NCBI RefSeq assembly: GCF_018122625.2
Contig: NZ_JAGQFT020000001.1
Location: 248,001 to 312,000, forward strand
Direction: 5' to 3'
DNA length: 64,000 nt
Source: Coralloluteibacterium stylophorae
Lineage (GTDB): Bacteria; Pseudomonadota; Gammaproteobacteria; Xanthomonadales; Xanthomonadaceae
Part shown: one piece after another, positions 1 to 64,000 of the stretch
Layout: each line of letters opens with the position of its first letter
Numbering within the stretch: the first letter of the stretch is position 1
The notes under the pieces: generated by a model
What the model was told of the DNA's origin: nothing
The model's database searches: none
The model's input: the letters and a program-made list of their open reading frames with translations, nothing else
Position numbers and translations under genes: made by a program

Positions 1-2
1 TG

Positions 3-1553
3 TCACTGCTGGCGCTGAATGGGCTTGAAGGGGGCGCGGCTGGTGTACGCAACATGCTGGGGGCGTTCGCGGCTGTCGGCCGCCTTACCTGTGTGCGCAG
101 CCTCCGTCCAGAAGCCCTCGCTGCGTACCAGGCGGATTGGGCTCGTATCGCTGGGAGCAGACGGAAGCCGGCCAAGGTGGACGCGTCGGTCCTAAAGCTG
201 ATGGAGAGCCGCGCGGGCGGCGCGGCGCGGGGCGACCCATTCGGCCAGCTGCTGGCGGGAGCACGCGAACTGCATGACCCGTTGGCGCTGTCGGCGCTCA
301 CGCTCGGCGACATCCTCTACAACGCGTACAGCCTGTCCCCCGGCGTGCTCGAGGCGGCGGACTTCTCCCGCGTCGAGGATCTCGAGGATCCGGTGGCATT
401 CGCGGCGTTCGCGCATGGGATCGAGTCGATGAGCCCCGACGCCCGGCTCGGTGCCTTCAGCAGTCTGAAAGGCTATGTCGCGGAGCGGGTAGTGGCGGCC
501 CGACTGGTCGAGCAGGGACACGTGGTCGAATTCCCCGGGACGGCCAACGAGGCGGGCTGGGATATCTCGGTGGACGGGGCGCTGTTCCAGATCAAGGACA
601 CGACGGACCTGTCCGGCCTGCAGCGCCATTTTGAACGGGGCTACGACTACCCCGTATTCGCCAATGGCGAACTCGCGTCTGAGCTTGCCTCGCGCGCCGG
701 CGAAGCCCTCCCCGAGTGGGCCGACAGGGTCCACTTCGTCGAGGGCTACAGCAATGAGATCGTCGAACATCTCACCCGATCCTCCCTCGAAGCGGGCGCC
801 GACATGCTGCATCCGGACGTGCCGCTGTTTGCGCTGCTGTTGAGCGGCGTCCGCAACCTCCAGCGCATGAACCGTGGAGAAGTCACCGGTAGCCAGGCGG
901 TACAGGAATTTTTTCTGGACGGCGGAACCCGCGCCGGCCTCGCTGTCGCCGGGAATTACATGGGAGCGGGCATCGGCCTCGTCGTGTTCGGCCCGGCTGG
1001 GGCGTTGGTGCTTGGTGCAGTGGTGCCGATCGTCAGCCAACTGCAGTCCGGCCGAGTGAGGGGAATGCTGGACCAGTGGGCGCAGGATGCAAGCTACCGC
1101 GCCTGGGCCGCGGCGGCGTGCGGTGCCCTGTCGGAGTTGGTGTCCCGGGCAGGATATCTGCTCAGGCGGAAGATCGGCCTGGTGCGATCCCGTCGGCCGC
1201 TCGAGGCGCAGGCAGTTGTGGTGCAGTACCTTCAATGGCGGGTAGACGATGAGCTGTGCTTTTTGCGGGAGGCCCACTGTCGGCTGAAGAGCATCAGTGA
1301 TGACACGGCTGAGCCGATCGAGCGCGTGGCTCAGCGCGTGCTTGTGTGGCTGAGCACGAGCACGCTGCACCCGTCGTCTTGCCAGCGCGAAGTCACGGCG
1401 CTCGGCACTATGTTTCGGCGCCGGCCTTCCACTGTCGACAGGGTTTCCGGCATCGCCGGCGAGACAGTGGAGGCGGCAAGCACAGGCATCAGGACCATCG
1501 TTCGCAGGTTCTCTGCCGGGATGGGTAGTAGCAGCGACAAGAAGAGAGGTTGA
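3..1553 (+). CDS. PD-(D/E)XK nuclease-like protein with glycine-rich membrane segment (5' truncated by window edge)
   Basis: The frame is open to the left edge (from base 3) and the first ATG (54) has no visible ribosome binding site, so the true start probably lies outside. The middle part (about residues 140-185 counted from the ATG) has a helix with AERVVAARLVEQG, then GWDI, then FQIKD. This E...D...QxK order is the arrangement of PD-(D/E)XK restriction-endonuclease-like folds. About residues 290-335 form a Gly/Ala-rich hydrophobic stretch (GNYMGAGIGLVVFGPAGA) like a glycine-zipper transmembrane hairpin, followed by a basic, helical C-terminus. The combination suggests a membrane-associated or membrane-acting nuclease, possibly a defence or conflict effector. 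The fold is inferred from motif spacing only and the substrate is unknown. Confidence 0.6.
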   Translation, partial: SLLALNGLEGGAAGVRNMLGAFAAVGRLTCVRSLRPEALAAYQADWARIAGSRRKPAKVDASVLKLMESRAGGAARGDPFGQLLAGARELHDPLALSALTLGDILYNAYSLSPGVLEAADFSRVEDLEDPVAFAAFAHGIESMSPDARLGAFSSLKGYVAERVVAARLVEQGHVVEFPGTANEAGWDISVDGALFQIKDTTDLSGLQRHFERGYDYPVFANGELASELASRAGEALPEWADRVHFVEGYSNEIVEHLTRSSLEAGADMLHPDVPLFALLLSGVRNLQRMNRGEVTGSQAVQEFFLDGGTRAGLAVAGNYMGAGIGLVVFGPAGALVLGAVVPIVSQLQSGRVRGMLDQWAQDASYRAWAAAACGALSELVSRAGYLLRRKIGLVRSRRPLEAQAVVVQYLQWRVDDELCFLREAHCRLKSISDDTAEPIERVAQRVLVWLSTSTLHPSSCQREVTALGTMFRRRPSTVDRVSGIAGETVEAASTGIRTIVRRFSAGMGSSSDKKRG

Positions 1554-1899
1554 TGGCCGCCATCAAGTTCGGGCTGCTTGGGTTGGCAAATTTGGAGGGC
1601 AGGCGCGGTTTACACAGCTAGGGATGCGGACATAGATGCAGCGGAAGAGTGGGAAATGGTGCTGGACGCCTCCGCCGATGCACGAGCCATCTCGATCCGC
1701 AGGAGTTCGCGATGCGGGTCGGCGACTGCTTCTGCTATCGCTCTCTGTGCCCCAATGACAGCGATGCGGATCCGTGGGTCTTCGACGACGATGGCGGGTA
1801 TACGCAGGTGGAGTGAGCCGACGACCGGGCCGCGGATGCTGCACCCTTCGTCGAAGATGGAGGTGCAGGAAACATGTCTTGTACGGAACGGGAGACAGC
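1554..1899. other. Gap with small ORF debris between the nuclease-like gene and the DUF429 gene
   Basis: An ATG at 1553 overlaps the preceding stop (TGATG) but the frame closes after 22 codons at 1621. A second short frame (ATG 1712 to stop 1816, 34 codons, rich in Cys and Asp) looks protein-like and stays in the frame that closes exactly at the DUF429 start (TTGA, 1900-1903). I recognise neither piece. They may be remnants of one or two small decayed genes. No RNA gene or clear promoter is visible. Confidence 0.35.
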
Positions 1900-2730
1900 T
1901 TGAAGCGGACCATCTCCGATGAAGTCTTTCAGGCATTGCGCCTCCGCGCAGTCGGCGATGAAAGTGCCGACGATGTGCTGCGCCGGATTCTCGGGCTGCC
2001 GCAGGCGGCGGCTTCTGCTGGCGGGCCACGCGGCTCCCTGGTGGGCGTCGATGGTGCGAAGAGCGGGTGGCTCGCCGTCTGGGCCACGGACACGCAGCTG
2101 GGGTTCGAGGTTCATGCCGACGTCGGGGCGCTTCGTGCCGCGCATGCCAATGCCGCGGTCATCGCCGTCGACGTACCCATCGGGCTGAGCGATGCCGGGC
2201 CGCGCACGGCAGATGTGCTTGCGCGGAAGTTCGTGGGTGGCGTGCGCGCATCGAGCATCTTCTCGTCCCCGGTCCGTGGCGTCCTCGGAGCCAGTTCGCA
2301 GGCGGAGGCATCGCGGCTGCATCGGGACATCGACACCCGGGGCTACGGCGCGCAGGCGTTCGCCATCCTCTCCAAGATCCGCGAGTGGGATGGCTGCCTT
2401 GCCGCGGACGCCGGTTTCGCAGCGCGCGTCCACGAAGTGCACCCGGAGGTCTGCTTCGCTGCATTGGCGGGAGGCAAGGGGCTGGTCGAGAGCAAGAAGA
2501 CGCCGGAGGGCGCAGCGCGGCGGCGTGCGCTCCTGCACGCGGAATTCGGCGATGCGGCAGTTTCCGATCTTCTGGCGCGGGTGCCGCGCCGACTTGCTGC
2601 TCCGGACGACGTTCTCGACGCGCTGGCTGCGTTGTGGAGCGCGAGGCGGATTGCTGTCGGCCAGCATGAGAGCCTTCCGAACCCACCCGAGGTGGATTCG
2701 ACGGGGCGCCGCAGAGCAATCCACTACTGA
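1900..2730 (+). CDS. DUF429 domain protein (predicted RNase H-like nuclease)
   Basis: The start chosen is the TTG at 1900, preceded by GGGAGA four bases upstream. The longer frame from 1774 adds only Arg/Gly-rich low-quality sequence. The 276-residue product begins with a short segment (KRTISDEVFQALRLRA, then DDVLRRILGL) resembling the N-terminal oligomerisation/ribbon-helix-helix segments of SeqA-like proteins. DUF429 hallmarks follow: GVDGAKSGW (about 49-57), AVDVPIGL, VHEVHPEVCFAAL and DVLDALAALWSA. DUF429 proteins are predicted RNase H-fold enzymes of unknown substrate. The N-terminal extension may supply dimerisation or DNA contact. It follows the nuclease-like gene on the same strand, but the debris between them makes an operon doubtful. 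Confidence 0.8.
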   Translation: MKRTISDEVFQALRLRAVGDESADDVLRRILGLPQAAASAGGPRGSLVGVDGAKSGWLAVWATDTQLGFEVHADVGALRAAHANAAVIAVDVPIGLSDAGPRTADVLARKFVGGVRASSIFSSPVRGVLGASSQAEASRLHRDIDTRGYGAQAFAILSKIREWDGCLAADAGFAARVHEVHPEVCFAALAGGKGLVESKKTPEGAARRRALLHAEFGDAAVSDLLARVPRRLAAPDDVLDALAALWSARRIAVGQHESLPNPPEVDSTGRRRAIHY

Positions 2731-2781
2731 TCGGTATCGCGGCCGTTGACGTGGCCGCTCAGGCGTAGCAGGCTCACCTCA

Positions 2782-2952
2782 CGGAGCCTCGAAACTCCTC
2801 ACACAGCGGTACCCACCTCCGTCAAACCGGTGGGTTTTTTGTGCCTGCATCCTTTGCAGACGCAACCGACGCGATGCCTGCGTCGGGAGGGCGGCTAATA
2901 CAACACCCGCAAGGGGAATACGCCCGCCGGCTGTGTGCGGTTTCGAGCCTCC
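2782..2952 (+). ncRNA. Candidate structured leader RNA upstream of the XAC0095-like gene
   Basis: Two imperfect complementary blocks bracket this stretch: one at about 2785-2807 (CTCGAAACTCCTCACACAGC) and one at about 2931-2950 (GCTGTGTGCGGTTTCGAG). They could close a long stem. Inside lie a terminator-like hairpin with a T run (2811-2840), a second stem with ACGCAACCGACGCGATGCCTGCGTC-type pairing at about 2861-2887, and a small CCCGCAAGGGG hairpin at about 2910. Phage-type C4 antisense RNA is one family worth testing. This is inference from base pairing only and no covariance evidence was available. Confidence 0.35.
2811..2840 (+). terminator. Rho-independent terminator-like hairpin
   Basis: ACCCACC (2811-2817) pairs perfectly with GGTGGGT (2829-2835) around an 11-base loop, followed directly by a run of six T. 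It lies 80 bases after the DUF429 stop, so it could end that transcript or act as an attenuator in the leader of the next gene. Confidence 0.65.
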
Positions 2953-3011
2953 CGACTTCCCGTCCGCCGCGTCGCGGTGGGCGGCCACTTCGATGGAGTG
3001 AGGAGGCTGCG

Positions 3012-3659
3012 ATGTCGACGTACGAGTTTGACGATCTGGGGATGCCCGGCTACTTCCTGCCGGAGGACAGCCAGCTGCGGCTGGCACAACTGCGCGACCA
3101 CATCGGATTCCTGGCGGGGCTGGCACGGCCGCGCGTGCCGGATGGGCGCCCGGAGGGGGCGCCGGAGATCGGCACGGGCGAGCTGGCGTTCTGCCTGGAG
3201 CTGTTGGCGGAACAGGTGGGGCGCGTGCTGGACGAGGTGTCCTGGCCGGCGGTGCGGGGCGATGGGATGGGCGTTGCGGGCGATGCTGGCCCGGATGGAC
3301 GCGAGGAGGCGGATGCTGCGCCTGCCGGGGGCTTCGGCTTCCGCGTGACCGTGGATCAGCTCGATGCGCTGGTGGAGCAGCTCCAGACGCTCAGCGCGCA
3401 TGGGGATGTGCTGGCTGCCGGGGTCAATCGCCAGTTGGAGGGGGCGACGCTCGCTACGCTCGGCGAGGCGGTCCACGACGCGGCGCAGGCGGTGCGCGGC
3501 GTGCTGCGTGAGGTGGAGGGGCAGTGGCTTGGTGACACGCGCGGGTTCGATTCGCGGGTTGAAGAGGGGCGGGCGGAGTACCGGGTCTGGGTTGGGTGGC
3601 CGGGTGCGCCTGCTGAGCCTGCTGAGCCTGCTGAGCCGGGGCGGCTTGTGGCTGCTTAG
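3012..3659 (+). CDS. XAC0095-like protein
   Basis: The ATG at 3012 has a perfect AGGAGG five bases upstream (3001-3006), which settles the start. The N-terminus (GYFLPEDSQLRLAQLRDH, residues 14-31) matches my recollection of the XAC0095 family, small proteins of unknown function found mainly in Xanthomonadaceae. At 215 residues this copy is longer than the usual short form. A second region (about 105-135, VTVDQLDALVEQLQTLSAHG) may be a degenerate second copy of the unit. The C-terminus carries a three-unit tandem repeat (PAEPAEPAEP, from a 9-bp DNA repeat near 3610-3636). No signal peptide or membrane segment is seen and the function is unknown. Confidence 0.6.
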   Translation: MSTYEFDDLGMPGYFLPEDSQLRLAQLRDHIGFLAGLARPRVPDGRPEGAPEIGTGELAFCLELLAEQVGRVLDEVSWPAVRGDGMGVAGDAGPDGREEADAAPAGGFGFRVTVDQLDALVEQLQTLSAHGDVLAAGVNRQLEGATLATLGEAVHDAAQAVRGVLREVEGQWLGDTRGFDSRVEEGRAEYRVWVGWPGAPAEPAEPAEPGRLVAA

Positions 3660-3664
3660 GGGGT

Positions 3665-4068
3665 GGAGGCTGCCGCTGCGCGGCATCCCCCCATCCCAGC
3701 CTTCCCCCTCAAGGGGGGAAAGGGGCCAAAAGCGCGGCGTGGCTCTTGGCCCCCTCTCCCGCGCAGCGGGGGAGGGGTGGGGTGGGGGCGCGGCGCAGCC
3801 GCGGGCTTTTCGCGTGTTGGAGGCGCCGGGCGCTGCGCGCCTCACCCCCATCCCAACCTTCCCCCGCAGGCGGGGGAAGGGGCTAACAGCCGCAAGAGGG
3901 GTAGGGGCTGAAAGCGCGGCGTGGCTCTTGGCCCCCTCTCCCGCGCAGCGGGGGAGGGCCGGGGTGGGGGCGCGGCGGAGCCGCGGGCTTCTTGCTATTG
4001 GAGGCGTCCGGTGCGCTGCGCGCCTCACCCCCATCCCACCTTCCCCCGCAGGCGGGGGAAGGGACTAG
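3665..4068 (+). repeat. Array of long intergenic palindromic repeats (type A), about three units
   Basis: Each complete unit is about 135 bp. It starts with a hairpin (CCCTCTCCCGC...GCGGGGGAGGG), then a long stem whose left arm is TGGGGTGGGGGCGCGGCGCAG and whose right arm is CTGCGCGCCTCACCCCCATCCC around a variable loop, and ends with a near-perfect hairpin (CCTTCCCCCGC...GCGGGGGAAGG). Here one right-half fragment is followed by two near-complete units. All copies have the same orientation. The same unit recurs at 6.0, 7.3, 10.3 and 21.6 kb, with a variant at 13.8 kb. Confidence 0.85.
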
Positions 4069-4155
4069 AGCGGGGCGGCGTGTGGTGTCTACGGGTGGTA
4101 TCCCGGTCAAGTCGTCCGCTGTTCGAGGACACAGGAATTGCGGGCTACGGAAGCC

Positions 4156-4266
4156 ATGCAAGGTCAAGACATCCTGCTTCTGCTCAAGCTCGTTCGCCTC
4201 GAGCTCGACGAGCGCCGTGTGCAGCCCGCCCGAGCACCGCTCGGCATCCCCGACGACGTGGCTTGA
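4156..4266 (+). pseudogene. Truncated gene remnant (36 codons) between repeat units
   Basis: The frame opens with MQGQDILLLLKLVRLELDE and stops at codon 37. It reads like the N-terminus of a small helical (winged-helix-like) protein of the kind I associate with xanthomonad toxin-antitoxin neighbourhoods, then ends abruptly where a degraded repeat fragment (CCCCCTCCCTCGTGCAGCGGGGAG, about 4267-4290) begins. I infer a gene cut short by repeat insertion or deletion. A genuine 36-residue protein cannot be excluded. Confidence 0.4.
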
Positions 4267-4308
4267 CCCCCTCCCTCGTGCAGCGGGGAGCGCAACGGGG
4301 CGGGACCG

Positions 4309-4345
4309 TTGACAAGTAACATAAATGCATCAAACTTGCATCGAA
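4309..4345 (+). promoter_or_regulatory. Probable promoter/operator of the Xre-RES toxin-antitoxin operon
   Basis: A TTGACA (4309-4314) stands in an AT-richer patch. Downstream are two nested inverted repeats, CAAGT...ACTTG (4313-4338) and ATGCA-N7-TGCAT (4325-4341). Dyads overlapping the promoter are what Xre-type antitoxins use for autoregulation. The exact -10 is unclear. Confidence 0.5.
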
Positions 4346-4364
4346 TCGTCGTCAGTGCCTGTGC

Positions 4365-4751
4365 ATGAACGCCATCCTCAACCACGACTACGCCACCCAG
4401 TTCCTGGAGGACCTGCGGGAGCCGGGGGCGGCGTACTTCTCGCCTTCCGCCTTCAGCAGCATCCTGCACATCAGCGCCCAGCGGCTGGCTGAGCTGGCGA
4501 AGGTGCATCGGACTACAACCACCCGCTCGCCCGACGCAGAGAAGCTGCAGGATTTCCTGCGCGGCGCCGCCACCATCCTGGCGATCGCGGTGGAGCTGAG
4601 CGGCGGCGACCGGCAGCGCGCCGTGTTCTGGTTCCGCAACGTTCCGCTGCTGGAACTGGACGGGCGGACGGCGGAGCAGCTCGTCGCCGACGGGGCGGCC
4701 GAGGGCGTGCGCGACTATCTGATCAACCTGTCGGCTGGCGCCACGGGATGA
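4365..4751 (+). CDS. Antitoxin of Xre-RES type II toxin-antitoxin pair (MbcA/ParS/Xre family)
   Basis: This 128-residue protein has the family layout. An N-terminal helical Xre-like region (about 20-60, with ISAQRLAELAKVHRTT as the likely recognition part) is followed by a C-terminal toxin-binding domain (about 60-120, AATILAIAVELSGGDRQRAVFWFRN and then LDGRTAEQLVADG). The latter is the MbcA/ParS/Xre antitoxin-C signature in which the helix after the LDGRTAxxLV motif plugs the toxin active site. Its stop overlaps the toxin start (ATGA, 4748-4751), giving translational coupling. A dyad-rich promoter lies just upstream. The family call is strong from motif and context. Confidence 0.88.
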   Translation: MNAILNHDYATQFLEDLREPGAAYFSPSAFSSILHISAQRLAELAKVHRTTTTRSPDAEKLQDFLRGAATILAIAVELSGGDRQRAVFWFRNVPLLELDGRTAEQLVADGAAEGVRDYLINLSAGATG

Positions 4752-5278
4752 TCGTCGCCACGGTCGGGCCGGAGGCGACCTATTACCGTGTGCTCACACC
4801 GAGCTGGGCGTTTCAGCCCAGGAGCGGCGCCGGCGCGGCGACAAAAGGCGGTCGCTTCAACCGCCCAGGCACGCATGCGGTGTACCTGTCGGCCGCGCCG
4901 GGAACCGCCATCGCCGAATACGGCCAGGCCGAGCGCTTGTTCTCGCCCGGCACGCTGGCCGGCTATCGGGTGACGCTTGCTCGCATCGTCGACTTCAGTG
5001 GCGGCTATTCACCACGCTGGGACGCGCTGTGGCGGGACTGGGACTGCGCGTGGAAGGACCTGTGGTTCCGTCAACGGATCGAGCCCCCGACTTGGGAGAT
5101 GGCCGACCTCGTGCTGACGTCGGGTGCTGCCGGGCTGGCATTTCCATCGACGAAGCAGCCAAGCGGCGAAAACCTGGTGATCTATCCCGACGTACTGTCA
5201 GTCGGCGATGCATTCGAGGTGCACGATCCCGAAGGGCTGCTGCCGCGCGACCGGGCATCCTGGCACGACCAGGCGTAA
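4748..5278 (+). CDS. RES domain toxin (NAD+-degrading, Xre-RES system)
   Basis: This 176-residue RES-domain protein has the characteristic residues in order: Arg in YYRV (about 14), the GGRFN motif (35-38 region, Arg36), a Tyr in AVYLS (46) and Glu in IAEYG (57). A C-terminal NLVIYPDV strand ends the fold. RES toxins characterised elsewhere cleave or phosphorolyse NAD+ and arrest growth when the antitoxin is lost. The gene overlaps the antitoxin by 4 bp. Nothing suggests inactivation, so the pair looks intact. Confidence 0.9.
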   Translation: MIVATVGPEATYYRVLTPSWAFQPRSGAGAATKGGRFNRPGTHAVYLSAAPGTAIAEYGQAERLFSPGTLAGYRVTLARIVDFSGGYSPRWDALWRDWDCAWKDLWFRQRIEPPTWEMADLVLTSGAAGLAFPSTKQPSGENLVIYPDVLSVGDAFEVHDPEGLLPRDRASWHDQA

Positions 5279-5369
5279 GCGCGGCGATGCTGCGAGAGAG
5301 TGCATCGCCGGCCGGACTCGACACCGCTGCCCGCTATCCTCATCCTCCATCGCCGCAAGAATCTGCCTC

Positions 5370-5963
5370 ATGCCTGCGCTGCGCTGTACCGCCCGCCTGC
5401 TCAAGGCCCTCAAGGCCACGCCGGTCGAGCCGACCGAGGTACCGGCAAGCCGCCTCGGCGACTGGACTGCGAACCTGATCCGGGTGTCGCGGATCCAGCT
5501 CGTCGTTGCCGCGAACGGGGCGACGCGGCTGCCGGTGGTCGTCGACGCGGCGCCCTACGCCACGCTGCTGCGGCGCCTGCCGAATGCGATCGGCCTGATG
5601 CTGGTCGAACTCGGCATCGCCCTGGAGGATGCGGCGGACGAGATAGCACATATGACTCCGCTGGTGCCGGCGGCGAGCGACTCGCGATCGGTCCTGGCGA
5701 ACCTGAACCACTACGCCGAGGACATCGACGCGGCGCTGCGCTACGGCATCTGCAACTCGTCGCTGTCGCTGACCCGGCACATGGCCGAGGGCATCGTGCT
5801 CAAGCCCATGCATATCGGGAGTCCGGCCAACCGCGTGCGCGAGGCCTTCGGCCTGCCGCGGCTGGAGCCGGAGGACTGGGCCGAACTCAGGGACTGGTGG
5901 AGCCAGGGCGGCGCGCTGGCGGGCGACTACGTGTCGCGGCGCGGGACAGGCGCATCCCACTGA
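5370..5963 (+). CDS. DUF6933-like protein
   Basis: A 197-residue soluble protein starting MPALRCTARLLKALKATP, followed by GDWTANLIRVSRIQLVVAANGATRLPVVV. This matches my recollection of the DUF6933 pattern (short N-terminal strand, DWYANLL-like motif, helical C-terminus). The function is unknown. The C-terminal half (LTRHMAEGIVLKPMHIGSPANRVREAF) is helical. The frame continues upstream without a better start, and ATG 5370 has only weak ribosome-binding sequence. It stands alone between a toxin-antitoxin operon and a repeat array, a typical site for genes of accessory origin. Confidence 0.55.
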   Translation: MPALRCTARLLKALKATPVEPTEVPASRLGDWTANLIRVSRIQLVVAANGATRLPVVVDAAPYATLLRRLPNAIGLMLVELGIALEDAADEIAHMTPLVPAASDSRSVLANLNHYAEDIDAALRYGICNSSLSLTRHMAEGIVLKPMHIGSPANRVREAFGLPRLEPEDWAELRDWWSQGGALAGDYVSRRGTGASH

Positions 5964-6018
5964 CGCGTCACGTGCGCCATCGCCGCCCCGGCAGAAGGGG
6001 CCAACGGTGCGGCGGGCC

Positions 6019-6425
6019 GTTCTAGCTCCCTCTCCCGCGCAGGCGGGGAAAGGGGCTGAAAGCGCGGCGTTTGCTCTTGGCCCCCTCTCCCCCGCAGCGG
6101 GGGGAGGGCTGGGGTGGGGGCGCGGCGCAGCCGCCGGCTTCTCGCTGTTGAAGGCGTCGGTGCGCTGCGCGCCTCACCCCCATCCCAACCTTCCCCCGCA
6201 GGCGGGGGAAGGGGCCAACAGCCGCAAGAGGGGAAGGGGCTGAAAGCGCGGCGTTTGCTCTTGTCCCCCCTCTCCCGCGCAGCGGGGGAGGGCCGGGGTG
6301 GGGGCGCGGCGCAGCCGCGGGCTTTCCGCCTGTTGCGGGCGCCCGGTGCGCTGCGCGCCTCACCCCCATCCCAACCTTCCCCCGCAGGCGGGGGAAGGGG
6401 CCAACAGCCGCAGGCGGGGGACAGG
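6019..6425 (+). repeat. Array of type A palindromic repeats, two full units plus fragments
   Basis: Two near-identical units (6083-6215 and 6268-6405) follow a partial hairpin at about 6025-6050. All are in the same orientation as the 3.7 kb array and share short linkers (CAACAGCCGCA, GAAAGCGCGGCGT). The linker similarity suggests spread by tandem duplication as well as dispersal. The array fills the gap between the DUF6933 gene and the next toxin-antitoxin operon. Confidence 0.85.
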
Positions 6426-6462
6426 GGGCGAAGCCTGTCCCCCGCGCCGAGGCAATCTGTGC

Positions 6463-6480
6463 CACACGTGTGCTACGATT
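6463..6480 (+). promoter_or_regulatory. Operator palindrome and -10 box of the RHH/ParE operon
   Basis: CACACGTGTG (6463-6472) is a perfect 10-bp palindrome immediately before a -10-like TACGAT (6474-6479), about 30 bases before the antitoxin ATG. Ribbon-helix-helix antitoxins commonly bind such short palindromes over their own promoter. Assignment is by position and symmetry. Confidence 0.55.
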
Positions 6481-6509
6481 CTGGCGAACCCATTCCGGGG
6501 GAGCCGCTC

Positions 6510-6794
6510 ATGAGCACCACCACCATCCGCCTGTCCGACGAGCTCAAGGCCCGTGTCGCCCGGGCGGCGGAAGCGGCCGGCACCACCTCGCACAACTTCA
6601 TCCTCGAAGCGATCGCCGAGAAGGCCTCGCAGGCCGAGCAGCGCGCCGTGTTCCATGCGGTGGCAGATCAACGCTACGAGCAGTTCCTGGAATCCGGCGA
6701 GGCCATCCCGTGGGAGGAGGCGCGCAGCTGGCTGAAGCAACGGCTTGCCGGGAAGCGCGTGAAACGGCCGTTGGGCAGGAAGCAGGCCGGCTGA
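6510..6794 (+). CDS. Ribbon-helix-helix antitoxin (CopG/ParD-like)
   Basis: A 94-residue protein with an N-terminal RHH fold: strand TTTIRLSDELKARVARAA, then a second helix TTSHNFILEAIAEKA. A longer C-terminal part (about 55-94, EQFLESGEAIPWEEARSWL) is the type that wraps a ParE/RelE-fold toxin. The ATG at 6510 is the only start that leaves the RHH strand intact, while upstream frame is repeat sequence. The toxin gene starts one base after its stop region (6796). A perfect palindrome at 6463-6472 is a likely autoregulatory site. Confidence 0.88.
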   Translation: MSTTTIRLSDELKARVARAAEAAGTTSHNFILEAIAEKASQAEQRAVFHAVADQRYEQFLESGEAIPWEEARSWLKQRLAGKRVKRPLGRKQAG

Positions 6795-6795
6795 G

Positions 6796-7092
6796 GTGGC
6801 GCGCGTCCGCCTTGCGCCGGGCGTGTTCGACGATCTGGACAGGATCGTCGAACACCTGCACCAGCACGACGTCGAGACGGCCGACGTCCGCGGGGCTCAG
6901 ATCATCAGCGCCCTGGACGTACTCGCGGACAACCCCCTGATCGGTCGCCCGGCCGGCGACGACCGGCGCGAGCTGTTGATCGGCCGCGATGGTCCTGGCT
7001 ACGTGGCGCTGTATCGCTATCTCTCGGTGCTAGACACGGTCCTGGTGCTGGCGATCCGCGCGCAACGAGAGGCTGGCTACGCCCACCCATGA
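6796..7092 (+). CDS. RelE/ParE family toxin
   Basis: A 98-residue protein with the ParE-like order: MARVRLAPGVFDDLDRIVEHL (first strand and helix), a middle helix (IISALDVLADNPLIGRP), then LLIGRDGPGYVALYRYLSVLDTVLVLAIRAQREAGY with the usual Arg-rich last strands. It begins with GTG one base past the antitoxin stop. ParE-fold toxins inhibit gyrase or cleave mRNA on the ribosome, and the sequence alone does not say which. The pair appears complete. Confidence 0.88.
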   Translation: MARVRLAPGVFDDLDRIVEHLHQHDVETADVRGAQIISALDVLADNPLIGRPAGDDRRELLIGRDGPGYVALYRYLSVLDTVLVLAIRAQREAGYAHP

Positions 7093-7156
7093 TCGAGATG
7101 GACCCTGCGCTGGCTGCCAGCATGCCTGGCACCTGCAGCGCCGGAACCCATGCGAC

Positions 7157-7345
7157 GTGAAGGCTGCATCCCGCCACTCCTTGGGTCTCGATCCTGCGCC
7201 GCGCGAAGCCGCCGAAGCCGCGCTGCATGAAGGCGAGAGCCTCTGGGAGTTTGTGGAGCAGTCCCTACGGGTGCAGGTCGGGATCCGTCGGCAGCAGGGC
7301 ACGTTCATCGCCGGCGGGCTTCGGGCGCACGACTGCCTACTTGCT
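7157..7345 (+). pseudogene. Antitoxin remnant truncated by a palindromic repeat
   Basis: From the GTG at 7157 about 60 codons read as a good RHH-type antitoxin (YlcI/YnfO-like: ALHEGESLWEFVEQSLR, then RRQQGTFIAGGLRAHD). The frame then enters the type A repeat at about 7340 and continues meaninglessly to 7669. The toxin-binding C-terminus and any partner toxin are missing. I infer an insertion or deletion event at the repeat boundary. Confidence 0.6.
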
Positions 7346-7490
7346 CCTGGCCCCCTCTCCCGCGCAGCGGGGGAGGGCTGGGGTGGGGGCGCGGCGCAGC
7401 CGCGGGGCTGCTCGCTTGTTTGCGAGCGCTCGGCCGCGCTGCGCGCCTCACCCCCATCCCAACCTTCCCCCGCAGGCGGGGGAAGGGGGC
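7346..7490 (+). repeat. Type A palindromic repeat, one full unit
   Basis: A complete unit with both terminal hairpins and the long central stem, same orientation as all other copies. Its left edge coincides with the point where the antitoxin remnant loses its conserved sequence. Confidence 0.85.
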
Positions 7491-7508
7491 CAACAGCCGT
7501 ATGCGCTT

Positions 7509-7588
7509 TTGTGGGAGCGGCTTCAGCCGCGACCGGCGGTCGTGCGAGGTGGAAGGCTGGCGGGGCTGAAGCCCCTCCTACAGGAGGC
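7509..7588 (+). repeat. REP-like doublet (type B)
   Basis: Two palindromic cores face each other: TGGGAGCGGCTTCAGCCGCG and CGGGGCTGAAGCCCCTCCTA, about 45 bases apart. This is the arrangement of paired REP elements (BIME-like) mobilised by RAYT transposases in gamma-proteobacteria. No RAYT gene is present in the window. Confidence 0.8.
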
Positions 7589-7596
7589 CGCGCTGG

Positions 7597-7655
7597 CGCG
7601 CCTCACCCCCATCCCAACCTTCCCCCGCAGGCGGGGGAAGGGGGCCAACAACCGC
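7597..7655 (+). repeat. Right-half fragment of a type A repeat
   Basis: Contains the CGCGCCTCACCCCCATCCCAACC arm and the terminal CCTTCCCCCGC...GCGGGGGAAGG hairpin but no left half. It is sandwiched between two REP-like doublets. Confidence 0.75.
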
Positions 7656-7664
7656 ATGCGCTGT

Positions 7665-7740
7665 TGTAGGAGCGGCTTCAGCCGCGACCGGCGGTCGTAC
7701 GAGGTGGGAGGCTGTCGGGACTGAAGCCCCTCCCACAGCA
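7665..7740 (+). repeat. REP-like doublet (type B)
   Basis: Second copy of the paired palindrome, about 150 bp after the first. The right core has one change (GGGACTGAAGCCCC), which weakens the stem. Confidence 0.8.
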
Positions 7741-7823
7741 GGCCGCGCTGCCTTCTCCCGCAGGCGAGGGAGGGGGCAACGGCCGCGAGCGGGAGGACGA
7801 GGCGAACGCGCGGCGGGTGGCGG

Positions 7824-8960
7824 TCAGGCCGCGGGTGCGGGGCAGAACAGCGGCGTCTCCGGCGGCCCCGCGCTGCGGCTGGGGTCAATGAAGGCGAGGC
7901 TGCCGTCGAAGCCGAGGGCGTAGAGGGTGCCGTCGTCGGGGGCGAAGGCCAGAGCGGCGATACCGTCGTGCTGGCCGTAGCTGGCGACGGTGCGGCCGGT
8001 GGCGACGTCGACGAGATGGATGCGCTGGCCCCACATGTGCGCCACGGCGACGTGGCGGCCGTCGGACGCCAGCGCCAGGCGGGTCGGCGGCAGGCCGCCG
8101 GGGGCGCAGGTGGGCACGCTGTGCAGCGTATCCAGGTCGGTGCCGGTGGCGTGCACGGCCAAGGCGGCGTGGTCCTGCAGCGCGACGCGCCTGCCGTCGT
8201 GGGCAAGCGCGAGGCCGCCCAGTTCTGCGTCGATCGCGGCGGCCTCGCGGCGTGCGCGGGTGCCGGTGTCGAAGGCGGCGATGGCATCGCCGAAGGCGTC
8301 GTAGACGAACAGGGCGCGCTCGTCCGGCGACAGCCACAGGCCGACCATGCGCCCGAAGGGCTGGCGCGAGGCGTCGCCGTCGCCGATGGCGATGGGCTCG
8401 CCCACCGCCTGCGCGGCGTCGACGTCGATCTCGCTCACGGTGTCGGCGACCGCGTTGACCACCCAGGCGCGGCGGCCGTCGGCGGTGATCGCCAGCGCGC
8501 GCGGGAAGCGTCCGACCGGCACCCGTGCGGTCACCGTGCCCTGCTCGAGGTCGAGCACCGAGACCGCGTCCTTCGTCATCGAGCTGGCGACCGCACGCCG
8601 GCCGTCGGCGGCGATGGCGATGTCGGATGCGCCCTGGCCGCGGCAGATGTTGTCCGGGCAGCCGTCGTCCGCGTCGGGGAAGCGGTCGCCCTCGATGCGC
8701 CCGACCACCGCCCGGGTGGCGGTGTCGACGACGACGATCGCGTTGCCCTCGGCGTCAGCGACGTACAGCCGCGCGCCGTCGGGCGCGAGCGTCATGCCTG
8801 CCGGTTGGACGTCGAGATCGATCTTCGCGCCGCGGCTGGCCTCCTCGGCGACGGTGGTGGGCGCGTCGAGCGCATTGCGGCCGCCGCCGGTGGCGCAGCC
8901 GGCGAGAATGGCCGCGAACACGCAGGCGAGCAGGGTCGGAGCGGAACGTCGCTGGGTCAC
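7824..8960 (-). CDS. YncE-like beta-propeller lipoprotein
   Basis: This 378-residue protein has a lipoprotein signal peptide (lipobox LAGC at residues 19-22). Repeated blades follow of the type PDGARLYVADAEGNAIVVVDTATR, with ITADGRRAWVVNAVADTVSEIDV, LSPDERALFVYDAFGDAIAAFD and FAPDDGTLYALGFDGSLAFID. These are YncE/YVTN-type seven-bladed beta-propeller repeats. A DGCPDNICRG insertion with two Cys (about 100-110) may be disulfide-bonded in the periplasm. It is the downstream gene of a two-gene minus-strand operon, 43 bp after the YCF48-like gene. The ligand is unknown. Confidence 0.8.
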   Translation of the reverse strand: MTQRRSAPTLLACVFAAILAGCATGGGRNALDAPTTVAEEASRGAKIDLDVQPAGMTLAPDGARLYVADAEGNAIVVVDTATRAVVGRIEGDRFPDADDGCPDNICRGQGASDIAIAADGRRAVASSMTKDAVSVLDLEQGTVTARVPVGRFPRALAITADGRRAWVVNAVADTVSEIDVDAAQAVGEPIAIGDGDASRQPFGRMVGLWLSPDERALFVYDAFGDAIAAFDTGTRARREAAAIDAELGGLALAHDGRRVALQDHAALAVHATGTDLDTLHSVPTCAPGGLPPTRLALASDGRHVAVAHMWGQRIHLVDVATGRTVASYGQHDGIAALAFAPDDGTLYALGFDGSLAFIDPSRSAGPPETPLFCPAPAA

Positions 8961-9003
8961 AAAGTCTCCTTGGTCGAGCGAAGTCGTGGCGCCGCGTACG
9001 GCG

Positions 9004-10272
9004 TCAGGGATCCAGCGGCCAGGACAGCAGCAGCGGCGAGCGGCGCGTGTCCCAGCGCGGGTCGGCGTCGGGGCCGGGGTTGAGCGTGCCGGAGCCGACC
9101 ACCCAGGCGCGGTCGCGGCCCAGCGCGAGGCCCATCAGGCTGACGCCGTCGGAGTCCTCGCGGCCGGGGCGGGCGAGGTCGAGCCACAGCGTCCAGCTGC
9201 GGCCGCCGTCGGCGCTGGCGTAGACCAGGCCGTCCTCGGTGATCAGCCAGCCTTCCTCCGCATCGCGCAGGCGCAGGCGGCTGACGCCGATCGCGGGCTC
9301 CCAGGCCATCGGGCGCGGCGGTTCGAGCTCGGCGGTGTGCCAGGTTGCGCCGCCATCGGTCGTGCACCAGACCTTGAAGCCGCCGCCGATGCAGCCGTGC
9401 TCGGCGTCGACGAAGTCCAGCCCCATCAGGTGGGTGTCGCCGGCGCCGATGTCGACCGCCTCCCACTGCGCGCCGCCGTCGCGCGTGCGCAGCACGGTGC
9501 CGCCGCTGCCGACCGTCCAGCCCTCGCGCGGCCCGGTGAATGCGACCTCCTGCAGGTTGACGTCGTCCATCGGCACCGGCAGCTCGACCGGCGCCCAGTC
9601 CATGCCGTCGTCGGTGGTGCGCAGCATGCGCTCGTAGCCGACCGCCACCGCGGTGGTGGCATCGGCGAAGGCGACGTCGAACAGCCCCGCCGACACGTGC
9701 AGCGCGTGGTAGTCGGGATCGTCGAGCCCGGCGAACACGCGGTTGAACGGCTCCCAGCTGCGGCCGCCGTCATGGGTATCGAAGATCGTGCCGCCGTTCT
9801 GGCTCACCGCATAGCCGCGGCCGTCGGGGCGCATCGCCAGGCCGAGGACCAGGTCGGCGAAGCCGGAATAGGAGGTCACCGTCCAGCTCCGCGCCTCGTC
9901 GTCGCTGCGCGCGAGCTTGAGGCCGCGCCCGCCCACGGCGACCACCTCGCCCGAGGGCAGCACCTCGACATCGCGGAACCAGCCCGCCACGTCGGTGAGG
10001 CCGGACGCGGTCACCGCGCGGCCGTCCTCGTGCAGGGTCATGTCGACGCGCTCGACGTGCTGGCGCTCGGGCTCGCTGGTGATCTCGTGCAGGTCGTGGC
10101 AGCGGCCGCCGAGGCGCTCCAGCTCCTGCCAGGGCAGGCAGCGCGGGTAGCGCTGGCCCTCGGCGACTTCGGAGAGTTGCTCCAGCCCGGGCGGCGCGGC
10201 GCACGCGGCGGGCGAGAGGACGAGACAGCACAGCAGGCAACGACGTACGACGGACAACGACAACGCGGGCAC
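9004..10272 (-). CDS. YCF48/BNR-type beta-propeller exported protein
   Basis: A 422-residue exported protein (signal LCCLVLSPAACAAPP, possibly a lipoprotein at Cys24). At least five repeats carry the sialidase/BNR Asp-box pattern S/T-x-D-G-G-x-x-W: THDGGRSWEPF, TTDDGMDWAPV, TRDGGAQWEAV, TTDGGATWHTA, SADGGRSWTLW. This is the YCF48/HCF136 propeller type. In phototrophs such proteins assist photosystem II assembly, but many heterotrophs have envelope paralogues of unknown role and nothing else here is photosynthetic. It probably leads an operon with the YncE-like lipoprotein. Confidence 0.8.
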   Translation of the reverse strand: MPALSLSVVRRCLLCCLVLSPAACAAPPGLEQLSEVAEGQRYPRCLPWQELERLGGRCHDLHEITSEPERQHVERVDMTLHEDGRAVTASGLTDVAGWFRDVEVLPSGEVVAVGGRGLKLARSDDEARSWTVTSYSGFADLVLGLAMRPDGRGYAVSQNGGTIFDTHDGGRSWEPFNRVFAGLDDPDYHALHVSAGLFDVAFADATTAVAVGYERMLRTTDDGMDWAPVELPVPMDDVNLQEVAFTGPREGWTVGSGGTVLRTRDGGAQWEAVDIGAGDTHLMGLDFVDAEHGCIGGGFKVWCTTDGGATWHTAELEPPRPMAWEPAIGVSRLRLRDAEEGWLITEDGLVYASADGGRSWTLWLDLARPGREDSDGVSLMGLALGRDRAWVVGSGTLNPGPDADPRWDTRRSPLLLSWPLDP

Positions 10273-10332
10273 CCGGCAACGAAGGAGCCGGGCATGCTAG
10301 CAAGGCGGCGTGAGCGCACCGTCGGCCCCGTC

Positions 10333-10948
10333 CTGGCTCCCTCTCCCGCGCAGCGGGGGAGGGTTGGGGTGGGGGCGCGGCGCAGCCGAAGCTTTTCGCT
10401 CGTAACGGGCGCCCGGTGCGCTGCGCGCTTCACCCCCATCCCAACCTTCCCCCGCAGGCGGGGGAAGGGGCCAACAGCGCGGCGGGTGTGCTCCTGGCTC
10501 CCTCTCCCGCGCAGCGGGGGAGGGTTGGGGTGGGGGCGCGGCGCAGCCGCGGGCTTTTCGTGTGCCGGCGGCGGCGGGTGCGCTTCGCGCCTCCCCCCAT
10601 CCCAGCCTTCCCCCGCAAGGGGGGGAAGGGGCTGAAAGCGGGGCGGCTGGGCTTGGCTCCCTCTCCCGCGCAGCGGGGGAGGGTTGGGGTGGGGGCGCGG
10701 CGCAGCCGCGGGCTTTTCGTGTGCCGGCGGCGGCGGGCGCGCTTCGCGCCTCCCCCCATCCCAGCCTTCCCCCGCAAGGGGGGAAGGGGCAGGAGCGATG
10801 CGCGCTGTTGTGGGAGCGGCTTCAGCCGCGACGGGCGGTGGTACGAGGTGGAGGGCCGTCGGGGCTGAAGCCTCTCCTACAGGAGGCCGCGCTGCGCGCC
10901 TCACCCCATCCCAACCTTCCCCCGCAGGCGGGGGAAGGGGGTCAACAG
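10333..10948 (+). repeat. Type A repeat array, three full units and a right-half fragment
   Basis: Units at about 10337-10480, 10497-10636 and 10657-10793 are followed by a right half at 10886-10945. They have the same orientation as every other array. Units two and three carry a slightly different loop (TGTGCCGGCGGCGGCGGG) and CCCGCAAGGGGGG end hairpins, showing subfamilies. The 10273-11018 gap contains nothing else but a REP doublet. Confidence 0.85.
10807..10886 (+). repeat. REP-like doublet (type B)
   Basis: Same paired-core structure as the copies at 7.5-7.7 kb (GTGGGAGCGGCTTCAGCCGC and GGGGCTGAAGCCTCTCCTAC), lying inside the type A array between its last full unit and a fragment. Confidence 0.8.
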
Positions 10949-11018
10949 CCGCGGGGGGAAGGGGCCGAAGCTGCCCCGTCTCGTACCGCGAGAGGACGAA
11001 TGGGCTCGAGGCTCCGGG

Positions 11019-11792
11019 TCACGCGACCGGGATGGTGCCGCCGTCGATGACGTATTCAGTGCCGGAGATGGCGGCGGCGCGTGGAGAGGCGAGGAAGGCG
11101 ATCAGCGCGGCGACCTCCTGCGGCTTCGCGGGGCGGCCGAGCGGGATGCCGCCGAGCGCGTCCATGACGATGCGCTTGCCGCCTTCGTAGTCGGTACCGG
11201 CCTCGTCGGCGAGACGCTGGGCCAGGCGCACGGCGGCCTCGGTCTCGACCCAGCCCGGTGCCACGCGCACCACGCGCACGCCCCTGGGCGTGACCTCCCT
11301 GGAGAGGCTCTTGCTGTAGGTCGAGAGCGCCGCCTTGGCCGCCGCGTACGCGGTGGTCGATTCCGGCAGCGGCAGCCTGTGCTGGATCGAGGTGACGTGG
11401 ATCACGACACCGCCGCCCTGCGCCAGCATGCCGGGCACCAGGGCGCGGTCGAGGCGCACGGCCGGCAGCAGGTTGAGCGCGAGCTCGGCCTGCCACTGCG
11501 CATCGTCCAGCGCGACGAATCCACCGCCCGGTGCGGACGAGCCGCCCAGCACATGGACGAGGATGTCGACGCCGCCCATGCGCCCGCGCACGGCCTCGGC
11601 GACGGCGCTGCAGCCCTCCGCCGTGGTCAGGTCGGCGGCGACGAACAGCTCCTCGGGCAGGTCCGCCGGCCGGCCGCGCGCCGTCGCGAGCACGCGTGCG
11701 CCGCCTGCCCGCAGCGCGGCGACGGTCGCCGCGCCGATGCCCTGCGTGCCTGCGGTCACCAGTGCGCGCAGGCCCTCCAGTCCGGGCTCCAT
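11019..11792 (-). CDS. SDR family NAD(P)-dependent oxidoreductase
   Basis: A 257-residue classical short-chain dehydrogenase. It has a nucleotide-binding [11 protein letters not shown] near residues 13-23, VHVLGGSS in place of the usual NNAG, a catalytic Ser in VTSIQ, Tyr/Lys in YAAAK, and a C-terminal [10 protein letters not shown] that is usual for the family. The substrate cannot be read from sequence. It is 4 bp downstream of the NTF2-like gene on the same strand, and both diverge from an HxlR regulator, which suggests an HxlR-controlled detoxification or redox unit. Confidence 0.88.
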
Positions 11793-11796
11793 GGCG

Positions 11797-12123
11797 TCAC
11801 CCGATCGCCAGCGCGGCGATCCGACCGCCGCGCAGGGTGAAGACGTGGTCCAGCATGATCGGGCTGCCGGGGAAGGTGCCGGTGACCTGCGCGCGCACCG
11901 TCAAGCGGTCGGCGTCCTGCTGCACCTCGCGCGGCTCGGCGTGGAAGTCGTACCTGCGTCGTGCCGCGTGCCACCAGGCGAGGGCGGCGGCGGTGCCGTG
12001 ATGCTCGCCACCTTCGTCGTGGATGCGCACGTCGTCGCTGAAGCAGGCGGCGAGGTCGCGGTCGTCGGTCGTGTCGTCGGCGGCGAAGTAGCGGGCGACG
12101 CAATCGGGGAGTTCGGATGACAT
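11797..12123 (-). CDS. NTF2/SnoaL-like small protein
   Basis: A 108-residue cone-fold protein beginning [20 protein letters not shown]. It has the SnoaL-like features [27 protein letters not shown] and [25 protein letters not shown]. The ATG at 12123 is the first that leaves out Pro/Arg-rich upstream sequence. Small proteins of this type often accompany SDR enzymes behind HxlR regulators. The role is unknown. It is first in the minus-strand operon with the SDR gene. Confidence 0.8.
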
Positions 12124-12164
12124 CGGGAGATCCTCGGGTTGCCGGCCTGCGATGCTCGCGGCAG

Positions 12165-12200
12165 ACTTACCCGCCGACAAGAACGCACCGAAAAGTAAGT
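12165..12200. promoter_or_regulatory. Dyad in the divergent HxlR/NTF2-SDR promoter region
   Basis: ACTTAC (12165-12170) and GTAAGT (12195-12200) form an inverted repeat in the 75-bp gap between the divergent genes, the second arm overlapping the regulator's GTG start. It is a plausible HxlR operator serving both directions. Confidence 0.4.
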
Positions 12201-12543
12201 GAACGAGCCGCCGCGCCCGAGCTACACCCCGGACACCGCCGCCAGCGGCGTCGAGCACGCCCTGCGCCTGTTGGAGGGGCGCTGGAAGCTGCTGATCCTG
12301 TTCCATCTCTTCGGCGGCCAGGTACAGCGGTATTCGGAGCTGTCGCGGCTCATCCCGGGCATCTCGGAGAAGATGCTCGCCCAGCAGCTGCGCCAGCTCG
12401 AGGCCGACGGCCTCGTGCACCGCACCGTCTATCCGCAGGTGCCGCCGAAGGTGGAATACCGCCTGACCGAGTGGGGCCAGGCGCTGTGCCCGGCGCTGGA
12501 CGCGCTGCTCGGCTGGGCGGAGCAGCGGCCGTTGGCAGCCTGA
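12199..12543 (+). CDS. HxlR family winged-helix transcriptional regulator
   Basis: A 114-residue HxlR/DUF24 protein. The motif order is clear: ALRLLEGRWKLLILFHLF (first helices), RYSELSRLIPGISEKMLAQQLRQLEADGLV (recognition helix and wing approach), then PKVEYRLTEWGQAL (wing and dimer helix). It lacks the conserved N-terminal Cys of redox-sensing members such as HypR, so a ligand-sensing or constitutive role is more likely. It is divergent from the NTF2/SDR operon it probably controls. The GTG start is inferred from the length usual for the family. Confidence 0.9.
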   Translation: MNEPPRPSYTPDTAASGVEHALRLLEGRWKLLILFHLFGGQVQRYSELSRLIPGISEKMLAQQLRQLEADGLVHRTVYPQVPPKVEYRLTEWGQALCPALDALLGWAEQRPLAA

Positions 12544-12706
12544 GCCGAGCGGGAAAGCTCGCCACCCGCGGATGCGAAGCGGGCGTCTGCGCCGGCTCAT
12601 TCCACCGCGATGCCGCGGCACCTGCAGGCGGCCGCTCATCCCGACTCCACCGGTGCGAAGCGCAGGCTCGCAGCGGACGACACCACGCCAACGAAAGGAC
12701 CAGCAC

Positions 12707-13693
12707 ATGCAATCCAGACCCTTCGGCCGCATCGGCCGCTCCGTCGGCGAGATCGGTTTCGGCGCCTGGGCCATCGGCGACGCCTGGGGCCAGGTCGACG
12801 ACGCCGATGCCATCGCCGCGCTGCACGCCGCGCTCGATGCCGGCGTCGACTTCATCGACACCGCCGACGTCTACGGCGACGGCCGCTCGGAGCGGCTGAT
12901 CGCACGAGTGCTCAAGGAACGCGGCGGCGAGCGGCCCTTCGTGGCGACCAAGGCCGGACGCCGCCTGCCGCAGCAGACCGTCGCCGGCTACAGCGCGGAG
13001 AACCTCACCGCCTTCGTCGAGCGCAGCCTGCGCAACCTCGAGACCGACACGCTCGACCTGCTGCAGCTGCATTGCCCGCCGACCGATCTGTACTACCACC
13101 CGGAGGTCTTCGAGCGGGTGGAGCGCCTGGTCGAGCAGGGCAAGGTGCGGCACTACGGGGTCAGCGTCGAGCGCGTCGAGGAGGCGCTGAAGGCGGTCGA
13201 GTACCCGAACGTGGCCAGCGTGCAGCTCATCTTCAACGCCTTCCGCCCGCGCCCGGCCGAGCTGTTCTTCCGCCAGGCGCAGGCGAAGCGGGTGGCCGTC
13301 ATCGCGCGGGTGCCGCTGGCGAGCGGGCTGCTGAGCGGCAAGTTCCGGCCCGACACCCGCTTCGAGGCCAGCGACCACCGCCAGTTCAACCGCAAGGGCG
13401 AGGCCTTCGACGTGGGCGAGACCTTCGCCGGCGTGCCGTACGAGGTCGGCCTGGCCGCGGTGGAGAAGATCCGCCCGCTGGTGCCCGACGGCGCCACCAT
13501 GGCCCAGCTGGCGCTGCGCTGGATCCTCATGTTCGACGCGGTGAGCGTGGTCATTCCCGGCGCCCGCAACGCGCAGCAGGCCCAGGCCAATGCCGCCGCG
13601 GCCGCACTGCCGCCGCTGTCGGACGAGGTCATGCAGGCACTGGCCGGCATCTACGACGAGCACATCCGCCCGCACGTGCACCAGCGCTGGTGA
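12707..13693 (+). CDS. Aldo/keto reductase
   Basis: A 328-residue AKR-superfamily barrel. It shows GFGAWAIGDAWG near the N-terminus, then FIDTADVYGDGRSERLI carrying catalytic Asp and Tyr, TKAGRR with Lys, and LLQLHCPP with the catalytic His, followed by HYGVSV and VIPGARN for cofactor binding. The ATG at 12707 is preceded by AAAGGA. It is NADPH-dependent by family, and the closest functional groups are general aldehyde reductases. It lies downstream of the HxlR gene on the same strand with a 160-bp gap, so co-transcription is possible. Confidence 0.9.
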   Translation: MQSRPFGRIGRSVGEIGFGAWAIGDAWGQVDDADAIAALHAALDAGVDFIDTADVYGDGRSERLIARVLKERGGERPFVATKAGRRLPQQTVAGYSAENLTAFVERSLRNLETDTLDLLQLHCPPTDLYYHPEVFERVERLVEQGKVRHYGVSVERVEEALKAVEYPNVASVQLIFNAFRPRPAELFFRQAQAKRVAVIARVPLASGLLSGKFRPDTRFEASDHRQFNRKGEAFDVGETFAGVPYEVGLAAVEKIRPLVPDGATMAQLALRWILMFDAVSVVIPGARNAQQAQANAAAAALPPLSDEVMQALAGIYDEHIRPHVHQRW

Positions 13694-13777
13694 GGTGCAC
13701 GCAGCCCCGCCTTTCCGGGACGGGAGCGGTGGCGGTGCGGCATCCGTTCGCGGGGGATGAGGCCAGGCGCACCCAGC

Positions 13778-14045
13778 TCCCCTCCCCCCTTGCGGGAGAG
13801 GGCCGGGGAGAGGGGATGGCGGCGCAGCCGCCGCGTTGCTCGAAGCAGCGAAACGCCCGCGCTGCGCGCGTCCCCCCATCCCAGCCTTCCCCCGCAAGGG
13901 GGGGAAGGGGCCGGCTCCCTCTCCCCCTGCGGGAGAGGGCCGGGGAGAGGGGATGGCGGCGCAGCCGCCGCGTTGCTCGCAGCACCGAAACGCCGCGCTG
14001 CGCACATCCCCCCATCCCAGCCTTCCCGAAAGAGGGGGAAGAGAC
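13778..14045 (+). repeat. Variant long palindromic repeats (type A'), two units
   Basis: These two units start CCCCTTGCGGGAGAGGGCCGGGGAGAGGGGATGGCGGCGCAGCCGCC in style instead of the TGGGGTGGGGGCGCGGCGCAG arm, but keep the CCCATCCCAGCCTTCCC right arm and a terminal hairpin. The second unit's end hairpin is degraded (CCTTCCCGAAAGAGGGGGAAG). A related subfamily in the same orientation fills most of the 13694-14217 gap. Confidence 0.75.
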
Positions 14046-14217
14046 AGAAGCGAGCCAGGTCGTCCGCGTGGACCGGTCCGCCGGGACGTAGATCCTTCCT
14101 GCACGAAAGCAGCGTGCGAAGGCCCGGCGAGGCGGCAAGCTTCGCCGGGCGCGGGGTGTCGAAACCGCCGGCGTCTGTTCGACAACCACGCAGCACCTCC
14201 ACGACCCGAGGCCATCC

Positions 14218-14871
14218 ATGTCGCTCGTCCTCTACGGCCACCCCTTCTCCTCCTACTGCCAGAAGGTGGAGATCGCCCTGTACGAGAACGCACTGCCGTT
14301 CGAGCTGCGCATGCTCGGGCCCGAGCACCCGCGGCACACCGAGGAGTGGTCGGAGGCGTGGCCCCTGAAGAAGATGCCGGTGCTGGTGGACGCCGGCCGC
14401 GCGGTCGTGGAGAGCAGCATCATCATCGAGCACCTGCACCTGCATCACCGCGGGCCGGTGTCCCTGCTGCCGGCGGATCCGGCCGGGGCGCTGGAGGTGC
14501 GCTTCATGGACCGCTTCTTCGACCAGCACGTCATGACGCCGATGCAGGTCCCGGTGTTCGAGGCGCTGCGGCCGGACGGCCGCGTGGACGCGGCGCGGGA
14601 GGCCGCGCAGGCGCTCGAGATCGCCTACGCATGGCTGGAGCGGCGCCTGGCCGGACGCACCTGGGCCGCGGGAGACGCCTTCGGCATGGCCGACTGCGCA
14701 GCGGCGCCGTCGCTGTTCTACGCCGACTGGATCCATCGGATCGGCGCGCACTTCCCGACGCTGCGCGCGTACCGCACGCGACTCATCGCGCGCCCGTCCT
14801 TCGCCCGGGCGGTGGAGGAGGCGCGCCCCTACCGCAGCCTGTTCCCGCTGGGGGCGCCGGACCGGGACTGA
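14218..14871 (+). CDS. Glutathione S-transferase family protein
   Basis: A 217-residue protein with a thioredoxin-fold N-domain (MSLVLYGHPFSSYCQKVEIAL, with Ser11/Ser12 or Cys14 as candidate catalytic residue; KKMPVLVDAGRAVVESSIII carries the cis-Pro and glutathione-binding Glu-Ser) and an all-helical C-domain (TWAAGDAFGMADCAAAPSLFYAD, the N-capping motif of the family). It is cytosolic. The substrate is unknown and the nearest classes are bacterial Beta/Theta-like stress GSTs. It sits alone behind repeats. Confidence 0.9.
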   Translation: MSLVLYGHPFSSYCQKVEIALYENALPFELRMLGPEHPRHTEEWSEAWPLKKMPVLVDAGRAVVESSIIIEHLHLHHRGPVSLLPADPAGALEVRFMDRFFDQHVMTPMQVPVFEALRPDGRVDAAREAAQALEIAYAWLERRLAGRTWAAGDAFGMADCAAAPSLFYADWIHRIGAHFPTLRAYRTRLIARPSFARAVEEARPYRSLFPLGAPDRD

Positions 14872-15059
14872 GGGACGGGCGGCGGATGCATGCGGGGCGG
14901 CGCGGCCGCCGGTCTCGCTGCGACGAGAATGAGTCGTCCCCGGCGCGGGGCCGATGCGGAGCCCGCACCTCGGGTCGACCCGAGGTGGGGTCCGCCCGGA
15001 TTGTCCCGGGGTGCGGAGACGGCCGAAGGTGCGGGCAGTCCTTCGTGCCCGAGCCCCCC

Positions 15060-16625
15060 ATGGTCGACGCCCTCTCTTCCGCTTCCAGCAGCCAGGCCTC
15101 GCTCGCGTCGAGCGACTACGTCGTCCGTGCCGGCGACACCATGTCGTCCATCGCCGAGCGCAGCGGCGTCGGCCTTGCCGACCTGCTGGATGCCAATCCG
15201 CAGGTGCGCGATGCGGACCGGATCCAGGTCGGGCAGGCGCTGACGATCCCGGATGCGCCGCCGCAGCGGGCGTCGGCGCAGGCGCACACCGCCTCGGATG
15301 CGGGCGATGGCGTGCATCCGGCGATCCACGCGCAGCTGGCGGCCAACGACGGGGGCGCCGACGCGGCCGGCTGGATGGGCATCGCCGAGCGCGAGCTGGG
15401 GCAGAGCGAGGTGGCGGGCGCGCAGTCGAACGCGCGGATCATGGAGTACCACGACGCCTCCGGCTTCTGGGGCCCGGACGACAGCGGCGCCGCCAACGCC
15501 TGGTGCGGCTCGTTCGTGTCCTTCGTGATGAAGGAGGCGGGCTACCCCATCGCCAACGAGGCCTACCGCGCGCGCGAGTGGGCGAACTGGGGCGATGCGG
15601 TGCCGCGCGACGCGATCCAGCGCGGCGACGTGGTCGTGTTCCAGAACCACGTCGGCTTCGTCGACAGCGTGCAGGGCGACACCGTGCAGCTGCTCGGCGG
15701 CAACCAGAGCAACAGCGTCAACGTGGCGCCGTTCGACCTCAACGACGCGATCGCGATCCGCCGGCCCAGCGGTGCGCCTTCCGCCCCCGCGCCGTCGCCC
15801 GCGCCGGCTCCCGGCGGGCAGGTCACGGTGCAGGCCGGCGACACACTTTCGGCGATCGCCGGGCGCAACGGCGTCGGGCTCGACGCGCTGCTGGCGGCGA
15901 ACCCGCAGTTCCGCGGCAACCCCGACCTCATCCACCCCGGCGACACGGTGACGCTGCCGGGCGCCGCCAGCACCACGGTCACCGTGCGCAGCGGCGACAC
16001 GCTCTCGGACATCGCCCAGGCGCATGGCGTGAGCCTGCCGGCGCTGCTGCAGGCCAATCCGCACCTCGCCGCGAACCCGCACCTCATCCATCCCGGGCAG
16101 TTCGTGACCGTGCCCGCCGCCGGCACCGCCGGTGCGGCGCCGACCGCACCGGTGGACCACGCGCCGGCGCCGGTGGACGAGGGCGCCAGCGCCCGTGCCG
16201 ACGGCCGCGATACCGTCATCAGCCACGCCGACGGCAGCGTCGAGACGCGCAGCGGCGGCACCCTGGCCTGGCGTAACAACAACCCGGGGAACATCCGCGC
16301 GGGCGACTTCGCCGACGCCCACGGCGCCATCGGCACCGGGCCGAGCGGCTTCGCGGTGTTTCCCGACCGCGCCACCGGCGTGGAGGCCATCGGCGCACTG
16401 CTGCAGGGCGACAGCTACCGCAACCTGAGCGTCAACGACGCCATCAGCCGCTACGCGCCGCCGGTCGAGAACGACACCGCGTCCTACCAGCGCACGATCG
16501 AGAACCTTACCGGCCTCGACACCGGCCGCACGATCGCCAGCCTGTCGGCGGCGGAGCTGTCGCGCGTGGTCGATGCGATCCAGGTGGTCGAGGGCTGGCA
16601 GGAAGGCAGCGTCGCCCGGCAGTGA
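15060..16625 (+). CDS. Multi-domain peptidoglycan hydrolase: LysM - CHAP/TIGR02594-like - LysM - LysM - P5-like lytic domain
   Basis: A 521-residue modular protein. LysM 1 is at about 19-63 (YVVRAGDTMSSIAERSGV). A cysteine-peptidase/amidase-like domain at about 102-232 has AWCGSFVSF (Cys149) and FQNHVGFV (His197), the TIGR02594/CHAP pattern. LysM 2 and 3 are at about 254-299 and 306-351. A C-terminal domain (about 383-515) has RNNNPGNIR and FAVFPDRATGVEAIGALL, like the P5-type structural/lytic proteins of phages. No signal peptide is visible, and Ala/Pro linkers separate domains. The start is uncertain (ATG 15060, no clear ribosome site; in-frame GTG 15045). It could be exported by a dedicated route or be of phage origin. 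Confidence 0.75.
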   Translation: MVDALSSASSSQASLASSDYVVRAGDTMSSIAERSGVGLADLLDANPQVRDADRIQVGQALTIPDAPPQRASAQAHTASDAGDGVHPAIHAQLAANDGGADAAGWMGIAERELGQSEVAGAQSNARIMEYHDASGFWGPDDSGAANAWCGSFVSFVMKEAGYPIANEAYRAREWANWGDAVPRDAIQRGDVVVFQNHVGFVDSVQGDTVQLLGGNQSNSVNVAPFDLNDAIAIRRPSGAPSAPAPSPAPAPGGQVTVQAGDTLSAIAGRNGVGLDALLAANPQFRGNPDLIHPGDTVTLPGAASTTVTVRSGDTLSDIAQAHGVSLPALLQANPHLAANPHLIHPGQFVTVPAAGTAGAAPTAPVDHAPAPVDEGASARADGRDTVISHADGSVETRSGGTLAWRNNNPGNIRAGDFADAHGAIGTGPSGFAVFPDRATGVEAIGALLQGDSYRNLSVNDAISRYAPPVENDTASYQRTIENLTGLDTGRTIASLSAAELSRVVDAIQVVEGWQEGSVARQ

Positions 16626-16800
16626 TCGCAGGTGCGCGGTGAGCCGTGCCATCCCGACCTCGCTCCCGGCGGCGGTGATGGCCGGCGCAGGCGGATCCCG
16701 CACGACGCGCCCGCGCTTCGCTGCCTGAGGCGGCCTGCGCTTCGCGGCGTCATCGCAGCGGCTTGCTAGCCTGCCGGGCCGTCCAACGACATCCCCAGCC

Positions 16801-17649
16801 ATGATCCGTCTGCCCGCGTTCGCCGTCGTGCTCGCCGCGCTCGTCGGCTGCGATGCCACAGGGGCCTCCCCGGCACCGCCACCGGGTGCGGCGGTCGATG
16901 CCCCCGGTGGCGGGGGGCGGTCGTATCGGCTGGAAGCACCCGGCGCCGTGGTGCAGGGCCGTGTGGTCCTGCGCGACGAGCAGGGCCCGCCGGGCTTCGG
17001 CGAATCGCCCGACGATCCGGTGGTGCGCGTGCCGGTGCTCGAACTCGCCGCGCCGCTCATCGTCGAGGCAGCCGCGGGCGGTGCGGGAACGAAGCGCAGC
17101 GTGGATGCGCTGCAACTCGCGGGCACCGGTGCCCGGGACGTCGGCACCGGCTGCCGACGCATCCGCGGGCGCCTGTTCGCCGCCGAGACCGGGCACCACT
17201 ACACGCCGGTGCTGATCGAGGTCGCGGCGGCCGAGCCCGCGGACGGATGCGGCGCGGCGCCGCAGTCCGGACCGGGCGGTGCCTGCCGCGGCGGCAGCTT
17301 CGAGGAGGCCTGGCCGGCGTTCCGCGAGGATCTGGCCCGCCGCGACTGCGCGACCCTGCGCAGGCACGCGCGCCTGCCCCTGCACAGCCACGGCGTGCTG
17401 GACGACGACGCCACCCGCGCGATCGGTCGCGACGGCTTCGATGCCGCCTGCGCGCGCTGGCTCGACGCCGACGCAGGACTGCCGCGGCCCTCGCAGCCGC
17501 TCGCCGCCTACGCCGCGTCGGAGGCCGCGCGCGCCCCGTCCTGGCGCCTCGGCCCCGGCATCGAGGACCAGGCCCGCGTCGGCGCACTGCTGTTCCGCCG
17601 CGACGACACCGACGGCTGCTGGCGCTGGACCGACTACCACCGGCGCTGA
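16801..17649 (+). CDS. DUF4431-like lipoprotein
   Basis: A 282-residue lipoprotein with a short signal and lipobox LVGC (Cys17). The middle (about 50-145) matches the DUF4431 pattern: an opening strand (RLEAPGAVVQGRVVLR), VPVLELAAPLIVE, and TGCRRIRGRLFAAETGHHYTPVLIEV. The C-terminal 120 residues (GGSFEEAWPAFREDLARRDCATLRRHARLPL...) form a separate domain like those following DUF4431 in other proteobacteria, with Cys pairs suggesting periplasmic disulfides. The function is unknown. It is a single gene between the LysM hydrolase and a REP fragment. Confidence 0.7.
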   Translation: MIRLPAFAVVLAALVGCDATGASPAPPPGAAVDAPGGGGRSYRLEAPGAVVQGRVVLRDEQGPPGFGESPDDPVVRVPVLELAAPLIVEAAAGGAGTKRSVDALQLAGTGARDVGTGCRRIRGRLFAAETGHHYTPVLIEVAAAEPADGCGAAPQSGPGGACRGGSFEEAWPAFREDLARRDCATLRRHARLPLHSHGVLDDDATRAIGRDGFDAACARWLDADAGLPRPSQPLAAYAASEAARAPSWRLGPGIEDQARVGALLFRRDDTDGCWRWTDYHRR

Positions 17650-17807
17650 GCCTCGCAGCCGGCTGGAGACCTGTTCCACCGGAGCGCCTGCCTCCCTGAG
17701 ACGCGTCCGGCTTCCTGTCCCCTTGGCGGGAGGGAGCAGCGCGGACCGGTCCGCGGCCGGCGGTGCTACGGCATGGCGGGCTTGTGGCGGTGGCGCCGGC
17801 GGCACGG

Positions 17808-17834
17808 GTCGCGGCTGAAGCCGCTCCTACCGGA
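17808..17834 (-). repeat. Solo REP-like core (type B)
   Basis: A single GTCGCGGCTGAAGCCGCTCC core, the reverse orientation of the first half of the type B doublets, between converging transcription units (DUF4431 lipoprotein and DUF3037 protein). Confidence 0.6.
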
Positions 17835-17853
17835 GCCCCGCAGTCCTGTCGGC

Positions 17854-18246
17854 TCAGCGCGGCGGGCGGACCATGCGCTCGAGCAGGTGCTCGACGGCGG
17901 CGTCGAGGTCGGTGCACTTGCCCATGTGCGTCGGCGAGGTCTGGATGATGGCGCTGCGCCGGGCGGTGAGCCAGTGGAAGCGCGCGCGTGGCGGCAGGGC
18001 GCCGATGGGGCCGCCGTCCGCTCCGCCGCGGCAGATGGCGGGAATTGCGTCGAGGTGGCGGCGCAACTGTTCGAGATCGGCCTGCGGGTCCAGCGCCAGC
18101 ACGCGTGCCGGCTCGAGTTCGATACGCGCCTCGAGGAAGCCGCGCCGCTCGCACGACAGGATGATGCCGACGTTGATGAACTCCTCGCGCTCGACCCGCG
18201 GCACCACGCGGATCACGGCGTAGTCGTAGCTGTCATGCGCGGGCAT
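17854..18246 (-). CDS. DUF3037 domain protein, partner of HipA-like kinase
   Basis: A 130-residue protein with the DUF3037 signature YDYAVIRVVPRVEREEFINVGIIL at its N-terminus, then RIELEPARVLALDPQADLEQLRRHL. The ATG at 18246 lies inside the end of the kinase gene (14-bp overlap), so the two are translationally coupled. DUF3037 next to a stand-alone HipA-like kinase recurs across bacteria. The role is unknown, and the pairing suggests a regulator or substrate of the kinase. No signal peptide is present. Confidence 0.82.
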   Translation of the reverse strand: MPAHDSYDYAVIRVVPRVEREEFINVGIILSCERRGFLEARIELEPARVLALDPQADLEQLRRHLDAIPAICRGGADGGPIGALPPRARFHWLTARRSAIIQTSPTHMGKCTDLDAAVEHLLERMVRPPR

Positions 18247-19006
18247 CGATCGCCCCCTGCACGAAGGCCTCGCGGTGCCGGACGCGCCGGCGCAGATAGG
18301 CGAGGTACGCCTGCCGCTGTCCGGCCGCGTCGGCGAAGGCGTCCGGGCCTTCGAGCCAGCTGTCCGGCAGCTGCGCGACGATGCCCTCCAGGGTCGCGTC
18401 GCCGAGCCGCTGTGCGAGGCCTGCGTCGACCGCGGCCAGTTCGCTCGCCCAGGGCAGCAGCACATGGTCGCGGATCTGCGGGAACGGACGCTCGGCACCG
18501 GCGCTGTCGCCGGTCCAGCCGTGATGGAAGTACAGCGCCGCACCGTGGTCGATGAGCTGAAGGCGCCGGTGCCAGACCAGCAGGTTCGTGTTGCGCACGC
18601 TGCGGTCGACGTTGCTGACGAAGGCGTCGAACCACACGATGCTGGAGGCCAGCGCGGCATCCGGCTGCTCGGCGACCGGATCGAAGTTGATCGCGCCGGG
18701 CAGGTAGTCGAGCGCGAGGTTGAGGCCGCCGCTGGCGCGGATCAGCGCCTGGATCTCGGGATCGCCCTCGGTGCGCGCGAGCTCCGGGTCGAGTTCCACC
18801 AGCACGATCTCGGGTACCGGCAGGTCCAGGGCGCGGGCGATCTCGCCGCACAGCAGCTCGGCGACGAGCGCCTTGGCACCCTGGCCGGAGCCACGGAACT
18901 TGAGGACGTACAGGCCCTCGTCGTCGGCCTCGACGATGGCGGGCATGGAGCCGCCCTCGCGGAGCGGGGTGACGTAGCGGGTGACGGCGACGGTGCGCAG
19001 GAGCAT
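18233..19006 (-). CDS. HipA-like kinase family protein (stand-alone)
   Basis: A 257-residue protein with HipA-type kinase features but without the N-subdomain-1 of classical HipA. It has GGSMPAIVEADDEGLYVLKFRG (nucleotide-binding strand with Lys), AKALVAELLCGEIARAL, the catalytic-loop region WFDAFVSNVDRSVRNTNLLV (Asp and Asn ligands), and LIDHGAALYFHHG in place of the DFG-like motif. Classical HipA toxins phosphorylate glutamyl-tRNA synthetase. This shorter family has unknown targets and no HipB-type antitoxin is adjacent. It overlaps the DUF3037 gene by 14 bp. Confidence 0.82.
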   Translation of the reverse strand: MLLRTVAVTRYVTPLREGGSMPAIVEADDEGLYVLKFRGSGQGAKALVAELLCGEIARALDLPVPEIVLVELDPELARTEGDPEIQALIRASGGLNLALDYLPGAINFDPVAEQPDAALASSIVWFDAFVSNVDRSVRNTNLLVWHRRLQLIDHGAALYFHHGWTGDSAGAERPFPQIRDHVLLPWASELAAVDAGLAQRLGDATLEGIVAQLPDSWLEGPDAFADAAGQRQAYLAYLRRRVRHREAFVQGAIDARA

Positions 19007-19121
19007 CGCGCAAGGATACGGGGCGGGCGCACGGGACGAGGCCACGTCCGGCCAGGCGCATGCATGCGCACCGACCGCGGCCGCAGGGTGAGGCACCACC
19101 GGTGCCGACGACGCGCCCCGC

Positions 19122-19571
19122 TCAGGCCGCCAGCGGCGGCCGGGTCGGCGGCGAGGGGTCGTCGTCGTGGTCGAGTTCCGGCGCGACGGGTTCGTTGGCC
19201 GGTGCCGCGTCGCTGCCCGGCGCCTGCACCACCGGCCAGTCGGCCGCGGTGAGCACCGGCAGGCCATAGGCGGCGCGCGCCTTGTCGCACTGCGGGCTCG
19301 GCGCGCCGTGTTCCCACGAGGCGGGCACGTCGCGGCACACGCTCGGGCGCACCGGATGGATCGAGCAGCGCGAGTAGGTGCCGATCTCGGCATCCAGCGC
19401 GATGCAGCGCGGGGTCTTGGCCCAGGTGCCCTTCATCGCCAGGCGGTGCCCGTCGAGGACCTCGGTCAGTTCCCGCGGCACCACGCCGCCCAGCTCCGGC
19501 TCGGCCTCGGACCAGTGGAAACCGACGCGGTACATGGTGCAGCAGGCGCCGCAGGTCAGGCAGGGGTGCAT
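19122..19571 (-). CDS. YkgJ family cysteine-cluster protein
   Basis: A 149-residue protein opening with CLTCGACCTMY (Cys at 4, 7, 10, 11), followed by CSIHPVRPSVCRDVPASWEHG and PQCDKARAAYGL. This is the CxxCGxCC...CxxYxxRPxxCR pattern of the YkgJ/UPF0153 (CxxCxxCC) family, probably an Fe-S or zinc cluster protein. The acidic Pro-rich tail (from about 120) is poorly conserved. The function is unknown, and related domains occur in flagellin lysine methylases. It stands 115 bp upstream of the HipA-like kinase on the same strand. Confidence 0.85.
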   Translation of the reverse strand: MHPCLTCGACCTMYRVGFHWSEAEPELGGVVPRELTEVLDGHRLAMKGTWAKTPRCIALDAEIGTYSRCSIHPVRPSVCRDVPASWEHGAPSPQCDKARAAYGLPVLTAADWPVVQAPGSDAAPANEPVAPELDHDDDPSPPTRPPLAA

Positions 19572-19692
19572 GGCGAGGGACCGGGCTGTGCGCGGAAGGG
19601 GCGGAACGGGCGTGGGCGCGGATTCTGCCCGAAGCCGCGTGCGGCGGGCAGGGCGCCGGCCACGGAGTGGGCCGCGCGTTCATGACGCGGCC

Positions 19693-19799
19693 CCTGTGGG
19701 ACGCGGCTGAAGCCGCAACCAGGTTGGTCGCTGGCCGCGCCCGCAGCGTCCCGGAGCGGGATGCGCCGACCCCGTCGGGGCTGAAGCCCCTCCCACAGG
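19693..19799 (-). repeat. Diverged REP-like doublet (type B)
   Basis: CCTGTGGGACGCGGCTGAAGCCGC and CGTCGGGGCTGAAGCCCCTCCC cores separated by about 60 bases. The first core is turned round relative to the copies at 7.5 kb. It occupies the 19572-19890 gap, which otherwise shows nothing recognisable. Confidence 0.7.
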
Positions 19800-19890
19800 C
19801 CCGCCCGATGCGTGTCCGCCACCGTCATCGGGCGTGGATGGGGGCGGGCGCTAGGGTGAGGAGCACCGTTTTCCGTGGACCAAGGCGCCG

Positions 19891-21582
19891 ATGCGATCTC
19901 CCCTGCGACCCAAGGTGCTCGACGCGTGGTGGCGCGGCGCCGTCATCTACCAGGTCTATCCGCGCAGCTTCGCCGACAGCAACGGCGACGGGGTCGGCGA
20001 CCTGCCGGGCATCACCGCGCGGCTCGAGCACATCGCCGCGCTCGGCTGCGACGCGGTATGGATCTCGCCGTTCTTCCGTTCGCCGATGCGCGACTTCGGC
20101 TACGACATCGCCGACTACCGCGACGTGGACCCGCTGTTCGGCACGCTGGCCGACTTCGACGCGCTCGTCGAGCGTGCGCACGCCCTGGGTCTCAAGGTGC
20201 TGATCGACCAGGTGCTCTCGCACACCTCCGACCTGCACCCGTGGTTCGTCGAGAGCCGCGCCAGTCGCGACAATGCGAAGGCCGACTGGTACGTCTGGGC
20301 CGACCCGAAGCCCGACGGCAGCCCGCCCAACAACTGGCTGGCGATGTTCGGCGGTGGCGCCTGGCAGTGGGAATCGCGGCGCCGGCAGTACTTCTTCCAC
20401 GGCTTCCTCGCCAGCCAGCCCGACCTCAACTTCCACCATCCCGAGGTGCAGGCCGCGGTGCTCGACGTGGTGCGCTTCTGGTGCGAGCGCGGCGTCGACG
20501 GCTTCCGCTTCGACGCCTGCAACAACTTCTTCCACGACGCCGCGCTCGCCGACAACCCGGTGTCGACCACGCAGCAGCGCGCCCGCACCAGCACGGTCAG
20601 GCGCGACAACCCCTTCCACCTGCAGTGGCACGTCAACGACAAGAGCCGGCCGGAGAACCTCGCCTTCCTCGAACGCCTGCGCGGCGTGCTCGACGAGTAC
20701 GGCGTGGCCAGCATCGGCGAGATCGGCGACGAGGACGCGCCGCCGCTGATGGCCGACTACACCGCCGCCGGCCGGCGCCTGCACATGGCCTACAGCTTCC
20801 AGCTGCTGCAGGGCGACGGCTCGGCCGCGCGCATCCGCGAGGAGGTCGAGCTGCTGGAGCGCGAGCTCGCGCGGACCGGCGGCTGGGGCTGCTGGGCGCT
20901 GTCCAACCACGACGTGACCCGGGTGGCCACGCGCTGGGCGCCCGGTGGCGCGGTCGACGATGGCTTCAGCCGCCTGCTGCTGACCCTGCTGTGCTGCCTG
21001 CGCGGCAGCGTGTGCCTGTACCAGGGCGAGGAACTCGGCCTGCCGGAGGTCGAGGTGCCGTTCGAGCGCCTGCAGGATCCCTACGGCATCGCCTTCTGGC
21101 CGGAGTTCCCTGGCCGCGATGGCTGCCGCACGCCGATGCCGTGGGTGGCGGATGCGGTGCAGTGCGGCTTCACCGCGGTCGAACCCTGGCTGCCGCTGGC
21201 CGGCTCGCACGCCGAGCGCGCGGTCGACCGCCAGGAGGCGGATCCGCGCAGCACGCTCCGGCACGTCCGCCGCCTGCTGGCATGGCGCCGCGACGAACCA
21301 CGGCTGCGGGTCGACGACATCCGCTTCCACGAGGCGCCGGAGGGCGTGCTGCTGTTCGAGCGCGGGCCGCTGCCGCGCGACCCGCTGCAGCCGGCGCCGG
21401 GCAGTCTCGTGCTGATGTTCAACCTTGGCGGCGACCGCGTGCTCGTGCCGCGCCCGGCGCTGCTGCGTGCGGCCACTCCCTTCCCGGACGCTCCCGTTCC
21501 GCCGGCCGGGACGGCCGACGACGATCCCGACGCCTGGGTCCTGGCCCCCCACAGCGCCGCAGTGGCGCAGCTGCCTGCCTGA
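19891..21582 (+). CDS. Alpha-glucosidase, GH13 family
   Basis: A 563-residue GH13 enzyme (oligo-1,6-glucosidase/alpha-glucosidase group). Regions in order: WWRGAVIYQVYPRSFADSNGDGVGD at the N-terminus, the region-I-like DQVLSHTSDLHPWF, GFRFDACN with nucleophile Asp208, SIGEIGD with general acid Glu277, and WALSNHDVTR with transition-state Asp341. A C-terminal beta domain follows. No signal peptide is visible, so it is cytoplasmic and probably acts on imported maltose- or trehalose-type oligosaccharides. No transporter or regulator is adjacent. Confidence 0.92.
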   Translation: MRSPLRPKVLDAWWRGAVIYQVYPRSFADSNGDGVGDLPGITARLEHIAALGCDAVWISPFFRSPMRDFGYDIADYRDVDPLFGTLADFDALVERAHALGLKVLIDQVLSHTSDLHPWFVESRASRDNAKADWYVWADPKPDGSPPNNWLAMFGGGAWQWESRRRQYFFHGFLASQPDLNFHHPEVQAAVLDVVRFWCERGVDGFRFDACNNFFHDAALADNPVSTTQQRARTSTVRRDNPFHLQWHVNDKSRPENLAFLERLRGVLDEYGVASIGEIGDEDAPPLMADYTAAGRRLHMAYSFQLLQGDGSAARIREEVELLERELARTGGWGCWALSNHDVTRVATRWAPGGAVDDGFSRLLLTLLCCLRGSVCLYQGEELGLPEVEVPFERLQDPYGIAFWPEFPGRDGCRTPMPWVADAVQCGFTAVEPWLPLAGSHAERAVDRQEADPRSTLRHVRRLLAWRRDEPRLRVDDIRFHEAPEGVLLFERGPLPRDPLQPAPGSLVLMFNLGGDRVLVPRPALLRAATPFPDAPVPPAGTADDDPDAWVLAPHSAAVAQLPA

Positions 21583-21591
21583 GGGTGCAGC

Positions 21592-21850
21592 TCCTTGCAG
21601 GCGGGGGAAGGGGCGAAAGCCAGGCGCCTGGCTCTACGGCTTGGGAAGGGGCGCCAGGCGAAGCGCGGCCCGCTCGCTCTCCCGCACGGCGGGGGAGGGT
21701 TGGGGTGGGGGCGCGGCGCAGCCGCGGCTTCTCGTTCGTGGGAGATGCCCAGCGCGCTGCGCGCCTCACCCCCATCCCATCCTTCCCCCGCAGGCGGGGG
21801 AAGGGGCGGAAGCCAGGCTCCCTTTCCCGCAGGCGGGGGGACGGGCCAGA
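21592..21850 (+). repeat. Type A repeat, one full unit with flanking hairpin fragments
   Basis: One unit at about 21673-21812 plus isolated end hairpins at about 21596-21612 and 21826-21845, in the same orientation as all other arrays. This is the last copy in the window; none occurs between here and the right edge. It fills the 21583-21895 gap. Confidence 0.8.
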
Positions 21851-21895
21851 AGCGCTACAAGCCGGGCGCCGAGGGCGTGGGATATGCCGAGCTCC

Positions 21896-22204
21896 TCAGG
21901 CGTAGCGCGGGATCGGGCCCAGCTGCGGGGTCTGGTCGGGGAGGCCGACGATCGTTTCGTCGACATAGCACCAGCCCCATCCTTCGGGCGGGTCGTAGCC
22001 CTCGATGATCGGGTGGCCGGTGGCGTGGAAGTGGGCGCTGGCGTGCCGGTTGGGGGAGTCGTCGCAGCAGCCGACGTGGCCGCAGGTGCGGCACAGGCGC
22101 AGGTGGACCCAGGTGTCGCCGCTGGCGAGGCAGTCCTCGCAGCCGCGCGCGCTCGGGGTGACGGTGTGGATGTCGGATCGATGCGTGCAGTGCGGCGCGG
22201 TCAT
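21896..22204 (-). CDS. UBP-type zinc finger protein
   Basis: A 102-residue zf-UBP domain protein with the full ligand set: Cys and His at the start (HCTHRSDI), GCEDCLASGDTWVHLRLCRTCGHVGCCD, HASAHFHATGHPII, then WGWCYVDE. In eukaryotes the fold binds the C-terminal Gly-Gly of ubiquitin. Bacterial copies are often encoded beside thioredoxin-reductase-like flavoproteins, as here, where its ATG overlaps the flavoprotein stop (ATGA, 22201-22204). The partner in bacteria is unknown, and the coupling suggests it works with the flavoprotein. Confidence 0.9.
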   Translation of the reverse strand: MTAPHCTHRSDIHTVTPSARGCEDCLASGDTWVHLRLCRTCGHVGCCDDSPNRHASAHFHATGHPIIEGYDPPEGWGWCYVDETIVGLPDQTPQLGPIPRYA

Positions 22205-23904
22205 GGGGCGGTCATCGGTTGGGCGGGAAGGGGGGCGGCCGCGGCGGTCGCCGCGAGGTACTGGTGGATCTGGGCGACCACCGCCGCGCCTTCTCCGACC
22301 GCCGCCGCGACCCGCTTGGTCGAGCCGGCGCGGACGTCGCCGATCGCGAACACCCCGGCGCGGTCGGTCTGCAGCGGCAGGGTCGGCAGGCCGCGGCCGC
22401 AGGGGCGGCCGGTGACGACGAAGCCGGCCTCGTCCAGCGCCACGCACCCCGCGAGCCAGCCGGTGTTGGGATCGGCGCCGACGAACAGGAACACGTGGTG
22501 CAGCGGACAGGCGTGCGTCTCGCCGGTGTCGCGGTCGCGGAAGGTCGCCGCCTGCAGGCCGGCGGCGGCGTCGCCCTCGAGCGCGACGATCTCGGTGCGC
22601 ACGTGCAGCTCGACGTTCGGCAGCGCGGCGATGCGCTCGATCAGGTAGCGCGACATCGACGCCTCCAGCCCCGGTCCGCGCACCACCAGGTGCAGGCGGC
22701 GGACCTTCGGCGCGAGGAACACCACCGCCTGGCCCGCGGAGTTGCCGCCGCCGACCAGGGCCACCTCCTCGCCCTCGCACAGCCGCGCCTCGACCGGCGA
22801 GGCCCAGTAGGACACGCCGGCGCCCTCGAACAGGGCGAGGTTCTCGATGCGCGGGCGCCGGTAGCGCGCGCCCGAGGCGATGACCACGGTGCGCGCCTGT
22901 ACGCTGCGGCCGGCGCCGTACTCCAGCCGCAGGCGGCGGTCGGCGGGGTGCGCGGCGGTGCAGTCCAGGCGCGCGATGTCGACCGGGATGGCGAGCTCGG
23001 CGCCGAACTTCAGCGCCTGGTTGTAGGCGCGGCCGGCCAGCGCCATGCCGGAGATCCCGGTCGGGAAGCCGAGGTAGTTCTCGATCCGGGACGAGGCGCC
23101 GGCCTGGCCGCCGATCGCGCGCTGGTCGAGCACCAGCACCGACAGCCCTTCGGACGCCGCGTACACGGCGGTGGCCAGTCCCGCCGGACCGGCGCCGACG
23201 ACGGCCACGTCGTAGCGCCGGTCCGGGTCGAGCTCCGGCGTCATGCCCAGGCACTGCGCGGCCTCGCCGTCGCTGGGCCGCTTCAGCACGGTGCCGTCGG
23301 GGCAGACCATCAGCGGCAGGTCCTCGGGCAGGATGCCGAGCCGCTCGACGAGCGCGCGGCCCTCGGCGTCGCCCTCGGCGTCGACCACGGTGTTGGGATA
23401 GCCGTTGCGGGTGAGGAAGCCCTGCAGCCGGGTCAGCGCCGCCTCGCCCGGGCGCCCGACCAGCACCGAACCGGCGGCGTCGCCCTCGATCAGGCCGACC
23501 CGGCGCAGGATCAGCGCGCGCATCACGACCTCGCCGATCTCGGCCGATCCCACCATCAGCGCGCGCAGGTGCGCGGCGTCGAACGGCAGCGCAGTGCAGC
23601 CGTGCGGGCCCGCGCGGCCGGCGGCGAGCGAGGCGCGGCCGGCGAGCTGGCTGACCTCGCCGGTGAACTGGCCGGCATGGTGGACCACGACCGGCTTCTC
23701 GCGGCCGAGCCCGTCGCGGCGCACGACCGCGATCGCGCCCTCGAGCACCAGCCATACCGGCGCATGCTGCTCGCCGACGTCGAACAGCATCTCGCCGGGC
23801 GCGAAGCGGCGCGGCGCGTCGCTGGCGAAGCGGCGGGCGGTGCCGACCTGGGTGCAGTCGAGCTGCGGGAACATCTGGTGGCGGCGGGTATCGACCAGGC
23901 TCAT
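22201..23904 (-). CDS. FAD-dependent oxidoreductase with N-terminal cyclic-nucleotide-binding domain
   Basis: A 567-residue fusion. A cNMP-binding/Crp-like domain (about 25-140, RRFAPGEMLFDVGEQHAPVW and FTGEVSQLAG) is followed by a thioredoxin-like domain without the active CxxC (about 150-222), then a thioredoxin-reductase-like FAD/NAD domain (GAGPAG at 237-242, GGQAGASSRIENYLGFP, VALVGGGNSAGQA, FAIGDVRAGSTKR). The redox CxxC of true thioredoxin reductase is replaced (SYWASPVEA), so electrons must leave by another route or the protein is a regulatory flavoprotein. It is translationally coupled to the UBP zinc finger and divergent from a chloroperoxidase-type hydrolase. Confidence 0.87.
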   Translation of the reverse strand: MSLVDTRRHQMFPQLDCTQVGTARRFASDAPRRFAPGEMLFDVGEQHAPVWLVLEGAIAVVRRDGLGREKPVVVHHAGQFTGEVSQLAGRASLAAGRAGPHGCTALPFDAAHLRALMVGSAEIGEVVMRALILRRVGLIEGDAAGSVLVGRPGEAALTRLQGFLTRNGYPNTVVDAEGDAEGRALVERLGILPEDLPLMVCPDGTVLKRPSDGEAAQCLGMTPELDPDRRYDVAVVGAGPAGLATAVYAASEGLSVLVLDQRAIGGQAGASSRIENYLGFPTGISGMALAGRAYNQALKFGAELAIPVDIARLDCTAAHPADRRLRLEYGAGRSVQARTVVIASGARYRRPRIENLALFEGAGVSYWASPVEARLCEGEEVALVGGGNSAGQAVVFLAPKVRRLHLVVRGPGLEASMSRYLIERIAALPNVELHVRTEIVALEGDAAAGLQAATFRDRDTGETHACPLHHVFLFVGADPNTGWLAGCVALDEAGFVVTGRPCGRGLPTLPLQTDRAGVFAIGDVRAGSTKRVAAAVGEGAAVVAQIHQYLAATAAAAPLPAQPMTAP

Positions 23905-24161
23905 GGTGCGTTCTCCGGGCGCGGCGGCGGACATCCTGCCCCGCGCGCGACGATGGGGCGCCCGAGGATGCGCGTCCGGATGGACGGCGCGCTTGTACGC
24001 GACGGCGCGATCGCCACCGGCGCCGGAGCGCCGGGCAGGAGGCCGCCGGCAGCCTCGCAACATCGTCCTAGGTGGAGCCCGGGCGCGTCGCTAGCCTCCT
24101 GCGCATCGACGCCTCCGGGCGCGGGGCATGCCGCTCCGCCGGGTGTCCGCAGGAGACCAGG

Positions 24162-25148
24162 ATGACCGACCCACGCCAGGACGCGCCCGCCGATGCGCTG
24201 CGCCGGGATCTTCTCGTCGGCGGCCTCGGCGCCGTCGCGCTGTCGATCCTGCCGCTCGGCGCGGGCGCCGCCCCGCATCGCCAGACCGCTTCGCCAACCG
24301 CCTCCCACACCGCAAGGACCCACACGATGAGCAGCATCAAGACGAAGGACGGCACCGAGATCTACTACAAGGACTGGGGCTCGGGACAGCCGATCGTGTT
24401 CCACCACGGCTGGCCGCTGAGCGCCGACGACTGGGACGCGCAGATGCTGTTCTTCCTCGACGCAGGCTACCGCGTGATCGCGCACGACCGCCGCGGCCAC
24501 GGGCGCTCGACCCAGACCGCGACCGGCAACGAGATGGACACCTACGCCGCGGACGTGGCCGAGCTCGCCGCCGCGCTCGACCTGCGCGAGGCCATCCACG
24601 TCGGCCATTCCACCGGCGGCGGCGAGGTGGCCCGCTACGTGGCGAAGCACGGCAAGGGACGCGTCGCCAAGGCCGCGCTCATCGGCGCGGTGCCGCCGAT
24701 CATGCTCAAGACCCAGGCCAACCCGGGCGGCCTGCCGATCGAGGTCTTCGACGGCTTCCGCAAGCAGCTCGCCGCCAACCGCGCCGATTTCTACTGGCAG
24801 GTGCCGATCCCGTTCTACGGCTTCAACCGCGAGGGCACGCCGGTGATCGAGGCGGTCCGCGCCAACTGGTGGCGACAGGGCATGATGGGCGGCGCCAAGC
24901 CGCACTACGACTGCATCAAGGCCTTCTCCGAGACCGACTTCACCGAGGACCTCAAGGCCATCGACGTGCCGGTGCTGGTGATGCACGGCGACGACGACCA
25001 GATCGTGCCGTTCGCCGATTCCGCACCGCTGTCGGACAGGCTGCTGAAGAACTCGACGCTCAAGGTCTACAAGGGCTTCCCGCACGGCATGTGCACCACG
25101 CACGCCGACGTCATCAACGCCGACCTGCTGGAGTTCATCCGCGCCTGA
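24162..25148 (+). CDS. Alpha/beta hydrolase of the cofactor-free haloperoxidase type, with Tat-like signal
   Basis: A 328-residue protein. The ATG at 24162 follows AGGAG and yields a twin-arginine-like leader ([21 protein letters not shown]), so export is likely. An internal ATG at 24327 would give a cytosolic form without the leader. The catalytic domain has [14 protein letters not shown] (oxyanion hole), HDRRGHGRS, nucleophile GHSTGGGE, Asp in [11 protein letters not shown] and His in FPHGM. The group is annotated as non-haem chloro/bromoperoxidase but most members act as esterases or perhydrolases. It is divergent from the cNMP flavoprotein. Confidence 0.9.
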
Positions 25149-25152
25149 GGGT

Positions 25153-25275
25153 CGGGCGCGGCTTCGGCCGCGACCGCTCCGCTCCGGCCTCCCCTGTAGG
25201 TAGGAGCTTCAGCCCCGAACGGGCGTGTCCGCAGCGGCGGGCCGTCGGGGCTGAAGCCCCCTCTTACAGGAGGCC
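25153..25275. repeat. Diverged REP-like cluster (type B), three cores
   Basis: GCGCGGCTTCGGCCGCGACC, TAGGAGCTTCAGCCCCGAACGG and CGGGGCTGAAGCCCC cores in the gap after the hydrolase gene. The cores are degenerate, and the last two could pair with each other. Confidence 0.65.
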
Positions 25276-25389
25276 TGTTCCGCCTCCGGGTGGGTGCGGT
25301 CCGATCCACATCCACATCGCATCGGCATCCACATCCGCATCGCCCCACGACAGCCATCGTCGGTGCCTCTTCTTCGGCGGGTACGGCGG

Positions 25390-25992
25390 ATGGCAGGCGA
25401 TGCGGGAATCTGGGGCCAGGGTCTGGACGGCTTCCGTGCCGCCGTCGCCGGCGACGCGCCCACGCCCGGCTGCGGCGCGGTCGCGGCGGTGGCGGCCGAC
25501 CTCGGCCTCGCCCTGGTGATCAAGGCCCTGCGCATCAGCGACCGGCACGGCGCCGATGCCTCGCGCGGGCGCCTCGCGGGCCACGCGCAGACCCTGCTCG
25601 AGCGCCTGGGTGCCTACGCCGACGAGGACGTGCGCGCCTTCGCGCGTCACCTGCGCGCCGACGATGCGGACGTGACGGGTGCGGAAGGCCAGGCGCACCG
25701 CAACGCGTGTGCGGTGCCGCTGGCGACCGCGCACGCCTGCCTCGAAGGTCTGGGCCTCGCGCTCGCGGCATGGCCGCTGTGCGCGGCGGCCCTGCGCAGC
25801 GACGTCCACGCCGGGGCGCTGCTGCTCGACGCGGGCCTGCGTGCTGTGCTCGTCAACGTCGAGGCCGACGCACCCGCGCTGCAGGATGCGCGGGCGCGCG
25901 CGGAGGCGCTGCAGGCGCGGGATCGCCTGCGGGACGATGCGCAGGCGCGGATGCGCGAACTCCAGGCGCTGCTGACCGACACGGCTCGCTGA
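25390..25992 (+). CDS. Cyclodeaminase/cyclohydrolase (FTCD-C-like) family protein
   Basis: A 200-residue helical protein with the family opening PTPGCGAVAAVAADLGLALVIKALRIS (APAPGGGSVAA-like motif). Helices follow with LLERLGAYADEDVRAFARHL and CAVPLATAHACLEGLGLAL. Relatives include the C-terminal domain of formiminotransferase-cyclodeaminase and methenyl-THF cyclohydrolases. In this short stand-alone group the folate substrate is assumed from homology only. The ATG at 25390 is chosen because the conserved region begins soon after; an in-frame GTG at 25363 is possible. Confidence 0.75.
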   Translation: MAGDAGIWGQGLDGFRAAVAGDAPTPGCGAVAAVAADLGLALVIKALRISDRHGADASRGRLAGHAQTLLERLGAYADEDVRAFARHLRADDADVTGAEGQAHRNACAVPLATAHACLEGLGLALAAWPLCAAALRSDVHAGALLLDAGLRAVLVNVEADAPALQDARARAEALQARDRLRDDAQARMRELQALLTDTAR

Positions 25993-26125
25993 CCCCCAGG
26001 TGCGGTGGCGGGCCGCAGGCCGCGGCTAACGCCGCGAGCGGCGGCTCCCGTCGCTGCGCACCTCTTCGCGCCCTCCTGAGCGGTATGCGCGGATCCTCGC
26101 GGGACCGCACCGCCCGGAGCCCGTC

Positions 26126-26290
26126 ATGACGCCTTCGCCGAACGGTCCGATCCCGCCCTCGGACATGGACCCGCGCAGCAACGACCCGATCCCCGGCCCG
26201 CACCCCGGCCGCCAGCACAGCGACGGGATCGAGGAGGACGAGACCGAACGCGAGGAGGGCATCCGCCACGGCCACCTCCCGCCGAAGTAG
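26126..26290 (+). CDS. Small acidic Pro-rich protein, 54 residues
   Basis: The ATG at 26126 has GGAG six to seven bases upstream and the frame ends at 26290. The product has a Pro/Asn-rich first half (MTPSPNGPIPPSDMDPRSND) and a charged second half (DGIEEDETEREEGIRHGHLPPK). It looks like an intrinsically disordered protein. Its composition is unlike the Arg/Ala noise typical of false frames here. No homologue is recalled and the function is unknown. It lies downstream of the cyclodeaminase gene on the same strand. Confidence 0.55.
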   Translation: MTPSPNGPIPPSDMDPRSNDPIPGPHPGRQHSDGIEEDETEREEGIRHGHLPPK

Positions 26291-26410
26291 GGGCGGCGCC
26301 GTCGCCTGTGCTTCGGGGACGCCCGCAACGCGCGCGCTGCGCGCGGCCCCGTCCCGGCATCCGCCCGCCAGGAAGGGGACGGATTCCGTGCGCTGGAACA
26401 AGCGTCGCCC

Positions 26411-26899
26411 TCAGCCGCGCAGGAGGGCCTCGACGTGCAGGCCGACCGGCAGGGCCAGGAACAGCGACCAGGCGACGAGGAACACCACCGGCGCGCGCCT
26501 GGCGAACAGCGCGCCCTCGCGCCGGCGGTGGACGACATCGCGGAAGGTGCCTTCCCCGAATCCCAGCGTGTAGGCGCCGAGTTCGGGGTGGCGGTCGAGC
26601 AGCTCGCCGAAGCGGTCGCGCCAGCGGCCCACCAGCGCGTAGGCGGCGTGGATGCCCGGCCGCGCCAGCAGGACCAGGACGATGCCCAGCACCGCCAGCG
26701 CCGGCGGCAGCAGGATCGGGAACAGACTGCCCCAGCGGCCTTCCGAGGCCGACATGGCCGAGGCGTAGGCGATCACCAGGAACGACTGCGAGCTCAGCAG
26801 CGAGTTCATCCGGCTCGCCGCGAGCTGGCTCTCGTGCTCGATCTCGGCGCTGTAGAACTTCATCAGGTCGAGCGGGGGGATCTCGGTCCTGTCGCTCAT
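26411..26899 (-). CDS. Conserved-type hypothetical membrane protein
   Basis: A 162-residue protein starting at the ATG 26899 (MSDRTEIPPLDLMKFYSAEIEHESQLAASRMN). Two transmembrane helices are clear: about 54-78 (LFPILLPPALAVLGIVLVLLA) and about 135-155 (APVVFLVAWSLFLALPVGL), joined by a soluble Arg-rich loop. The N-terminal helix before the first membrane segment looks amphipathic. The family is not recognised. A longer upstream frame (to 27031) is Gly/Pro-rich and rejected as leader. It is transcribed against its neighbours. Confidence 0.65.
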   Translation of the reverse strand: MSDRTEIPPLDLMKFYSAEIEHESQLAASRMNSLLSSQSFLVIAYASAMSASEGRWGSLFPILLPPALAVLGIVLVLLARPGIHAAYALVGRWRDRFGELLDRHPELGAYTLGFGEGTFRDVVHRRREGALFARRAPVVFLVAWSLFLALPVGLHVEALLRG

Positions 26900-27217
26900 C
26901 GGCGGCCTCTGCTGTTTCACGGGGTCGAAGGGCCCGCCGCCTTCCATACCGAACATCTGCCCGTGGCCCGGCTCGACTCCGGCGAGGTGGGCGCGCGCGG
27001 TGTCGGCGCTCCGGCCGGCCGTCCCGGGCATACGGGCTGCCGGCGGCGCGGCCCCGGCGCCGGGCCTCTCGGGGCGCGGCGGGCGCGACCCGCGACACTA
27101 GCGGTGCGTCCGTGCGCGTGCGGTGAGCCGGACGCGGGGCGCGGATGACCCTCGCGTGGATCCGACGCTGACGCTGCCCACGGTAGCGTCGTTGCGACCC
27201 AGTCCCGGAGCACGTCC
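26900..27217. other. Gap without recognisable features
   Basis: Divergent promoters for the membrane protein and the following small gene must lie here, but I see no convincing -35/-10 pair, repeat or RNA structure. Confidence 0.3.
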
Positions 27218-27568
27218 ATGGCCAACGCCAACACCGACCGCAGCAACCTGCAGCACTTCACCCTCTATCTCGCGAACCGGCGCATCTACGCGCGCAACCC
27301 GGACGGGCATCTGGTCGATCTCGGCGGGCTGCGCCAGGAGGACGGCCGCTTCGGCTACGTGCTCGACGGCGACAAGTCCGGCGCCGACGGGCTCGACGGC
27401 GAAGACGCGGTACTGCGGCGCCTCGAGGACGAGCTGACGTTCGTGTTCCTCGACGGGCAGTTCACCAGCCTGCCGGACGTCAGCGACCAGGTGGACGTCG
27501 AAGGCGCACCGCAGCGGCGGATCGCGCTCGAGGAGTTCGTCGAGGACGGCGACGACCCCGCGGCCTGA
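27218..27568 (+). CDS. Hypothetical acidic protein
   Basis: A 116-residue, Asp/Glu-rich soluble protein with a well-behaved composition (FTLYLANRRIYARNPDGHLVDLGGLRQEDG near the start, then ELTFVFLDGQFTSLPD, then ALEEFVEDGDDP). No motif is recognised. The alternating strand-like segments suggest a small beta-rich fold. It is the first of a same-strand run leading into the catalase-like gene (74-bp gap), so it may share that transcript. Confidence 0.6.
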   Translation: MANANTDRSNLQHFTLYLANRRIYARNPDGHLVDLGGLRQEDGRFGYVLDGDKSGADGLDGEDAVLRRLEDELTFVFLDGQFTSLPDVSDQVDVEGAPQRRIALEEFVEDGDDPAA

Positions 27569-27641
27569 ACCGCCGGCACGCCCGCTTCACCCTGCAGGTG
27601 GAGAGTCGGTGCGCCATCCGCACGCCAGCTGGAGAGCCCGC

Positions 27642-28733
27642 ATGTCGCCCCGCCCCCTGCTGTTCGACCCCGCCCTCGAAGCCGTCCCCGACGACGAGGC
27701 CGAGACCACCGCCGAACTCGTTGCCGGCTTCCGCGAGATCATCGAGACCACCTGGAGCGACTACGGCCACGCCGTGCGCAGCGTGCACGCCAAGAGCCAC
27801 GGCCTGCTCGAGGGCAGGCTGCGGGTCCGCGACGACCTGCCGCCCGAGTACGCCCAGGGCGTCTTCGCCAGGCCGCGCGACTACCCGGTGGTGCTGCGGT
27901 TCTCGACCAACCCCGGCGACATTCTCGACGACAACGTCTCCACCCCGCGCGGGCTGGCGCTGAAGCTCGTCGGCGTCGACGGCGAACGCCTGCCGGGCAG
28001 CGCCGACGCCAGCACCCAGGACTTCGTCATGATCAACGCGCCGGCCTTCAGCGCGGCGACGCCGAAGGCCTTCCTGAAGAACCTGAAACTGCTGGCCAGG
28101 ACCACCGATCGGGCACCGCGGTCGAAGCGGGCGCTGTCGGCGGTGCTGCGCGGGGTGGAGCGCGCGGTGGAGGCGGTCGGCGGCGAGAGCGCGGCGTTGA
28201 AGAGCCTCGGCGGCCACCCCGAGACGCACATCCTGGGCGAGACCTTCTACACGGCGGTGCCGATCCTCTACGGGCCGTACTACGCCAAGCTCAGCGTCGC
28301 GCCGGTGGCGCCGGCGCTGACCGCGCTCACCGATGCGCCGCTGGATCTGAAGGGCAGGCCGGACGGGATCCGCGAAGCGGTACGCGCCTATTTCGCGGAG
28401 CAGGGCGGGGCATGGGAGGTGCGGGTCCAGCTTGCCACCGACCCGGAGACGATGCCGATCGAGGACGCCTCGGCCGTCTGGCCGGAGGACGCGAGCCCCT
28501 ACGTCACCGTCGCCCGCATCGAGGTCCCGGCGCAGGATGCCTGGAACCCGGAGCGTGCGGCCCGCATCGACGACGGCATGGCCTTCAGCCCCTGGCATGG
28601 CATCGCCGCGCACCGGCCGCTCGGCGGCGTGATGCGGTCGCGCAGGCCCGCCTACGAGATGTCGGCGGGTTTCCGTGCGGAGCACAACGGGTGCCCGATC
28701 CGCGAACCGCGGGTGGCGCCGCCGCAGGGCTGA
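27642..28733 (+). CDS. Catalase-related haem protein
   Basis: A 363-residue protein of the catalase superfamily (short, SrpA/allene-oxide-synthase-like, without the C-terminal flavodoxin-like domain). Visible features are VRSVHAKSHGLLEGRLRV with the probable distal His, YPVVLRFSTNPGDILDDNVSTPRGLALKL of the core barrel, TQDFVMINAPAF, and RRPAYEMSAGFRAEHN with the likely axial Tyr. GGAG precedes the ATG at 27642. Members range from catalase to peroxidase, and the activity here is not predictable. It is followed 119 bp later by the TPP enzyme in an oxidative-metabolism run. Confidence 0.85.
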   Translation: MSPRPLLFDPALEAVPDDEAETTAELVAGFREIIETTWSDYGHAVRSVHAKSHGLLEGRLRVRDDLPPEYAQGVFARPRDYPVVLRFSTNPGDILDDNVSTPRGLALKLVGVDGERLPGSADASTQDFVMINAPAFSAATPKAFLKNLKLLARTTDRAPRSKRALSAVLRGVERAVEAVGGESAALKSLGGHPETHILGETFYTAVPILYGPYYAKLSVAPVAPALTALTDAPLDLKGRPDGIREAVRAYFAEQGGAWEVRVQLATDPETMPIEDASAVWPEDASPYVTVARIEVPAQDAWNPERAARIDDGMAFSPWHGIAAHRPLGGVMRSRRPAYEMSAGFRAEHNGCPIREPRVAPPQG

Positions 28734-28852
28734 ACCCGGTTCACGGTGCGGGGACGGCGCCCGTCCCAGCATCCGGGGTCCCTCGATCGCAGCGGCAGTC
28801 CGCGGCCCGCCTCGACGGACCTCGCCCGGCCGCTGCCTGCATGGAGCTTCCC

Positions 28853-30625
28853 ATGGCCAAAGCGACAGTCGGCGACTACCTGCTCGAACGTCTCACCGAA
28901 TGGGGCGTCAGGCGCATCTTCGGCTACCCCGGGGACGGCATCAACGGGATCATGGGCGCGATGGGGCGCGCCGCCGAGCGCTTCGAGTACGTGCGCGTGC
29001 GGCACGAGGAGATGGCGGCGTTCATGGCCGGCGCGCACGCCAAGTTCACCGGCGAGGTCGGCGTGTGCATGGCCACCTCCGGTCCCGGCGCGCTGCATCT
29101 CATCACCGGCCTCTACGACGCGAAGATGGACCACGTGCCGGTGGTCGCCATCGTCGGCCAGCAGGCGCGTAGCGCGATCGGCAGCCAGTTCCAGCAGGAG
29201 GTCGACCTGCTGTCGGTGTTCAAGGATGTCGCCGCCTACAGCCAGATGATTGTCACCCCCGCGCAGGCGCGGCACGTGATCGACTCCGCCTTCCGCATCG
29301 CCGCGGCCGAACGCACCGTAAGCTGCATCATCGTGCCCAACGACGTGCAGGAACTCGAGGCGGTGCCGTCGCCGCCGCGCACCCACGGCACCAACTTCTC
29401 GAGCGTGGGCTACGTGCGCCCGAACCCGTGGCCGAGCGAGGACGATCTCGCCCACGCCGCCGAGGTGTTGAATTCGGGCAGCAGGGTCGCGCTGCTGGTG
29501 GGCGCGGGCGGCCTGGACGCCACCGACGAGATCATCGAGGTCGCCGACCGCCTGGGCGCCGGCGCGGCCAAGGCGCTGCTCGGCAAGGCCGCGCTGCCCG
29601 ACGACCTGCCCTGGGTGACCGGCTCGATCGGCCTGCTCGGCACCAAGGCGAGCTGGGAGCTGATGCAGCACTGCGACACGCTGCTGATGATCGGCACCAC
29701 CTTCCCGTACGCCGAGTTCCTGCCCGAGGAAGGGCAGGCACGCGCGGTGCAGATCGACCTGCAGCCGCGCAACGTCGGCATCCGCTATCCGAGCGAGGTC
29801 AACCTGATCGGCGACGCCGGGCAGGTGCTGCGCGACCTGCTGCCGCGGCTGACGAAGAAGACCGACGACGGCTGGCGGCGCAGGATCGAGGGCTGGGTTG
29901 CTGATTGGTGGAAGAACATGGAGGCCAAGGCGATGGAGGATGCCGAGCCGATCAATCCCCAGCGCGTGTTCTGGGAACTCTCGCCGCGGCTGCCGGACAA
30001 CACCATCCTCTGCGGCGACTCCGGCTCCCACACCAACTGGTACGCACGCGACATCCGCATCCGCCGCGGGATGAAGGGCTCGCTGTCGGGCAAGCTCGCG
30101 AGCATGGGCAGCGGCGTGCCGTATGCGATCGCCGCGAAGATGGCCTATCCGGACCGCCCGGTGCTGGCGATGGTCGGCGACGGCGCCATGCAGATGAACG
30201 GCAACGCCGAGCTGGTCACCGTCAAGGAGTACTGGCAGCGCTGGAAGGACCCGCGCTTCGTGGTGCTGGTACTGGTCAACAACGACCTCAACCAGGTCAC
30301 CTGGGAACAGCGCGCGCTCGCCGGCGACCCGAAGTTCGCCCCGGCCCAGGACGTGATCCCGTTCCCCTATGCGCGCTATGCGGAGCTGCTGGGCTTCCGC
30401 GGGATCCGCGTGGAGCGGGCGCAGGACATCGCCGGCGCCTGGGAGGAGGCCTGGCGCAGCGACCGGCCGGTGCTGATCGAGTTCCAGGCCGATCCCGACG
30501 TGCCGCCGCTGCCGCCGCACATCACCTGGACGCAGGCCAGGGCCTACATGAGCTCGATGCTCAAGGACGACCCCGACCGGGCCGGCGTGATCCGCCAGAG
30601 CATCAAGCAGATGTTCTCCAGCTGA
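28853..30625 (+). CDS. TPP-requiring enzyme, pyruvate oxidase-like
   Basis: A 590-residue enzyme of the acetohydroxyacid synthase/pyruvate oxidase superfamily. GGAG six bases before the ATG at 28853 favours this start over 28841. Domains in order: Pyr domain with GYPGDGINGIMGAM and VRHEEMAAFMAGAHA (catalytic Glu), a central domain (about 195-340), and a PP domain with MVGDGAMQMNG...LVNND, the GDG-N(about 26)-NN TPP/Mg motif. The match is nearest to PoxB-like proteins, which oxidise pyruvate to acetate and CO2 at the membrane. The C-terminal membrane anchor of E. coli PoxB is not obvious. It is followed 11 bp later by the enolase-family gene. Confidence 0.85.
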   Translation: MAKATVGDYLLERLTEWGVRRIFGYPGDGINGIMGAMGRAAERFEYVRVRHEEMAAFMAGAHAKFTGEVGVCMATSGPGALHLITGLYDAKMDHVPVVAIVGQQARSAIGSQFQQEVDLLSVFKDVAAYSQMIVTPAQARHVIDSAFRIAAAERTVSCIIVPNDVQELEAVPSPPRTHGTNFSSVGYVRPNPWPSEDDLAHAAEVLNSGSRVALLVGAGGLDATDEIIEVADRLGAGAAKALLGKAALPDDLPWVTGSIGLLGTKASWELMQHCDTLLMIGTTFPYAEFLPEEGQARAVQIDLQPRNVGIRYPSEVNLIGDAGQVLRDLLPRLTKKTDDGWRRRIEGWVADWWKNMEAKAMEDAEPINPQRVFWELSPRLPDNTILCGDSGSHTNWYARDIRIRRGMKGSLSGKLASMGSGVPYAIAAKMAYPDRPVLAMVGDGAMQMNGNAELVTVKEYWQRWKDPRFVVLVLVNNDLNQVTWEQRALAGDPKFAPAQDVIPFPYARYAELLGFRGIRVERAQDIAGAWEEAWRSDRPVLIEFQADPDVPPLPPHITWTQARAYMSSMLKDDPDRAGVIRQSIKQMFSS

Positions 30626-30636
30626 GGCCGCGGCCG

Positions 30637-31737
30637 ATGTCCGCCGCGGCCGTCATCGAGGACCTGCGCCTGCACGGCCTGCGCATCGCCACGGATGCGC
30701 CGGAAGCCGACGGCAGCTTCGCGTGGGACACGACGGAGATGCTGGTCGTCGAGCTCGATGCCGGCGGCAGCACCGGGCTCGGCTACACCTATACCCAGGC
30801 GCATGCCGCGGAGGTCCTGGTGCGCGACACCCTCGCGCCGCTGGTCCTGGGCCAGCCGGTGCGCGAACGCGCCGCCCTGTGGCTGCGGATGAACGCCGCG
30901 CTGCGCAACATCGGCCGACCGGGCCTCGGGACGATGGCGGTGGCGGCGGTGGACCAGGCGCTCTGGGACCTGCATGCGCGCCTGCTGGACGTGTCGCTGG
31001 CGGACCTTCTCGGCGCGGTGCGCGAGGCGGTGCCGCTGTATGGCAGCGGCGGCTTCACCAGTTACGACGACGCGCGCCTCGCCGCGCAGCTCGGCGGCTG
31101 GGCGGGCGAGGGCCTGCGCGCGGTGAAGATGAAGGTCGGCGCCGAGCCGGCGCGCGATGCGGCGCGGGTGCGCATCGCCCGCGAGGCGGTAGGGCCCGGG
31201 GTGGCGCTGATGGTCGACGCCAACGGCGCCCTCGACCGCCAGCAGGCACTCGCCGCTGCGCACGACTTCGCCGAGCAGGGTGTCGAGTGGTTCGAGGAGC
31301 CGGTGACCTCCGACGATCCCGCGGGACTGGCGTGGCTGCGCGATCGCATGCCGGCCGGAATGCGGGTGGCCGCCGGCGAATACGGCTGGGACGCGCGCTA
31401 CTTCCGCGGCATGCTCCAGGCCGGTGCGGTCGACGTGCTGCAGGCCGACGCCACGCGCTGCGGCTACACCGGCTTCCTGCAGGCGGCGGCGCTGTGCGAG
31501 GCGCATGGCATCGCGCTGTCGGCGCACTGCGCACCGGCGGTGCACGTGCCGGTCTGCGCGGCCGCGCCGCGGCTGGCGCACCTGGAGTACTTCCACGACC
31601 ACGTGCGCATCGAGTCCATGCTCCTCGAGGGCGTCGCCGCGCCCGTCGACGGGGTTCTGTGCGTCGACCGCGGCCGCCCCGGGCACGGGCTGGCGCTGCG
31701 TACGGACGCCGCCGATCGCTACCGGATCACCCCATGA
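30637..31737 (+). CDS. Enolase-superfamily enzyme (mandelate racemase/muconate lactonizing type)
   Basis: A 366-residue protein with a capping domain (residues 1-125) and a TIM-barrel carrying the superfamily residues: VKMKVG (KxK general base), LMVDANG, WFEEPV and VAAGEYG (three metal ligands Asp, Glu, Glu), then DVLQADATRCGYTG and SAHCAP with the second-face His. A KxK on one side and His on the other fits racemase or sugar-acid dehydratase chemistry. The substrate is unknown. The stop overlaps the start of the FAD/Fe-S dehydrogenase (ATGA, 31734-31737), so they probably act in one pathway on a 2-hydroxy acid or sugar acid. Confidence 0.85.
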   Translation: MSAAAVIEDLRLHGLRIATDAPEADGSFAWDTTEMLVVELDAGGSTGLGYTYTQAHAAEVLVRDTLAPLVLGQPVRERAALWLRMNAALRNIGRPGLGTMAVAAVDQALWDLHARLLDVSLADLLGAVREAVPLYGSGGFTSYDDARLAAQLGGWAGEGLRAVKMKVGAEPARDAARVRIAREAVGPGVALMVDANGALDRQQALAAAHDFAEQGVEWFEEPVTSDDPAGLAWLRDRMPAGMRVAAGEYGWDARYFRGMLQAGAVDVLQADATRCGYTGFLQAAALCEAHGIALSAHCAPAVHVPVCAAAPRLAHLEYFHDHVRIESMLLEGVAAPVDGVLCVDRGRPGHGLALRTDAADRYRITP

Positions 31738-34706
31738 CCCGGGTCGCCCCCGTCGCCACCGACCCCACCGGCGCCCAGCGCCTGCGTACCGGGCCGCCGT
31801 TCGTGCCGGCGGCCGTGGTGCAGCGCCTGCGCGAGCGCCTGGACTCGCGCCTGCCGGGCCGGGTGCGCTTCGACGCCGGCGCGCGCGCGCTCTACGCGAC
31901 CGACGGCTCGCTCTACCGCCAGGTGCCGATCGCGGTGGCCTGGCCAGAGTCCGACGCCGAGGTGGTGGAACTGGTCGCCGCCTGCCGCGAGGCGGGCGCG
32001 CCGCTGCTGCCGCGTGGCGGCGGCACCAGCCTCGCCGGGCAGTGCTGCAACGTGGCGGTGGTGGTCGACTTCTCGCGCCACCTCAACCGCGTGCTCGGCG
32101 TCGACGCCGGGGCACGCCGCGCCCGGGTGCAGCCGGGCTGCGTGCTCGACTGGCTGCGCGAGGCGGCGGAGGAACACCACCTGACCTTCGCCCCCGACCC
32201 GGCGACGCACGCGCACAACACCATCGGCGGGATGCTCGGCAACAACTCCTGCGGCGTGCATTCGGTGATGGGCGGGCGCACCGCGGACAACGTGCACGCG
32301 CTGGAGATCCTCACCTACGACGGCCTGCGCATGCGGGTCGGGCCGACGCCGGAGGACGAGCTGCAGCGGATCGTCGCCGCGGGCGGCCGCCGCGGCGAGA
32401 TCTACGCGCGCCTGCGCGACCTGCGCGACCGCTATGCCGGGCTCGTGCGCGAGCGCGTCCCGCAGATCCCGCGGCGCGTGTCCGGCTTCAACCTCGACCA
32501 GCTCCTGCCCGAGAACGGCTTCAACGTCGCCCGCGCCCTGGTCGGCAGCGAGGGCACCTGCGTCACCATCCTCGCCGCCGAGCTCGAGCTGGTGCCGAGC
32601 CCGCCGGCGCGCGTGCTGCTGGTGCTGGGCTACCCGGACGTCTTCCATGCCGGCGACCACGTGCCGCAGGTGCTCGCCGCGCGGCCGGTGGGCCTGGAGG
32701 GCATCGACCGCCATCTCGTCGCCGGCATGCGCAAGAAGGGCATGCACACCGAGGAGCGGGCGCTGCTGCCGGCGGGCGACGGCTGGCTGCTGGTGGAGTT
32801 CGGCGGCGGCACCCCGGAGGAGGCCGAGGCCCACGCGCGCCGGTTGATGACCACGCTGGAGGGCGCCGACGACGCGCCGTCGATGAAGCTCTTCGTCGAT
32901 CCCGACGCGCAGCAGGATCTGTGGCTGCTGCGCGAATCCGGCCTCGGCGCCACCGCCCACGTGCCCGGCGAACGCCCCTCGCATCCGGGCTGGGAGGACG
33001 CCGCGGTGCCGCCCGACCATGTCGGCGCCTACCTGCGCGACTTCCGCGCGCTGCTCGACCAGTTCGGCTACGACGCCGCGGTCTACGGCCACTTCGGCGA
33101 CGGCTGCATCCATTGCCGCATCGACTTCCAGGTCGACACCGAGGACGGGGTGCGCAAGTGGCACGCCTTCATGCAGGAAGCGGCCGACCTGGTGGTGCGC
33201 CACGGCGGCTCGCTCTCCGGCGAGCACGGCGACGGCCAGGTGCGCGCGGAGCTGCTGGGGCGGATGTACGGGCCCGAGCTGGTCGAGGCCTTCCGCGAGT
33301 TCAAGTCGATCTGGGACCCGGATGGGCGCATGAACCCGGGCAAGGTGATCGATCCCTTCCCGATGACCATGAACCTGCGCAGCGGGCCCGACCACCACCC
33401 GCCGCTGCTGCGCACCTACTTCGACTATCCCGAGGACGGGCACAGCTTCGCCGGGGCGGTGAACCGCTGCGTCGGCATCGGCAACTGCCGCAACGACAGC
33501 GGCGGAGTGATGTGCCCGAGCTTCCGCGCCACCCGCGAGGAGAAGCATTCGACCCGCGGCCGCGCGCGGCTGCTGTTCGAGATGGTCAAGGGCGGCCCGA
33601 TCGCCGACGGCTTCCGCAGCGAGGCGGTGCACGAGGCGCTCGACCTGTGCCTGGCCTGCAAGGGCTGCAAGCGCGACTGCCCGGTCGACGTGGACATGGC
33701 CACCTACAAGGCCGAGTTCATGGCCCGCCACTACCGCCACCGGCTGCGTCCGCGCTCGGCCTACTCGATGGGGTTGATCTGGTACTGGAGCCGCCTGGCC
33801 GCACGCATGCCGCGGCTTGCCAACGGCCTGCTGCGCGGGCGCGCGACCGGCACCCTGATCAAGCGCATCGGCGGCATCGCCACCGAGCGCGAGATGCCGG
33901 CCTATGCCGAGGAGACCTTCGTCGCCTGGTTCCGCCGCCGCGGTACGCGCAATCCCGGAGGGCGGCCGGTGGTGCTGTGGCCGGACACCTTCGGCAACTT
34001 CTTCCAGCCCGCGGGACTGCAGGCGGCGACCCGGGTGCTGGAGGCGGCCGGCTACGCGGTGCGCCTGCCGGCGCGTTCGCTGTGCTGCGGCCGGCCGCTG
34101 TACGCGGAGGGGATGCTCGAGCTCGCCCGGCGCCAGCTCGGCGACGTGCTCGACACGCTGGAGGACGATCTGCGCGAGGGCGCCGACCTGGTCGGCCTGG
34201 AGCCGGCCTGCGTCACCAGCTTCCGCGACGAACTGCCCGCGCTGTTTCCCGGCGACGAGCGCGCGCACCGTCTCGCCGGCGCCAGCCTGCTGCTCGGCGA
34301 GCTGCTCGACCGCGACGGCTTCCAGCCGTCGCGCCTGGCGCGGCGCGCCCTGGTGCATGCGCACTGCTATCACCACGCGGTGATCGGCACCGGTGCGCAG
34401 ATGCGCGTGCTGGCGCGGGCCGGGATCGAGGCGGAGCTGCTCGACGCCGGCTGCTGCGGCATGGCCGGGACCTACGGCTTCCGCGCCGGGAGCTACCCGG
34501 TGTCGCAGAAGATCGCCGAGCTCCAGCTGCTGCCCGCGCTGCGCGGGGCCGATGCGGACACGCTGGTGATCACCAACGGCTTCTCCTGCCGCGAACAGAT
34601 CCGGCAGGCGACCGGCGGCCTGCCGCTGACGCTGGCCGAGGTCCTGGACATGGCCATCGCCGGCCCCCGCCGCAATCCGGAGCGCGAGCGGAACCGCGAC
34701 GGGTGA
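31734..34706 (+). CDS. FAD-binding and Fe-S dehydrogenase, YdiJ/D-2-hydroxyacid dehydrogenase-like
   Basis: A 990-residue fusion of a GlcD-like flavoprotein and a GlcF-like iron-sulfur part. The N-half has the PCMH-type FAD site (LLPRGGGTSLAGQC, HNTIGGMLGNNSCGVHS), GSEGTCVTI and the C-terminal cap with VYGHFGDGCIHCRI and LSGEHGDG. Next comes a ferredoxin module (CVGIGNCRND...MCPS, CLACKGCKRDCPVDVD), then two CCG domains (LCCGRPLY; CCGMAGTYGF). This layout matches YdiJ-type D-2-hydroxyglutarate dehydrogenases that feed electrons to the respiratory chain. It is coupled (4-bp overlap) to the enolase-family gene. Confidence 0.88.
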   Translation: MTRVAPVATDPTGAQRLRTGPPFVPAAVVQRLRERLDSRLPGRVRFDAGARALYATDGSLYRQVPIAVAWPESDAEVVELVAACREAGAPLLPRGGGTSLAGQCCNVAVVVDFSRHLNRVLGVDAGARRARVQPGCVLDWLREAAEEHHLTFAPDPATHAHNTIGGMLGNNSCGVHSVMGGRTADNVHALEILTYDGLRMRVGPTPEDELQRIVAAGGRRGEIYARLRDLRDRYAGLVRERVPQIPRRVSGFNLDQLLPENGFNVARALVGSEGTCVTILAAELELVPSPPARVLLVLGYPDVFHAGDHVPQVLAARPVGLEGIDRHLVAGMRKKGMHTEERALLPAGDGWLLVEFGGGTPEEAEAHARRLMTTLEGADDAPSMKLFVDPDAQQDLWLLRESGLGATAHVPGERPSHPGWEDAAVPPDHVGAYLRDFRALLDQFGYDAAVYGHFGDGCIHCRIDFQVDTEDGVRKWHAFMQEAADLVVRHGGSLSGEHGDGQVRAELLGRMYGPELVEAFREFKSIWDPDGRMNPGKVIDPFPMTMNLRSGPDHHPPLLRTYFDYPEDGHSFAGAVNRCVGIGNCRNDSGGVMCPSFRATREEKHSTRGRARLLFEMVKGGPIADGFRSEAVHEALDLCLACKGCKRDCPVDVDMATYKAEFMARHYRHRLRPRSAYSMGLIWYWSRLAARMPRLANGLLRGRATGTLIKRIGGIATEREMPAYAEETFVAWFRRRGTRNPGGRPVVLWPDTFGNFFQPAGLQAATRVLEAAGYAVRLPARSLCCGRPLYAEGMLELARRQLGDVLDTLEDDLREGADLVGLEPACVTSFRDELPALFPGDERAHRLAGASLLLGELLDRDGFQPSRLARRALVHAHCYHHAVIGTGAQMRVLARAGIEAELLDAGCCGMAGTYGFRAGSYPVSQKIAELQLLPALRGADADTLVITNGFSCREQIRQATGGLPLTLAEVLDMAIAGPRRNPERERNRDG

Positions 34707-34879
34707 GCCGTCCGGGCGCCTCCGCGCCCGCTTGACGCGGTCTCGACCGCATGCGCCCGAGTCTGGTCCGCCGCCCCCGGCGGCGCGTCCCCGGTGCGCG
34801 GCGGCTCCCGCGACCGTCGTCGCCCCCGGCGCGGACGCATGGAAACAAGCAGCGGCGATCCCCGTCCAGGAGCTCCGCG

Positions 34880-36877
34880 ATGATCCATCCCGCAGAGGCG
34901 CGCCGACGCATGGTGGAGAGCCAGCTCGCGGCGCGCGGCGTGCGCGACGGCAGGGTGCTCGAGGCGATGCGCACGGTGCCCCGCGATGCCTTCGTCGACC
35001 CCGGCTTCGAGGAGTTCGCCTACGACGACACGCCGCTGCCGATCGGCGAGCAGCAGACCATCTCGCAGCCCTACATCGTCGCGCTGATGATCGAGGCCGG
35101 CAGGCTCGAGCCGGGCACGCGGGTGCTGGAGGTCGGCGCCGGCTCCGGCTATGCCGCGGCGGTGATGAGCCGCATCGCGGGCACGGTCCACGCGATCGAG
35201 CGCCACGCCTCGCTCGGCGAGGCCGCACGCGGGCGCTTCGGGCGGCTGGGCTACCGCAACATCGAACTGCGCGTCGGCGACGGCACGCGCGGCTGGGCCG
35301 AGGCGGCGCCGTTCGACGCGATCCTGGTGGCCGCCGGCGCACCGGCCACGCCTGCGGCGCTGCGCGCGCAGCTGGCCATCGGCGGCCGCCTGGTCATCCC
35401 TGTCGGCGACGAGGAGCGCTCGCAGCGCCTGCTGCGCATCACCCGCCGCGGCGAGGACGAGTACGAGGAGGAGGACCTGGGCGGCGTCATGTTCGTGCCG
35501 CTGGTCGGCGAGCACGGCTGGGCCGAGGACGGCAGCCGCGCGGCCAGCAGCCACGTCCCCGGGCAGTCGCGCGGACGCAGTCTGTCCGCGCTCGTCGCCG
35601 AGGCCATGGAGCCGCTGCCGGACCCGGACGATCCCGCATTCGGGCGCATGTTCGAACGCTTCGCCGGACGCCGCGTGGTGCTGCTGGGCGAGGCCAGCCA
35701 CGGCACCTCCGAGTTCTACCAGGCGCGGGCGGCGATCACCCGCCACCTGGTCGAGCACCACGGCTTCACCATCGTCGCGGTGGAGGCGGACTGGCCGGAC
35801 GCCGCCGCGCTCAACCGCCACGTCCGCCACCTGCCGCCGCGCCGCGCGACCGGGCCGGTGTTCCAGCGCTTCCCGACCTGGATGTGGCGCAACACCGACG
35901 TGCTCGGCCTCATCGGCTGGCTGCACGCGCACAACGCCGGCCGCGGGCGCGAGCGCCAGGCCGGGTTCTACGGCCTCGACATGTACAGCATAGCCGCGTC
36001 GATCGGCGCGGTGCTGGAGTACCTGGACAGCGTCGATCCGGAAGCCGCGAAGGTCGCGCGCGAGCGCTACGGCTGCCTGACGCCCTGGCAGAAGGAGCCC
36101 TCGACCTACGGCCGGGCGGTGCTGCGCGGCGGCTACGAGAAGTGCGAGCGGGACGTCGTGCGCCAGTGCCAGGAGCTCCTGGCCCGGCAGCTGGACTACG
36201 CCGGCGAGGACGGCGAGCGCTTCCTGGACGCCGCGCAGAACGCGCGTCTCGTCGCATCCGCCGAGCGCTACTACCGGGTCATGTACTACGGCGGCGCCGA
36301 GAGCTGGAACCTGCGCGACACGCACATGTTCGAGACGCTCGAGCATCTGCTCGACGCGCACGGCCCGCAGTCGAAGGCGATCGTTTGGGCGCACAACTCG
36401 CACATCGGCGATGCGCGCCACACCGAGATGGGCTCGATGCGCGGCGAGCTCAACATCGGCCAGCTCTGCCGCGAACACTTCGGCGAGGAGGCCGCGCTGA
36501 TCGGCTTCGGCACCCACGCCGGCACGGTCGCCGCGGCGAGCGACTGGGACGGCGAGATGGAGGTCATGCGCGTGCGGCCGTCGCGGGCGGACAGCGTCGA
36601 GCGCCTGTTCCACGATGCGGGCATCGCCCTCGGCCTGCTCGACCTGCGCCGCGACGTGCACGAGCCGCTGCGCCGGCGCCTGCTGGAATCGCGGCTCGAG
36701 CGCTTCATCGGCGTGATCTATCGGCCGGCCACCGAGCTCCACAGCCACTATGCGGAAGCCTCGCTGCCGCAGCAGTTCGACGCCTGGGTCTGGTTCGACG
36801 AGACCCGGGCGGTGACGCCGCTCGGCCCGCAGCACGCCGGCGAAGGCGCGCCCGAGACCTGGCCGTTCGGGCTGTGA
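34880..36877 (+). CDS. Fusion of protein-L-isoaspartate O-methyltransferase and erythromycin esterase-like domain
   Basis: A 665-residue two-domain protein. AGGAG lies seven bases before the ATG at 34880. Residues 1-215 are a PCMT (ARGVRDGRVLEAMRTVPRDAFV, PLPIGEQQTISQP, LEVGAGSG for S-adenosylmethionine, GGRLVIPVG). Residues about 235-665 are an erythromycin esterase/EreA-like domain (GEASHGTSEFYQ with His and Glu, VAVEADWPDA, WAHNSHIGDAR, and a C-terminal GVIYRP). PCMT repairs isoaspartate in aged proteins. The esterase domain, seen in other stress loci, has unknown substrate and need not confer macrolide resistance. The linker is hydrophilic (about 216-236). Confidence 0.9.
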   Translation: MIHPAEARRRMVESQLAARGVRDGRVLEAMRTVPRDAFVDPGFEEFAYDDTPLPIGEQQTISQPYIVALMIEAGRLEPGTRVLEVGAGSGYAAAVMSRIAGTVHAIERHASLGEAARGRFGRLGYRNIELRVGDGTRGWAEAAPFDAILVAAGAPATPAALRAQLAIGGRLVIPVGDEERSQRLLRITRRGEDEYEEEDLGGVMFVPLVGEHGWAEDGSRAASSHVPGQSRGRSLSALVAEAMEPLPDPDDPAFGRMFERFAGRRVVLLGEASHGTSEFYQARAAITRHLVEHHGFTIVAVEADWPDAAALNRHVRHLPPRRATGPVFQRFPTWMWRNTDVLGLIGWLHAHNAGRGRERQAGFYGLDMYSIAASIGAVLEYLDSVDPEAAKVARERYGCLTPWQKEPSTYGRAVLRGGYEKCERDVVRQCQELLARQLDYAGEDGERFLDAAQNARLVASAERYYRVMYYGGAESWNLRDTHMFETLEHLLDAHGPQSKAIVWAHNSHIGDARHTEMGSMRGELNIGQLCREHFGEEAALIGFGTHAGTVAAASDWDGEMEVMRVRPSRADSVERLFHDAGIALGLLDLRRDVHEPLRRRLLESRLERFIGVIYRPATELHSHYAEASLPQQFDAWVWFDETRAVTPLGPQHAGEGAPETWPFGL

Positions 36878-36974
36878 GCGCGGCGCGCGAGGGCCCTGGC
36901 GGCGGCCGTCGCCTCATGCGGCCTGGACGCCGCGTCGGCCAGGCTGACCGCCGCCCTGCCAGCGGAGTTGCGCC

Positions 36975-37484
36975 ATGAGCGACGAGCCCGAGACCCTGCG
37001 CCTGGCGCCGCACGACTGGGTGCCCAACCATCCGTCGCTGCCGGTGCTGCTGTACCGCGGCGCCGTCGGCGCGCCGCCGGGCGAGGCCTGCGCACGGGCC
37101 TGCGAGGAGCGCTTCGCCGCGAACGGCTGGCCGCCGCAATGGCGCGACGGCATCTTCGACTACCACCACTACCACTCGACCGCGCACGAGGTCCTGGGCA
37201 TCGCCGCGGGATCGGCGCGGGTCGTGCTCGGCGGCCCCGGCGGCGAGGAGGTCGCGCTGGCCGCGGGCGACGTCGTCGTGCTGCCGGCCGGCACCGGGCA
37301 CTGCCGCGTGGACGCGACCGCGGATTTCCTCGTCGTCGGCGCCTATCCGCCGGGCCAGGACTTCGACATCTGCAGGCAGGCGCCCGATCCGGCGATGCGC
37401 GCGCGGATCGCCGCGCTGGACTTCCCCGACAGCGACCCGGTCGCAGGACGCGACGGCGCGCTGCCGCGGCTGTGGCGTCGTTGA
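36975..37484 (+). CDS. Cupin domain protein
   Basis: A 169-residue protein with a single cupin barrel: [25 protein letters not shown] (cupin motif 1, His-rich metal site) and [15 protein letters not shown] (motif 2 with His). The N-terminal arm carries VLLYRGAVG. The group is similar to the YjlB-type cupins. It is probably cytosolic and metal-bound, with unknown substrate. It is 97 bp downstream of the PCMT-esterase fusion on the same strand and closes the stress block. Confidence 0.87.
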
Positions 37485-37523
37485 CGCAGCCCGTTTCGGG
37501 GGTACCCCACGGCGATGCCGCGC

Positions 37524-37529
37524 TAGAAT
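37524..37529 (+). promoter_or_regulatory. -10 box before tadA
   Basis: TAGAAT in CGCTAGAATGCGCGCC, about 30 bases before the chosen start. No good -35 at 17 bp is seen. The short distance implies a very short leader. Confidence 0.45.
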
Positions 37530-37555
37530 GCGCGCCCTTCGTGCCGGACCGCGCC

Positions 37556-38038
37556 GTGCATCCCGATCCCGACGACCAGCGCTGGATGCGCCATGCACTG
37601 GCGCTGGCCGCGCGCGCCGAGCGCGAGGACGACGAGATCCCGGTCGGCGCGCTCGTCGTCGACGCGGGCGGGCGGCTGCTGGGCGAAGGCTGGAACCGCA
37701 ACATCACCGAGCACGACCCGACCGCGCATGCGGAGATCGTGGCGATGCGCCAGGCCGGCATGCGCCTGGGCAACCACCGGCTGGTCGGCTGCACCCTCTA
37801 CGTCACCCTCGAGCCCTGCGCCATGTGCGCGATGGCGATGATCCACGCGCGCGTGGCCCGCGTCGTGTACGGCGCGGCCGATCCCAAGACCGGCGCGGCC
37901 GGCAGTGTCTTCGACCTGCTCGCCGACCCGCGCCACAACCACCGGCCCTCGGTCAGCGGCGGGGTGCTCGGCGACGAGGCGGGGGAGCGTCTGCGCAGCT
38001 ACTTCCGCCGCAAGCGCGGCGCACGCACGCCAGGCTGA
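37556..38038 (+). CDS. tadA: tRNA(adenine-34) deaminase
   Basis: A 160-residue zinc deaminase that converts A34 to inosine in tRNA-Arg(ACG). Motifs: DEIPVGALVV, TAHAEIVAM (zinc His and catalytic Glu), LEPCAMCAMAMIHARVARVVYG (PCxxC zinc ligands) and a C-terminal RRKR-type basic tail that helps bind tRNA. The start is uncertain: GTG 37556 leaves about 10 residues before WMRHAL as in E. coli TadA, and GTG 37541 is five codons longer. A TAGAAT box at 37524 suggests its own promoter. Confidence 0.92.
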   Translation: MHPDPDDQRWMRHALALAARAEREDDEIPVGALVVDAGGRLLGEGWNRNITEHDPTAHAEIVAMRQAGMRLGNHRLVGCTLYVTLEPCAMCAMAMIHARVARVVYGAADPKTGAAGSVFDLLADPRHNHRPSVSGGVLGDEAGERLRSYFRRKRGARTPG

Positions 38039-38048
38039 CACCCGGCGC

Positions 38049-38525
38049 TCAGTCGGCGCGCGCCTCGGCCTGCGGCTGTCGATCGCGCGCGATCTCCTCG
38101 TCCATCTCGCGGTCGAGCATGCGCAGGCCCAGATGCGCCTCGCGGCCGAGGTAGACCGAGGCGGCCAGCATCAGCAGGCCGCCGACGACCGCGAGCACCG
38201 TCGGCATGAACGCGATCCGGTAGCCGAGCAGGGCATCGACGGCGATGGCGAGGCTGGTGCCGACGAAGGCGCTCAGCGCGCCGTAGAGCAGGCGCAGCGC
38301 GCTCAGCACCAGGGTGCAGCGGCGCCGGCTCACCGCCATGCGCGTCTCCAGCTCGACCCGGCGCGGCCCCTGCGGTTCCTCGACCAGGCGCGCCAGTTCG
38401 AGGCGGGCGCGGTCGACCACGCGCGCGAGCCGCGAGTTGCAGGAGGCGAGCAGGCCCGCGGTCGCGGTGAGGAAGAACGCCGGCGTGATCATCGCCGAGA
38501 CGACCGAGTAGTGGGAGGCATCCAT
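38049..38525 (-). CDS. DUF2721 family membrane protein
   Basis: A 158-residue membrane protein. Residues 6-30 ([23 protein letters not shown]) form the first helix, then [17 protein letters not shown] as a typical DUF2721 stretch. Two more helices lie at about 70-95 and 105-128, and the C-terminus is acidic. The ATG at 38525 gives MDASHYSVV. The function is unknown. It is convergent with tadA (10-bp gap) and divergent from orn, whose promoter lies in the 80 bp between. Confidence 0.8.
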
Positions 38526-38570
38526 CGCGCTGGGAAGGGGCACCGGGGCACTCGGCGGGGAAGGAGGCCG

Positions 38571-38576
38571 TATGAT
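38571..38576 (+). promoter_or_regulatory. -10 box of orn
   Basis: TATGAT in GGCCGTATGATGCGTG, 29 bases before the orn start. An in-frame ATG overlapping this box (38572) is therefore unlikely to be used. Confidence 0.5.
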
Positions 38577-38604
38577 GCGTGACCACGCCTCCCACCGCGA
38601 CCGC

Positions 38605-39180
38605 ATGAGCAATCCCATCATCTCGAGCGACACCCATCTGATCTGGATCGACCTGGAAATGACCGGGCTGGATCCGGATACCGATTCGATCCTCGAGATC
38701 GCCACCGTCGTCACCGACCGCGACCTCGACGTCGTCGCCGAGGGTCCGGAGCTGGCCATCCGGCATCCCCTGGAGCGGCTGGAGGCGATGGACGAGTGGA
38801 ACCGCAACCAGCACGGCCGTTCCGGCCTGTGGCAGCGGGTGCTCGAGTCCGAGGTGTCGATGATCGAGGCGGAGACGCGGACGCTCGACTTCCTCGCGCA
38901 GTGGGTGCCGGAGCGCCGGTCGCCGATGTGCGGCAACTCCATCTGCCAGGACCGCCGCTTCCTCTACCGGCTGATGCCGCGCCTGGAGCGCTGGTTCCAC
39001 TACCGCAACCTGGACGTGTCCACGATCAAGGAACTGGCGCGGCGCTGGGCCCCGGACATCGCCAAGGGCTATTCCAAGGATTCGGCGCACACCGCGCTGA
39101 GCGACGTCCACGACTCCATCGCCGAACTGCGGCACTACCGCCCGTTCATGGGTCGGATCGGGGGCCTGCCGGGGGCCTGA
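38605..39180 (+). CDS. orn: Oligoribonuclease
   Basis: A 191-residue DEDDh exonuclease that degrades 2-5 nt RNAs and the c-di-GMP product pGpG. Motifs: [11 protein letters not shown] (Exo I Asp/Glu), [28 protein letters not shown] (Exo II Asp), and [23 protein letters not shown] (Exo III His and Asp). The length is close to E. coli Orn (181). ATG 38605 is preferred because an upstream ATG falls in the -10 box. Confidence 0.95.
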
Positions 39181-39204
39181 GCCCCCCGCGCGGATGCGGC
39201 GTCG

Positions 39205-40131
39205 TCAGCCCGCCTCGGGCGGGAGGCGCGGCTGTTGCGGCGCCGGCGACGGACCGGCGTCGCCGGACTGCGCCATGAAGTTCTCCAGCGTGACCGGGCC
39301 GCCGTCGGCGTTGTGCAGGTACAGGTGCGTGTCGCGCTGCGGGAACGGGATGCTCACGCCCGCCGCATCGAAGGCGACCTTGATGCGCTCGGTCAGCGCG
39401 ACCTTGGTCGGGAACCAGTCCGCCTTGTTGACGAAGCAGCGGATGCCGAGGTCGACGCTGTTGGTGTTGAGCGCGTAGACCACGACGTCCGCGGGCGGCT
39501 CGGCCAGCACGCGTTCGTCGGCGGCGATGATGTCGAGCGCGACGCGGCGCGCGGTCTCGATGTCGTCCTTGTAGCCGATGCCGATCACAAGCTCGATGCG
39601 CCGCGTCGGGTTGGCGGTCAGGTTCACGATCGGCGATGCGGTGATCAGGTTGTTGGGGATGGTGAAGGTCTGCATGTCCGGCCCGCTCAGCACGGTCTGG
39701 AAGATGCGCACCTGCTGCACGCTGCCGGTCTGGCCGGCGACGGTGACCACGTCGCCGCTGCGGAACGGGCGCAGGGTCACCAGCATCACGCCCGCGGCGA
39801 TGTTGGACAGCGAGTCCTTGAGCGCCAGGCCGATTGCGAGGCCGGCGGCGCCCAGCACCGCGACCAGCGAGGTCATCGGCACCTTGATCGCGGTCAGCGC
39901 GGTCACGATCACCAGGATCACTGCGACCACGTAGGCGACGTTGCGCAGGAACGAGCTCAGCATCACGTCGAAGCCGGCGCGCTCCATCACCCGCGGCAGC
40001 ACCGAGTTCGCGAGCACGCGCGCCAGCCAGATGCCGACCAGCAGGATCGCGAGCGCGGCGAGGAGGTGCAGGCCGAAGTCCATCAGGCGGCTTTCCCAGC
40101 CGGCGGGCAGGCGGGTGGTGAAGGTGGTCAT
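39205..40131 (-). CDS. Small-conductance mechanosensitive channel (MscS family)
   Basis: A 308-residue inner-membrane channel: TM1 (about 18-42), TM2 (about 60-85), the Gly/Ala-rich pore helix VLGAAGLAIGLALKDSLSNIAAGVML, and the beta domain start PFRSGDVVTVAGQTGSV. An alpha/beta cytoplasmic vestibule ends in GVSIPFPQRDTHLYL, the usual MscS C-terminal motif. A short Pro-rich tail follows. It releases osmolytes on hypo-osmotic shock. It is 88 bp downstream of ppsA on the same strand, with a hairpin between. Confidence 0.93.
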   Translation of the reverse strand: MTTFTTRLPAGWESRLMDFGLHLLAALAILLVGIWLARVLANSVLPRVMERAGFDVMLSSFLRNVAYVVAVILVIVTALTAIKVPMTSLVAVLGAAGLAIGLALKDSLSNIAAGVMLVTLRPFRSGDVVTVAGQTGSVQQVRIFQTVLSGPDMQTFTIPNNLITASPIVNLTANPTRRIELVIGIGYKDDIETARRVALDIIAADERVLAEPPADVVVYALNTNSVDLGIRCFVNKADWFPTKVALTERIKVAFDAAGVSIPFPQRDTHLYLHNADGGPVTLENFMAQSGDAGPSPAPQQPRLPPEAG

Positions 40132-40166
40132 GGCGCTCTCTCGATCGGGTAGGGCAGACGTGCGAA

Positions 40167-40185
40167 CGCCCCGTCGGACGGGGCG
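40167..40185 (-). terminator. GC-rich hairpin after ppsA
   Basis: CGCCCCG (40167-40173) and CGGGGCG (40179-40185) form a perfect 7-bp stem with a 5-base loop just downstream of ppsA. No T run follows on the minus strand, so termination is uncertain and read-through into the mscS gene is possible. Confidence 0.35.
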
Positions 40186-40219
40186 CTCGCGGAGGCAGGG
40201 TGGTGGTGGGCGGGCGGGA

Positions 40220-42604
40220 TCAGGTCCCGGCGCCGGCCGCCTGCAGCTTGGCCAGGCGCAGCCAGGTGTCGACGACGGTGTCGGGATTGAGCGACATCGA
40301 CTCGATGCCCTGCTCGAGCAGCCACTCGGCGAGATCTGGATGGTCGCTCGGGCCCTGGCCGCAGATGCCGACGTACTTGCCCTTCCTCTTCGCCGCGGCG
40401 ATCGCCATCGCCAGCATCTTCTTGACCGCCGGGTCGCGCTCGTCGAAGAGCTCGGCGACGATGCTGGAGTCGCGGTCCAGGCCCAGGGTCAGCTGGGTCA
40501 TGTCGTTGGAGCCGATCGAGAAGCCGTCGAAGATCTCCAGGAACTCCTCGGCCAGCAGCGCGTTGGAGGGCACCTCGCACATCATGATGACCTTCAGGCC
40601 GTCCTTGCCCTGCTCGAGGCCGTACTTCTTCAGCACCTCGACCACGCGACGGCCCTCGTCGAGGGTGCGCACGAACGGGATCATCACCCAGGCGTTGGCC
40701 AGGCCCATGGTCTCGCGGACCTTGCGCATCGCGCGGCACTCGAGCTCGAAGGCGGCCTCGAACGACGGGCTCACGTAGCGGCTGGCGCCACGGAAGCCGA
40801 TCATCGGGTTCTCCTCCTCGGGCTCGTACTTCTCGCCGCCGATGAGGTTGGCGTATTCGTTGGACTTGAAGTCCGACAGGCGCACGATCACCGGCTCCGG
40901 CGCGAAGGCCGCGGTGATGGTGGCGATGCCCTCGGCGAGGCGGTCGACGTAGAAGCCCACCGGGTCGGAGTAGCCGGCCATGCGCTCGTCGATGCGACGG
41001 CGGGTCTCGGCGTCCTGGCGGTCGTACTCCATCAGCGCGCGCGGGTGCACGCCGATGTGGCTGGCGATGATCATCTCCAGGCGCGCCAGGCCCACGCCCT
41101 TGTTCGGCAGCATGGCGAAGTCGAAGGCGCGCTCCGGGTTCGCCACGTTCATCATGATCTTGAGCGGCGCCGGCGGCATGTCGGTGAGGTCGGCGGTGAC
41201 CACCTCGAAGTCCTGGCGCCCCTTGTAGATGAAGCCGGTGTCGCCCTCGGCGCAGCTCACCGTGACCTCGGCGCCGTCCTCGATCAGGTCCAGCGCGTTG
41301 CCGCAGCCGACCACCGCCGGCACGCCGAGCTCGCGCGCGATGATCGCCGCGTGGCAGGTGCGGCCGCCACGGTTGGTGACGATCGCCGAGGCGCGCTTCA
41401 TCACCGGCTCCCAGTCGGGATCGGTCATGTCGGCGACCAGCACGTCGCCCGGCTGCACGCGGTTCATGTCCTTGAGGCTGCGGATCACCTTGGCGGCGCC
41501 GGCGCCGATCTTCTGGCCGATGGCGCGGCCCTCGACCACCACCTCGCCGCGCTGCTTCATGCGGAAGCGCTCGATCTTCTGTGCGTTCGAGCGCGACTTC
41601 ACCGTCTCCGGGCGCGCCTGCACGATGTAGATGCGGCCGGTCTCGCCGTCCTTGGCCCATTCGATGTCCATCGGCCGGCCGTAGTGCTGCTCGATGGTCA
41701 GCGCCTGGCGCGCGAGTTCGTGGACGTCCTCGTCGGAGATCGCGAACTTCTGCCGCAGCTCGGCCGGCGTGTCCTCGTTGCGCACGCGCTCGCCCGGCTT
41801 GTCCGAATACACCATGCGGATCTGCTTGGAGCCGAGCTGGCGGCGCAGGATCGCCGGCTTGCCCTCGCGCAGCGTGGGCTTGTAGACGTAGAACTCGTCC
41901 GGGTTCACCGCGCCCTGGACCACGTTCTCGCCGAGGCCGTAGCTGGCGGTGACGAAGACCGCGTCGCGGAAACCCGACTCGGTGTCGAGGGTGAACAGCA
42001 CGCCGGAGGCGCCGACGTCGGAGCGCACCATCAGCTGCACGCCGGCCGAGAGAAACACGTCCTCGTGCTTGAAGCCGTGGTGCACGCGGTAGGCGATGGC
42101 GCGGTCGTTGTAGAGCGAGGCGAACACCTCCTTGACCTGGCGCAGGACGTCGTCGGCGCCGCGCACGTTGAGGAAGGTCTCCTGCTGGCCGGCGAAGCTG
42201 GCGTCGGGCAGGTCCTCGGCGGTGGCCGAGGAGCGCACCGCGACCGAGACCTCGTTGCCGCCGGCCTCCTCGCAGAGGCGGGCGTAGCCGTTGCGGATCG
42301 CGGTCTCCAGGCCCTGCGGCAGCGGCGCGTCGATGACCCAGCCGCGGATTTCCTCGCCGGCGCGGGCGAGCGCATCGACGTCCTCGGTGTCGAGCGTGCC
42401 GAGGCGGTCGAAGATGCGCCCGGACAGGCCCTCGAATTCGATGAACTCGCGGAAGGCATCGGCCGTGGTCGCGAAGCCGCCGGGGACCGACACCCCGAGG
42501 TTGGCCAGCTCGCCGATCATCTCGCCGAGCGAGGAGTTCTTGCCGCCGACCTGGGCCAGGTCGGAGAGACGGAGTTCGTGCAGCCAGAGGACGTGCGCGT
42601 TCAT
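40220..42604 (-). CDS. ppsA: Phosphoenolpyruvate synthase (pyruvate, water dikinase)
   Basis: A 794-residue enzyme, the usual length, making PEP from pyruvate and ATP for gluconeogenesis. The N-terminal ATP-grasp domain shows [12 protein letters not shown] and [27 protein letters not shown]. The swivelling phosphohistidine domain has [16 protein letters not shown] (His418). The C-terminal PEP-binding barrel carries [10 protein letters not shown] and [16 protein letters not shown], with a Cys-containing [11 protein letters not shown] near the end. The divergent neighbour is its regulatory kinase/phosphorylase ppsR, a frequent gammaproteobacterial arrangement. Confidence 0.97.
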
Positions 42605-42776
42605 GACGCTCCTGAGTCGAGGGGAAATCCAGCGCCGCACCGACCGCATGCAGGCGCTGGCGACCCCGACCGACCCGGGCGAAGGCGCTGCCGTTTTCCG
42701 ACCGGAGTTCCGAACGAAAGGCAGGGCCTGATGGGTGGAGTGGGTTCCCGAACGCTCTGCGGCAGTCGCGACACCG

Positions 42777-42782
42777 TATGAT
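42777..42782 (+). promoter_or_regulatory. Possible -10 box of ppsR
   Basis: TATGAT in CACCGTATGATGCGG, in the 284-bp divergent ppsA/ppsR region. No good -35 is visible at 17 bp. The same CCGTATGATGCG context precedes orn. Confidence 0.35.
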
Positions 42783-42888
42783 GCGGCGCGCCTTCACAGC
42801 ATAGCAGACGGGTCCGGCGCGACCGGTCCCAAGTCTTGCCGCGGTGCGGTCAAGACGCCGTCACGCCACGTCCCGGAAAGTCCGATCC

Positions 42889-43710
42889 ATGACCAGACCG
42901 CGCCAGGTGTTCTACTGCTCCGACGGCACAGGCATCACCGCCGAGACCATCGGCCACAGCCTGCTGACCCAGTTCGGCGACGTCGCCTTCGAGAGCCACC
43001 GCATCGCCTTCATCGACGCCGAGGCCCGCGCCCGCCAGGCCTCGATCCGCATCCGCCAGGCCGGCGAGGCCTCGGGGCAGCGCCCGATCGTCGTCAACAC
43101 GGTGCTCGACGGCCATCTCAGCGCGCTGCTGGCCGAGAGCGGTGCGCTGATGCTGGACGTGTTCGCGCCGTTCCTGTCGCCGCTGGAGCAGGAGCTGGGG
43201 GTCAAGTCGCAGCCGCGGGTCGGCCAGGCCCACGGCCTGGTCGACTTCGCCGCCTACGAGCGCCGCATCGAGGCCACCAACTATGCGCTGAGCCACGACG
43301 ACGGCGTCGACGTGAACTACGACGAGGCCGACCTCATCCTGGTCGGCGTGTCGCGTTCGGGGAAGACGCCGACCTGCCTGTACATGGCGCTGCACTACGG
43401 CGTGGCCGCGGCGAACTATCCGCTCACCGACGACGACCTCGAATCGACCATGCTGCCCAAGCGCCTGCGTGCGCACCGGCGCAAGCTCTTCGGCCTGACC
43501 ATCGATCCGGTGCGCCTGGCGCAGATCCGCCAGCAGCGCCGCCCGAACAGCCGCTACGCCGAGCCCGACCAGTGCCGGCGCGAGGTCGCGGCGGCGGAAC
43601 TGCTGTTCCGCAATGCCGGGCTGTCGAGCCTCAATACCACGCATACCTCGATCGAGGAGATCGCGAGCAAGGTGCTGTCGAGCCTCGGCATCCACCGCCA
43701 TCTGTTCTGA
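42889..43710 (+). CDS. ppsR: PEP synthase regulatory protein (bifunctional kinase/pyrophosphorylase, DUF299)
   Basis: A 273-residue DUF299 protein: [20 protein letters not shown] at the N-terminus and the P-loop GVSRSGKT at 153-160, followed by [10 protein letters not shown] and [22 protein letters not shown], all typical. It inactivates PpsA by ADP-dependent phosphorylation of a threonine next to the catalytic His and reverses this by Pi-dependent phosphorolysis. It is divergent from ppsA with a shared intergenic region. Confidence 0.95.
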
Positions 43711-43803
43711 GGCGGCAGCGGTCCACGCCGCGGCTGAACCTGCCGGGACGCGACGCGCCTGCGCGCATTGCGCGTGCGCAACGGCAGCCGATAGCATCCT
43801 TCC

Positions 43804-44298
43804 ATGCTCGTTGCCGCACGCCCACCGCTACCCGCCCGCCACGGCAAGTTCGCCTGGCTCATGGGCCTGTACGCGGAGAACCACCAGCGCCTGACCCGCA
43901 TGTTCGATCCGTCCTCGCTCGCGCCGGGGCGCTACCTCTCGCGCGTCGGCGACGGGCTCGACCTGCGCCTGGACGTGCTCGAGCGGCATCCGTACACGCT
44001 CGAGCTGACCCTGAGCTACGCCCTTGCCGACCCGGTCACCGGGGCGCCGGATCCCTCCGCGCATCTCCGGCACTACCTGGACGCGCGTCAGACCGAGGCC
44101 ACGCACTGCTACGTGGGCCGCCGCTGGCAGGACGTCATCGGCCTGCACCCGCCCAACCGCGTGGTGTTCGACCACCGCTTGCGCATGAACACCTTCCTCG
44201 GCAAGTGGCTGGCCTATCTGGCCGAGCGCGGGCATGGCGCCTACACGCTCAACCTGGCCCCGGCCGACGAGGAAGACGCGCCCGCGATCGCGGTCTGA
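43804..44298 (+). CDS. DUF1249 family protein (YqiB-like)
   Basis: A 164-residue soluble protein with the DUF1249 pattern: FAWLMGLYAENHQRLTRMF near the N-terminus, LDLRLDVLERHPYTLELTLSY, the tyrosine/aromatic ATHCYVGRRWQDVIGLHPPN, and MNTFLGKWLAYL near the end. The function is unknown; in enterobacteria yqiB sits beside cpdA and nudF. Here it stands between ppsR and a histidine kinase. Confidence 0.88.
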   Translation: MLVAARPPLPARHGKFAWLMGLYAENHQRLTRMFDPSSLAPGRYLSRVGDGLDLRLDVLERHPYTLELTLSYALADPVTGAPDPSAHLRHYLDARQTEATHCYVGRRWQDVIGLHPPNRVVFDHRLRMNTFLGKWLAYLAERGHGAYTLNLAPADEEDAPAIAV

Positions 44299-44410
44299 GG
44301 CCCGGGCCCGCGATCCGCGCCGCTGCAGCCGCTTGACGGCCGCCCGCGCGGTGGATCTCCTGGATGCAAGGGCGTCGCCCATCTGCGATGATCCGCAGCG
44401 TGAGGGCGCA

Positions 44411-45790
44411 ATGATCGCGTCCTCCCCAAGTGCCCCGGGAGGGGCCACCATGGTGTCGCAGAACGCCGATCATCCGGCCCCGGACGGCCGTTATTTCAGC
44501 CTGCTGGCGGCGAGCCAGGATTGCGTCAAGGAGCTCGACCTCGACGGCCGGATCCTGTTCATCAGCGAGAACGGACGCAAGGCGCTCGAAGCCGGCGACG
44601 GCGACGTGCTGTGCGGCCGGTCGTGGATCGACCTGTGGCCGGAGGGCGGACGCGCGCAGGCGCGCGAGGCGGTGGCGAAGGCAGCCGACGGCGTCACCGC
44701 CAGCTTCCGCGCGTTCGGTCCGACCTGCCGCGGCACGCCGCGCTGGTGGGACGTCGTCATCGCGCCGTTCCCGACCGGGGAGGGCCAGCGCCTGCTGGGC
44801 ATCGCCCACGACGTCACCGCCGAGGTGCAGGCCACCGAGGCCTTGGCCCGGCTCAACGAGGCGCTGCACCGCAGCGACGGCTCGGAGCTGCATCTGCGCC
44901 TGGCCGAATCGCGCCCGGCCTGGTCGGCAGGCCCGCTTCCGGAGACCGCCGCGGCGGGGCAGGGCGATGCTGCGCCGGCGGACGCATCGCTGAGCGAGTC
45001 CGTCCGCCGGGTGACCGCGCGCCTCGACGAGCAGGTCGAGAAGGAGCGGATCATCGGTCAGCTCACCAACGGCCTCGCCCACGACTTCAACAACATCCTG
45101 CAGCTCATGCTCAACGGGCTGTGGATCCTGGAAAAGCGCGTCGCCGAGGGCGACGAGCGCAGCCGCGACCTCATCCGCATGGCGCTCGCCGCGGGCGAGC
45201 AGGGTGCGCTGATGACCAAGCGCCTGCTCGGGTTCGCGCGCGAGCAGGTCCACGCGGTGGAGGGCATCGACGTGCGCACCTGCGTCACCGATGCATCGGA
45301 GCTGCTCAAGCTCGCCCTGCCGCGCACCCACGAACTGCGGATCGACTGCTGCGACGAGCAGGCGATCGCCTGCATCGACGTCCACCTGCTGCAGCGGGCC
45401 CTGCTCAACCTGGCGATCAATGCGCGCGACGCCATGGAAGCCGGCGGCACGATCACCATCCGCACGCGGGTCTGCGGCCGCTGCGAGACGACGCCGGCCG
45501 GCTACGTGCAGGTCAGCGTCGCCGATACCGGGACCGGCATCCCGGACGAGATCCGGCCGCGGCTGTTCGAGCCGTACTTCACGACGAAGATGATCGGCAA
45601 GGGCAGCGGGCTCGGCCTCGCCCAGGTCAAGGCCTTCGTCGAGGAAGCCGGCGGTCGCGTGGAGCTCGACAGCAGGGTCGGCGTCGGTACCACCGTGCAC
45701 CTCTACCTGCCGCGCGTGTTCGAGGCCGAAGCCTGCGAGACCGCCGCCGAGCAGACGGTCGCCGAAGACAGCGGGCTGGATGCCGCCTAG
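44411..45790 (+). CDS. PAS domain hybrid-less sensor histidine kinase
   Basis: A 459-residue soluble kinase with no transmembrane segment. A PAS domain lies at about 28-140 (LLAASQDCVKELDLDGRILFISENG, then WIDLWPEGGRAQAREAV and a PAC-like WWDVVIAPF). A linker coiled region precedes the DHp helix with GLAHDFNNILQLM (phospho-His 224). The HATPase domain follows with ALLNLAINARDAM (N box), VADTGTGIPDEIRPRLFEPYFTTK (G1/F) and GSGLGLAQVKAFVEEAGG (G2). HDFNN is typical of NtrB-like soluble kinases. No response regulator is adjacent. ATG 44450, with a better GGAGGGG upstream, is an alternative start. Confidence 0.9.
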   Translation: MIASSPSAPGGATMVSQNADHPAPDGRYFSLLAASQDCVKELDLDGRILFISENGRKALEAGDGDVLCGRSWIDLWPEGGRAQAREAVAKAADGVTASFRAFGPTCRGTPRWWDVVIAPFPTGEGQRLLGIAHDVTAEVQATEALARLNEALHRSDGSELHLRLAESRPAWSAGPLPETAAAGQGDAAPADASLSESVRRVTARLDEQVEKERIIGQLTNGLAHDFNNILQLMLNGLWILEKRVAEGDERSRDLIRMALAAGEQGALMTKRLLGFAREQVHAVEGIDVRTCVTDASELLKLALPRTHELRIDCCDEQAIACIDVHLLQRALLNLAINARDAMEAGGTITIRTRVCGRCETTPAGYVQVSVADTGTGIPDEIRPRLFEPYFTTKMIGKGSGLGLAQVKAFVEEAGGRVELDSRVGVGTTVHLYLPRVFEAEACETAAEQTVAEDSGLDAA

Positions 45791-45964
45791 GCACGCTGCG
45801 GCGGATCCAACCAGGGCCGCATGCCTCCGCGGCTCCACCGCCCGAGAGCGACGCGCATCGATCGCATCGCGGGCCGCGACCGGTGCGCAGTCCCGGTGCT
45901 GCGGTCGACGCGGATCCGCATCGATTCGCCATGCAGGCAACATCGCCAATCTCGCGAAAATCTG

Positions 45965-45993
45965 TTGACGGATCGGCAGGCCCAGCCTAAGAT
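45965..45993 (+). promoter_or_regulatory. Sigma-70 promoter of the tRNA operon
   Basis: TTGACG (45965-45970) and TAAGAT (45988-45993) are separated by exactly 17 bp, about 20 bases before the first tRNA. The position and spacing are near ideal for a strong stable-RNA promoter. Confidence 0.8.
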
Positions 45994-46012
45994 GATCGTC
46001 TTTCCAGCACGT

Positions 46013-46088
<76 letters not shown>

Positions 46089-46110
46089 CTTCAAACTGGA
46101 ATCCGGATCC

Positions 46111-46186
46111 GTCCCCATCGTCTAGAGGCCTAGGACACAACCCTTTCACGGTTGCGACCGGGGTTCGAATCCCCGTGGGGACGCCA
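46111..46186 (+). tRNA. tRNA-Glu (TTC anticodon)
   Basis: A 76-nt cloverleaf: acceptor GTCCCCA/TGGGGAC, D arm TCTAGAGGCCTAGGA, anticodon stem CAACC/GGTTG with loop CTTTCAC and anticodon TTC, T arm with GGTTCGAATCC, and encoded CCA. It is 22 bp after tRNA-Ala and followed by a terminator. Confidence 0.97.
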
Positions 46187-46196
46187 TCAGAAGTGA

Positions 46197-46230
46197 CGAA
46201 AAGGCCCGCTCGACGCGGGCCTTTTCGTTT
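46197..46230 (+). terminator. Rho-independent terminator of the tRNA operon
   Basis: CGAAAAGGCCCGC, a 4-base loop region TCGA, then GCGGGCCTTTTCG followed by TTT: a strong stem just after tRNA-Glu. The A/T flanks make it potentially bidirectional, also serving the convergent regulator gene. Confidence 0.9.
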
Positions 46231-46313
46231 GCCCGGTTTCCGGTCTCCCGGGTCGTCCGGAGTGGTCGAAGCCGTCCGTTGCCAGCAGACGGCGTGGCGC
46301 CGCGAGCTCGGGA

Positions 46314-46895
46314 TCAGCCGTGCGCGTCCGGCGCCAGCGGCCGTTCACGGCCGGGACGCTTGGCCAGCTTGCGCTGCAGCGAGCGCCGGTGCATGCCGAG
46401 CAGGCGCGCCGCGGCGGAGATGTTGCCGCCGCTGTCCTGCAGCGCCTGCTGGATGTGCTCCCACTCCAGGCGGCTCAGGGGCGTCATCGTCTCCTCGACC
46501 TCCACGCCGGTCTCGCCGTCGGCCTCGCCCTCGTCATCGGCGAGCGCGCGCAGGATCGTCTCGACCGTGGTGGGCTTGGGCAGGTAGTTGTCGGCGCCGC
46601 GCTTGATCGCCTCCACTGCCGTCGCCACGCTCGCGTAGCCGGTGACCAGCAGGATGCGCATGTCGGCGCGCAGCGCGCGCAGCGGCGCGACCAGGCTCAA
46701 TCCGGACTCCGCGCCGAGCTTCAGGTCGACCAGGGCGAAGTCCGGCCGCAGCGCCTCGGCCAGCGCGGTGGCCTGCACCACATCGTGGGCCACCGCGATC
46801 TGCAGCCCGCGCCGCTCCAGCGCACGCTGCAGCGTGCGCGCGTACAGCGGGTCGTCGTCGACCAGCAGGCCCTGCCTGCGGGGGGCGGGATTCAT
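46314..46895 (-). CDS. Response regulator, RegA/PrrA/ActR-like
   Basis: A 193-residue regulator. The receiver domain has LVDDDPLY (acidic pocket), phospho-acceptor Asp57 in FALVDLKLG, VTGYASVATAVEAIKRGADNYLPKP with the conserved Thr and Lys. An acidic linker is followed by a Fis-type helix-turn-helix (SGGNISAAARLLGMHRRSLQRKLAKR). This compact receiver-Fis architecture is that of RegA/PrrA/ActR/RoxR. Its ATG overlaps the kinase stop (ATGA, 46892-46895). It probably controls redox-responsive genes such as terminal oxidases. Confidence 0.92.
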   Translation of the reverse strand: MNPAPRRQGLLVDDDPLYARTLQRALERRGLQIAVAHDVVQATALAEALRPDFALVDLKLGAESGLSLVAPLRALRADMRILLVTGYASVATAVEAIKRGADNYLPKPTTVETILRALADDEGEADGETGVEVEETMTPLSRLEWEHIQQALQDSGGNISAAARLLGMHRRSLQRKLAKRPGRERPLAPDAHG

Positions 46896-48121
46896 GGCGC
46901 CACCGGCCGCACGCCGGCGGGGATCGAGAAGCGCACGCGCACGCCGCGGCCGTCGGCGGGCTCCATCGCGAGTTCGCCGCCGAGCCGCTCGACGGTGGCG
47001 TGCGAGAGCGCCAGCCCCACGCCCATGCCGTGCGGCTTGGTGCTGCGGAACAGGCGCCCGGGCAGGAATGGCTCGGCCAGCGCGAAGCCGCTGCCGTAGT
47101 CGCGGACCTCGCCGCGCAGGCCGCGGTCGTCGAGTTGGAGGAGGAGGTCGACGCGCGTCGCACCGGCGCGCTCGCTGGCGTCGGCGGCGTTGTTGAGCAG
47201 CGCCTGCAGCAGGTGGCCGATGCCGGCATCGACCGTCGTGGCCGCGGCCTGCGGGCCCTCCCGATGCAGCTCGATCGTCGGCCGCACCAGCTGCCAGCGC
47301 GCGATCAGCTGTTCGAGGTCGACGTCGGCGCGGTCCGGGTCGGACGCCCGCACGAGATCGCGGACGCGGTCGCGGCAGACGTCGACGAGGCCGCGCATCG
47401 CCCGCGTGTCCTCGAGCACGTCCTCGGGCAGCGCACGCTCGAGGTGTTCGTCGAGCATCAGGGTCAGGGTGCCCAGGGGCGTGTTGAGCTCGTGCGCGAC
47501 GGAGGCCGCGTGCGTGGCGAGCGCGACGATGCCCTCGTTGCGCGCGAACTGCTCGCGCAGGCGGGCCAGTTCCTGCTCGCGCCGGCGCAGCGCGTCGGCG
47601 AGCTGGGTGAAGAAGTACAGCATCAATCCCGCCGACACGCCGAAGTTCGCCGCCATGCCCCACAGATGCAGGTCGTAGGTGGTTCCGTCGACGCCGTGCA
47701 CATGCGGCAGCGGCCGTCCCAGCAGCGCCGACGCGACATAGCCGCCGATGCACAGGACCGCGGTCGCCCACGCCCAGGGTGGGGGCAGGGCGAGCGTGAC
47801 CAGCGCCAGCGGCAACAGGAACAGCGAACTGAAGGGGTTGCCGACGCCGCCGCTCCAGGCCACCAGCCAGGCAAGGACCAGCACGTCGACGGCGACGTGG
47901 CCGAGGATCTCCAGTGATGTGGCCTCGGTCACCCGCGCGGCGCGCCAGCGCGCGTACAGGTTGAAGGCTGCGAGCACGGCGATGCCGCCCCACAAGGGCG
48001 CCTCGTCGAGCGGCACCCCGAGCAGGTGCACCACCGCGAGCACCGTCGCCGACTGCCCGGCCACCGCGATCCAGCGCAGGTCGCAGAGCACGTGCAGGAA
48101 GGTCAGCGGGCGGGCGGACAT
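46892..48121 (-). CDS. Redox-sensing histidine kinase, RegB/PrrB/ActS-like
   Basis: A 409-residue membrane kinase with six predicted transmembrane helices (residues 1-172). It carries GGVGNPF at 91-97, the quinone-binding heptapeptide consensus GGxxNPF of RegB. The DHp box THAASVAHELNTPLGT gives phospho-His 210. Cys249 (VDVCRDRV) sits where RegB has its redox-active Cys. The HATPase domain follows (NNAADASERAG; GMGVGLALSHATVERLGG). Both known sensing elements are therefore present. It is coupled to the response regulator by a 4-bp overlap. Confidence 0.93.
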   Translation of the reverse strand: MSARPLTFLHVLCDLRWIAVAGQSATVLAVVHLLGVPLDEAPLWGGIAVLAAFNLYARWRAARVTEATSLEILGHVAVDVLVLAWLVAWSGGVGNPFSSLFLLPLALVTLALPPPWAWATAVLCIGGYVASALLGRPLPHVHGVDGTTYDLHLWGMAANFGVSAGLMLYFFTQLADALRRREQELARLREQFARNEGIVALATHAASVAHELNTPLGTLTLMLDEHLERALPEDVLEDTRAMRGLVDVCRDRVRDLVRASDPDRADVDLEQLIARWQLVRPTIELHREGPQAAATTVDAGIGHLLQALLNNAADASERAGATRVDLLLQLDDRGLRGEVRDYGSGFALAEPFLPGRLFRSTKPHGMGVGLALSHATVERLGGELAMEPADGRGVRVRFSIPAGVRPVAP

Positions 48122-48291
48122 CGGACAAGGATAGGGCGCGGCGCCACGGTCATGCTGCGACCGGATGTCGCAGCGGCCTCCGCATTCCAGGCGGCCGGCG
48201 ACGCCGCCCGCCGGCGCGGCGCAGCTCGACCGCGACTTCATTGCGGCATGCGACCATGGGCGCCGGCATGACGGCGAGGAGCAGGCAGGGC

Positions 48292-49518
48292 ATGGGCGCA
48301 GCGAACGAACCGGGCGTGGTGATCGTCGGGGCAGGGCAGGCGGGAAGCGAGCTCGCCACCTCGCTGCGCACCCAGGGCCATGCCGGCGGCATCGTCGTGG
48401 TCGGCGACGAGCGCTGGCTGCCGTACCGGCGCCCGCCGCTGTCCAAGACCTTCCTCGCCGGCGACGCGGCGCCGGAGTCGCTGGAGATCAAGCCGGCGGC
48501 GCTGTACGCGAAGCTGGACATCGAGGTGCAGACCGGCGTCGGCGTCGAGACCATCGACCGCGAGGCCCGCAGCGTGCGGCTGTACGACGGTCGCGCGCTG
48601 CCGTACTCGACACTGGTTCTGGCCACCGGCGGCCATGCCCGGCGGCTGGCGATCGCCGGCGCCGACCGCCCCAACGTGCACGGCATCCGCGGCATCGACG
48701 ATGTGCTGCGCCTGCGCGCCGACTTCGTCCCGGGCCGCCGGCTGGTGGTGGTGGGCGGTGGCTACATCGGCCTGGAGACCGCCGCCGTGGCCGTGCAGCA
48801 CGGCCTCTCGGTGACGGTCGTCGAAGCCGCGCCGCGCGTGCTGCCGCGGGTGGCCTCGCCGGCGCTGTCGCAGTTCTACCTCGACCTGCACCGCGAGCGT
48901 GGCGTCGACGTGCGGCTCGGGCTCGGAGTCCATGCCTTCGAGGGTGCGGAGCGGGTCGAGACGGTGGTGCTGGCCGACGGCAGCCGCATCGATGCCGACC
49001 TGGTGGTGGTCGGCATCGGCATCGTCCCGAATACCGAACTCGCGGAGACGGCCGGGCTCGAGGTCGCCGACGGCATCGTCGTCGACAGCGCGACCCGGAC
49101 CTCCGATCCCGCCATCCTCGCCATCGGCGACTGCAGCCATCACCACAACGCGCGCTACGACCGCCGCATGCGCCTGGAATCGGTCCCCAACGCGATGGAG
49201 CAGGCCCGCGTGGCCGCTGCGCTGATCTGCGGCAAGCCGGCCGAATACCGCGCGGTGCCTTGGTTCTGGTCCGACCAGTACGAGCTCAAGCTGCAGATGG
49301 TGGGTCTCGCCGAGGGCCACGACCGCATCGTCCTGCGCGGCGACATGGGCGAGCGCGCCTTCGTGCAGTTCCACCTGCGCGACGGCGTCGTCGTCGCCGC
49401 CGACGCGGTGAACCGCCCGCAGGAGTTCGCGCTGGCGCGGCGCATGGTCACCGAGGGCGCCCGCCCCGATCCGCAGAAGCTGGGCGACCCGGCGATGGCG
49501 CTCAAGGACCTGGTCTGA
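48292..49518 (+). CDS. NAD(P)/FAD-dependent ferredoxin reductase-type oxidoreductase
   Basis: A 408-residue flavoprotein of the rhodocoxin/putidaredoxin reductase type: VVIVGAGQAGSELATSLR (FAD), PYRRPPLSKTFLAG, LATGGHARRL, VVVGGGYIGLETAAVAV (NAD), ADLVVVGIGIVPNTELAE, AIGDCSHH, and a C-terminal reductase domain with WFWSDQYELKLQMVG. It normally passes electrons from NAD(P)H to a [2Fe-2S] ferredoxin for a P450 or dioxygenase, but no such partner is nearby. Start 48292 follows a GAGGAG/GCAGGG stretch; ATGs at 48256 and 48268 are alternatives. Confidence 0.88.
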   Translation: MGAANEPGVVIVGAGQAGSELATSLRTQGHAGGIVVVGDERWLPYRRPPLSKTFLAGDAAPESLEIKPAALYAKLDIEVQTGVGVETIDREARSVRLYDGRALPYSTLVLATGGHARRLAIAGADRPNVHGIRGIDDVLRLRADFVPGRRLVVVGGGYIGLETAAVAVQHGLSVTVVEAAPRVLPRVASPALSQFYLDLHRERGVDVRLGLGVHAFEGAERVETVVLADGSRIDADLVVVGIGIVPNTELAETAGLEVADGIVVDSATRTSDPAILAIGDCSHHHNARYDRRMRLESVPNAMEQARVAAALICGKPAEYRAVPWFWSDQYELKLQMVGLAEGHDRIVLRGDMGERAFVQFHLRDGVVVAADAVNRPQEFALARRMVTEGARPDPQKLGDPAMALKDLV

Positions 49519-49540
49519 CCCGAGTGGTGCGGCGCGCGGC

Positions 49541-50824
49541 TCACGCCGCCTGGCCGGACTCCGGATGCCGGACCTGGCCGTTGCCGCGCACCACCCAACG
49601 CTCGATGGTCAGCGATTCCAGGCCCATCGGGCCATAGGCGTGCAGGCGCGTGGTGGAGATGCCGATCTCCGCGCCGAGGCCGAGCTGGCCGCCGTCGTTG
49701 AAGCGCGAGGAGGCGTTGACCATCACCGCGGAACTCCGCACCGCGGCGACGAAGCCTGCGGCCGCGGCGTCGTCGCGCGTGCAGATGACTTCGGTGTGGT
49801 CGGAGGTGTGCCGCTGGATGTGGGCGACGGCCGCGTCCAGCGAATCGACCACGCGCACGGCGAGGATCGGCGCGAGGTACTCGGCGTCGTAGTCGTCGTC
49901 GGTGGCCGCCTTCGCCTGGGGGAACAGGGCTCGCGTACGCTCGCAGCCGCGGATCTCCGCGCCGCGCTCGACCAGCACCTGCAGCGCGCCGGGCAACCAG
50001 TCGGGCGCGATGTCGGCATGCACCAGCAGCGTCTCCAGCGCGTTGCACACGCCCGGCCGCGACAGCTTGCCGTCCACCGCCAGCCGCGTCGCCAGGAGCG
50101 GATCCGCGGCCGCATCCACGTACAGGTGGCACACGCCCTTGTAGTGCTTGATCACCGGCACGCGCGCGTTCTCCGCGACGAAGCGGATCAGGCGCTCGCC
50201 GCCGCGCGGGATGGCCAGGTCCACCAGGTCGGTGAGCTGCAGCAGTTCCAGCACGTGTTCGCGCGCGGTGTCCTCGACCAGCGCCACGGCCTCGGCCGGC
50301 AGGCCGAACCGCGCCAGCGCGGAATGCAGGCAGCGGGCGATGGCGATGTTGCTCTCGCGCGCCTCGGAGCCGCCGCGCAGCAGCACGGCGTTGCCGGCGC
50401 GCAGGCACAGCGCGGCCGCATCCGCGGTCACGTTGGGCCGCGCCTCGTAGATCATCGCGATCAGGCCCAGCGGGATGCGCACCTTCTCCACGGTCATGCC
50501 GTTGGGATGGGTCTCGCTGCGGGTGACCTGGCCGACCGGGTCGGGCAGGGCGGCGATCTCGCCGATCGCCTGCACGATGCCGTCCAGGCGCGCGTCGTCC
50601 AGCGCCAGGCGGTCGAGCATGGCCCCGGTGGTGCCGGCCTCACGTGCGCGCTGCATGTCGCGCGCATTGGCCTCGAGGATGCCGGCGCGGCCGGCAGCGA
50701 CGGATTCCGCCATGGCCTCGAGCAGCGCCGCGCGGCGCCCGGCATCGAGCGCGGCGATGGCGAGCGAGGCGGCGCGGGCGCGGGTGGCGAGGCCGCGGAT
50801 GTAGCTGGGGGTGTCTGCGGACAT
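49541..50824 (-). CDS. proA: Glutamate-5-semialdehyde dehydrogenase (gamma-glutamyl phosphate reductase)
   Basis: A 427-residue ProA of normal length. An N-terminal helical region leads to [39 protein letters not shown] (cofactor site), [12 protein letters not shown] with the catalytic Cys, [50 protein letters not shown] and [20 protein letters not shown]. This is the second step of proline synthesis, NADPH-dependent. It lies 22 bp downstream of proB in a proBA operon. Confidence 0.97.
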
Positions 50825-50846
50825 GGGAACTCCTGGATCGGTGCGG

Positions 50847-52001
50847 TCAGGCGGCGCGGTGCATCAGCACCAGGTCGTCGCGGCGGACCACCGCATGGCC
50901 ATTGTGGAAGCCGAGCACGGTCTCGATCTCCTGGCTGTGCCGGCCGGCGATGCGCTGCAGGTCGCTGGCGTGGTACTGCACGAGGCCCCGGCCGACGCGG
51001 CGGTCGTCCAGCCCCACCAGGTCGACCACGGCGCGGCTGCTGAAATCGCCCTCCACCGCGACCACGCCGCCCGGCAGCAGCGAAGCGCCGCGCTCGCGGA
51101 TCGCACGGCAGGCGCCCTCGTCGATGCGCAGGCGGCCGCGGCAGCCGGGCTGGTGCTGCAGCCACAGCTTGCGCGCCAGCAGGCGCTCGCCGTGGGCGGG
51201 GATCAGCGTACCGTGCAGGCGGTCGGCGCCGAGGGCCTCGAGCGCACGTGCGTCGTGGCCGCAGAAGAGCGCGGTGTCGATGCCGGCCGAGGCCGCCTTG
51301 CCCGCCGCCTCCAGCTTGGTGGCCATGCCGCCGGTGCCCAGGCGGCCGGCACCGCCGGCAGTCATGCGCATGATCTCCGGGGTGATCGCCTCCACGCGCG
51401 GCAGCGGACGTGCCGACGGGTCGCGCGTGGGATGGCCGGTGTAGAGACCGTGGGTGTCGGTGGCGATGAACAGCATGTCGGCATCGACCAGCGCGGCCAC
51501 CGCCGCCGCCAGGTTGTCGTTGTCGCCCAGCTTGAGCTCGTCGACGGCCACGGTGTCGTTCTCGTTGACGATGGGCAGCGCACCGCTGCGCAGCAGTTCC
51601 TGCAGGGTGGCCTGGGCGTTGAGGTAGCGACGGCGGTTGCGCATGTCGTCGTGGCTCAGCAGGACCTGCGCGACCGGCTGTTCGACCAGGCCCTGCCAGA
51701 GCGCCAGCATCGGCGTCTGTCCCAGCGAGGCCAGCGCCTGCCGCTGGACCAGGCTGCCGCGCCGGCGCGCCATGAGCCCGCGTCCGGCCGCCACCGCGCC
51801 CGAGGACACCAGCAGCACCTCGCGGCCCTGCGCCCGGAACCGCGCGATCAACGCCGCCAGCGCAGCGGCATTGTGCGTGCCCAGCGCGCCGCGGCCATCG
51901 GTCAGCAGGCTGCTGCCCACCTTGATCACGGCCCGCCGCCAGGGCGCCAGCGTCTGGGCCGGGAACGGGTGGGGCGCGGTGGGGACGGCAGAAGCGGACA
52001 T
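50847..52001 (-). CDS. proB: Glutamate 5-kinase
   Basis: A 384-residue ProB: an amino-acid kinase domain ([74 protein letters not shown]) plus a C-terminal PUA domain (from about 285, [25 protein letters not shown]). It makes gamma-glutamyl phosphate and is normally inhibited by proline. It is first in proBA, transcribed away from the dif region. Confidence 0.97.
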
Positions 52002-52683
52002 CGACTGGTTCCTTTTGTTGCGGAGACGAGCGCGCACGGAACGTGCGGACGCGGACCGGCCTGCGGTGCCCGGAGGAGTCCGGTACGCAAACGATCGGCG
52101 AAAGGGGAAGCAGATCAGCAGCGCAGTGCGGCGCGAGAGCAGGCTCGATCGCGCGCCTGGTTTTTGGGGGCCGAGGACCTGCTCTGAGGCGGGAGCGGAA
52201 GTCGCAGGTCGGCTCCGGAGGCTGCACATCCTAGCAAATCGACGCCTGTCACCCAAATCCGGACCGGCACGATGAACGTAGTTGGATGATTTTTGGTGGA
52301 TTTACCGATGTTTCAGAGGCGCGCCACGCGGCAATGCTGCAGCGGGTCTGCCGGCGAGCGGGTGCCCCAGGCGCGCGGGCCGCTGCGGCACGAAACAGCG
52401 CAAAGGAGACGCGCGCCCGCAGCCGGCGCGAACGGCCCGGCGAGTCGGCGGCACCTTCAGCTCGCTGATGTCGACGCCGTCCAGGGCGTGTCCGCCGACA
52501 TGCGCCGCGTCACCAGGTCGTGGACGAAGTGCCCAGCACTCGTCGTGCGGCGCCGGGAGCCGACCGCTGCCGTGCCCGGCAACACCATAAGCGTGTGTTA
52601 TCACGGGTCTCTGTCACTAGGAGACCTCTCAACGACGTGCCAACGCGCTGATTTCTAGGCCATTGTGGAGGATGTCGCCAGCA
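52002..52683. other. Gene-poor terminus region upstream of proBA
   Basis: No convincing gene. Short frames (for example 52302-52604 minus, 52293-52658 plus) have Arg/Pro-rich noise composition or lack starts. Base composition shifts to AT-rich from about 52590. GGTCTC (52606-52611) and GAGACC (52621-52626) form an inverted repeat. The proBA promoter must lie near 52010-52200 but is not obvious. Confidence 0.5.
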
Positions 52684-52711
52684 TCTTTACATAATATACA
52701 TTATGCGAACT
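52684..52711 (-). other. dif: Chromosomal dif site (XerC/XerD recombination site)
   Basis: Read on the minus strand the 28 bp are: left arm AGTTCGCATAA, centre TGTATA, right arm TTATGTAAAGA. From memory the E. coli site has arms GGTGCGCATAA and TTATGTTAAAT with the same centre. The left arm thus differs at 2 positions, the centre at none and the right arm at 3. It lies in an AT-rich, gene-free spot as expected. XerCD-FtsK resolve chromosome dimers here, and filamentous phages of xanthomonads integrate at such sites. Confidence 0.88.
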
Positions 52712-52761
52712 AGTGGAAGCTGGCTGCATCGCGTGCGATCTAAAGTCGCCAGCAAAGAATG

Positions 52762-52778
52762 ACGTTACATAGTAACGT
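52762..52778. promoter_or_regulatory. Perfect dyad ACGTTAC-ATA-GTAACGT
   Basis: Seven-base arms around a 3-base spacer, 51 bp from dif and about 165 bp before the ester hydrolase start. The geometry (GTTAC-N3-GTAAC) is operator-like and resembles, without matching, Zur boxes (GTTAT-N3-ATAAC). The binding protein is unknown. Confidence 0.4.
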
Positions 52779-52941
52779 AGCTGCCGGCACCCTACCCGGG
52801 CGTGTCGGCTGTCGACGCAGGCGGGGCCACCACGGGCTCCTGGGGCGATCCATGACCCCTCGCGCTGGATTGCCGGGCGCCCGGCCCGCGCACGAGCCGC
52901 TCGTCCACCGCCATGCATCGCCAGCCACAGGGGTCACCACA

Positions 52942-54855
52942 ATGAGATGTCTTCGGATCGTCGTCGCTGCCGTCGCGGCAGGCCTTGCAGCATCGGTTGC
53001 GGCGCAGGGGCCCGCCCGCGTCACGCCGATGACGCCGGACGTGGTCGACAGCTACGAGCAGATCCTGCCCTCCGCCGACTACATCCGGCGCGAGAGCATG
53101 GTGCCGATGCGCGACGGCACGAAGCTGTTCACGGTCGTGCTGATGAAGAAGGGCACGGCCGATGCCCCGATCCTGCTCTCGCGCACGCCCTACAACGCGA
53201 GCGGCCAGACCGGACGCGAGCACAGCCAGCACCTGGTCGACGTGCTCGAGGTCATGGATGCGGAGTTCGTCGAGGACGGCTACATCCGCGTCTACCAGGA
53301 CATCCGCGGCATGCACCGGTCGGAGGGCGAGTGGATCCTCAACCGCCCGCTCGCCGGGCCCTTGAACGACACCGGGATCGACGAGTCGACGGATGCGTAC
53401 GACACCATCGAGTGGCTCGTGCGGAACACGCCGGAAGCCAACGGCAACGTCGGCGTGATCGGCTCGAGCTACCTCGGCTTCACCGCCCTGATGACGCTGA
53501 TCGATCCGCATCCCGCGCTGAAGGCGGTGATCGCGCAGAGCCCGATGGTCGATGGCTGGATGGGCGACGACTGGTTCCACAACGGCGCCTTCCGCATCAG
53601 CTCGCTCGGTTTCCCGCTGAGCCAGGGGTTCAACAAGGGCAACGGAGGCGGCGAGTTCCCGGTCGGCGGCGGCGACGACTACACGCGCTACCTGGAAGCC
53701 GGATCGGTCGGCGATTTCGTGGCGCAGGTCGGCGCCGGGCATGTGCCGGGCATCCGCAAGTTCCTGGAGAATCCGGCCTACACCGAGTTCTGGTCCCTGC
53801 AGGCGGTCGACAGGTGGCTGGCGGCGCGGCCGCATACGGTGCCGACGATGCTGGTGGTCGGGCAGTGGGACCAGGAAGACAGCTACGGCGCGCCGGCGGT
53901 GTATCGCGCGCTGGAGCCGAAGGACACCAACAACGACCGCGTGTCCCTGGTGATCGGCCCATGGCGCCATTCCGGCTTCAACCACTACGGCTACGATCTC
54001 GGTGCGCTCACCTTCACCGGCGACACCGCGCACGAATGGCGGGTGAAGTACGCCAAGCCGTTCTTCGATCACTGGCTCAGGAGCGGTCCTGATCCGGAGA
54101 CGCCGCCGGTGCTCACCTACGCCACCGGCGCCAACCGGTGGAACATCTCGCAGCGCTGGCCGGTCGGATCGCCGAGGCCGCTCTACCTGGCCGACGGGGG
54201 CGTGGCCACGTTCGCGAAGCCGCAGACCCGCGGACACGAGGACTACATCAGCGACCCGGCAAAGCCGGTCCCGTTCCTGCCGCGGCCGATCGACATGGGC
54301 GACCCGACGCAATGGAAGCCGTGGCTGGTGCACGACCAGCGGTTCGCGAGCGGACGCCCCGACGTGGCCGTGTGGACGAGTGCGCCGCTCGACGAGGCCG
54401 TGCACATCATGGGCGCGCCCGAGGTGCAGCTGTTCGCGGCCACCACGGGGACCGACAGCGACTGGGTGGTCAAGCTCATCGACGTCTACCCCAACGACGT
54501 TCCCGAGGATGCCTCGCAGGGGGCGAAGCCCTCGATGGCGGGATTCGAGCTGCCCATCGGCATCGAGATCTTCCGCGGACGCTACCGCCAGAGCTTCGCG
54601 CAGCCTGCGCCGCTGGAGCCCGGCAAGGTCGAGCGCTACAGCTGGACGCTGCCCAACGTCGACCACGTGTTCCTGCCCGGCCACCGGATCATGGTGCAGG
54701 TGCAGTCGACGCTGTTCCCGCTGTACGACCGCAACCCGCAGTCCTATGTCGAGAACATCATGTATGCGAAGCCGGGCGACTACCGCGCGGCGACGCAGAG
54801 CATCTGGTTCGGAGGCGACAGGGCCAGCGCCGTGGTGTTGCCGGTGGCGGAATGA
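52942..54855 (+). CDS. Alpha-amino acid ester hydrolase (CocE/NonD family, periplasmic)
   Basis: A 637-residue exported alpha/beta hydrolase with signal peptide (VVAAVAAGLAASVAAQG). The nucleophile elbow is GSSYLGF (Ser176), with Asp310 and His343 (GPWRHSGFNHYG) completing the triad and Asp210, Glu312, Asp313 forming an acidic cluster. From memory X. citri AEH has Ser174, Asp307, His340 and the cluster Asp208, Glu309, Asp310, so all positions correspond with a shift of 2-3. The C-terminal jelly roll ends with VDHVFLPGHRIMVQVQST. It hydrolyses or transfers alpha-amino acyl groups, including beta-lactam side chains. The natural role is unknown. Confidence 0.92.
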   Translation: MRCLRIVVAAVAAGLAASVAAQGPARVTPMTPDVVDSYEQILPSADYIRRESMVPMRDGTKLFTVVLMKKGTADAPILLSRTPYNASGQTGREHSQHLVDVLEVMDAEFVEDGYIRVYQDIRGMHRSEGEWILNRPLAGPLNDTGIDESTDAYDTIEWLVRNTPEANGNVGVIGSSYLGFTALMTLIDPHPALKAVIAQSPMVDGWMGDDWFHNGAFRISSLGFPLSQGFNKGNGGGEFPVGGGDDYTRYLEAGSVGDFVAQVGAGHVPGIRKFLENPAYTEFWSLQAVDRWLAARPHTVPTMLVVGQWDQEDSYGAPAVYRALEPKDTNNDRVSLVIGPWRHSGFNHYGYDLGALTFTGDTAHEWRVKYAKPFFDHWLRSGPDPETPPVLTYATGANRWNISQRWPVGSPRPLYLADGGVATFAKPQTRGHEDYISDPAKPVPFLPRPIDMGDPTQWKPWLVHDQRFASGRPDVAVWTSAPLDEAVHIMGAPEVQLFAATTGTDSDWVVKLIDVYPNDVPEDASQGAKPSMAGFELPIGIEIFRGRYRQSFAQPAPLEPGKVERYSWTLPNVDHVFLPGHRIMVQVQSTLFPLYDRNPQSYVENIMYAKPGDYRAATQSIWFGGDRASAVVLPVAE

Positions 54856-54982
54856 CGCGATGGGCGGACCCGCCGCTGCCACCGGGGCTCCGGCAGGGTC
54901 GATGAGCCGTGGCGCCGTCCTTGCGGCGCGTCCCCTCCCGAACGCCCCCTCCTCAGGAGGCCCTGAGCGCCCTGCCCGCGCC

Positions 54983-55141
54983 TCACCGCCGCCACGCCGG
55001 GAACGGGTCGGGCAGTTCGCGCCAGGCGTCGGGGCCGGCCAGCATCTCGTCATCGGTGAGCAGGCAGTCCTGCAAGTGGGCGCGGACGGACGTCTCGTCC
55101 AGGCCGATGCCGATGACCGCGAACTCCTGCCGGCGGTCGCC
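54983..55141 (-). pseudogene. Severed C-terminal tail of the COG0523 GTPase beyond an in-frame TGA
   Basis: In the same frame as the GTPase and directly after its TGA, 52 codons read GDRRQEFAVIGIGLDETS and continue to CLLTDDEM and LPDPFPAW before a second stop. This is the conserved end of ZigA-type COG0523 proteins. It has no start of its own. The residue replaced by TGA is normally aromatic in recalled relatives, so a TGG to TGA change is the simplest explanation. Confidence 0.75.
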
Positions 55142-56317
55142 TCACAGCGGGTGCCAGAGGCTGCGGATCGCGGCGTACTCACCGGCGTCGCGGACGTCGT
55201 CCGGGCCGGGCGGCGGCGCGGTCCAGCGGGCGGCGTCGCGGCGGCGCCAGCCCAGCTCCGTGAGCGGCGCGAGCGTGCGCGGCAGCGGTTCGGGAGCTTC
55301 GTCGAGGTCGCCGGCATCGACGCGGTGACGGGCCGCGAACCAGAAGCCCGCGGCCTGGGTCTGGATGGAACCACCGACGATGGCGAGCTCGCCGACCCAG
55401 TCCATGCGCGAGGCCAGCCAGAAGAAGCCCTTGCTGCGGATCACGCTCTCGAACCCGCGTTGCAGCAGCTCGCCGAACCGCTGCGGGTGGAACGGCCGCC
55501 GCGCGCGGAAGACGAAGCTCGAAATACCGTACTCCTCCGTCTCCGGGGTGTGCTCGCCGCGCAGCTCCTTCATCCAGCCCGGCGCCAACTGCGCGCGGAC
55601 GAAGTCGAAGCGGCGGGTGTCGAGGATCTCGCCGAGCGGGACGTCGCCGTTGCGCGCCTCGACGATCCGCGCGTCGCGGTTGAGGCCGCGCAGCATGGCT
55701 TTGGTCAGCGCGAGCTTCTCCGGCGCGAGCAGGTCGCACTTGCTCACGACGATGACGTCGGCGAACTCGACCTGGTCGCCGAGCAGGTCGACGATCGCGC
55801 GCGCGTCCTCGGGCCCGGCCTGCTGCCCGCGGTCGGCCAGGCGCTCGGCCGAGCAGAAGTCGTCGACGAAGCGGACGCCGTCGACCACCGTCACCATGGT
55901 GTCCAGGCGCGCGATGTCGGAGAGGCTGAAGCCGTGCTCGTCGCGCACCGCGAAGGTGGCCGCCACCGGCATGGGCTCGGAGATGCCGGTGGATTCGATC
56001 AGCAGATAGTCGAACCGGCCCTCCCCCGCCAGCCGGCGGACCTCGGTCATGAGGTCGTCGCGCAGCGTGCAGCAGATGCAGCCGTTGCTGAACTCGACCA
56101 GCGCCTCCTCCGTACGGCTCAGCGCCGCCCCGCCCTCGCGCAGCAACGCCGCGTCGATGTTGATCTCGCTCATGTCGTTGACGATCACCGCGACCTTGCG
56201 CCCCTCGCGGTTGCGCAGGACGTGGTTGAGCAGCGTCGTCTTGCCCGCCCCCAGGAATCCGGAGAGGACGGTGACCGGGAGCGGCCCGGGGGCCGGCGCG
56301 GATGCGGACTGCAGCAT
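55142..56317 (-). CDS. COG0523 (CobW/ZigA-like) GTPase, interrupted by in-frame TGA
   Basis: 391 residues up to the TGA; 444 if read through. It is a G3E-family P-loop GTPase: [16 protein letters not shown] (Walker A, 19-30), the metal-binding CICC at 80-83, [15 protein letters not shown] (Walker B region) and VVSKCDLL (base recognition). The CobW-C domain follows from about residue 255 ([20 protein letters not shown]). Such proteins are metallochaperones, and ZigA/YeiR-type members are Zur-regulated zinc chaperones. The stop falls just before the conserved GDRRQE motif, so the annotated product lacks about 52 residues. It is divergent from the TonB receptor. Confidence 0.85.
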
Positions 56318-56380
56318 GGGAACTCCTTGACGGGCTGGCGGGCGTGGCGGCACCGCATGGAAGGTGGTGCCGCCTGAATA

Positions 56381-56394
56381 GTTATTGATATAAC
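56381..56394. promoter_or_regulatory. AT-rich dyad between COG0523 GTPase and TonB receptor, possible Zur-type box
   Basis: GTTAT-TGAT-ATAAC, with ATAACAT on the right flank. It resembles the Zur consensus half-sites (TGTTAT / ATAACA) but has a 4-base instead of 3-base spacer. It sits in the only AT-rich patch of the divergent region, where a shared repressor site is expected. Zur is an inference from half-site sequence and gene content. Confidence 0.45.
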
Positions 56395-56485
56395 ATAGCA
56401 GTTCTTCAGTTCTCATCCGGAACCCGCACCACCGCATGCGCATGTCCCCACCCCACCCGTCCTCCATCGCAGCGTCGCCGTCTCC

Positions 56486-58600
56486 ATGACCGCCGCGGCG
56501 GCATCGCTGCTGGGCGTTCCTGCCTACGCCGCGGACGATCCGCCGGCGCGTCTCGATGCGGTGGAAGTCAGCGTCACCACGGCCACCCGCACCGAGCGGC
56601 TGCTCTCGGACGTCCCCGTGCGCACGGAAGTCCTGCGTGCGCAGGACATCGAGCTGCGCGCGGCGCTCGATTTCTCCAAGGCCGCCGACCTGATCAACGG
56701 CCTGCGCGTGGAGAGCAACTGCCAGAACTGCAACACCTCCGAGGCGCAGCTGCTCGGCCTGCCGGGTGCCTACAACCAGCTTCTCTTCGACGGTACGCCG
56801 CTGCTGTCGACGCTGGGGAGCGTCTATGGCCTCGAGCAGATCCCGGCGGCCTTCATCAACACCGTCGAGGTGGTCAAGGGCGGCGGCTCCTCGCTCTACG
56901 GGCCGGGCGCGGTGGCGGGCGTCATCAACCTGGTGCCGCAGCAGCCGCGGGAGAATGGCGGGTTCGTGCGCTACGGCATCGAGTCCCAGAAGGACGTGGC
57001 CCAGCACAACCTGGACGGCCGCGCCGACCTCGTCTCCGGGGACGGGCGCTTCGGCCTGGCGGTGGTGGGACAGGCCTCCAGCAACGACGCGATCGACTTC
57101 AACGGCGACGGCTACAGCGAGATCGCCGAGAAGGAGCAGCAGGTGCTCGGGTTCCAGAGCTGGTACAGCCCGACCGACACCGGCACGCTGCGCGTCAACT
57201 ACCAGTTCACCCACGAGGACCGGCGCGGCGGCAATCGCCTCGACCAGCCGGAGTGGCTGGCCAACATCGCCGAGGCGATCGAGACCCGCTACCACCGCGG
57301 CGGACTGCGGTGGGACCAGATCGTCAGCGACGACTTCGACTTCAGCTTGGGCTATGCCTTCGCCTACATCGAGCGCGACAGCTTCTATGGCGGCCTGGGC
57401 GAGGTCGTGACCGATCCGGACGAAGCGGGCTACGACCCGTCCCAGCTCGACCCGGCGGTCCCCGGCAGCGCCGCGGCGACCGCCTTCGACCAGTACGGGT
57501 ACACGGAGAACCCGCTGCACTACGTCGACAGCCAGTTCAACTGGCGCCGCGGCGCACACGCGCTCGCCTTCGGCCTGCAGTACAGGCACGAGGCGGTCGA
57601 GGACGAGAACCGCGACGCGACCGGAATCACCCTGCGCGTCGCCACCGACGACAGCTTCTCCAACCTCGGCCTCTACGTGCAGGACGAATGGACGGTGTCG
57701 GAGGCGGTGGACCTGGTCCTCGGCCTGCGCGGCGACCGCAGCTCGACCCTGGACGATCCGGTGGTCTCGCCACGCGTCGCCCTGGCCTTCCAGGCCAACC
57801 CCAACCTCAAGCTGCGGGCAGGCATCTCCACCGGCTTCCGCGCGCCCGAGGTGTTCAGCGAGGACCTGCACGTCGACACGCTCGGTGCGGAGCCCATCCG
57901 CATCCGCAATGCGGACGACCTCTCCGAGGAGCGTGCGGTGACCGGCATGCTCAGCCTGGACTGGCGCTCGGACCCCGCGGATCCGCGCTGGATGTGGGAC
58001 GCCACGGTGTCGCTGACCGAGCTGCGCGACGCCTTCGTGCTCGGCGAAGTCCAGACCGGCGCGGACGGTTCGCTGTACCAGGTGCGCAGCAACGCGTCCG
58101 GTTCGCAGGTCGCCGGCGTCGAGACCAACCTCGGCTGGCAGGCCAGCCCCACGCTGCGCCTGACCGCGGGTGCGGCGTGGTACCGCTCGCGCTTCGATGC
58201 ACCCCAGGTGATCTACGACGAAGGCGGGGATGGCGGCGTCGTCATCGCGACCCGCGACTACCTCAAGACGCCCCGCTGGAGCGGCGTGGCGCAGGCGACG
58301 TGGTCGCCGAATGCCGACTGGGACGCCTATCTCGGCCTCAAGTACACGGGGACGATGCTCGCCTTGAACAACAACACCGGCACGCTCAACCGCACGCCCG
58401 AGTTCTGGGTCACCGACCTCGGCGCGACCCGGCATTTCCACGACGACGACGGCGCCGGCCTCGACCTGTCGATGGGCGTGCGCAACCTGTTCGACGAGCG
58501 CCAGGAGGACCTCGAACGCGGCGCCGGCCGCGACAGCGACTACGTCTATGGGCCGCGCTTCGCGCGCTCGTTCTATGCCAGCCTGCGCTACAGCTTCTGA
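56486..58600 (+). CDS. TonB-dependent outer-membrane receptor (leader apparently frame-shifted)
   Basis: A 704-residue receptor. The TonB box region is [15 protein letters not shown]. The plug domain (about 40-155) has [29 protein letters not shown] and [25 protein letters not shown], and a 22-strand barrel ends in aromatic YASLRYSF. A Cys pair (CQNCN) lies in the plug. The start ATG 56486 gives a signal peptide without a charged n-region ([18 protein letters not shown]). An ATG at 56436 in another frame supplies MRMSPPHP, and joining the two by one base would make a normal leader. It is probably a metal or metallophore receptor in view of its neighbours. Confidence 0.9.
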
Positions 58601-59201
58601 GCGCCCGCACCGTGCGCGCCGGCGCCTGGCCCGCGGGCTGGCATTCGTGCTGGCGCTGCCCTGCGCGGCGATCCATGCGCAGCAGCCCGGCCTCCGCGAC
58701 GCGATCGCGAACGCTCTGGTGGTCCCCACCGAGCACGGGTTCGAAGCGTTCGCCTGGGAGCAGGAGCCGGAGATCGTGGCGCTGTACTTCGGGGCCGACT
58801 GGTGCGGGCCCTGCCATGCCTTCGTGCCCGAGCTCCGGCGGATCCGCGCGGCGCTGCGCGACGCCGGCGCCGACACCGAGGTGGTGTACGTGAGCCTGGA
58901 CGAATCGGAGCCGGAGATGCGCCGTTACATGCGCCTGCAGCGCATGCCCTGGCCGGCGGTCGACTTCCGCAGGCTGCGCGTCCTGCCTGCGGTGACCAGG
59001 CTGGCGGGACCGGCGCCGCCGAACCTCGTCGTGCTCGATCGCGACGGCCGGGTCCTCGCCAGCGGCTGGCAGGGCCGTCGCTATCTCGGGCTCGAACCTG
59101 TGCTGCGGACCTGGATCGATGCGCTCGGGACGTCCGCGCCGGATGTCGCATCCCCGCCCTCACCCCCACTCCCAGTCCCACTCCAGGAGACGCGTCGATG
59201 A
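58575..59201 (+). CDS. Periplasmic thioredoxin-like protein
   Basis: A 208-residue protein with an Arg-rich n-region and hydrophobic signal ([19 protein letters not shown]). A thioredoxin/tryparedoxin fold follows with WCGPC at 76-80 ([15 protein letters not shown]), [17 protein letters not shown], and the cis-Pro segment [19 protein letters not shown]. It overlaps the end of the TonB receptor gene by 26 bp, and its stop overlaps the next start (ATGA). ATG 58575 is taken as start; ATG 58548 lies further inside the receptor gene. It probably reduces disulfides or protects metal-binding cysteines of cluster proteins. Confidence 0.8.
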
Positions 59202-59425
59202 GAGACAGCATCGTCCCCGACAGCTACGAAGCCTGGCGCCACTGCGTCCAGGTCGACTGCGGGCTTCGCCTGGACGGCGACTACGTCCAGCGACGCATTG
59301 CGGCGCTGGAGGACCCGCGCGACTTCCACACCCAGCAGCTCGTGCAGCGGTGGGGAGATCCGCATCGGCAGCGCGTCGTCGGCTGGTTCCGGCGCGCGCT
59401 GGCCGAATCCGCCGCACGCCCCTGA
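59198..59425 (+). CDS. Small hypothetical protein, 75 residues
   Basis: A 75-residue soluble protein (DSYEAWRHCVQVDCGLRL, then DYVQRRIAALEDPRDFHTQQLVQRWG) beginning in the ATGA overlap with the thioredoxin-like gene. GGAG lies nine bases upstream. Two Cys (CVQVDC) could bind metal. I recall similar small proteins near COG0523/TonB loci but cannot name the family. It is 18 bp upstream of the superoxide dismutase gene, so clearly part of the same operon. Confidence 0.75.
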   Translation: MRDSIVPDSYEAWRHCVQVDCGLRLDGDYVQRRIAALEDPRDFHTQQLVQRWGDPHRQRVVGWFRRALAESAARP

Positions 59426-59443
59426 CCCAAGAGAGGCCATCCC

Positions 59444-60154
59444 ATGTTGCGCACCCTGTTCCACACTGCCCGCCCCCTTGCCCTCGCGCTGCTCGCGTCC
59501 CTGCCGCTCGCCCACGCCGCCGATCCGGCGGAGACCGCGCCGTTCGCCCTGCCCCCGCTGCCCTACGCCGAGGACGCACTCGCCCCGGCCATCGACGCCG
59601 ACACCATGCGCCTGCACCACGGTCGCCATCACCAGGGCTACGTCGACAAGCTCAACGCGCGCATCGTCGACCTGCCGGATCTCGCCGGCGTCGAGCTGCA
59701 CACGCTGCTGGCGAACGTGTCGAAGCACGACGCGACCATCCGCAACAACGCCGGCGGCCACTACAACCACAGCCTGTTCTGGCGGAACCTCGCCCCGGCC
59801 GGTGAGGGCGGCGAGCCGTCGGCCGAGCTGCAGGCACGCATCGAGCGCGACTTCGGCCCGCACCAGGCCTTCGTCGAGGCCTTCGACAAGGCTGCCGGCA
59901 GCGTGTTCGGCTCGGGCTGGGCATGGCTGATCCTGCAGCCGGACGGGACGCTCGCGGTGACCACCACCGCCAACCAGGACAACCCGCTGATGGACGTGGC
60001 CGCGCAGCGGGGCCAGCCGCTGCTCGGGCTCGACGTCTGGGAGCACGCCTACTACCTGCAGTACCAGAACCGCCGCCCGGACTACGTCGGTGCGTGGTGG
60101 GAGGTCGTCAACTGGAACGAGGTCAACCGTCGCTTCGACGAAGCCCGCTCCTGA
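59444..60154 (+). CDS. Superoxide dismutase, Fe/Mn family, with signal peptide
   Basis: A 236-residue protein: signal peptide (ALALLASLPLAHAADP) then a complete Fe/Mn SOD. Metal ligands are the His in MRLHHGRHHQGYVDKLN, the His in GGHYNHSLFW, and Asp and His in LDVWEHAYYLQYQN. The Gly in GGHYNH and the Gln in TTTANQDNPLMD are the Mn-type signature. Periplasmic SODs are usually Cu/Zn enzymes, so an exported Mn-type enzyme in a metal-limitation cluster would remove a zinc demand. It is co-transcribed with the upstream small genes. Confidence 0.92.
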   Translation: MLRTLFHTARPLALALLASLPLAHAADPAETAPFALPPLPYAEDALAPAIDADTMRLHHGRHHQGYVDKLNARIVDLPDLAGVELHTLLANVSKHDATIRNNAGGHYNHSLFWRNLAPAGEGGEPSAELQARIERDFGPHQAFVEAFDKAAGSVFGSGWAWLILQPDGTLAVTTTANQDNPLMDVAAQRGQPLLGLDVWEHAYYLQYQNRRPDYVGAWWEVVNWNEVNRRFDEARS

Positions 60155-60221
60155 TCCGATCCACCGTCCGCGCCGGCCGCACAGCGCGCGGCCGGCGCAG
60201 GGCCCGCTTCCGGAACCGAAA

Positions 60222-60596
60222 ATGACACGTCATCGCATCGCCCTCTTCGACGCTTCCGCCGTCGCCCTGTCGGGCCTGTGCCTGGTGCACTGCCTGGCGC
60301 TGCCCCTGCTCGCGGCGGCGCTGCCGCTGTTCGGAGCCTGGGCGGAGGCGGAGTGGGTGCACATCCTGTTCGTCGCCATCGCGGTGCCGTTGACCAGCTC
60401 CGCCCTCTGGCGCTCGCACCGGCAGCATCGGCTGCCGGCCGCACTGCGCGCGCTGGCCGCGGCCGGGCTGCTGGGACTGGTGCTCGGTGCGCTCGGCTGG
60501 CCTGCGCACGAGTGGGAGACGCCCCTGACCGTCGCCGGCAGCCTGATGCTCGCCAGCGCCCACGTGTGGAACTGGTCGAGGCGGCATCGGCACTGA
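60222..60596 (+). CDS. MerC domain membrane protein
   Basis: A 124-residue protein with four hydrophobic segments. The first carries a Cys pair (SGLCLVHCLALPLL), the MerC-type metal-contact motif. The following helices lie at about 42-58, 72-95 and 103-115, with a His-rich end (WNWSRRHRH). MerC proteins move mercury in resistance operons, but stand-alone relatives lacking other mer genes are common and probably handle another metal. No merR, merT or merA is present. It is last in the plus-strand run after the SOD gene and converges with DUF2149. Confidence 0.82.
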   Translation: MTRHRIALFDASAVALSGLCLVHCLALPLLAAALPLFGAWAEAEWVHILFVAIAVPLTSSALWRSHRQHRLPAALRALAAAGLLGLVLGALGWPAHEWETPLTVAGSLMLASAHVWNWSRRHRH

Positions 60597-60666
60597 GCCG
60601 GTGAGCGGAGGCTGCGCCAGGTGGCGGCGCTGGCGGCATCCGCACACGCCGGTGCTTCCAAGGGCG

Positions 60667-60999
60667 CTACTGCGGCGACGGCTGCTCGTCGCCTTCTTCC
60701 GGCACGTAGACCATGCGTCCGTCGGCGAGGCGGTAGGTCACGCCCATGCGCGCGCCCTGCCCTTCGCCGATCTGGCTGTTGGCTTCGTAGCGGGTCAGCG
60801 TCTCGCCGTCCTTGATGGTGATGCGCATGTCGGCCTCGCCCGGGTTCTCGATCACCGTCACCTGGTCGCTGGTGAACGGATTCAGCGGGTTGCGCACGAT
60901 GACGATCATCAGGATCCCGATCACCACCAGGAACAGGTCGATCAGGTTCACCACCGACAGGATCGGGTCGTCGCTCTCGTCGTTGTCCAGGAAGCGCAT
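60667..60999 (-). CDS. DUF2149 domain protein (ExbD-like partner)
   Basis: A 110-residue protein with an N-terminal DESDDPILSVVNLIDLFLVVIGILM, one transmembrane helix with an Asp at its start, and a periplasmic domain (TVIENPGEADMRITIKDGETLTRYEANS). The position and topology mimic ExbD/TolR. Its ATG overlaps the stop of the ExbB-like gene by one base (TGATG). DUF2149 travels with CobN-like chelatases and ExbB-like channels. Confidence 0.87.
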   Translation of the reverse strand: MRFLDNDESDDPILSVVNLIDLFLVVIGILMIVIVRNPLNPFTSDQVTVIENPGEADMRITIKDGETLTRYEANSQIGEGQGARMGVTYRLADGRMVYVPEEGDEQPSPQ

Positions 61000-61475
61000 C
61001 AGAGCGCTCCGCGCTTGTGCTCGACCGCACGCAGCTCCTGCAGCAGCCAGCGCCGCCGCACCGTCTGCACGACGAAGGTGATGCTCGCCGCGATCAGCGC
61101 CAGGATCACGGACGAGAAGGCGACGACGAGGTTCTCGCCGACGCCGGCGGCATCGCTCCGGGTCAGCGCCAGCAGCGCCGGGCCCATCGGGATCATGGTC
61201 GCGACCAGGCCCAGCATCGGCGCCGAGCGCGACACCACGCGCAGCCATTCGAGCCTGCGCATGATCCACAGCTCCAGGTCGTCGCTGGCCCACGCGCCCT
61301 CCTCCGCGAACGCCGCGAGCCGCGAGCGGTGGGTGCCGCGGTGACGCTGCCAGGCTTCGACGAGGAAGGCGCCGAGGACGACGAAGGCGTAGGCCAGGGC
61401 GGCCAGGATCAGGATCAGCACGGGCACGAGGAAGACGTGCGCGAGCTGATAGAGCAATGCTTCCAGGCCATTCAT
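60999..61475 (-). CDS. MotA/TolQ/ExbB proton channel family protein
   Basis: A 158-residue membrane protein: TM1 (LVPVLILILAALAYAFVVLGAFL, about 15-38), a cytoplasmic loop with RLEWLRVVSRSAPMLGLVATMIPMGPALLAL (ExbB core and TM2), and a last helix VAFSSVILALIAASITFVVQTVRRRW. It is shorter than typical ExbB (about 240), as expected for the chelatase-associated group. The start overlaps the CobN-like stop (ATGA). With DUF2149 it probably forms a proton-driven motor dedicated to the nearby TonB receptor or the chelatase. Confidence 0.88.
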   Translation of the reverse strand: MNGLEALLYQLAHVFLVPVLILILAALAYAFVVLGAFLVEAWQRHRGTHRSRLAAFAEEGAWASDDLELWIMRRLEWLRVVSRSAPMLGLVATMIPMGPALLALTRSDAAGVGENLVVAFSSVILALIAASITFVVQTVRRRWLLQELRAVEHKRGAL

Positions 61476-64000
61476 GCGGAGCGTTCCAGCGAAGTTGGTG
61501 GGGGGGAGCGGGCGTTGGTGCGGTGCTGCGCCACGCCGCCGCCGGCGAGCAGCGCCAGCAAGGCGACCAAGGCCAGCGGCCACGGCGCGGGTGCTGCGGG
61601 CGCGGCACCGACCTCCTCGAGCACCTGGCCGCGAACGGCGTCCGTGGCGGCGCCGGCTGCCGCGGGCGGCGGAGGCGACGCTGCCGCATCCAGGCCGAAG
61701 CCGCGGGCGGCCGCCTCGGCGAAGGCCCGGGTCGCATCCGCGGCGGCGGGCACGCCGGGCATCCGATCCAGCGCCTGGCGCCGCGCCACGAGTTCGCGCA
61801 GGGTCTGCGCGTCGGCAGTCCAGTACTCCTTGCGGACCGCTTCCAGCAGGCGGTCGACCACCTGCGCCTGCGCCGCCGGATTGCTCTCCTCGAACCAGGC
61901 GTCGATGTCGAGCCCGCGCGTGTCGCGCACGAAGGTGTCGTGCATCGCCTGCCACTGGTCGGCACGGACGCTGGCGGGATCGGTCACCTGCCAGCCGAAC
62001 AGGTTGTCCACCGCGTCCACCACCTGCAGCGTGCCGGCGTAGCCTTCGGCCTGCATCGCCCGGATCCACTGCGGATTGAGCGCACGCGTGCGCAGTTCCT
62101 CGCCGAGGAAGCGCGCCGTGCCCAGGGTGCGCGGCGTGCTGCTGCGCAGGTCGGCCACGTACAGCGCGGGGCTGGCGCCGTCGAGGCTGCGCACCGCCAG
62201 CGACAGGCCGCCGAGGTACTCGAAGGGATGGTCGGTGGAGAGCAGTCCGTGCGTGTTCGACGAGCGCGACAGCAGCGCCGCCTCCACGCCGCGCAGCTGC
62301 TGAGCGAGCAGGTTGCCGCTGCCGCCGGCGTCCGCCGGCGTCACGCCCCAGTCCTCGGTGCCGAAGGCGTACTGCTGACTGTCGAGGAAGCCCTCGGCCA
62401 GCGCCGACTCCTCGTCCCACGCGGTCGAATCCTTCACCGCCGCCGACAGGCCGCTGCCGTAGCTGCCCGGGGCGCTGCCGAACAGGCGCAGGCGCGCCAG
62501 CCGGTGCGCGGCCCTGCGGTCCATGCCTCCGGCCTCCAGCGTCTGCGCCACCGCAAGGACGTTGCGATGGATCGGGTTCCCGGCCTCGTCCAGTGCCGCG
62601 AGCTCGTCGACCGCCGCGGCCAGCATCCGCATGAAGGCGTCGAACTGGTCGCGGTAGACGCTCGTCACCTGCACCACGACGTCGATGCGTGGCCGGCCGA
62701 GCTCCGCCTGCGGGACGATGTCCAGGCCGACGACCCGGCCGCCCTCGTCCCAGCGTGGACGCAGGCCCATCGCGTGCAGCACCTGGCTTTCCAGCACGCC
62801 CAGGTGACGCATCGCCTCCGACGACCACAGGCTCACCGCGAGCTTGCGCGGTTGCGTGCCGCCGTGTTCCGCACGATAGGTCGCGAGGAGGTCCTCGAGC
62901 GCGGCTCCGCCGGCCTCGTAGGCGGCGCGGGTCGGCAGCTTGTCGGCTTCGAAGGCGTAGAGGTTGCGGCCGCTGGGCACATCCGGGTTGCGGACCGGGT
63001 CGCCGCCGGAGCCTGGCGGCACGAAGCGGCCATCCAAGGCCGCCAGCAGCGCCTCCATCTCGCCCGGCTCGGCCAGGTGCCGGTCCAGCTCGCGCGCCCG
63101 CTCGAGGAAGCCACGCAGGCCGGGGTCGCCGGGCAGCGGTGCGCCGTCGCGCAGGTGGCGCTCCAGCAGTCGATACGGCGCACTGTCGACCAGCCGTTCG
63201 GATTCGGTTGCCAGCACTTCCTCCGGATCGGCGCCGGCGGCGGTGTAGAAGTCGTTCCCGAGCTGCTGCATCACCGTGACCAGGCGATGTTCGGGCGTGG
63301 CCGGACTGCCGAACTCGTGCAGCCCGAGTGGCACCACCGACCGCGCGAGCACGTGCAGGTGGTCGTGCAGCGCGGCCATGAAGCCGTCGAAGTCGCCCTC
63401 GATGCCGGGCGCATCCCAGCCGATGTCGGCGTCGAGGTGGGCGGCCTGCGCGGCGTCGACGATCGCCTGCGCCGTGCGCCCGCGCGCGGGCCCGGGCTCG
63501 GCCTGCATCCACTCGTGCACCAGCGCATGCAGGTCGCGGAGCTCGTCGTAGAGCCCGGACGGTGCGAACGCCGGCGTCTGGTGGCTGATGACGGTCGCGC
63601 GGCCGCGACGGCGCGCCTGCATCGCCTCGCCGACGTTGTCCTGGATGTAGGGATAGAACACCGGCAGGTCGCCGACCGCGAGCCAGGGCACGTCGTCCGC
63701 GGCGAGCCCGCGGTCCTTGCCCGGCGTCCATTCCTGGGTGCCGTGCGTGCCGAAGTGCAGCAACGCGTGGATGCCTTCCTCGCGCAGCCACAGGTAGGTC
63801 GCCAGGTAAGCGTGGTCGGGCATGCGCGCGGTGTCGTGGGTGTCGGCGCCGACCACCCGGCTGCGCGGCGGCTGCGGCAGCAGCAGCAGGTTGCCGTAGG
63901 CGACGCGCGGGACGACGAACTGCGGCTCGCCCTCGACCATTCGCACCTCCGGCGCGTCCTCCGGCGTACCCCACTCCGCCAGCAGCGCCTCGCGCCGCGC
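61472..64000 (-). CDS. CobN/Mg-chelatase H-like protein, 5' end cut by the window edge
   Basis: At least 842 residues; the frame is open through base 64000. Conserved blocks: LREEGIHALLHFGTHGTQEWTPGKD, GDLPVFYPYIQDNVGEAMQARRR, RKLAVSLWSSEAMRHLGVLESQVLHAMGLRP, RIDVVVQVTSVYRDQFDAFMRML, LFGSAPGSYGSGLSAAV, and YLGGLSLAVRSLDG, all of the CobN/ChlH family. A C-terminal transmembrane helix (WPLALVALLALLAGGG) anchors it, unlike cytosolic CobN of cobalamin synthesis. No cob genes are near. Similar CobN/ExbB/DUF2149/TonB-receptor sets are zinc-responsive in Pseudomonas, so a role in metal release or insertion is likely. Confidence 0.9.
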   Translation of the reverse strand, partial: ARREALLAEWGTPEDAPEVRMVEGEPQFVVPRVAYGNLLLLPQPPRSRVVGADTHDTARMPDHAYLATYLWLREEGIHALLHFGTHGTQEWTPGKDRGLAADDVPWLAVGDLPVFYPYIQDNVGEAMQARRRGRATVISHQTPAFAPSGLYDELRDLHALVHEWMQAEPGPARGRTAQAIVDAAQAAHLDADIGWDAPGIEGDFDGFMAALHDHLHVLARSVVPLGLHEFGSPATPEHRLVTVMQQLGNDFYTAAGADPEEVLATESERLVDSAPYRLLERHLRDGAPLPGDPGLRGFLERARELDRHLAEPGEMEALLAALDGRFVPPGSGGDPVRNPDVPSGRNLYAFEADKLPTRAAYEAGGAALEDLLATYRAEHGGTQPRKLAVSLWSSEAMRHLGVLESQVLHAMGLRPRWDEGGRVVGLDIVPQAELGRPRIDVVVQVTSVYRDQFDAFMRMLAAAVDELAALDEAGNPIHRNVLAVAQTLEAGGMDRRAAHRLARLRLFGSAPGSYGSGLSAAVKDSTAWDEESALAEGFLDSQQYAFGTEDWGVTPADAGGSGNLLAQQLRGVEAALLSRSSNTHGLLSTDHPFEYLGGLSLAVRSLDGASPALYVADLRSSTPRTLGTARFLGEELRTRALNPQWIRAMQAEGYAGTLQVVDAVDNLFGWQVTDPASVRADQWQAMHDTFVRDTRGLDIDAWFEESNPAAQAQVVDRLLEAVRKEYWTADAQTLRELVARRQALDRMPGVPAAADATRAFAEAAARGFGLDAAASPPPPAAAGAATDAVRGQVLEEVGAAPAAPAPWPLALVALLALLAGGGVAQHRTNARSPPPTSLERSA

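Follow-up and report, generated by a model that had tools for sequence, protein, structure and literature searches.

A textbook-type dif site on the Coralloluteibacterium stylophorae chromosome, at the convergence of KOPS-type octamers

The described systems closest to the locus reported here are the dif site of Xanthomonas campestris pv. campestris ATCC 33913 (PMC2731167), the Xanthomonas dif at which the filamentous phage XacF1 integrates via host XerC/D (PMC4076744), and the KOPS octamers of Escherichia coli and Pseudomonas aeruginosa, which are oriented towards dif (PMC2680272, PMC6199493). What dif marks on a chromosome has also been considered. According to one report, segregation, not replication, ends at dif in P. 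aeruginosa PAO1-UW, where the GC switch lies within 15 kb of dif and 682 kb from the replication terminus; across the 2,027 chromosomes surveyed there, the mean distance of the GC switch is 13 kb to dif and 71 kb to the expected replication terminus (PMC6199493). Kono et al. suggest a replication termination site other than dif (PMC3025954).

Here we describe a site in a 64,000-nucleotide stretch of the C. stylophorae genome (the window, equal to contig C1:248001-312000 and numbered from its first letter) that we regard as virtually certain to be the chromosome's dif. A preliminary description had placed dif at window 52684-52711, and this identification is borne out by the sequence, by its occurrence as a single copy, by a switch in KOPS orientation around it, and by genes that encode XerC, XerD and the gamma domain of FtsK. 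The 28 bp read AGTTCGCATAATGTATATTATGTAAAGA on the minus strand, or AGTTCGCATAA-TGTATA-TTATGTAAAGA: an XerC-type arm, AGTTCGCATAA (52701-52711), assigned by analogy with published dif sites; a central hexamer, TGTATA (52695-52700), which from the known dif layout is the predicted point of strand exchange; and a putative XerD-type arm, TTATGTAAAGA (52684-52694), placed on the same grounds. The site thus has the layout of an XerCD dif, with two 11-bp arms in partial dyad symmetry around a 6-bp centre and a total length of 28 bp. The dif of E. coli K-12 shares the core CGCATAATGTATATTATGT and the two-arm layout with a 6-bp centre, and differs in the outer bases of both arms. Compared with the published dif of X. 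campestris ATCC 33913 (PMC2731167), 25 of the 28 positions are identical, the whole TTCGCATAATGTATATTATGT core included; the three differing bases are XerC arm position 2 (G for T) and two in the outer XerD arm (AAA for CAG). The earlier statement that the minus strand keeps TGTATA and most of both arms was right as to location and strand, and 'most' understates the match.

The site is intergenic: proB, with a putative start near 52001, lies on one side and an S15-type hydrolase gene, at 52942, on the other. The surrounding gap, previously called AT-rich and gene-free, is indeed gene-poor, as the three ORFs of 100-121 aa tested there have no Pfam match at E <=0.1, but as a whole it is not very AT-rich: its GC content is 65% against 72% for the window, with 53% for 52560-52790 and 25% for the 28-mer. 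To the left are proB and proA, these two on the minus strand (amino acid kinase plus PUA; aldehyde dehydrogenase family) and named from Pfam matches and position, as well as genes for a pyridine nucleotide-disulphide reductase and a histidine kinase; to the right, the plus-strand S15-type hydrolase gene is accompanied by genes for a CobW-type GTPase and a TonB-dependent receptor. Since dif anchors the map, genes on either side of 52.7 kb belong to opposite chromosome arms. When six neighbour proteins were searched by tblastn (E <=1e-5) within 10 kb on each side of dif in 20 of the 62 matching same-family relatives, none was found, while all six queries were recovered from the window as a positive control; gene order near dif is therefore not conserved with those 20 relatives. 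Their flanks (30 nt left, 70 nt right) likewise show no general alignment by eye, and what is visibly shared is dif alone. A palindrome, ACGTTAC-ATA-GTAACGT, lies 51 bp to the right of dif at window 52762-52778, upstream of the S15-type hydrolase gene, with one match in the window and none in 100 shuffles (<=2 mismatches). It is possibly an operator or terminator-like stem; as a dif accessory site it was set aside, because visual inspection of the 20 relatives did not reveal it in their 70-nt right flanks.

The host encodes the proteins expected to act at an XerCD dif. Judging best matches against curated cut-offs, we find XerC on contig C14 (338 bits, cut-off 335.15), XerD on contig C7 (334.3 bits, cut-off 329.6) and one FtsK gamma domain at C1:446958-447143 (100.6 bits, cut-off 30.6); C13 and C15 give weaker matches that stay below the cut-offs and probably represent other tyrosine recombinases. 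From known systems we infer that XerCD would bind the site, exchange strands there and resolve chromosome dimers. In such a scheme, recombination between sister chromosomes would make a dimer, and FtsK at the division septum would load on KOPS (GGGNAGGG, here mostly GGGCAGGG) and pump DNA from both sides until the two copies of dif meet. The FtsK gamma domain would then activate XerD, and XerD together with XerC would exchange strands around the TGTATA centre, so resolving the dimer.

The strongest evidence for dif, and one that is independent of the motif, is the convergence of KOPS-type octamers at the site, which we analysed together with GC skew on contig C1 (559,068 bases of a 4.0-Mb assembly in 29 contigs). 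On this contig 141 of the 162 GGGNAGGG octamers are oriented towards dif, against a maximum of 113 in 2000 strand shuffles, and for GGGCAGGG the figure is 82 of 87, against a maximum of 64 in as many shuffles. The best strand switch of GGGNAGGG, a single one on C1, falls within the 2.2 kb of C1:298543-300790, with dif (300686) inside. Its borders are a last left octamer, GGGCAGGG, on the plus strand at window 50543-50550 (C1:298543), which points right to dif, and a first right octamer, GGGTAGGG, on the minus strand at window 52790-52797 (C1:300790), which points left to dif. In the 400 kb around the site, GGGCAGGG has the top polarity score at dif among 8-mers with at least 30 copies (z 7.3). 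Shifting the assumed switch point away from dif by 50-kb steps makes the GGGCAGGG count fall steadily in either direction. Among 56 letter permutations of GGGCAGGG in the 400 kb, only four exceed its fraction, all of them with no more than 1-3 copies; the median fraction of 0.69 among these permutations reflects a general G excess of the strands. The sharpness of the switch means that motif polarity can locate dif on one draft contig far more precisely than GC skew.

The octamer GGGNAGGG and its orientation to dif are the same here as in E. coli and P. aeruginosa (PMC2680272, PMC6199493), and what differs is the distribution among variants. On contig C1, GGGCAGGG points to dif in 82 of 87 cases, compared with 28 of 36 for GGGAAGGG, 24 of 32 for GGGGAGGG and 7 of 7 for GGGTAGGG, or 59 of 75 for these three other GGGNAGGG variants pooled. 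We tentatively raise, while thinking it rather unlikely, that the FtsK gamma domain of this lineage may prefer GGGCAGGG to the remaining GGGNAGGG octamers, so that KOPS would have been sharpened in a lineage-specific way; the 7 of 7 for GGGTAGGG does not fit the view that C is strictly preferred at the wobble position.

GC skew tells a less precise story. Inside the window alone it is too noisy for placing a switch, so we used contig C1 instead, first over 400 kb and then whole. Mean skew on C1 is +0.021 to the left of dif and weakly negative (-0.008) to the right, where one 50-kb bin (C1 450-500 kb) is slightly positive. Cumulative skew has its maximum at C1:335139, 34.4 kb to the right of dif (4593 versus 4485 at dif), and is nearly flat between about C1:260,000 and 340,000, a plateau that puts the 34 kb offset within noise. 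Skew thus agrees with the position of dif only coarsely: the sign changes around dif, but the preliminary description had named the lack of a skew switch within a few kb as grounds for refutation, and read literally, by the cumulative maximum, that condition applies, while KOPS switch exactly at the site. Its further claim that dif fixes the replication geometry survives for the end point of segregation, which the KOPS switch locates, and only roughly for the replichore junction. In a strict sense the claim was too strong, because of the distance of the skew maximum and the published separation between dif and terminus; the site is a good marker of where segregation ends and a rough one of where replication does. 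It may indeed be, and we give this a little less than even weight, that the site is dif and that replication usually terminates at another place, such as the skew maximum tens of kb further right, so that dif would set segregation geometry only. The 34.4 kb between maximum and dif and the precedent of P. aeruginosa PAO1-UW, where segregation but not replication is reported to end at dif (PMC6199493), argue for this, and the plateau, on which such an offset lies inside the noise, argues against it. This reading is compatible with the identity of the site as dif and touches only the wording of the earlier claim. Separately, window 1-5000 stands out from the remainder of the window by a lower GC content (0.65-0.71) and a strong positive skew of about +0.10 to +0.13, and is a possible foreign segment.

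As dif, the site is also the expected insertion point for a filamentous phage that uses dif. The Zot protein of filamentous phages is a virion-assembly ATPase, despite its family name. A Zot match is present in 11 of the 69 relatives searched (the C. stylophorae genome itself not counted), and in nine of these 11 it lies <=3.4 kb from a dif-like site; the remaining two are weak matches, one on a contig other than that of dif (G083) and one in a genome where no dif was found (G023). Zot is on the XerC side and on the strand of dif in six of the nine (G076, G006, G003, G040, G016, G008), and on the XerD side and the strand opposite dif in three (G094, G036, G005). The exact 25-mer also occurs in nine IMG/VR contigs or pieces. 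In two of them, L082 and L085, the site is repeated in the same orientation at a distance of 5.9 and 5.5 kb, with TGTATATTATGTAAA in common and a different XerC arm, and L087 has a second copy of this type 7.6 kb away. The second copy in L083 (525 and 8686), unlike those in L082, L085 and L087, retains TTCGCATAATGTATA (XerC arm plus centre) and differs in the XerD arm. The other five contigs show no convincing second dif-like copy. In L082, the contig on which the Zot search was run, the segment between the copies encodes a Zot-family protein and a G2P-type replication protein. In relatives, then, dif appears to serve as a filamentous-phage attachment site. Compared with the attB of XacF1 (as cited there, also of Cf1c and phiLf), the printed 15-bp attP core TATACATTATGCGAA lies inside the window site on the plus strand (PMC4076744). 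The difference is that no Zot-bearing filamentous prophage was found in C. stylophorae: Zot has no match anywhere in the genome, and there is one dif only, where an occupied site would show inovirus genes between two dif-like copies. The site therefore looks unoccupied, and its description as a target of XerCD-dependent phages is supported for the relatives, with no Zot-bearing phage seen in this genome.

Copy number bears on whether the site could be something other than dif. With <=3 mismatches allowed, the 18-base core GCATAATGTATATTATGT occurs once in the window and never in 100 dinucleotide shuffles. The 24-mer TTCGCATAATGTATATTATGTAAA, at C1:300686-300709, is matched once in the genome with 0 mismatches and has no further match at <=3 (4,002,885 bases, 29 contigs), and a reversed 24-mer used as a control has none in the genome. 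A looser, arms-only pattern finds dif again, together with its near-palindromic complement, and adds a single match with 3 mismatches, CGCATAGGTCCGGGTATGAGAA on C16, which we rejected as a second dif, its centre and second arm being unlike dif. A relaxed XerC arm pattern gives no second att-like copy in the window besides dif itself. The expectation of one copy per chromosome thus holds in this draft genome.

These results weigh on the idea that the site is an attL or attR remnant of a Xer-dependent mobile element, an inovirus or other IMEX, with the true dif elsewhere. The proximity of Zot to dif in nine of the 11 Zot-bearing relatives speaks for it, as do the nine IMG/VR contigs with the exact 25-mer, whose second copies diverge in the XerC arm in three cases (L082, L085, L087) and in the XerD arm in one (L083). 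Against it, C. stylophorae has no Zot match and no second dif-like copy in window or genome, both arms of the site are canonical, and KOPS converge on 52684-52711 itself, and we consider a remnant very improbable; even as an attachment copy, a site whose core is intact could presumably still act as dif. That a dif-like sequence should have arisen by chance in a GC-rich genome has nothing in its favour and a probability we treat as negligible, given no matches in 100 shuffles (<=3 mismatches), none for the reversed control and a KOPS switch at the same place.

The site is thus best read as dif, and it is one of many of its kind. Like sites (<=3 mismatches) are found in 99 of 118 relatives, a count that leaves out the window's own genome, with 62 of 70 in the same family and 37 of 48 in the rest of the order. 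Exactly one copy is present in 97 of the 99, the exceptions being G075 (2) and G095 (3). Among the 19 relatives with no match to the pattern at <=3 mismatches, G005 has a more divergent dif-like site near its Zot gene, so divergence accounts for at least one of the misses. The central hexamer is variable in the family (TGTATA, TGCATA, TGCCTA, TGAATA, TACATA and others) while both arms are well kept, and this variation could restrict which phage attP can recombine. The exact 24-mer occurs in at least 118 stretches, and among the matches listed, with taxa taken from 80 of these, are Xanthomonas, Stenotrophomonas, Luteimonas, Pseudoxanthomonas, Rhodanobacter and Dyella genomes. The same listed matches include the distant taxa Lactobacillus and Erysipelothrix, so the sequence alone is widespread and not specific to Xanthomonadaceae.

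Overall, nothing at this locus departs from the known biology of XerCD, dif and KOPS, apart from one minor matter, a possible preference for C at the KOPS wobble position. For dif biology, it is one more regular example of the textbook type rather than something new.
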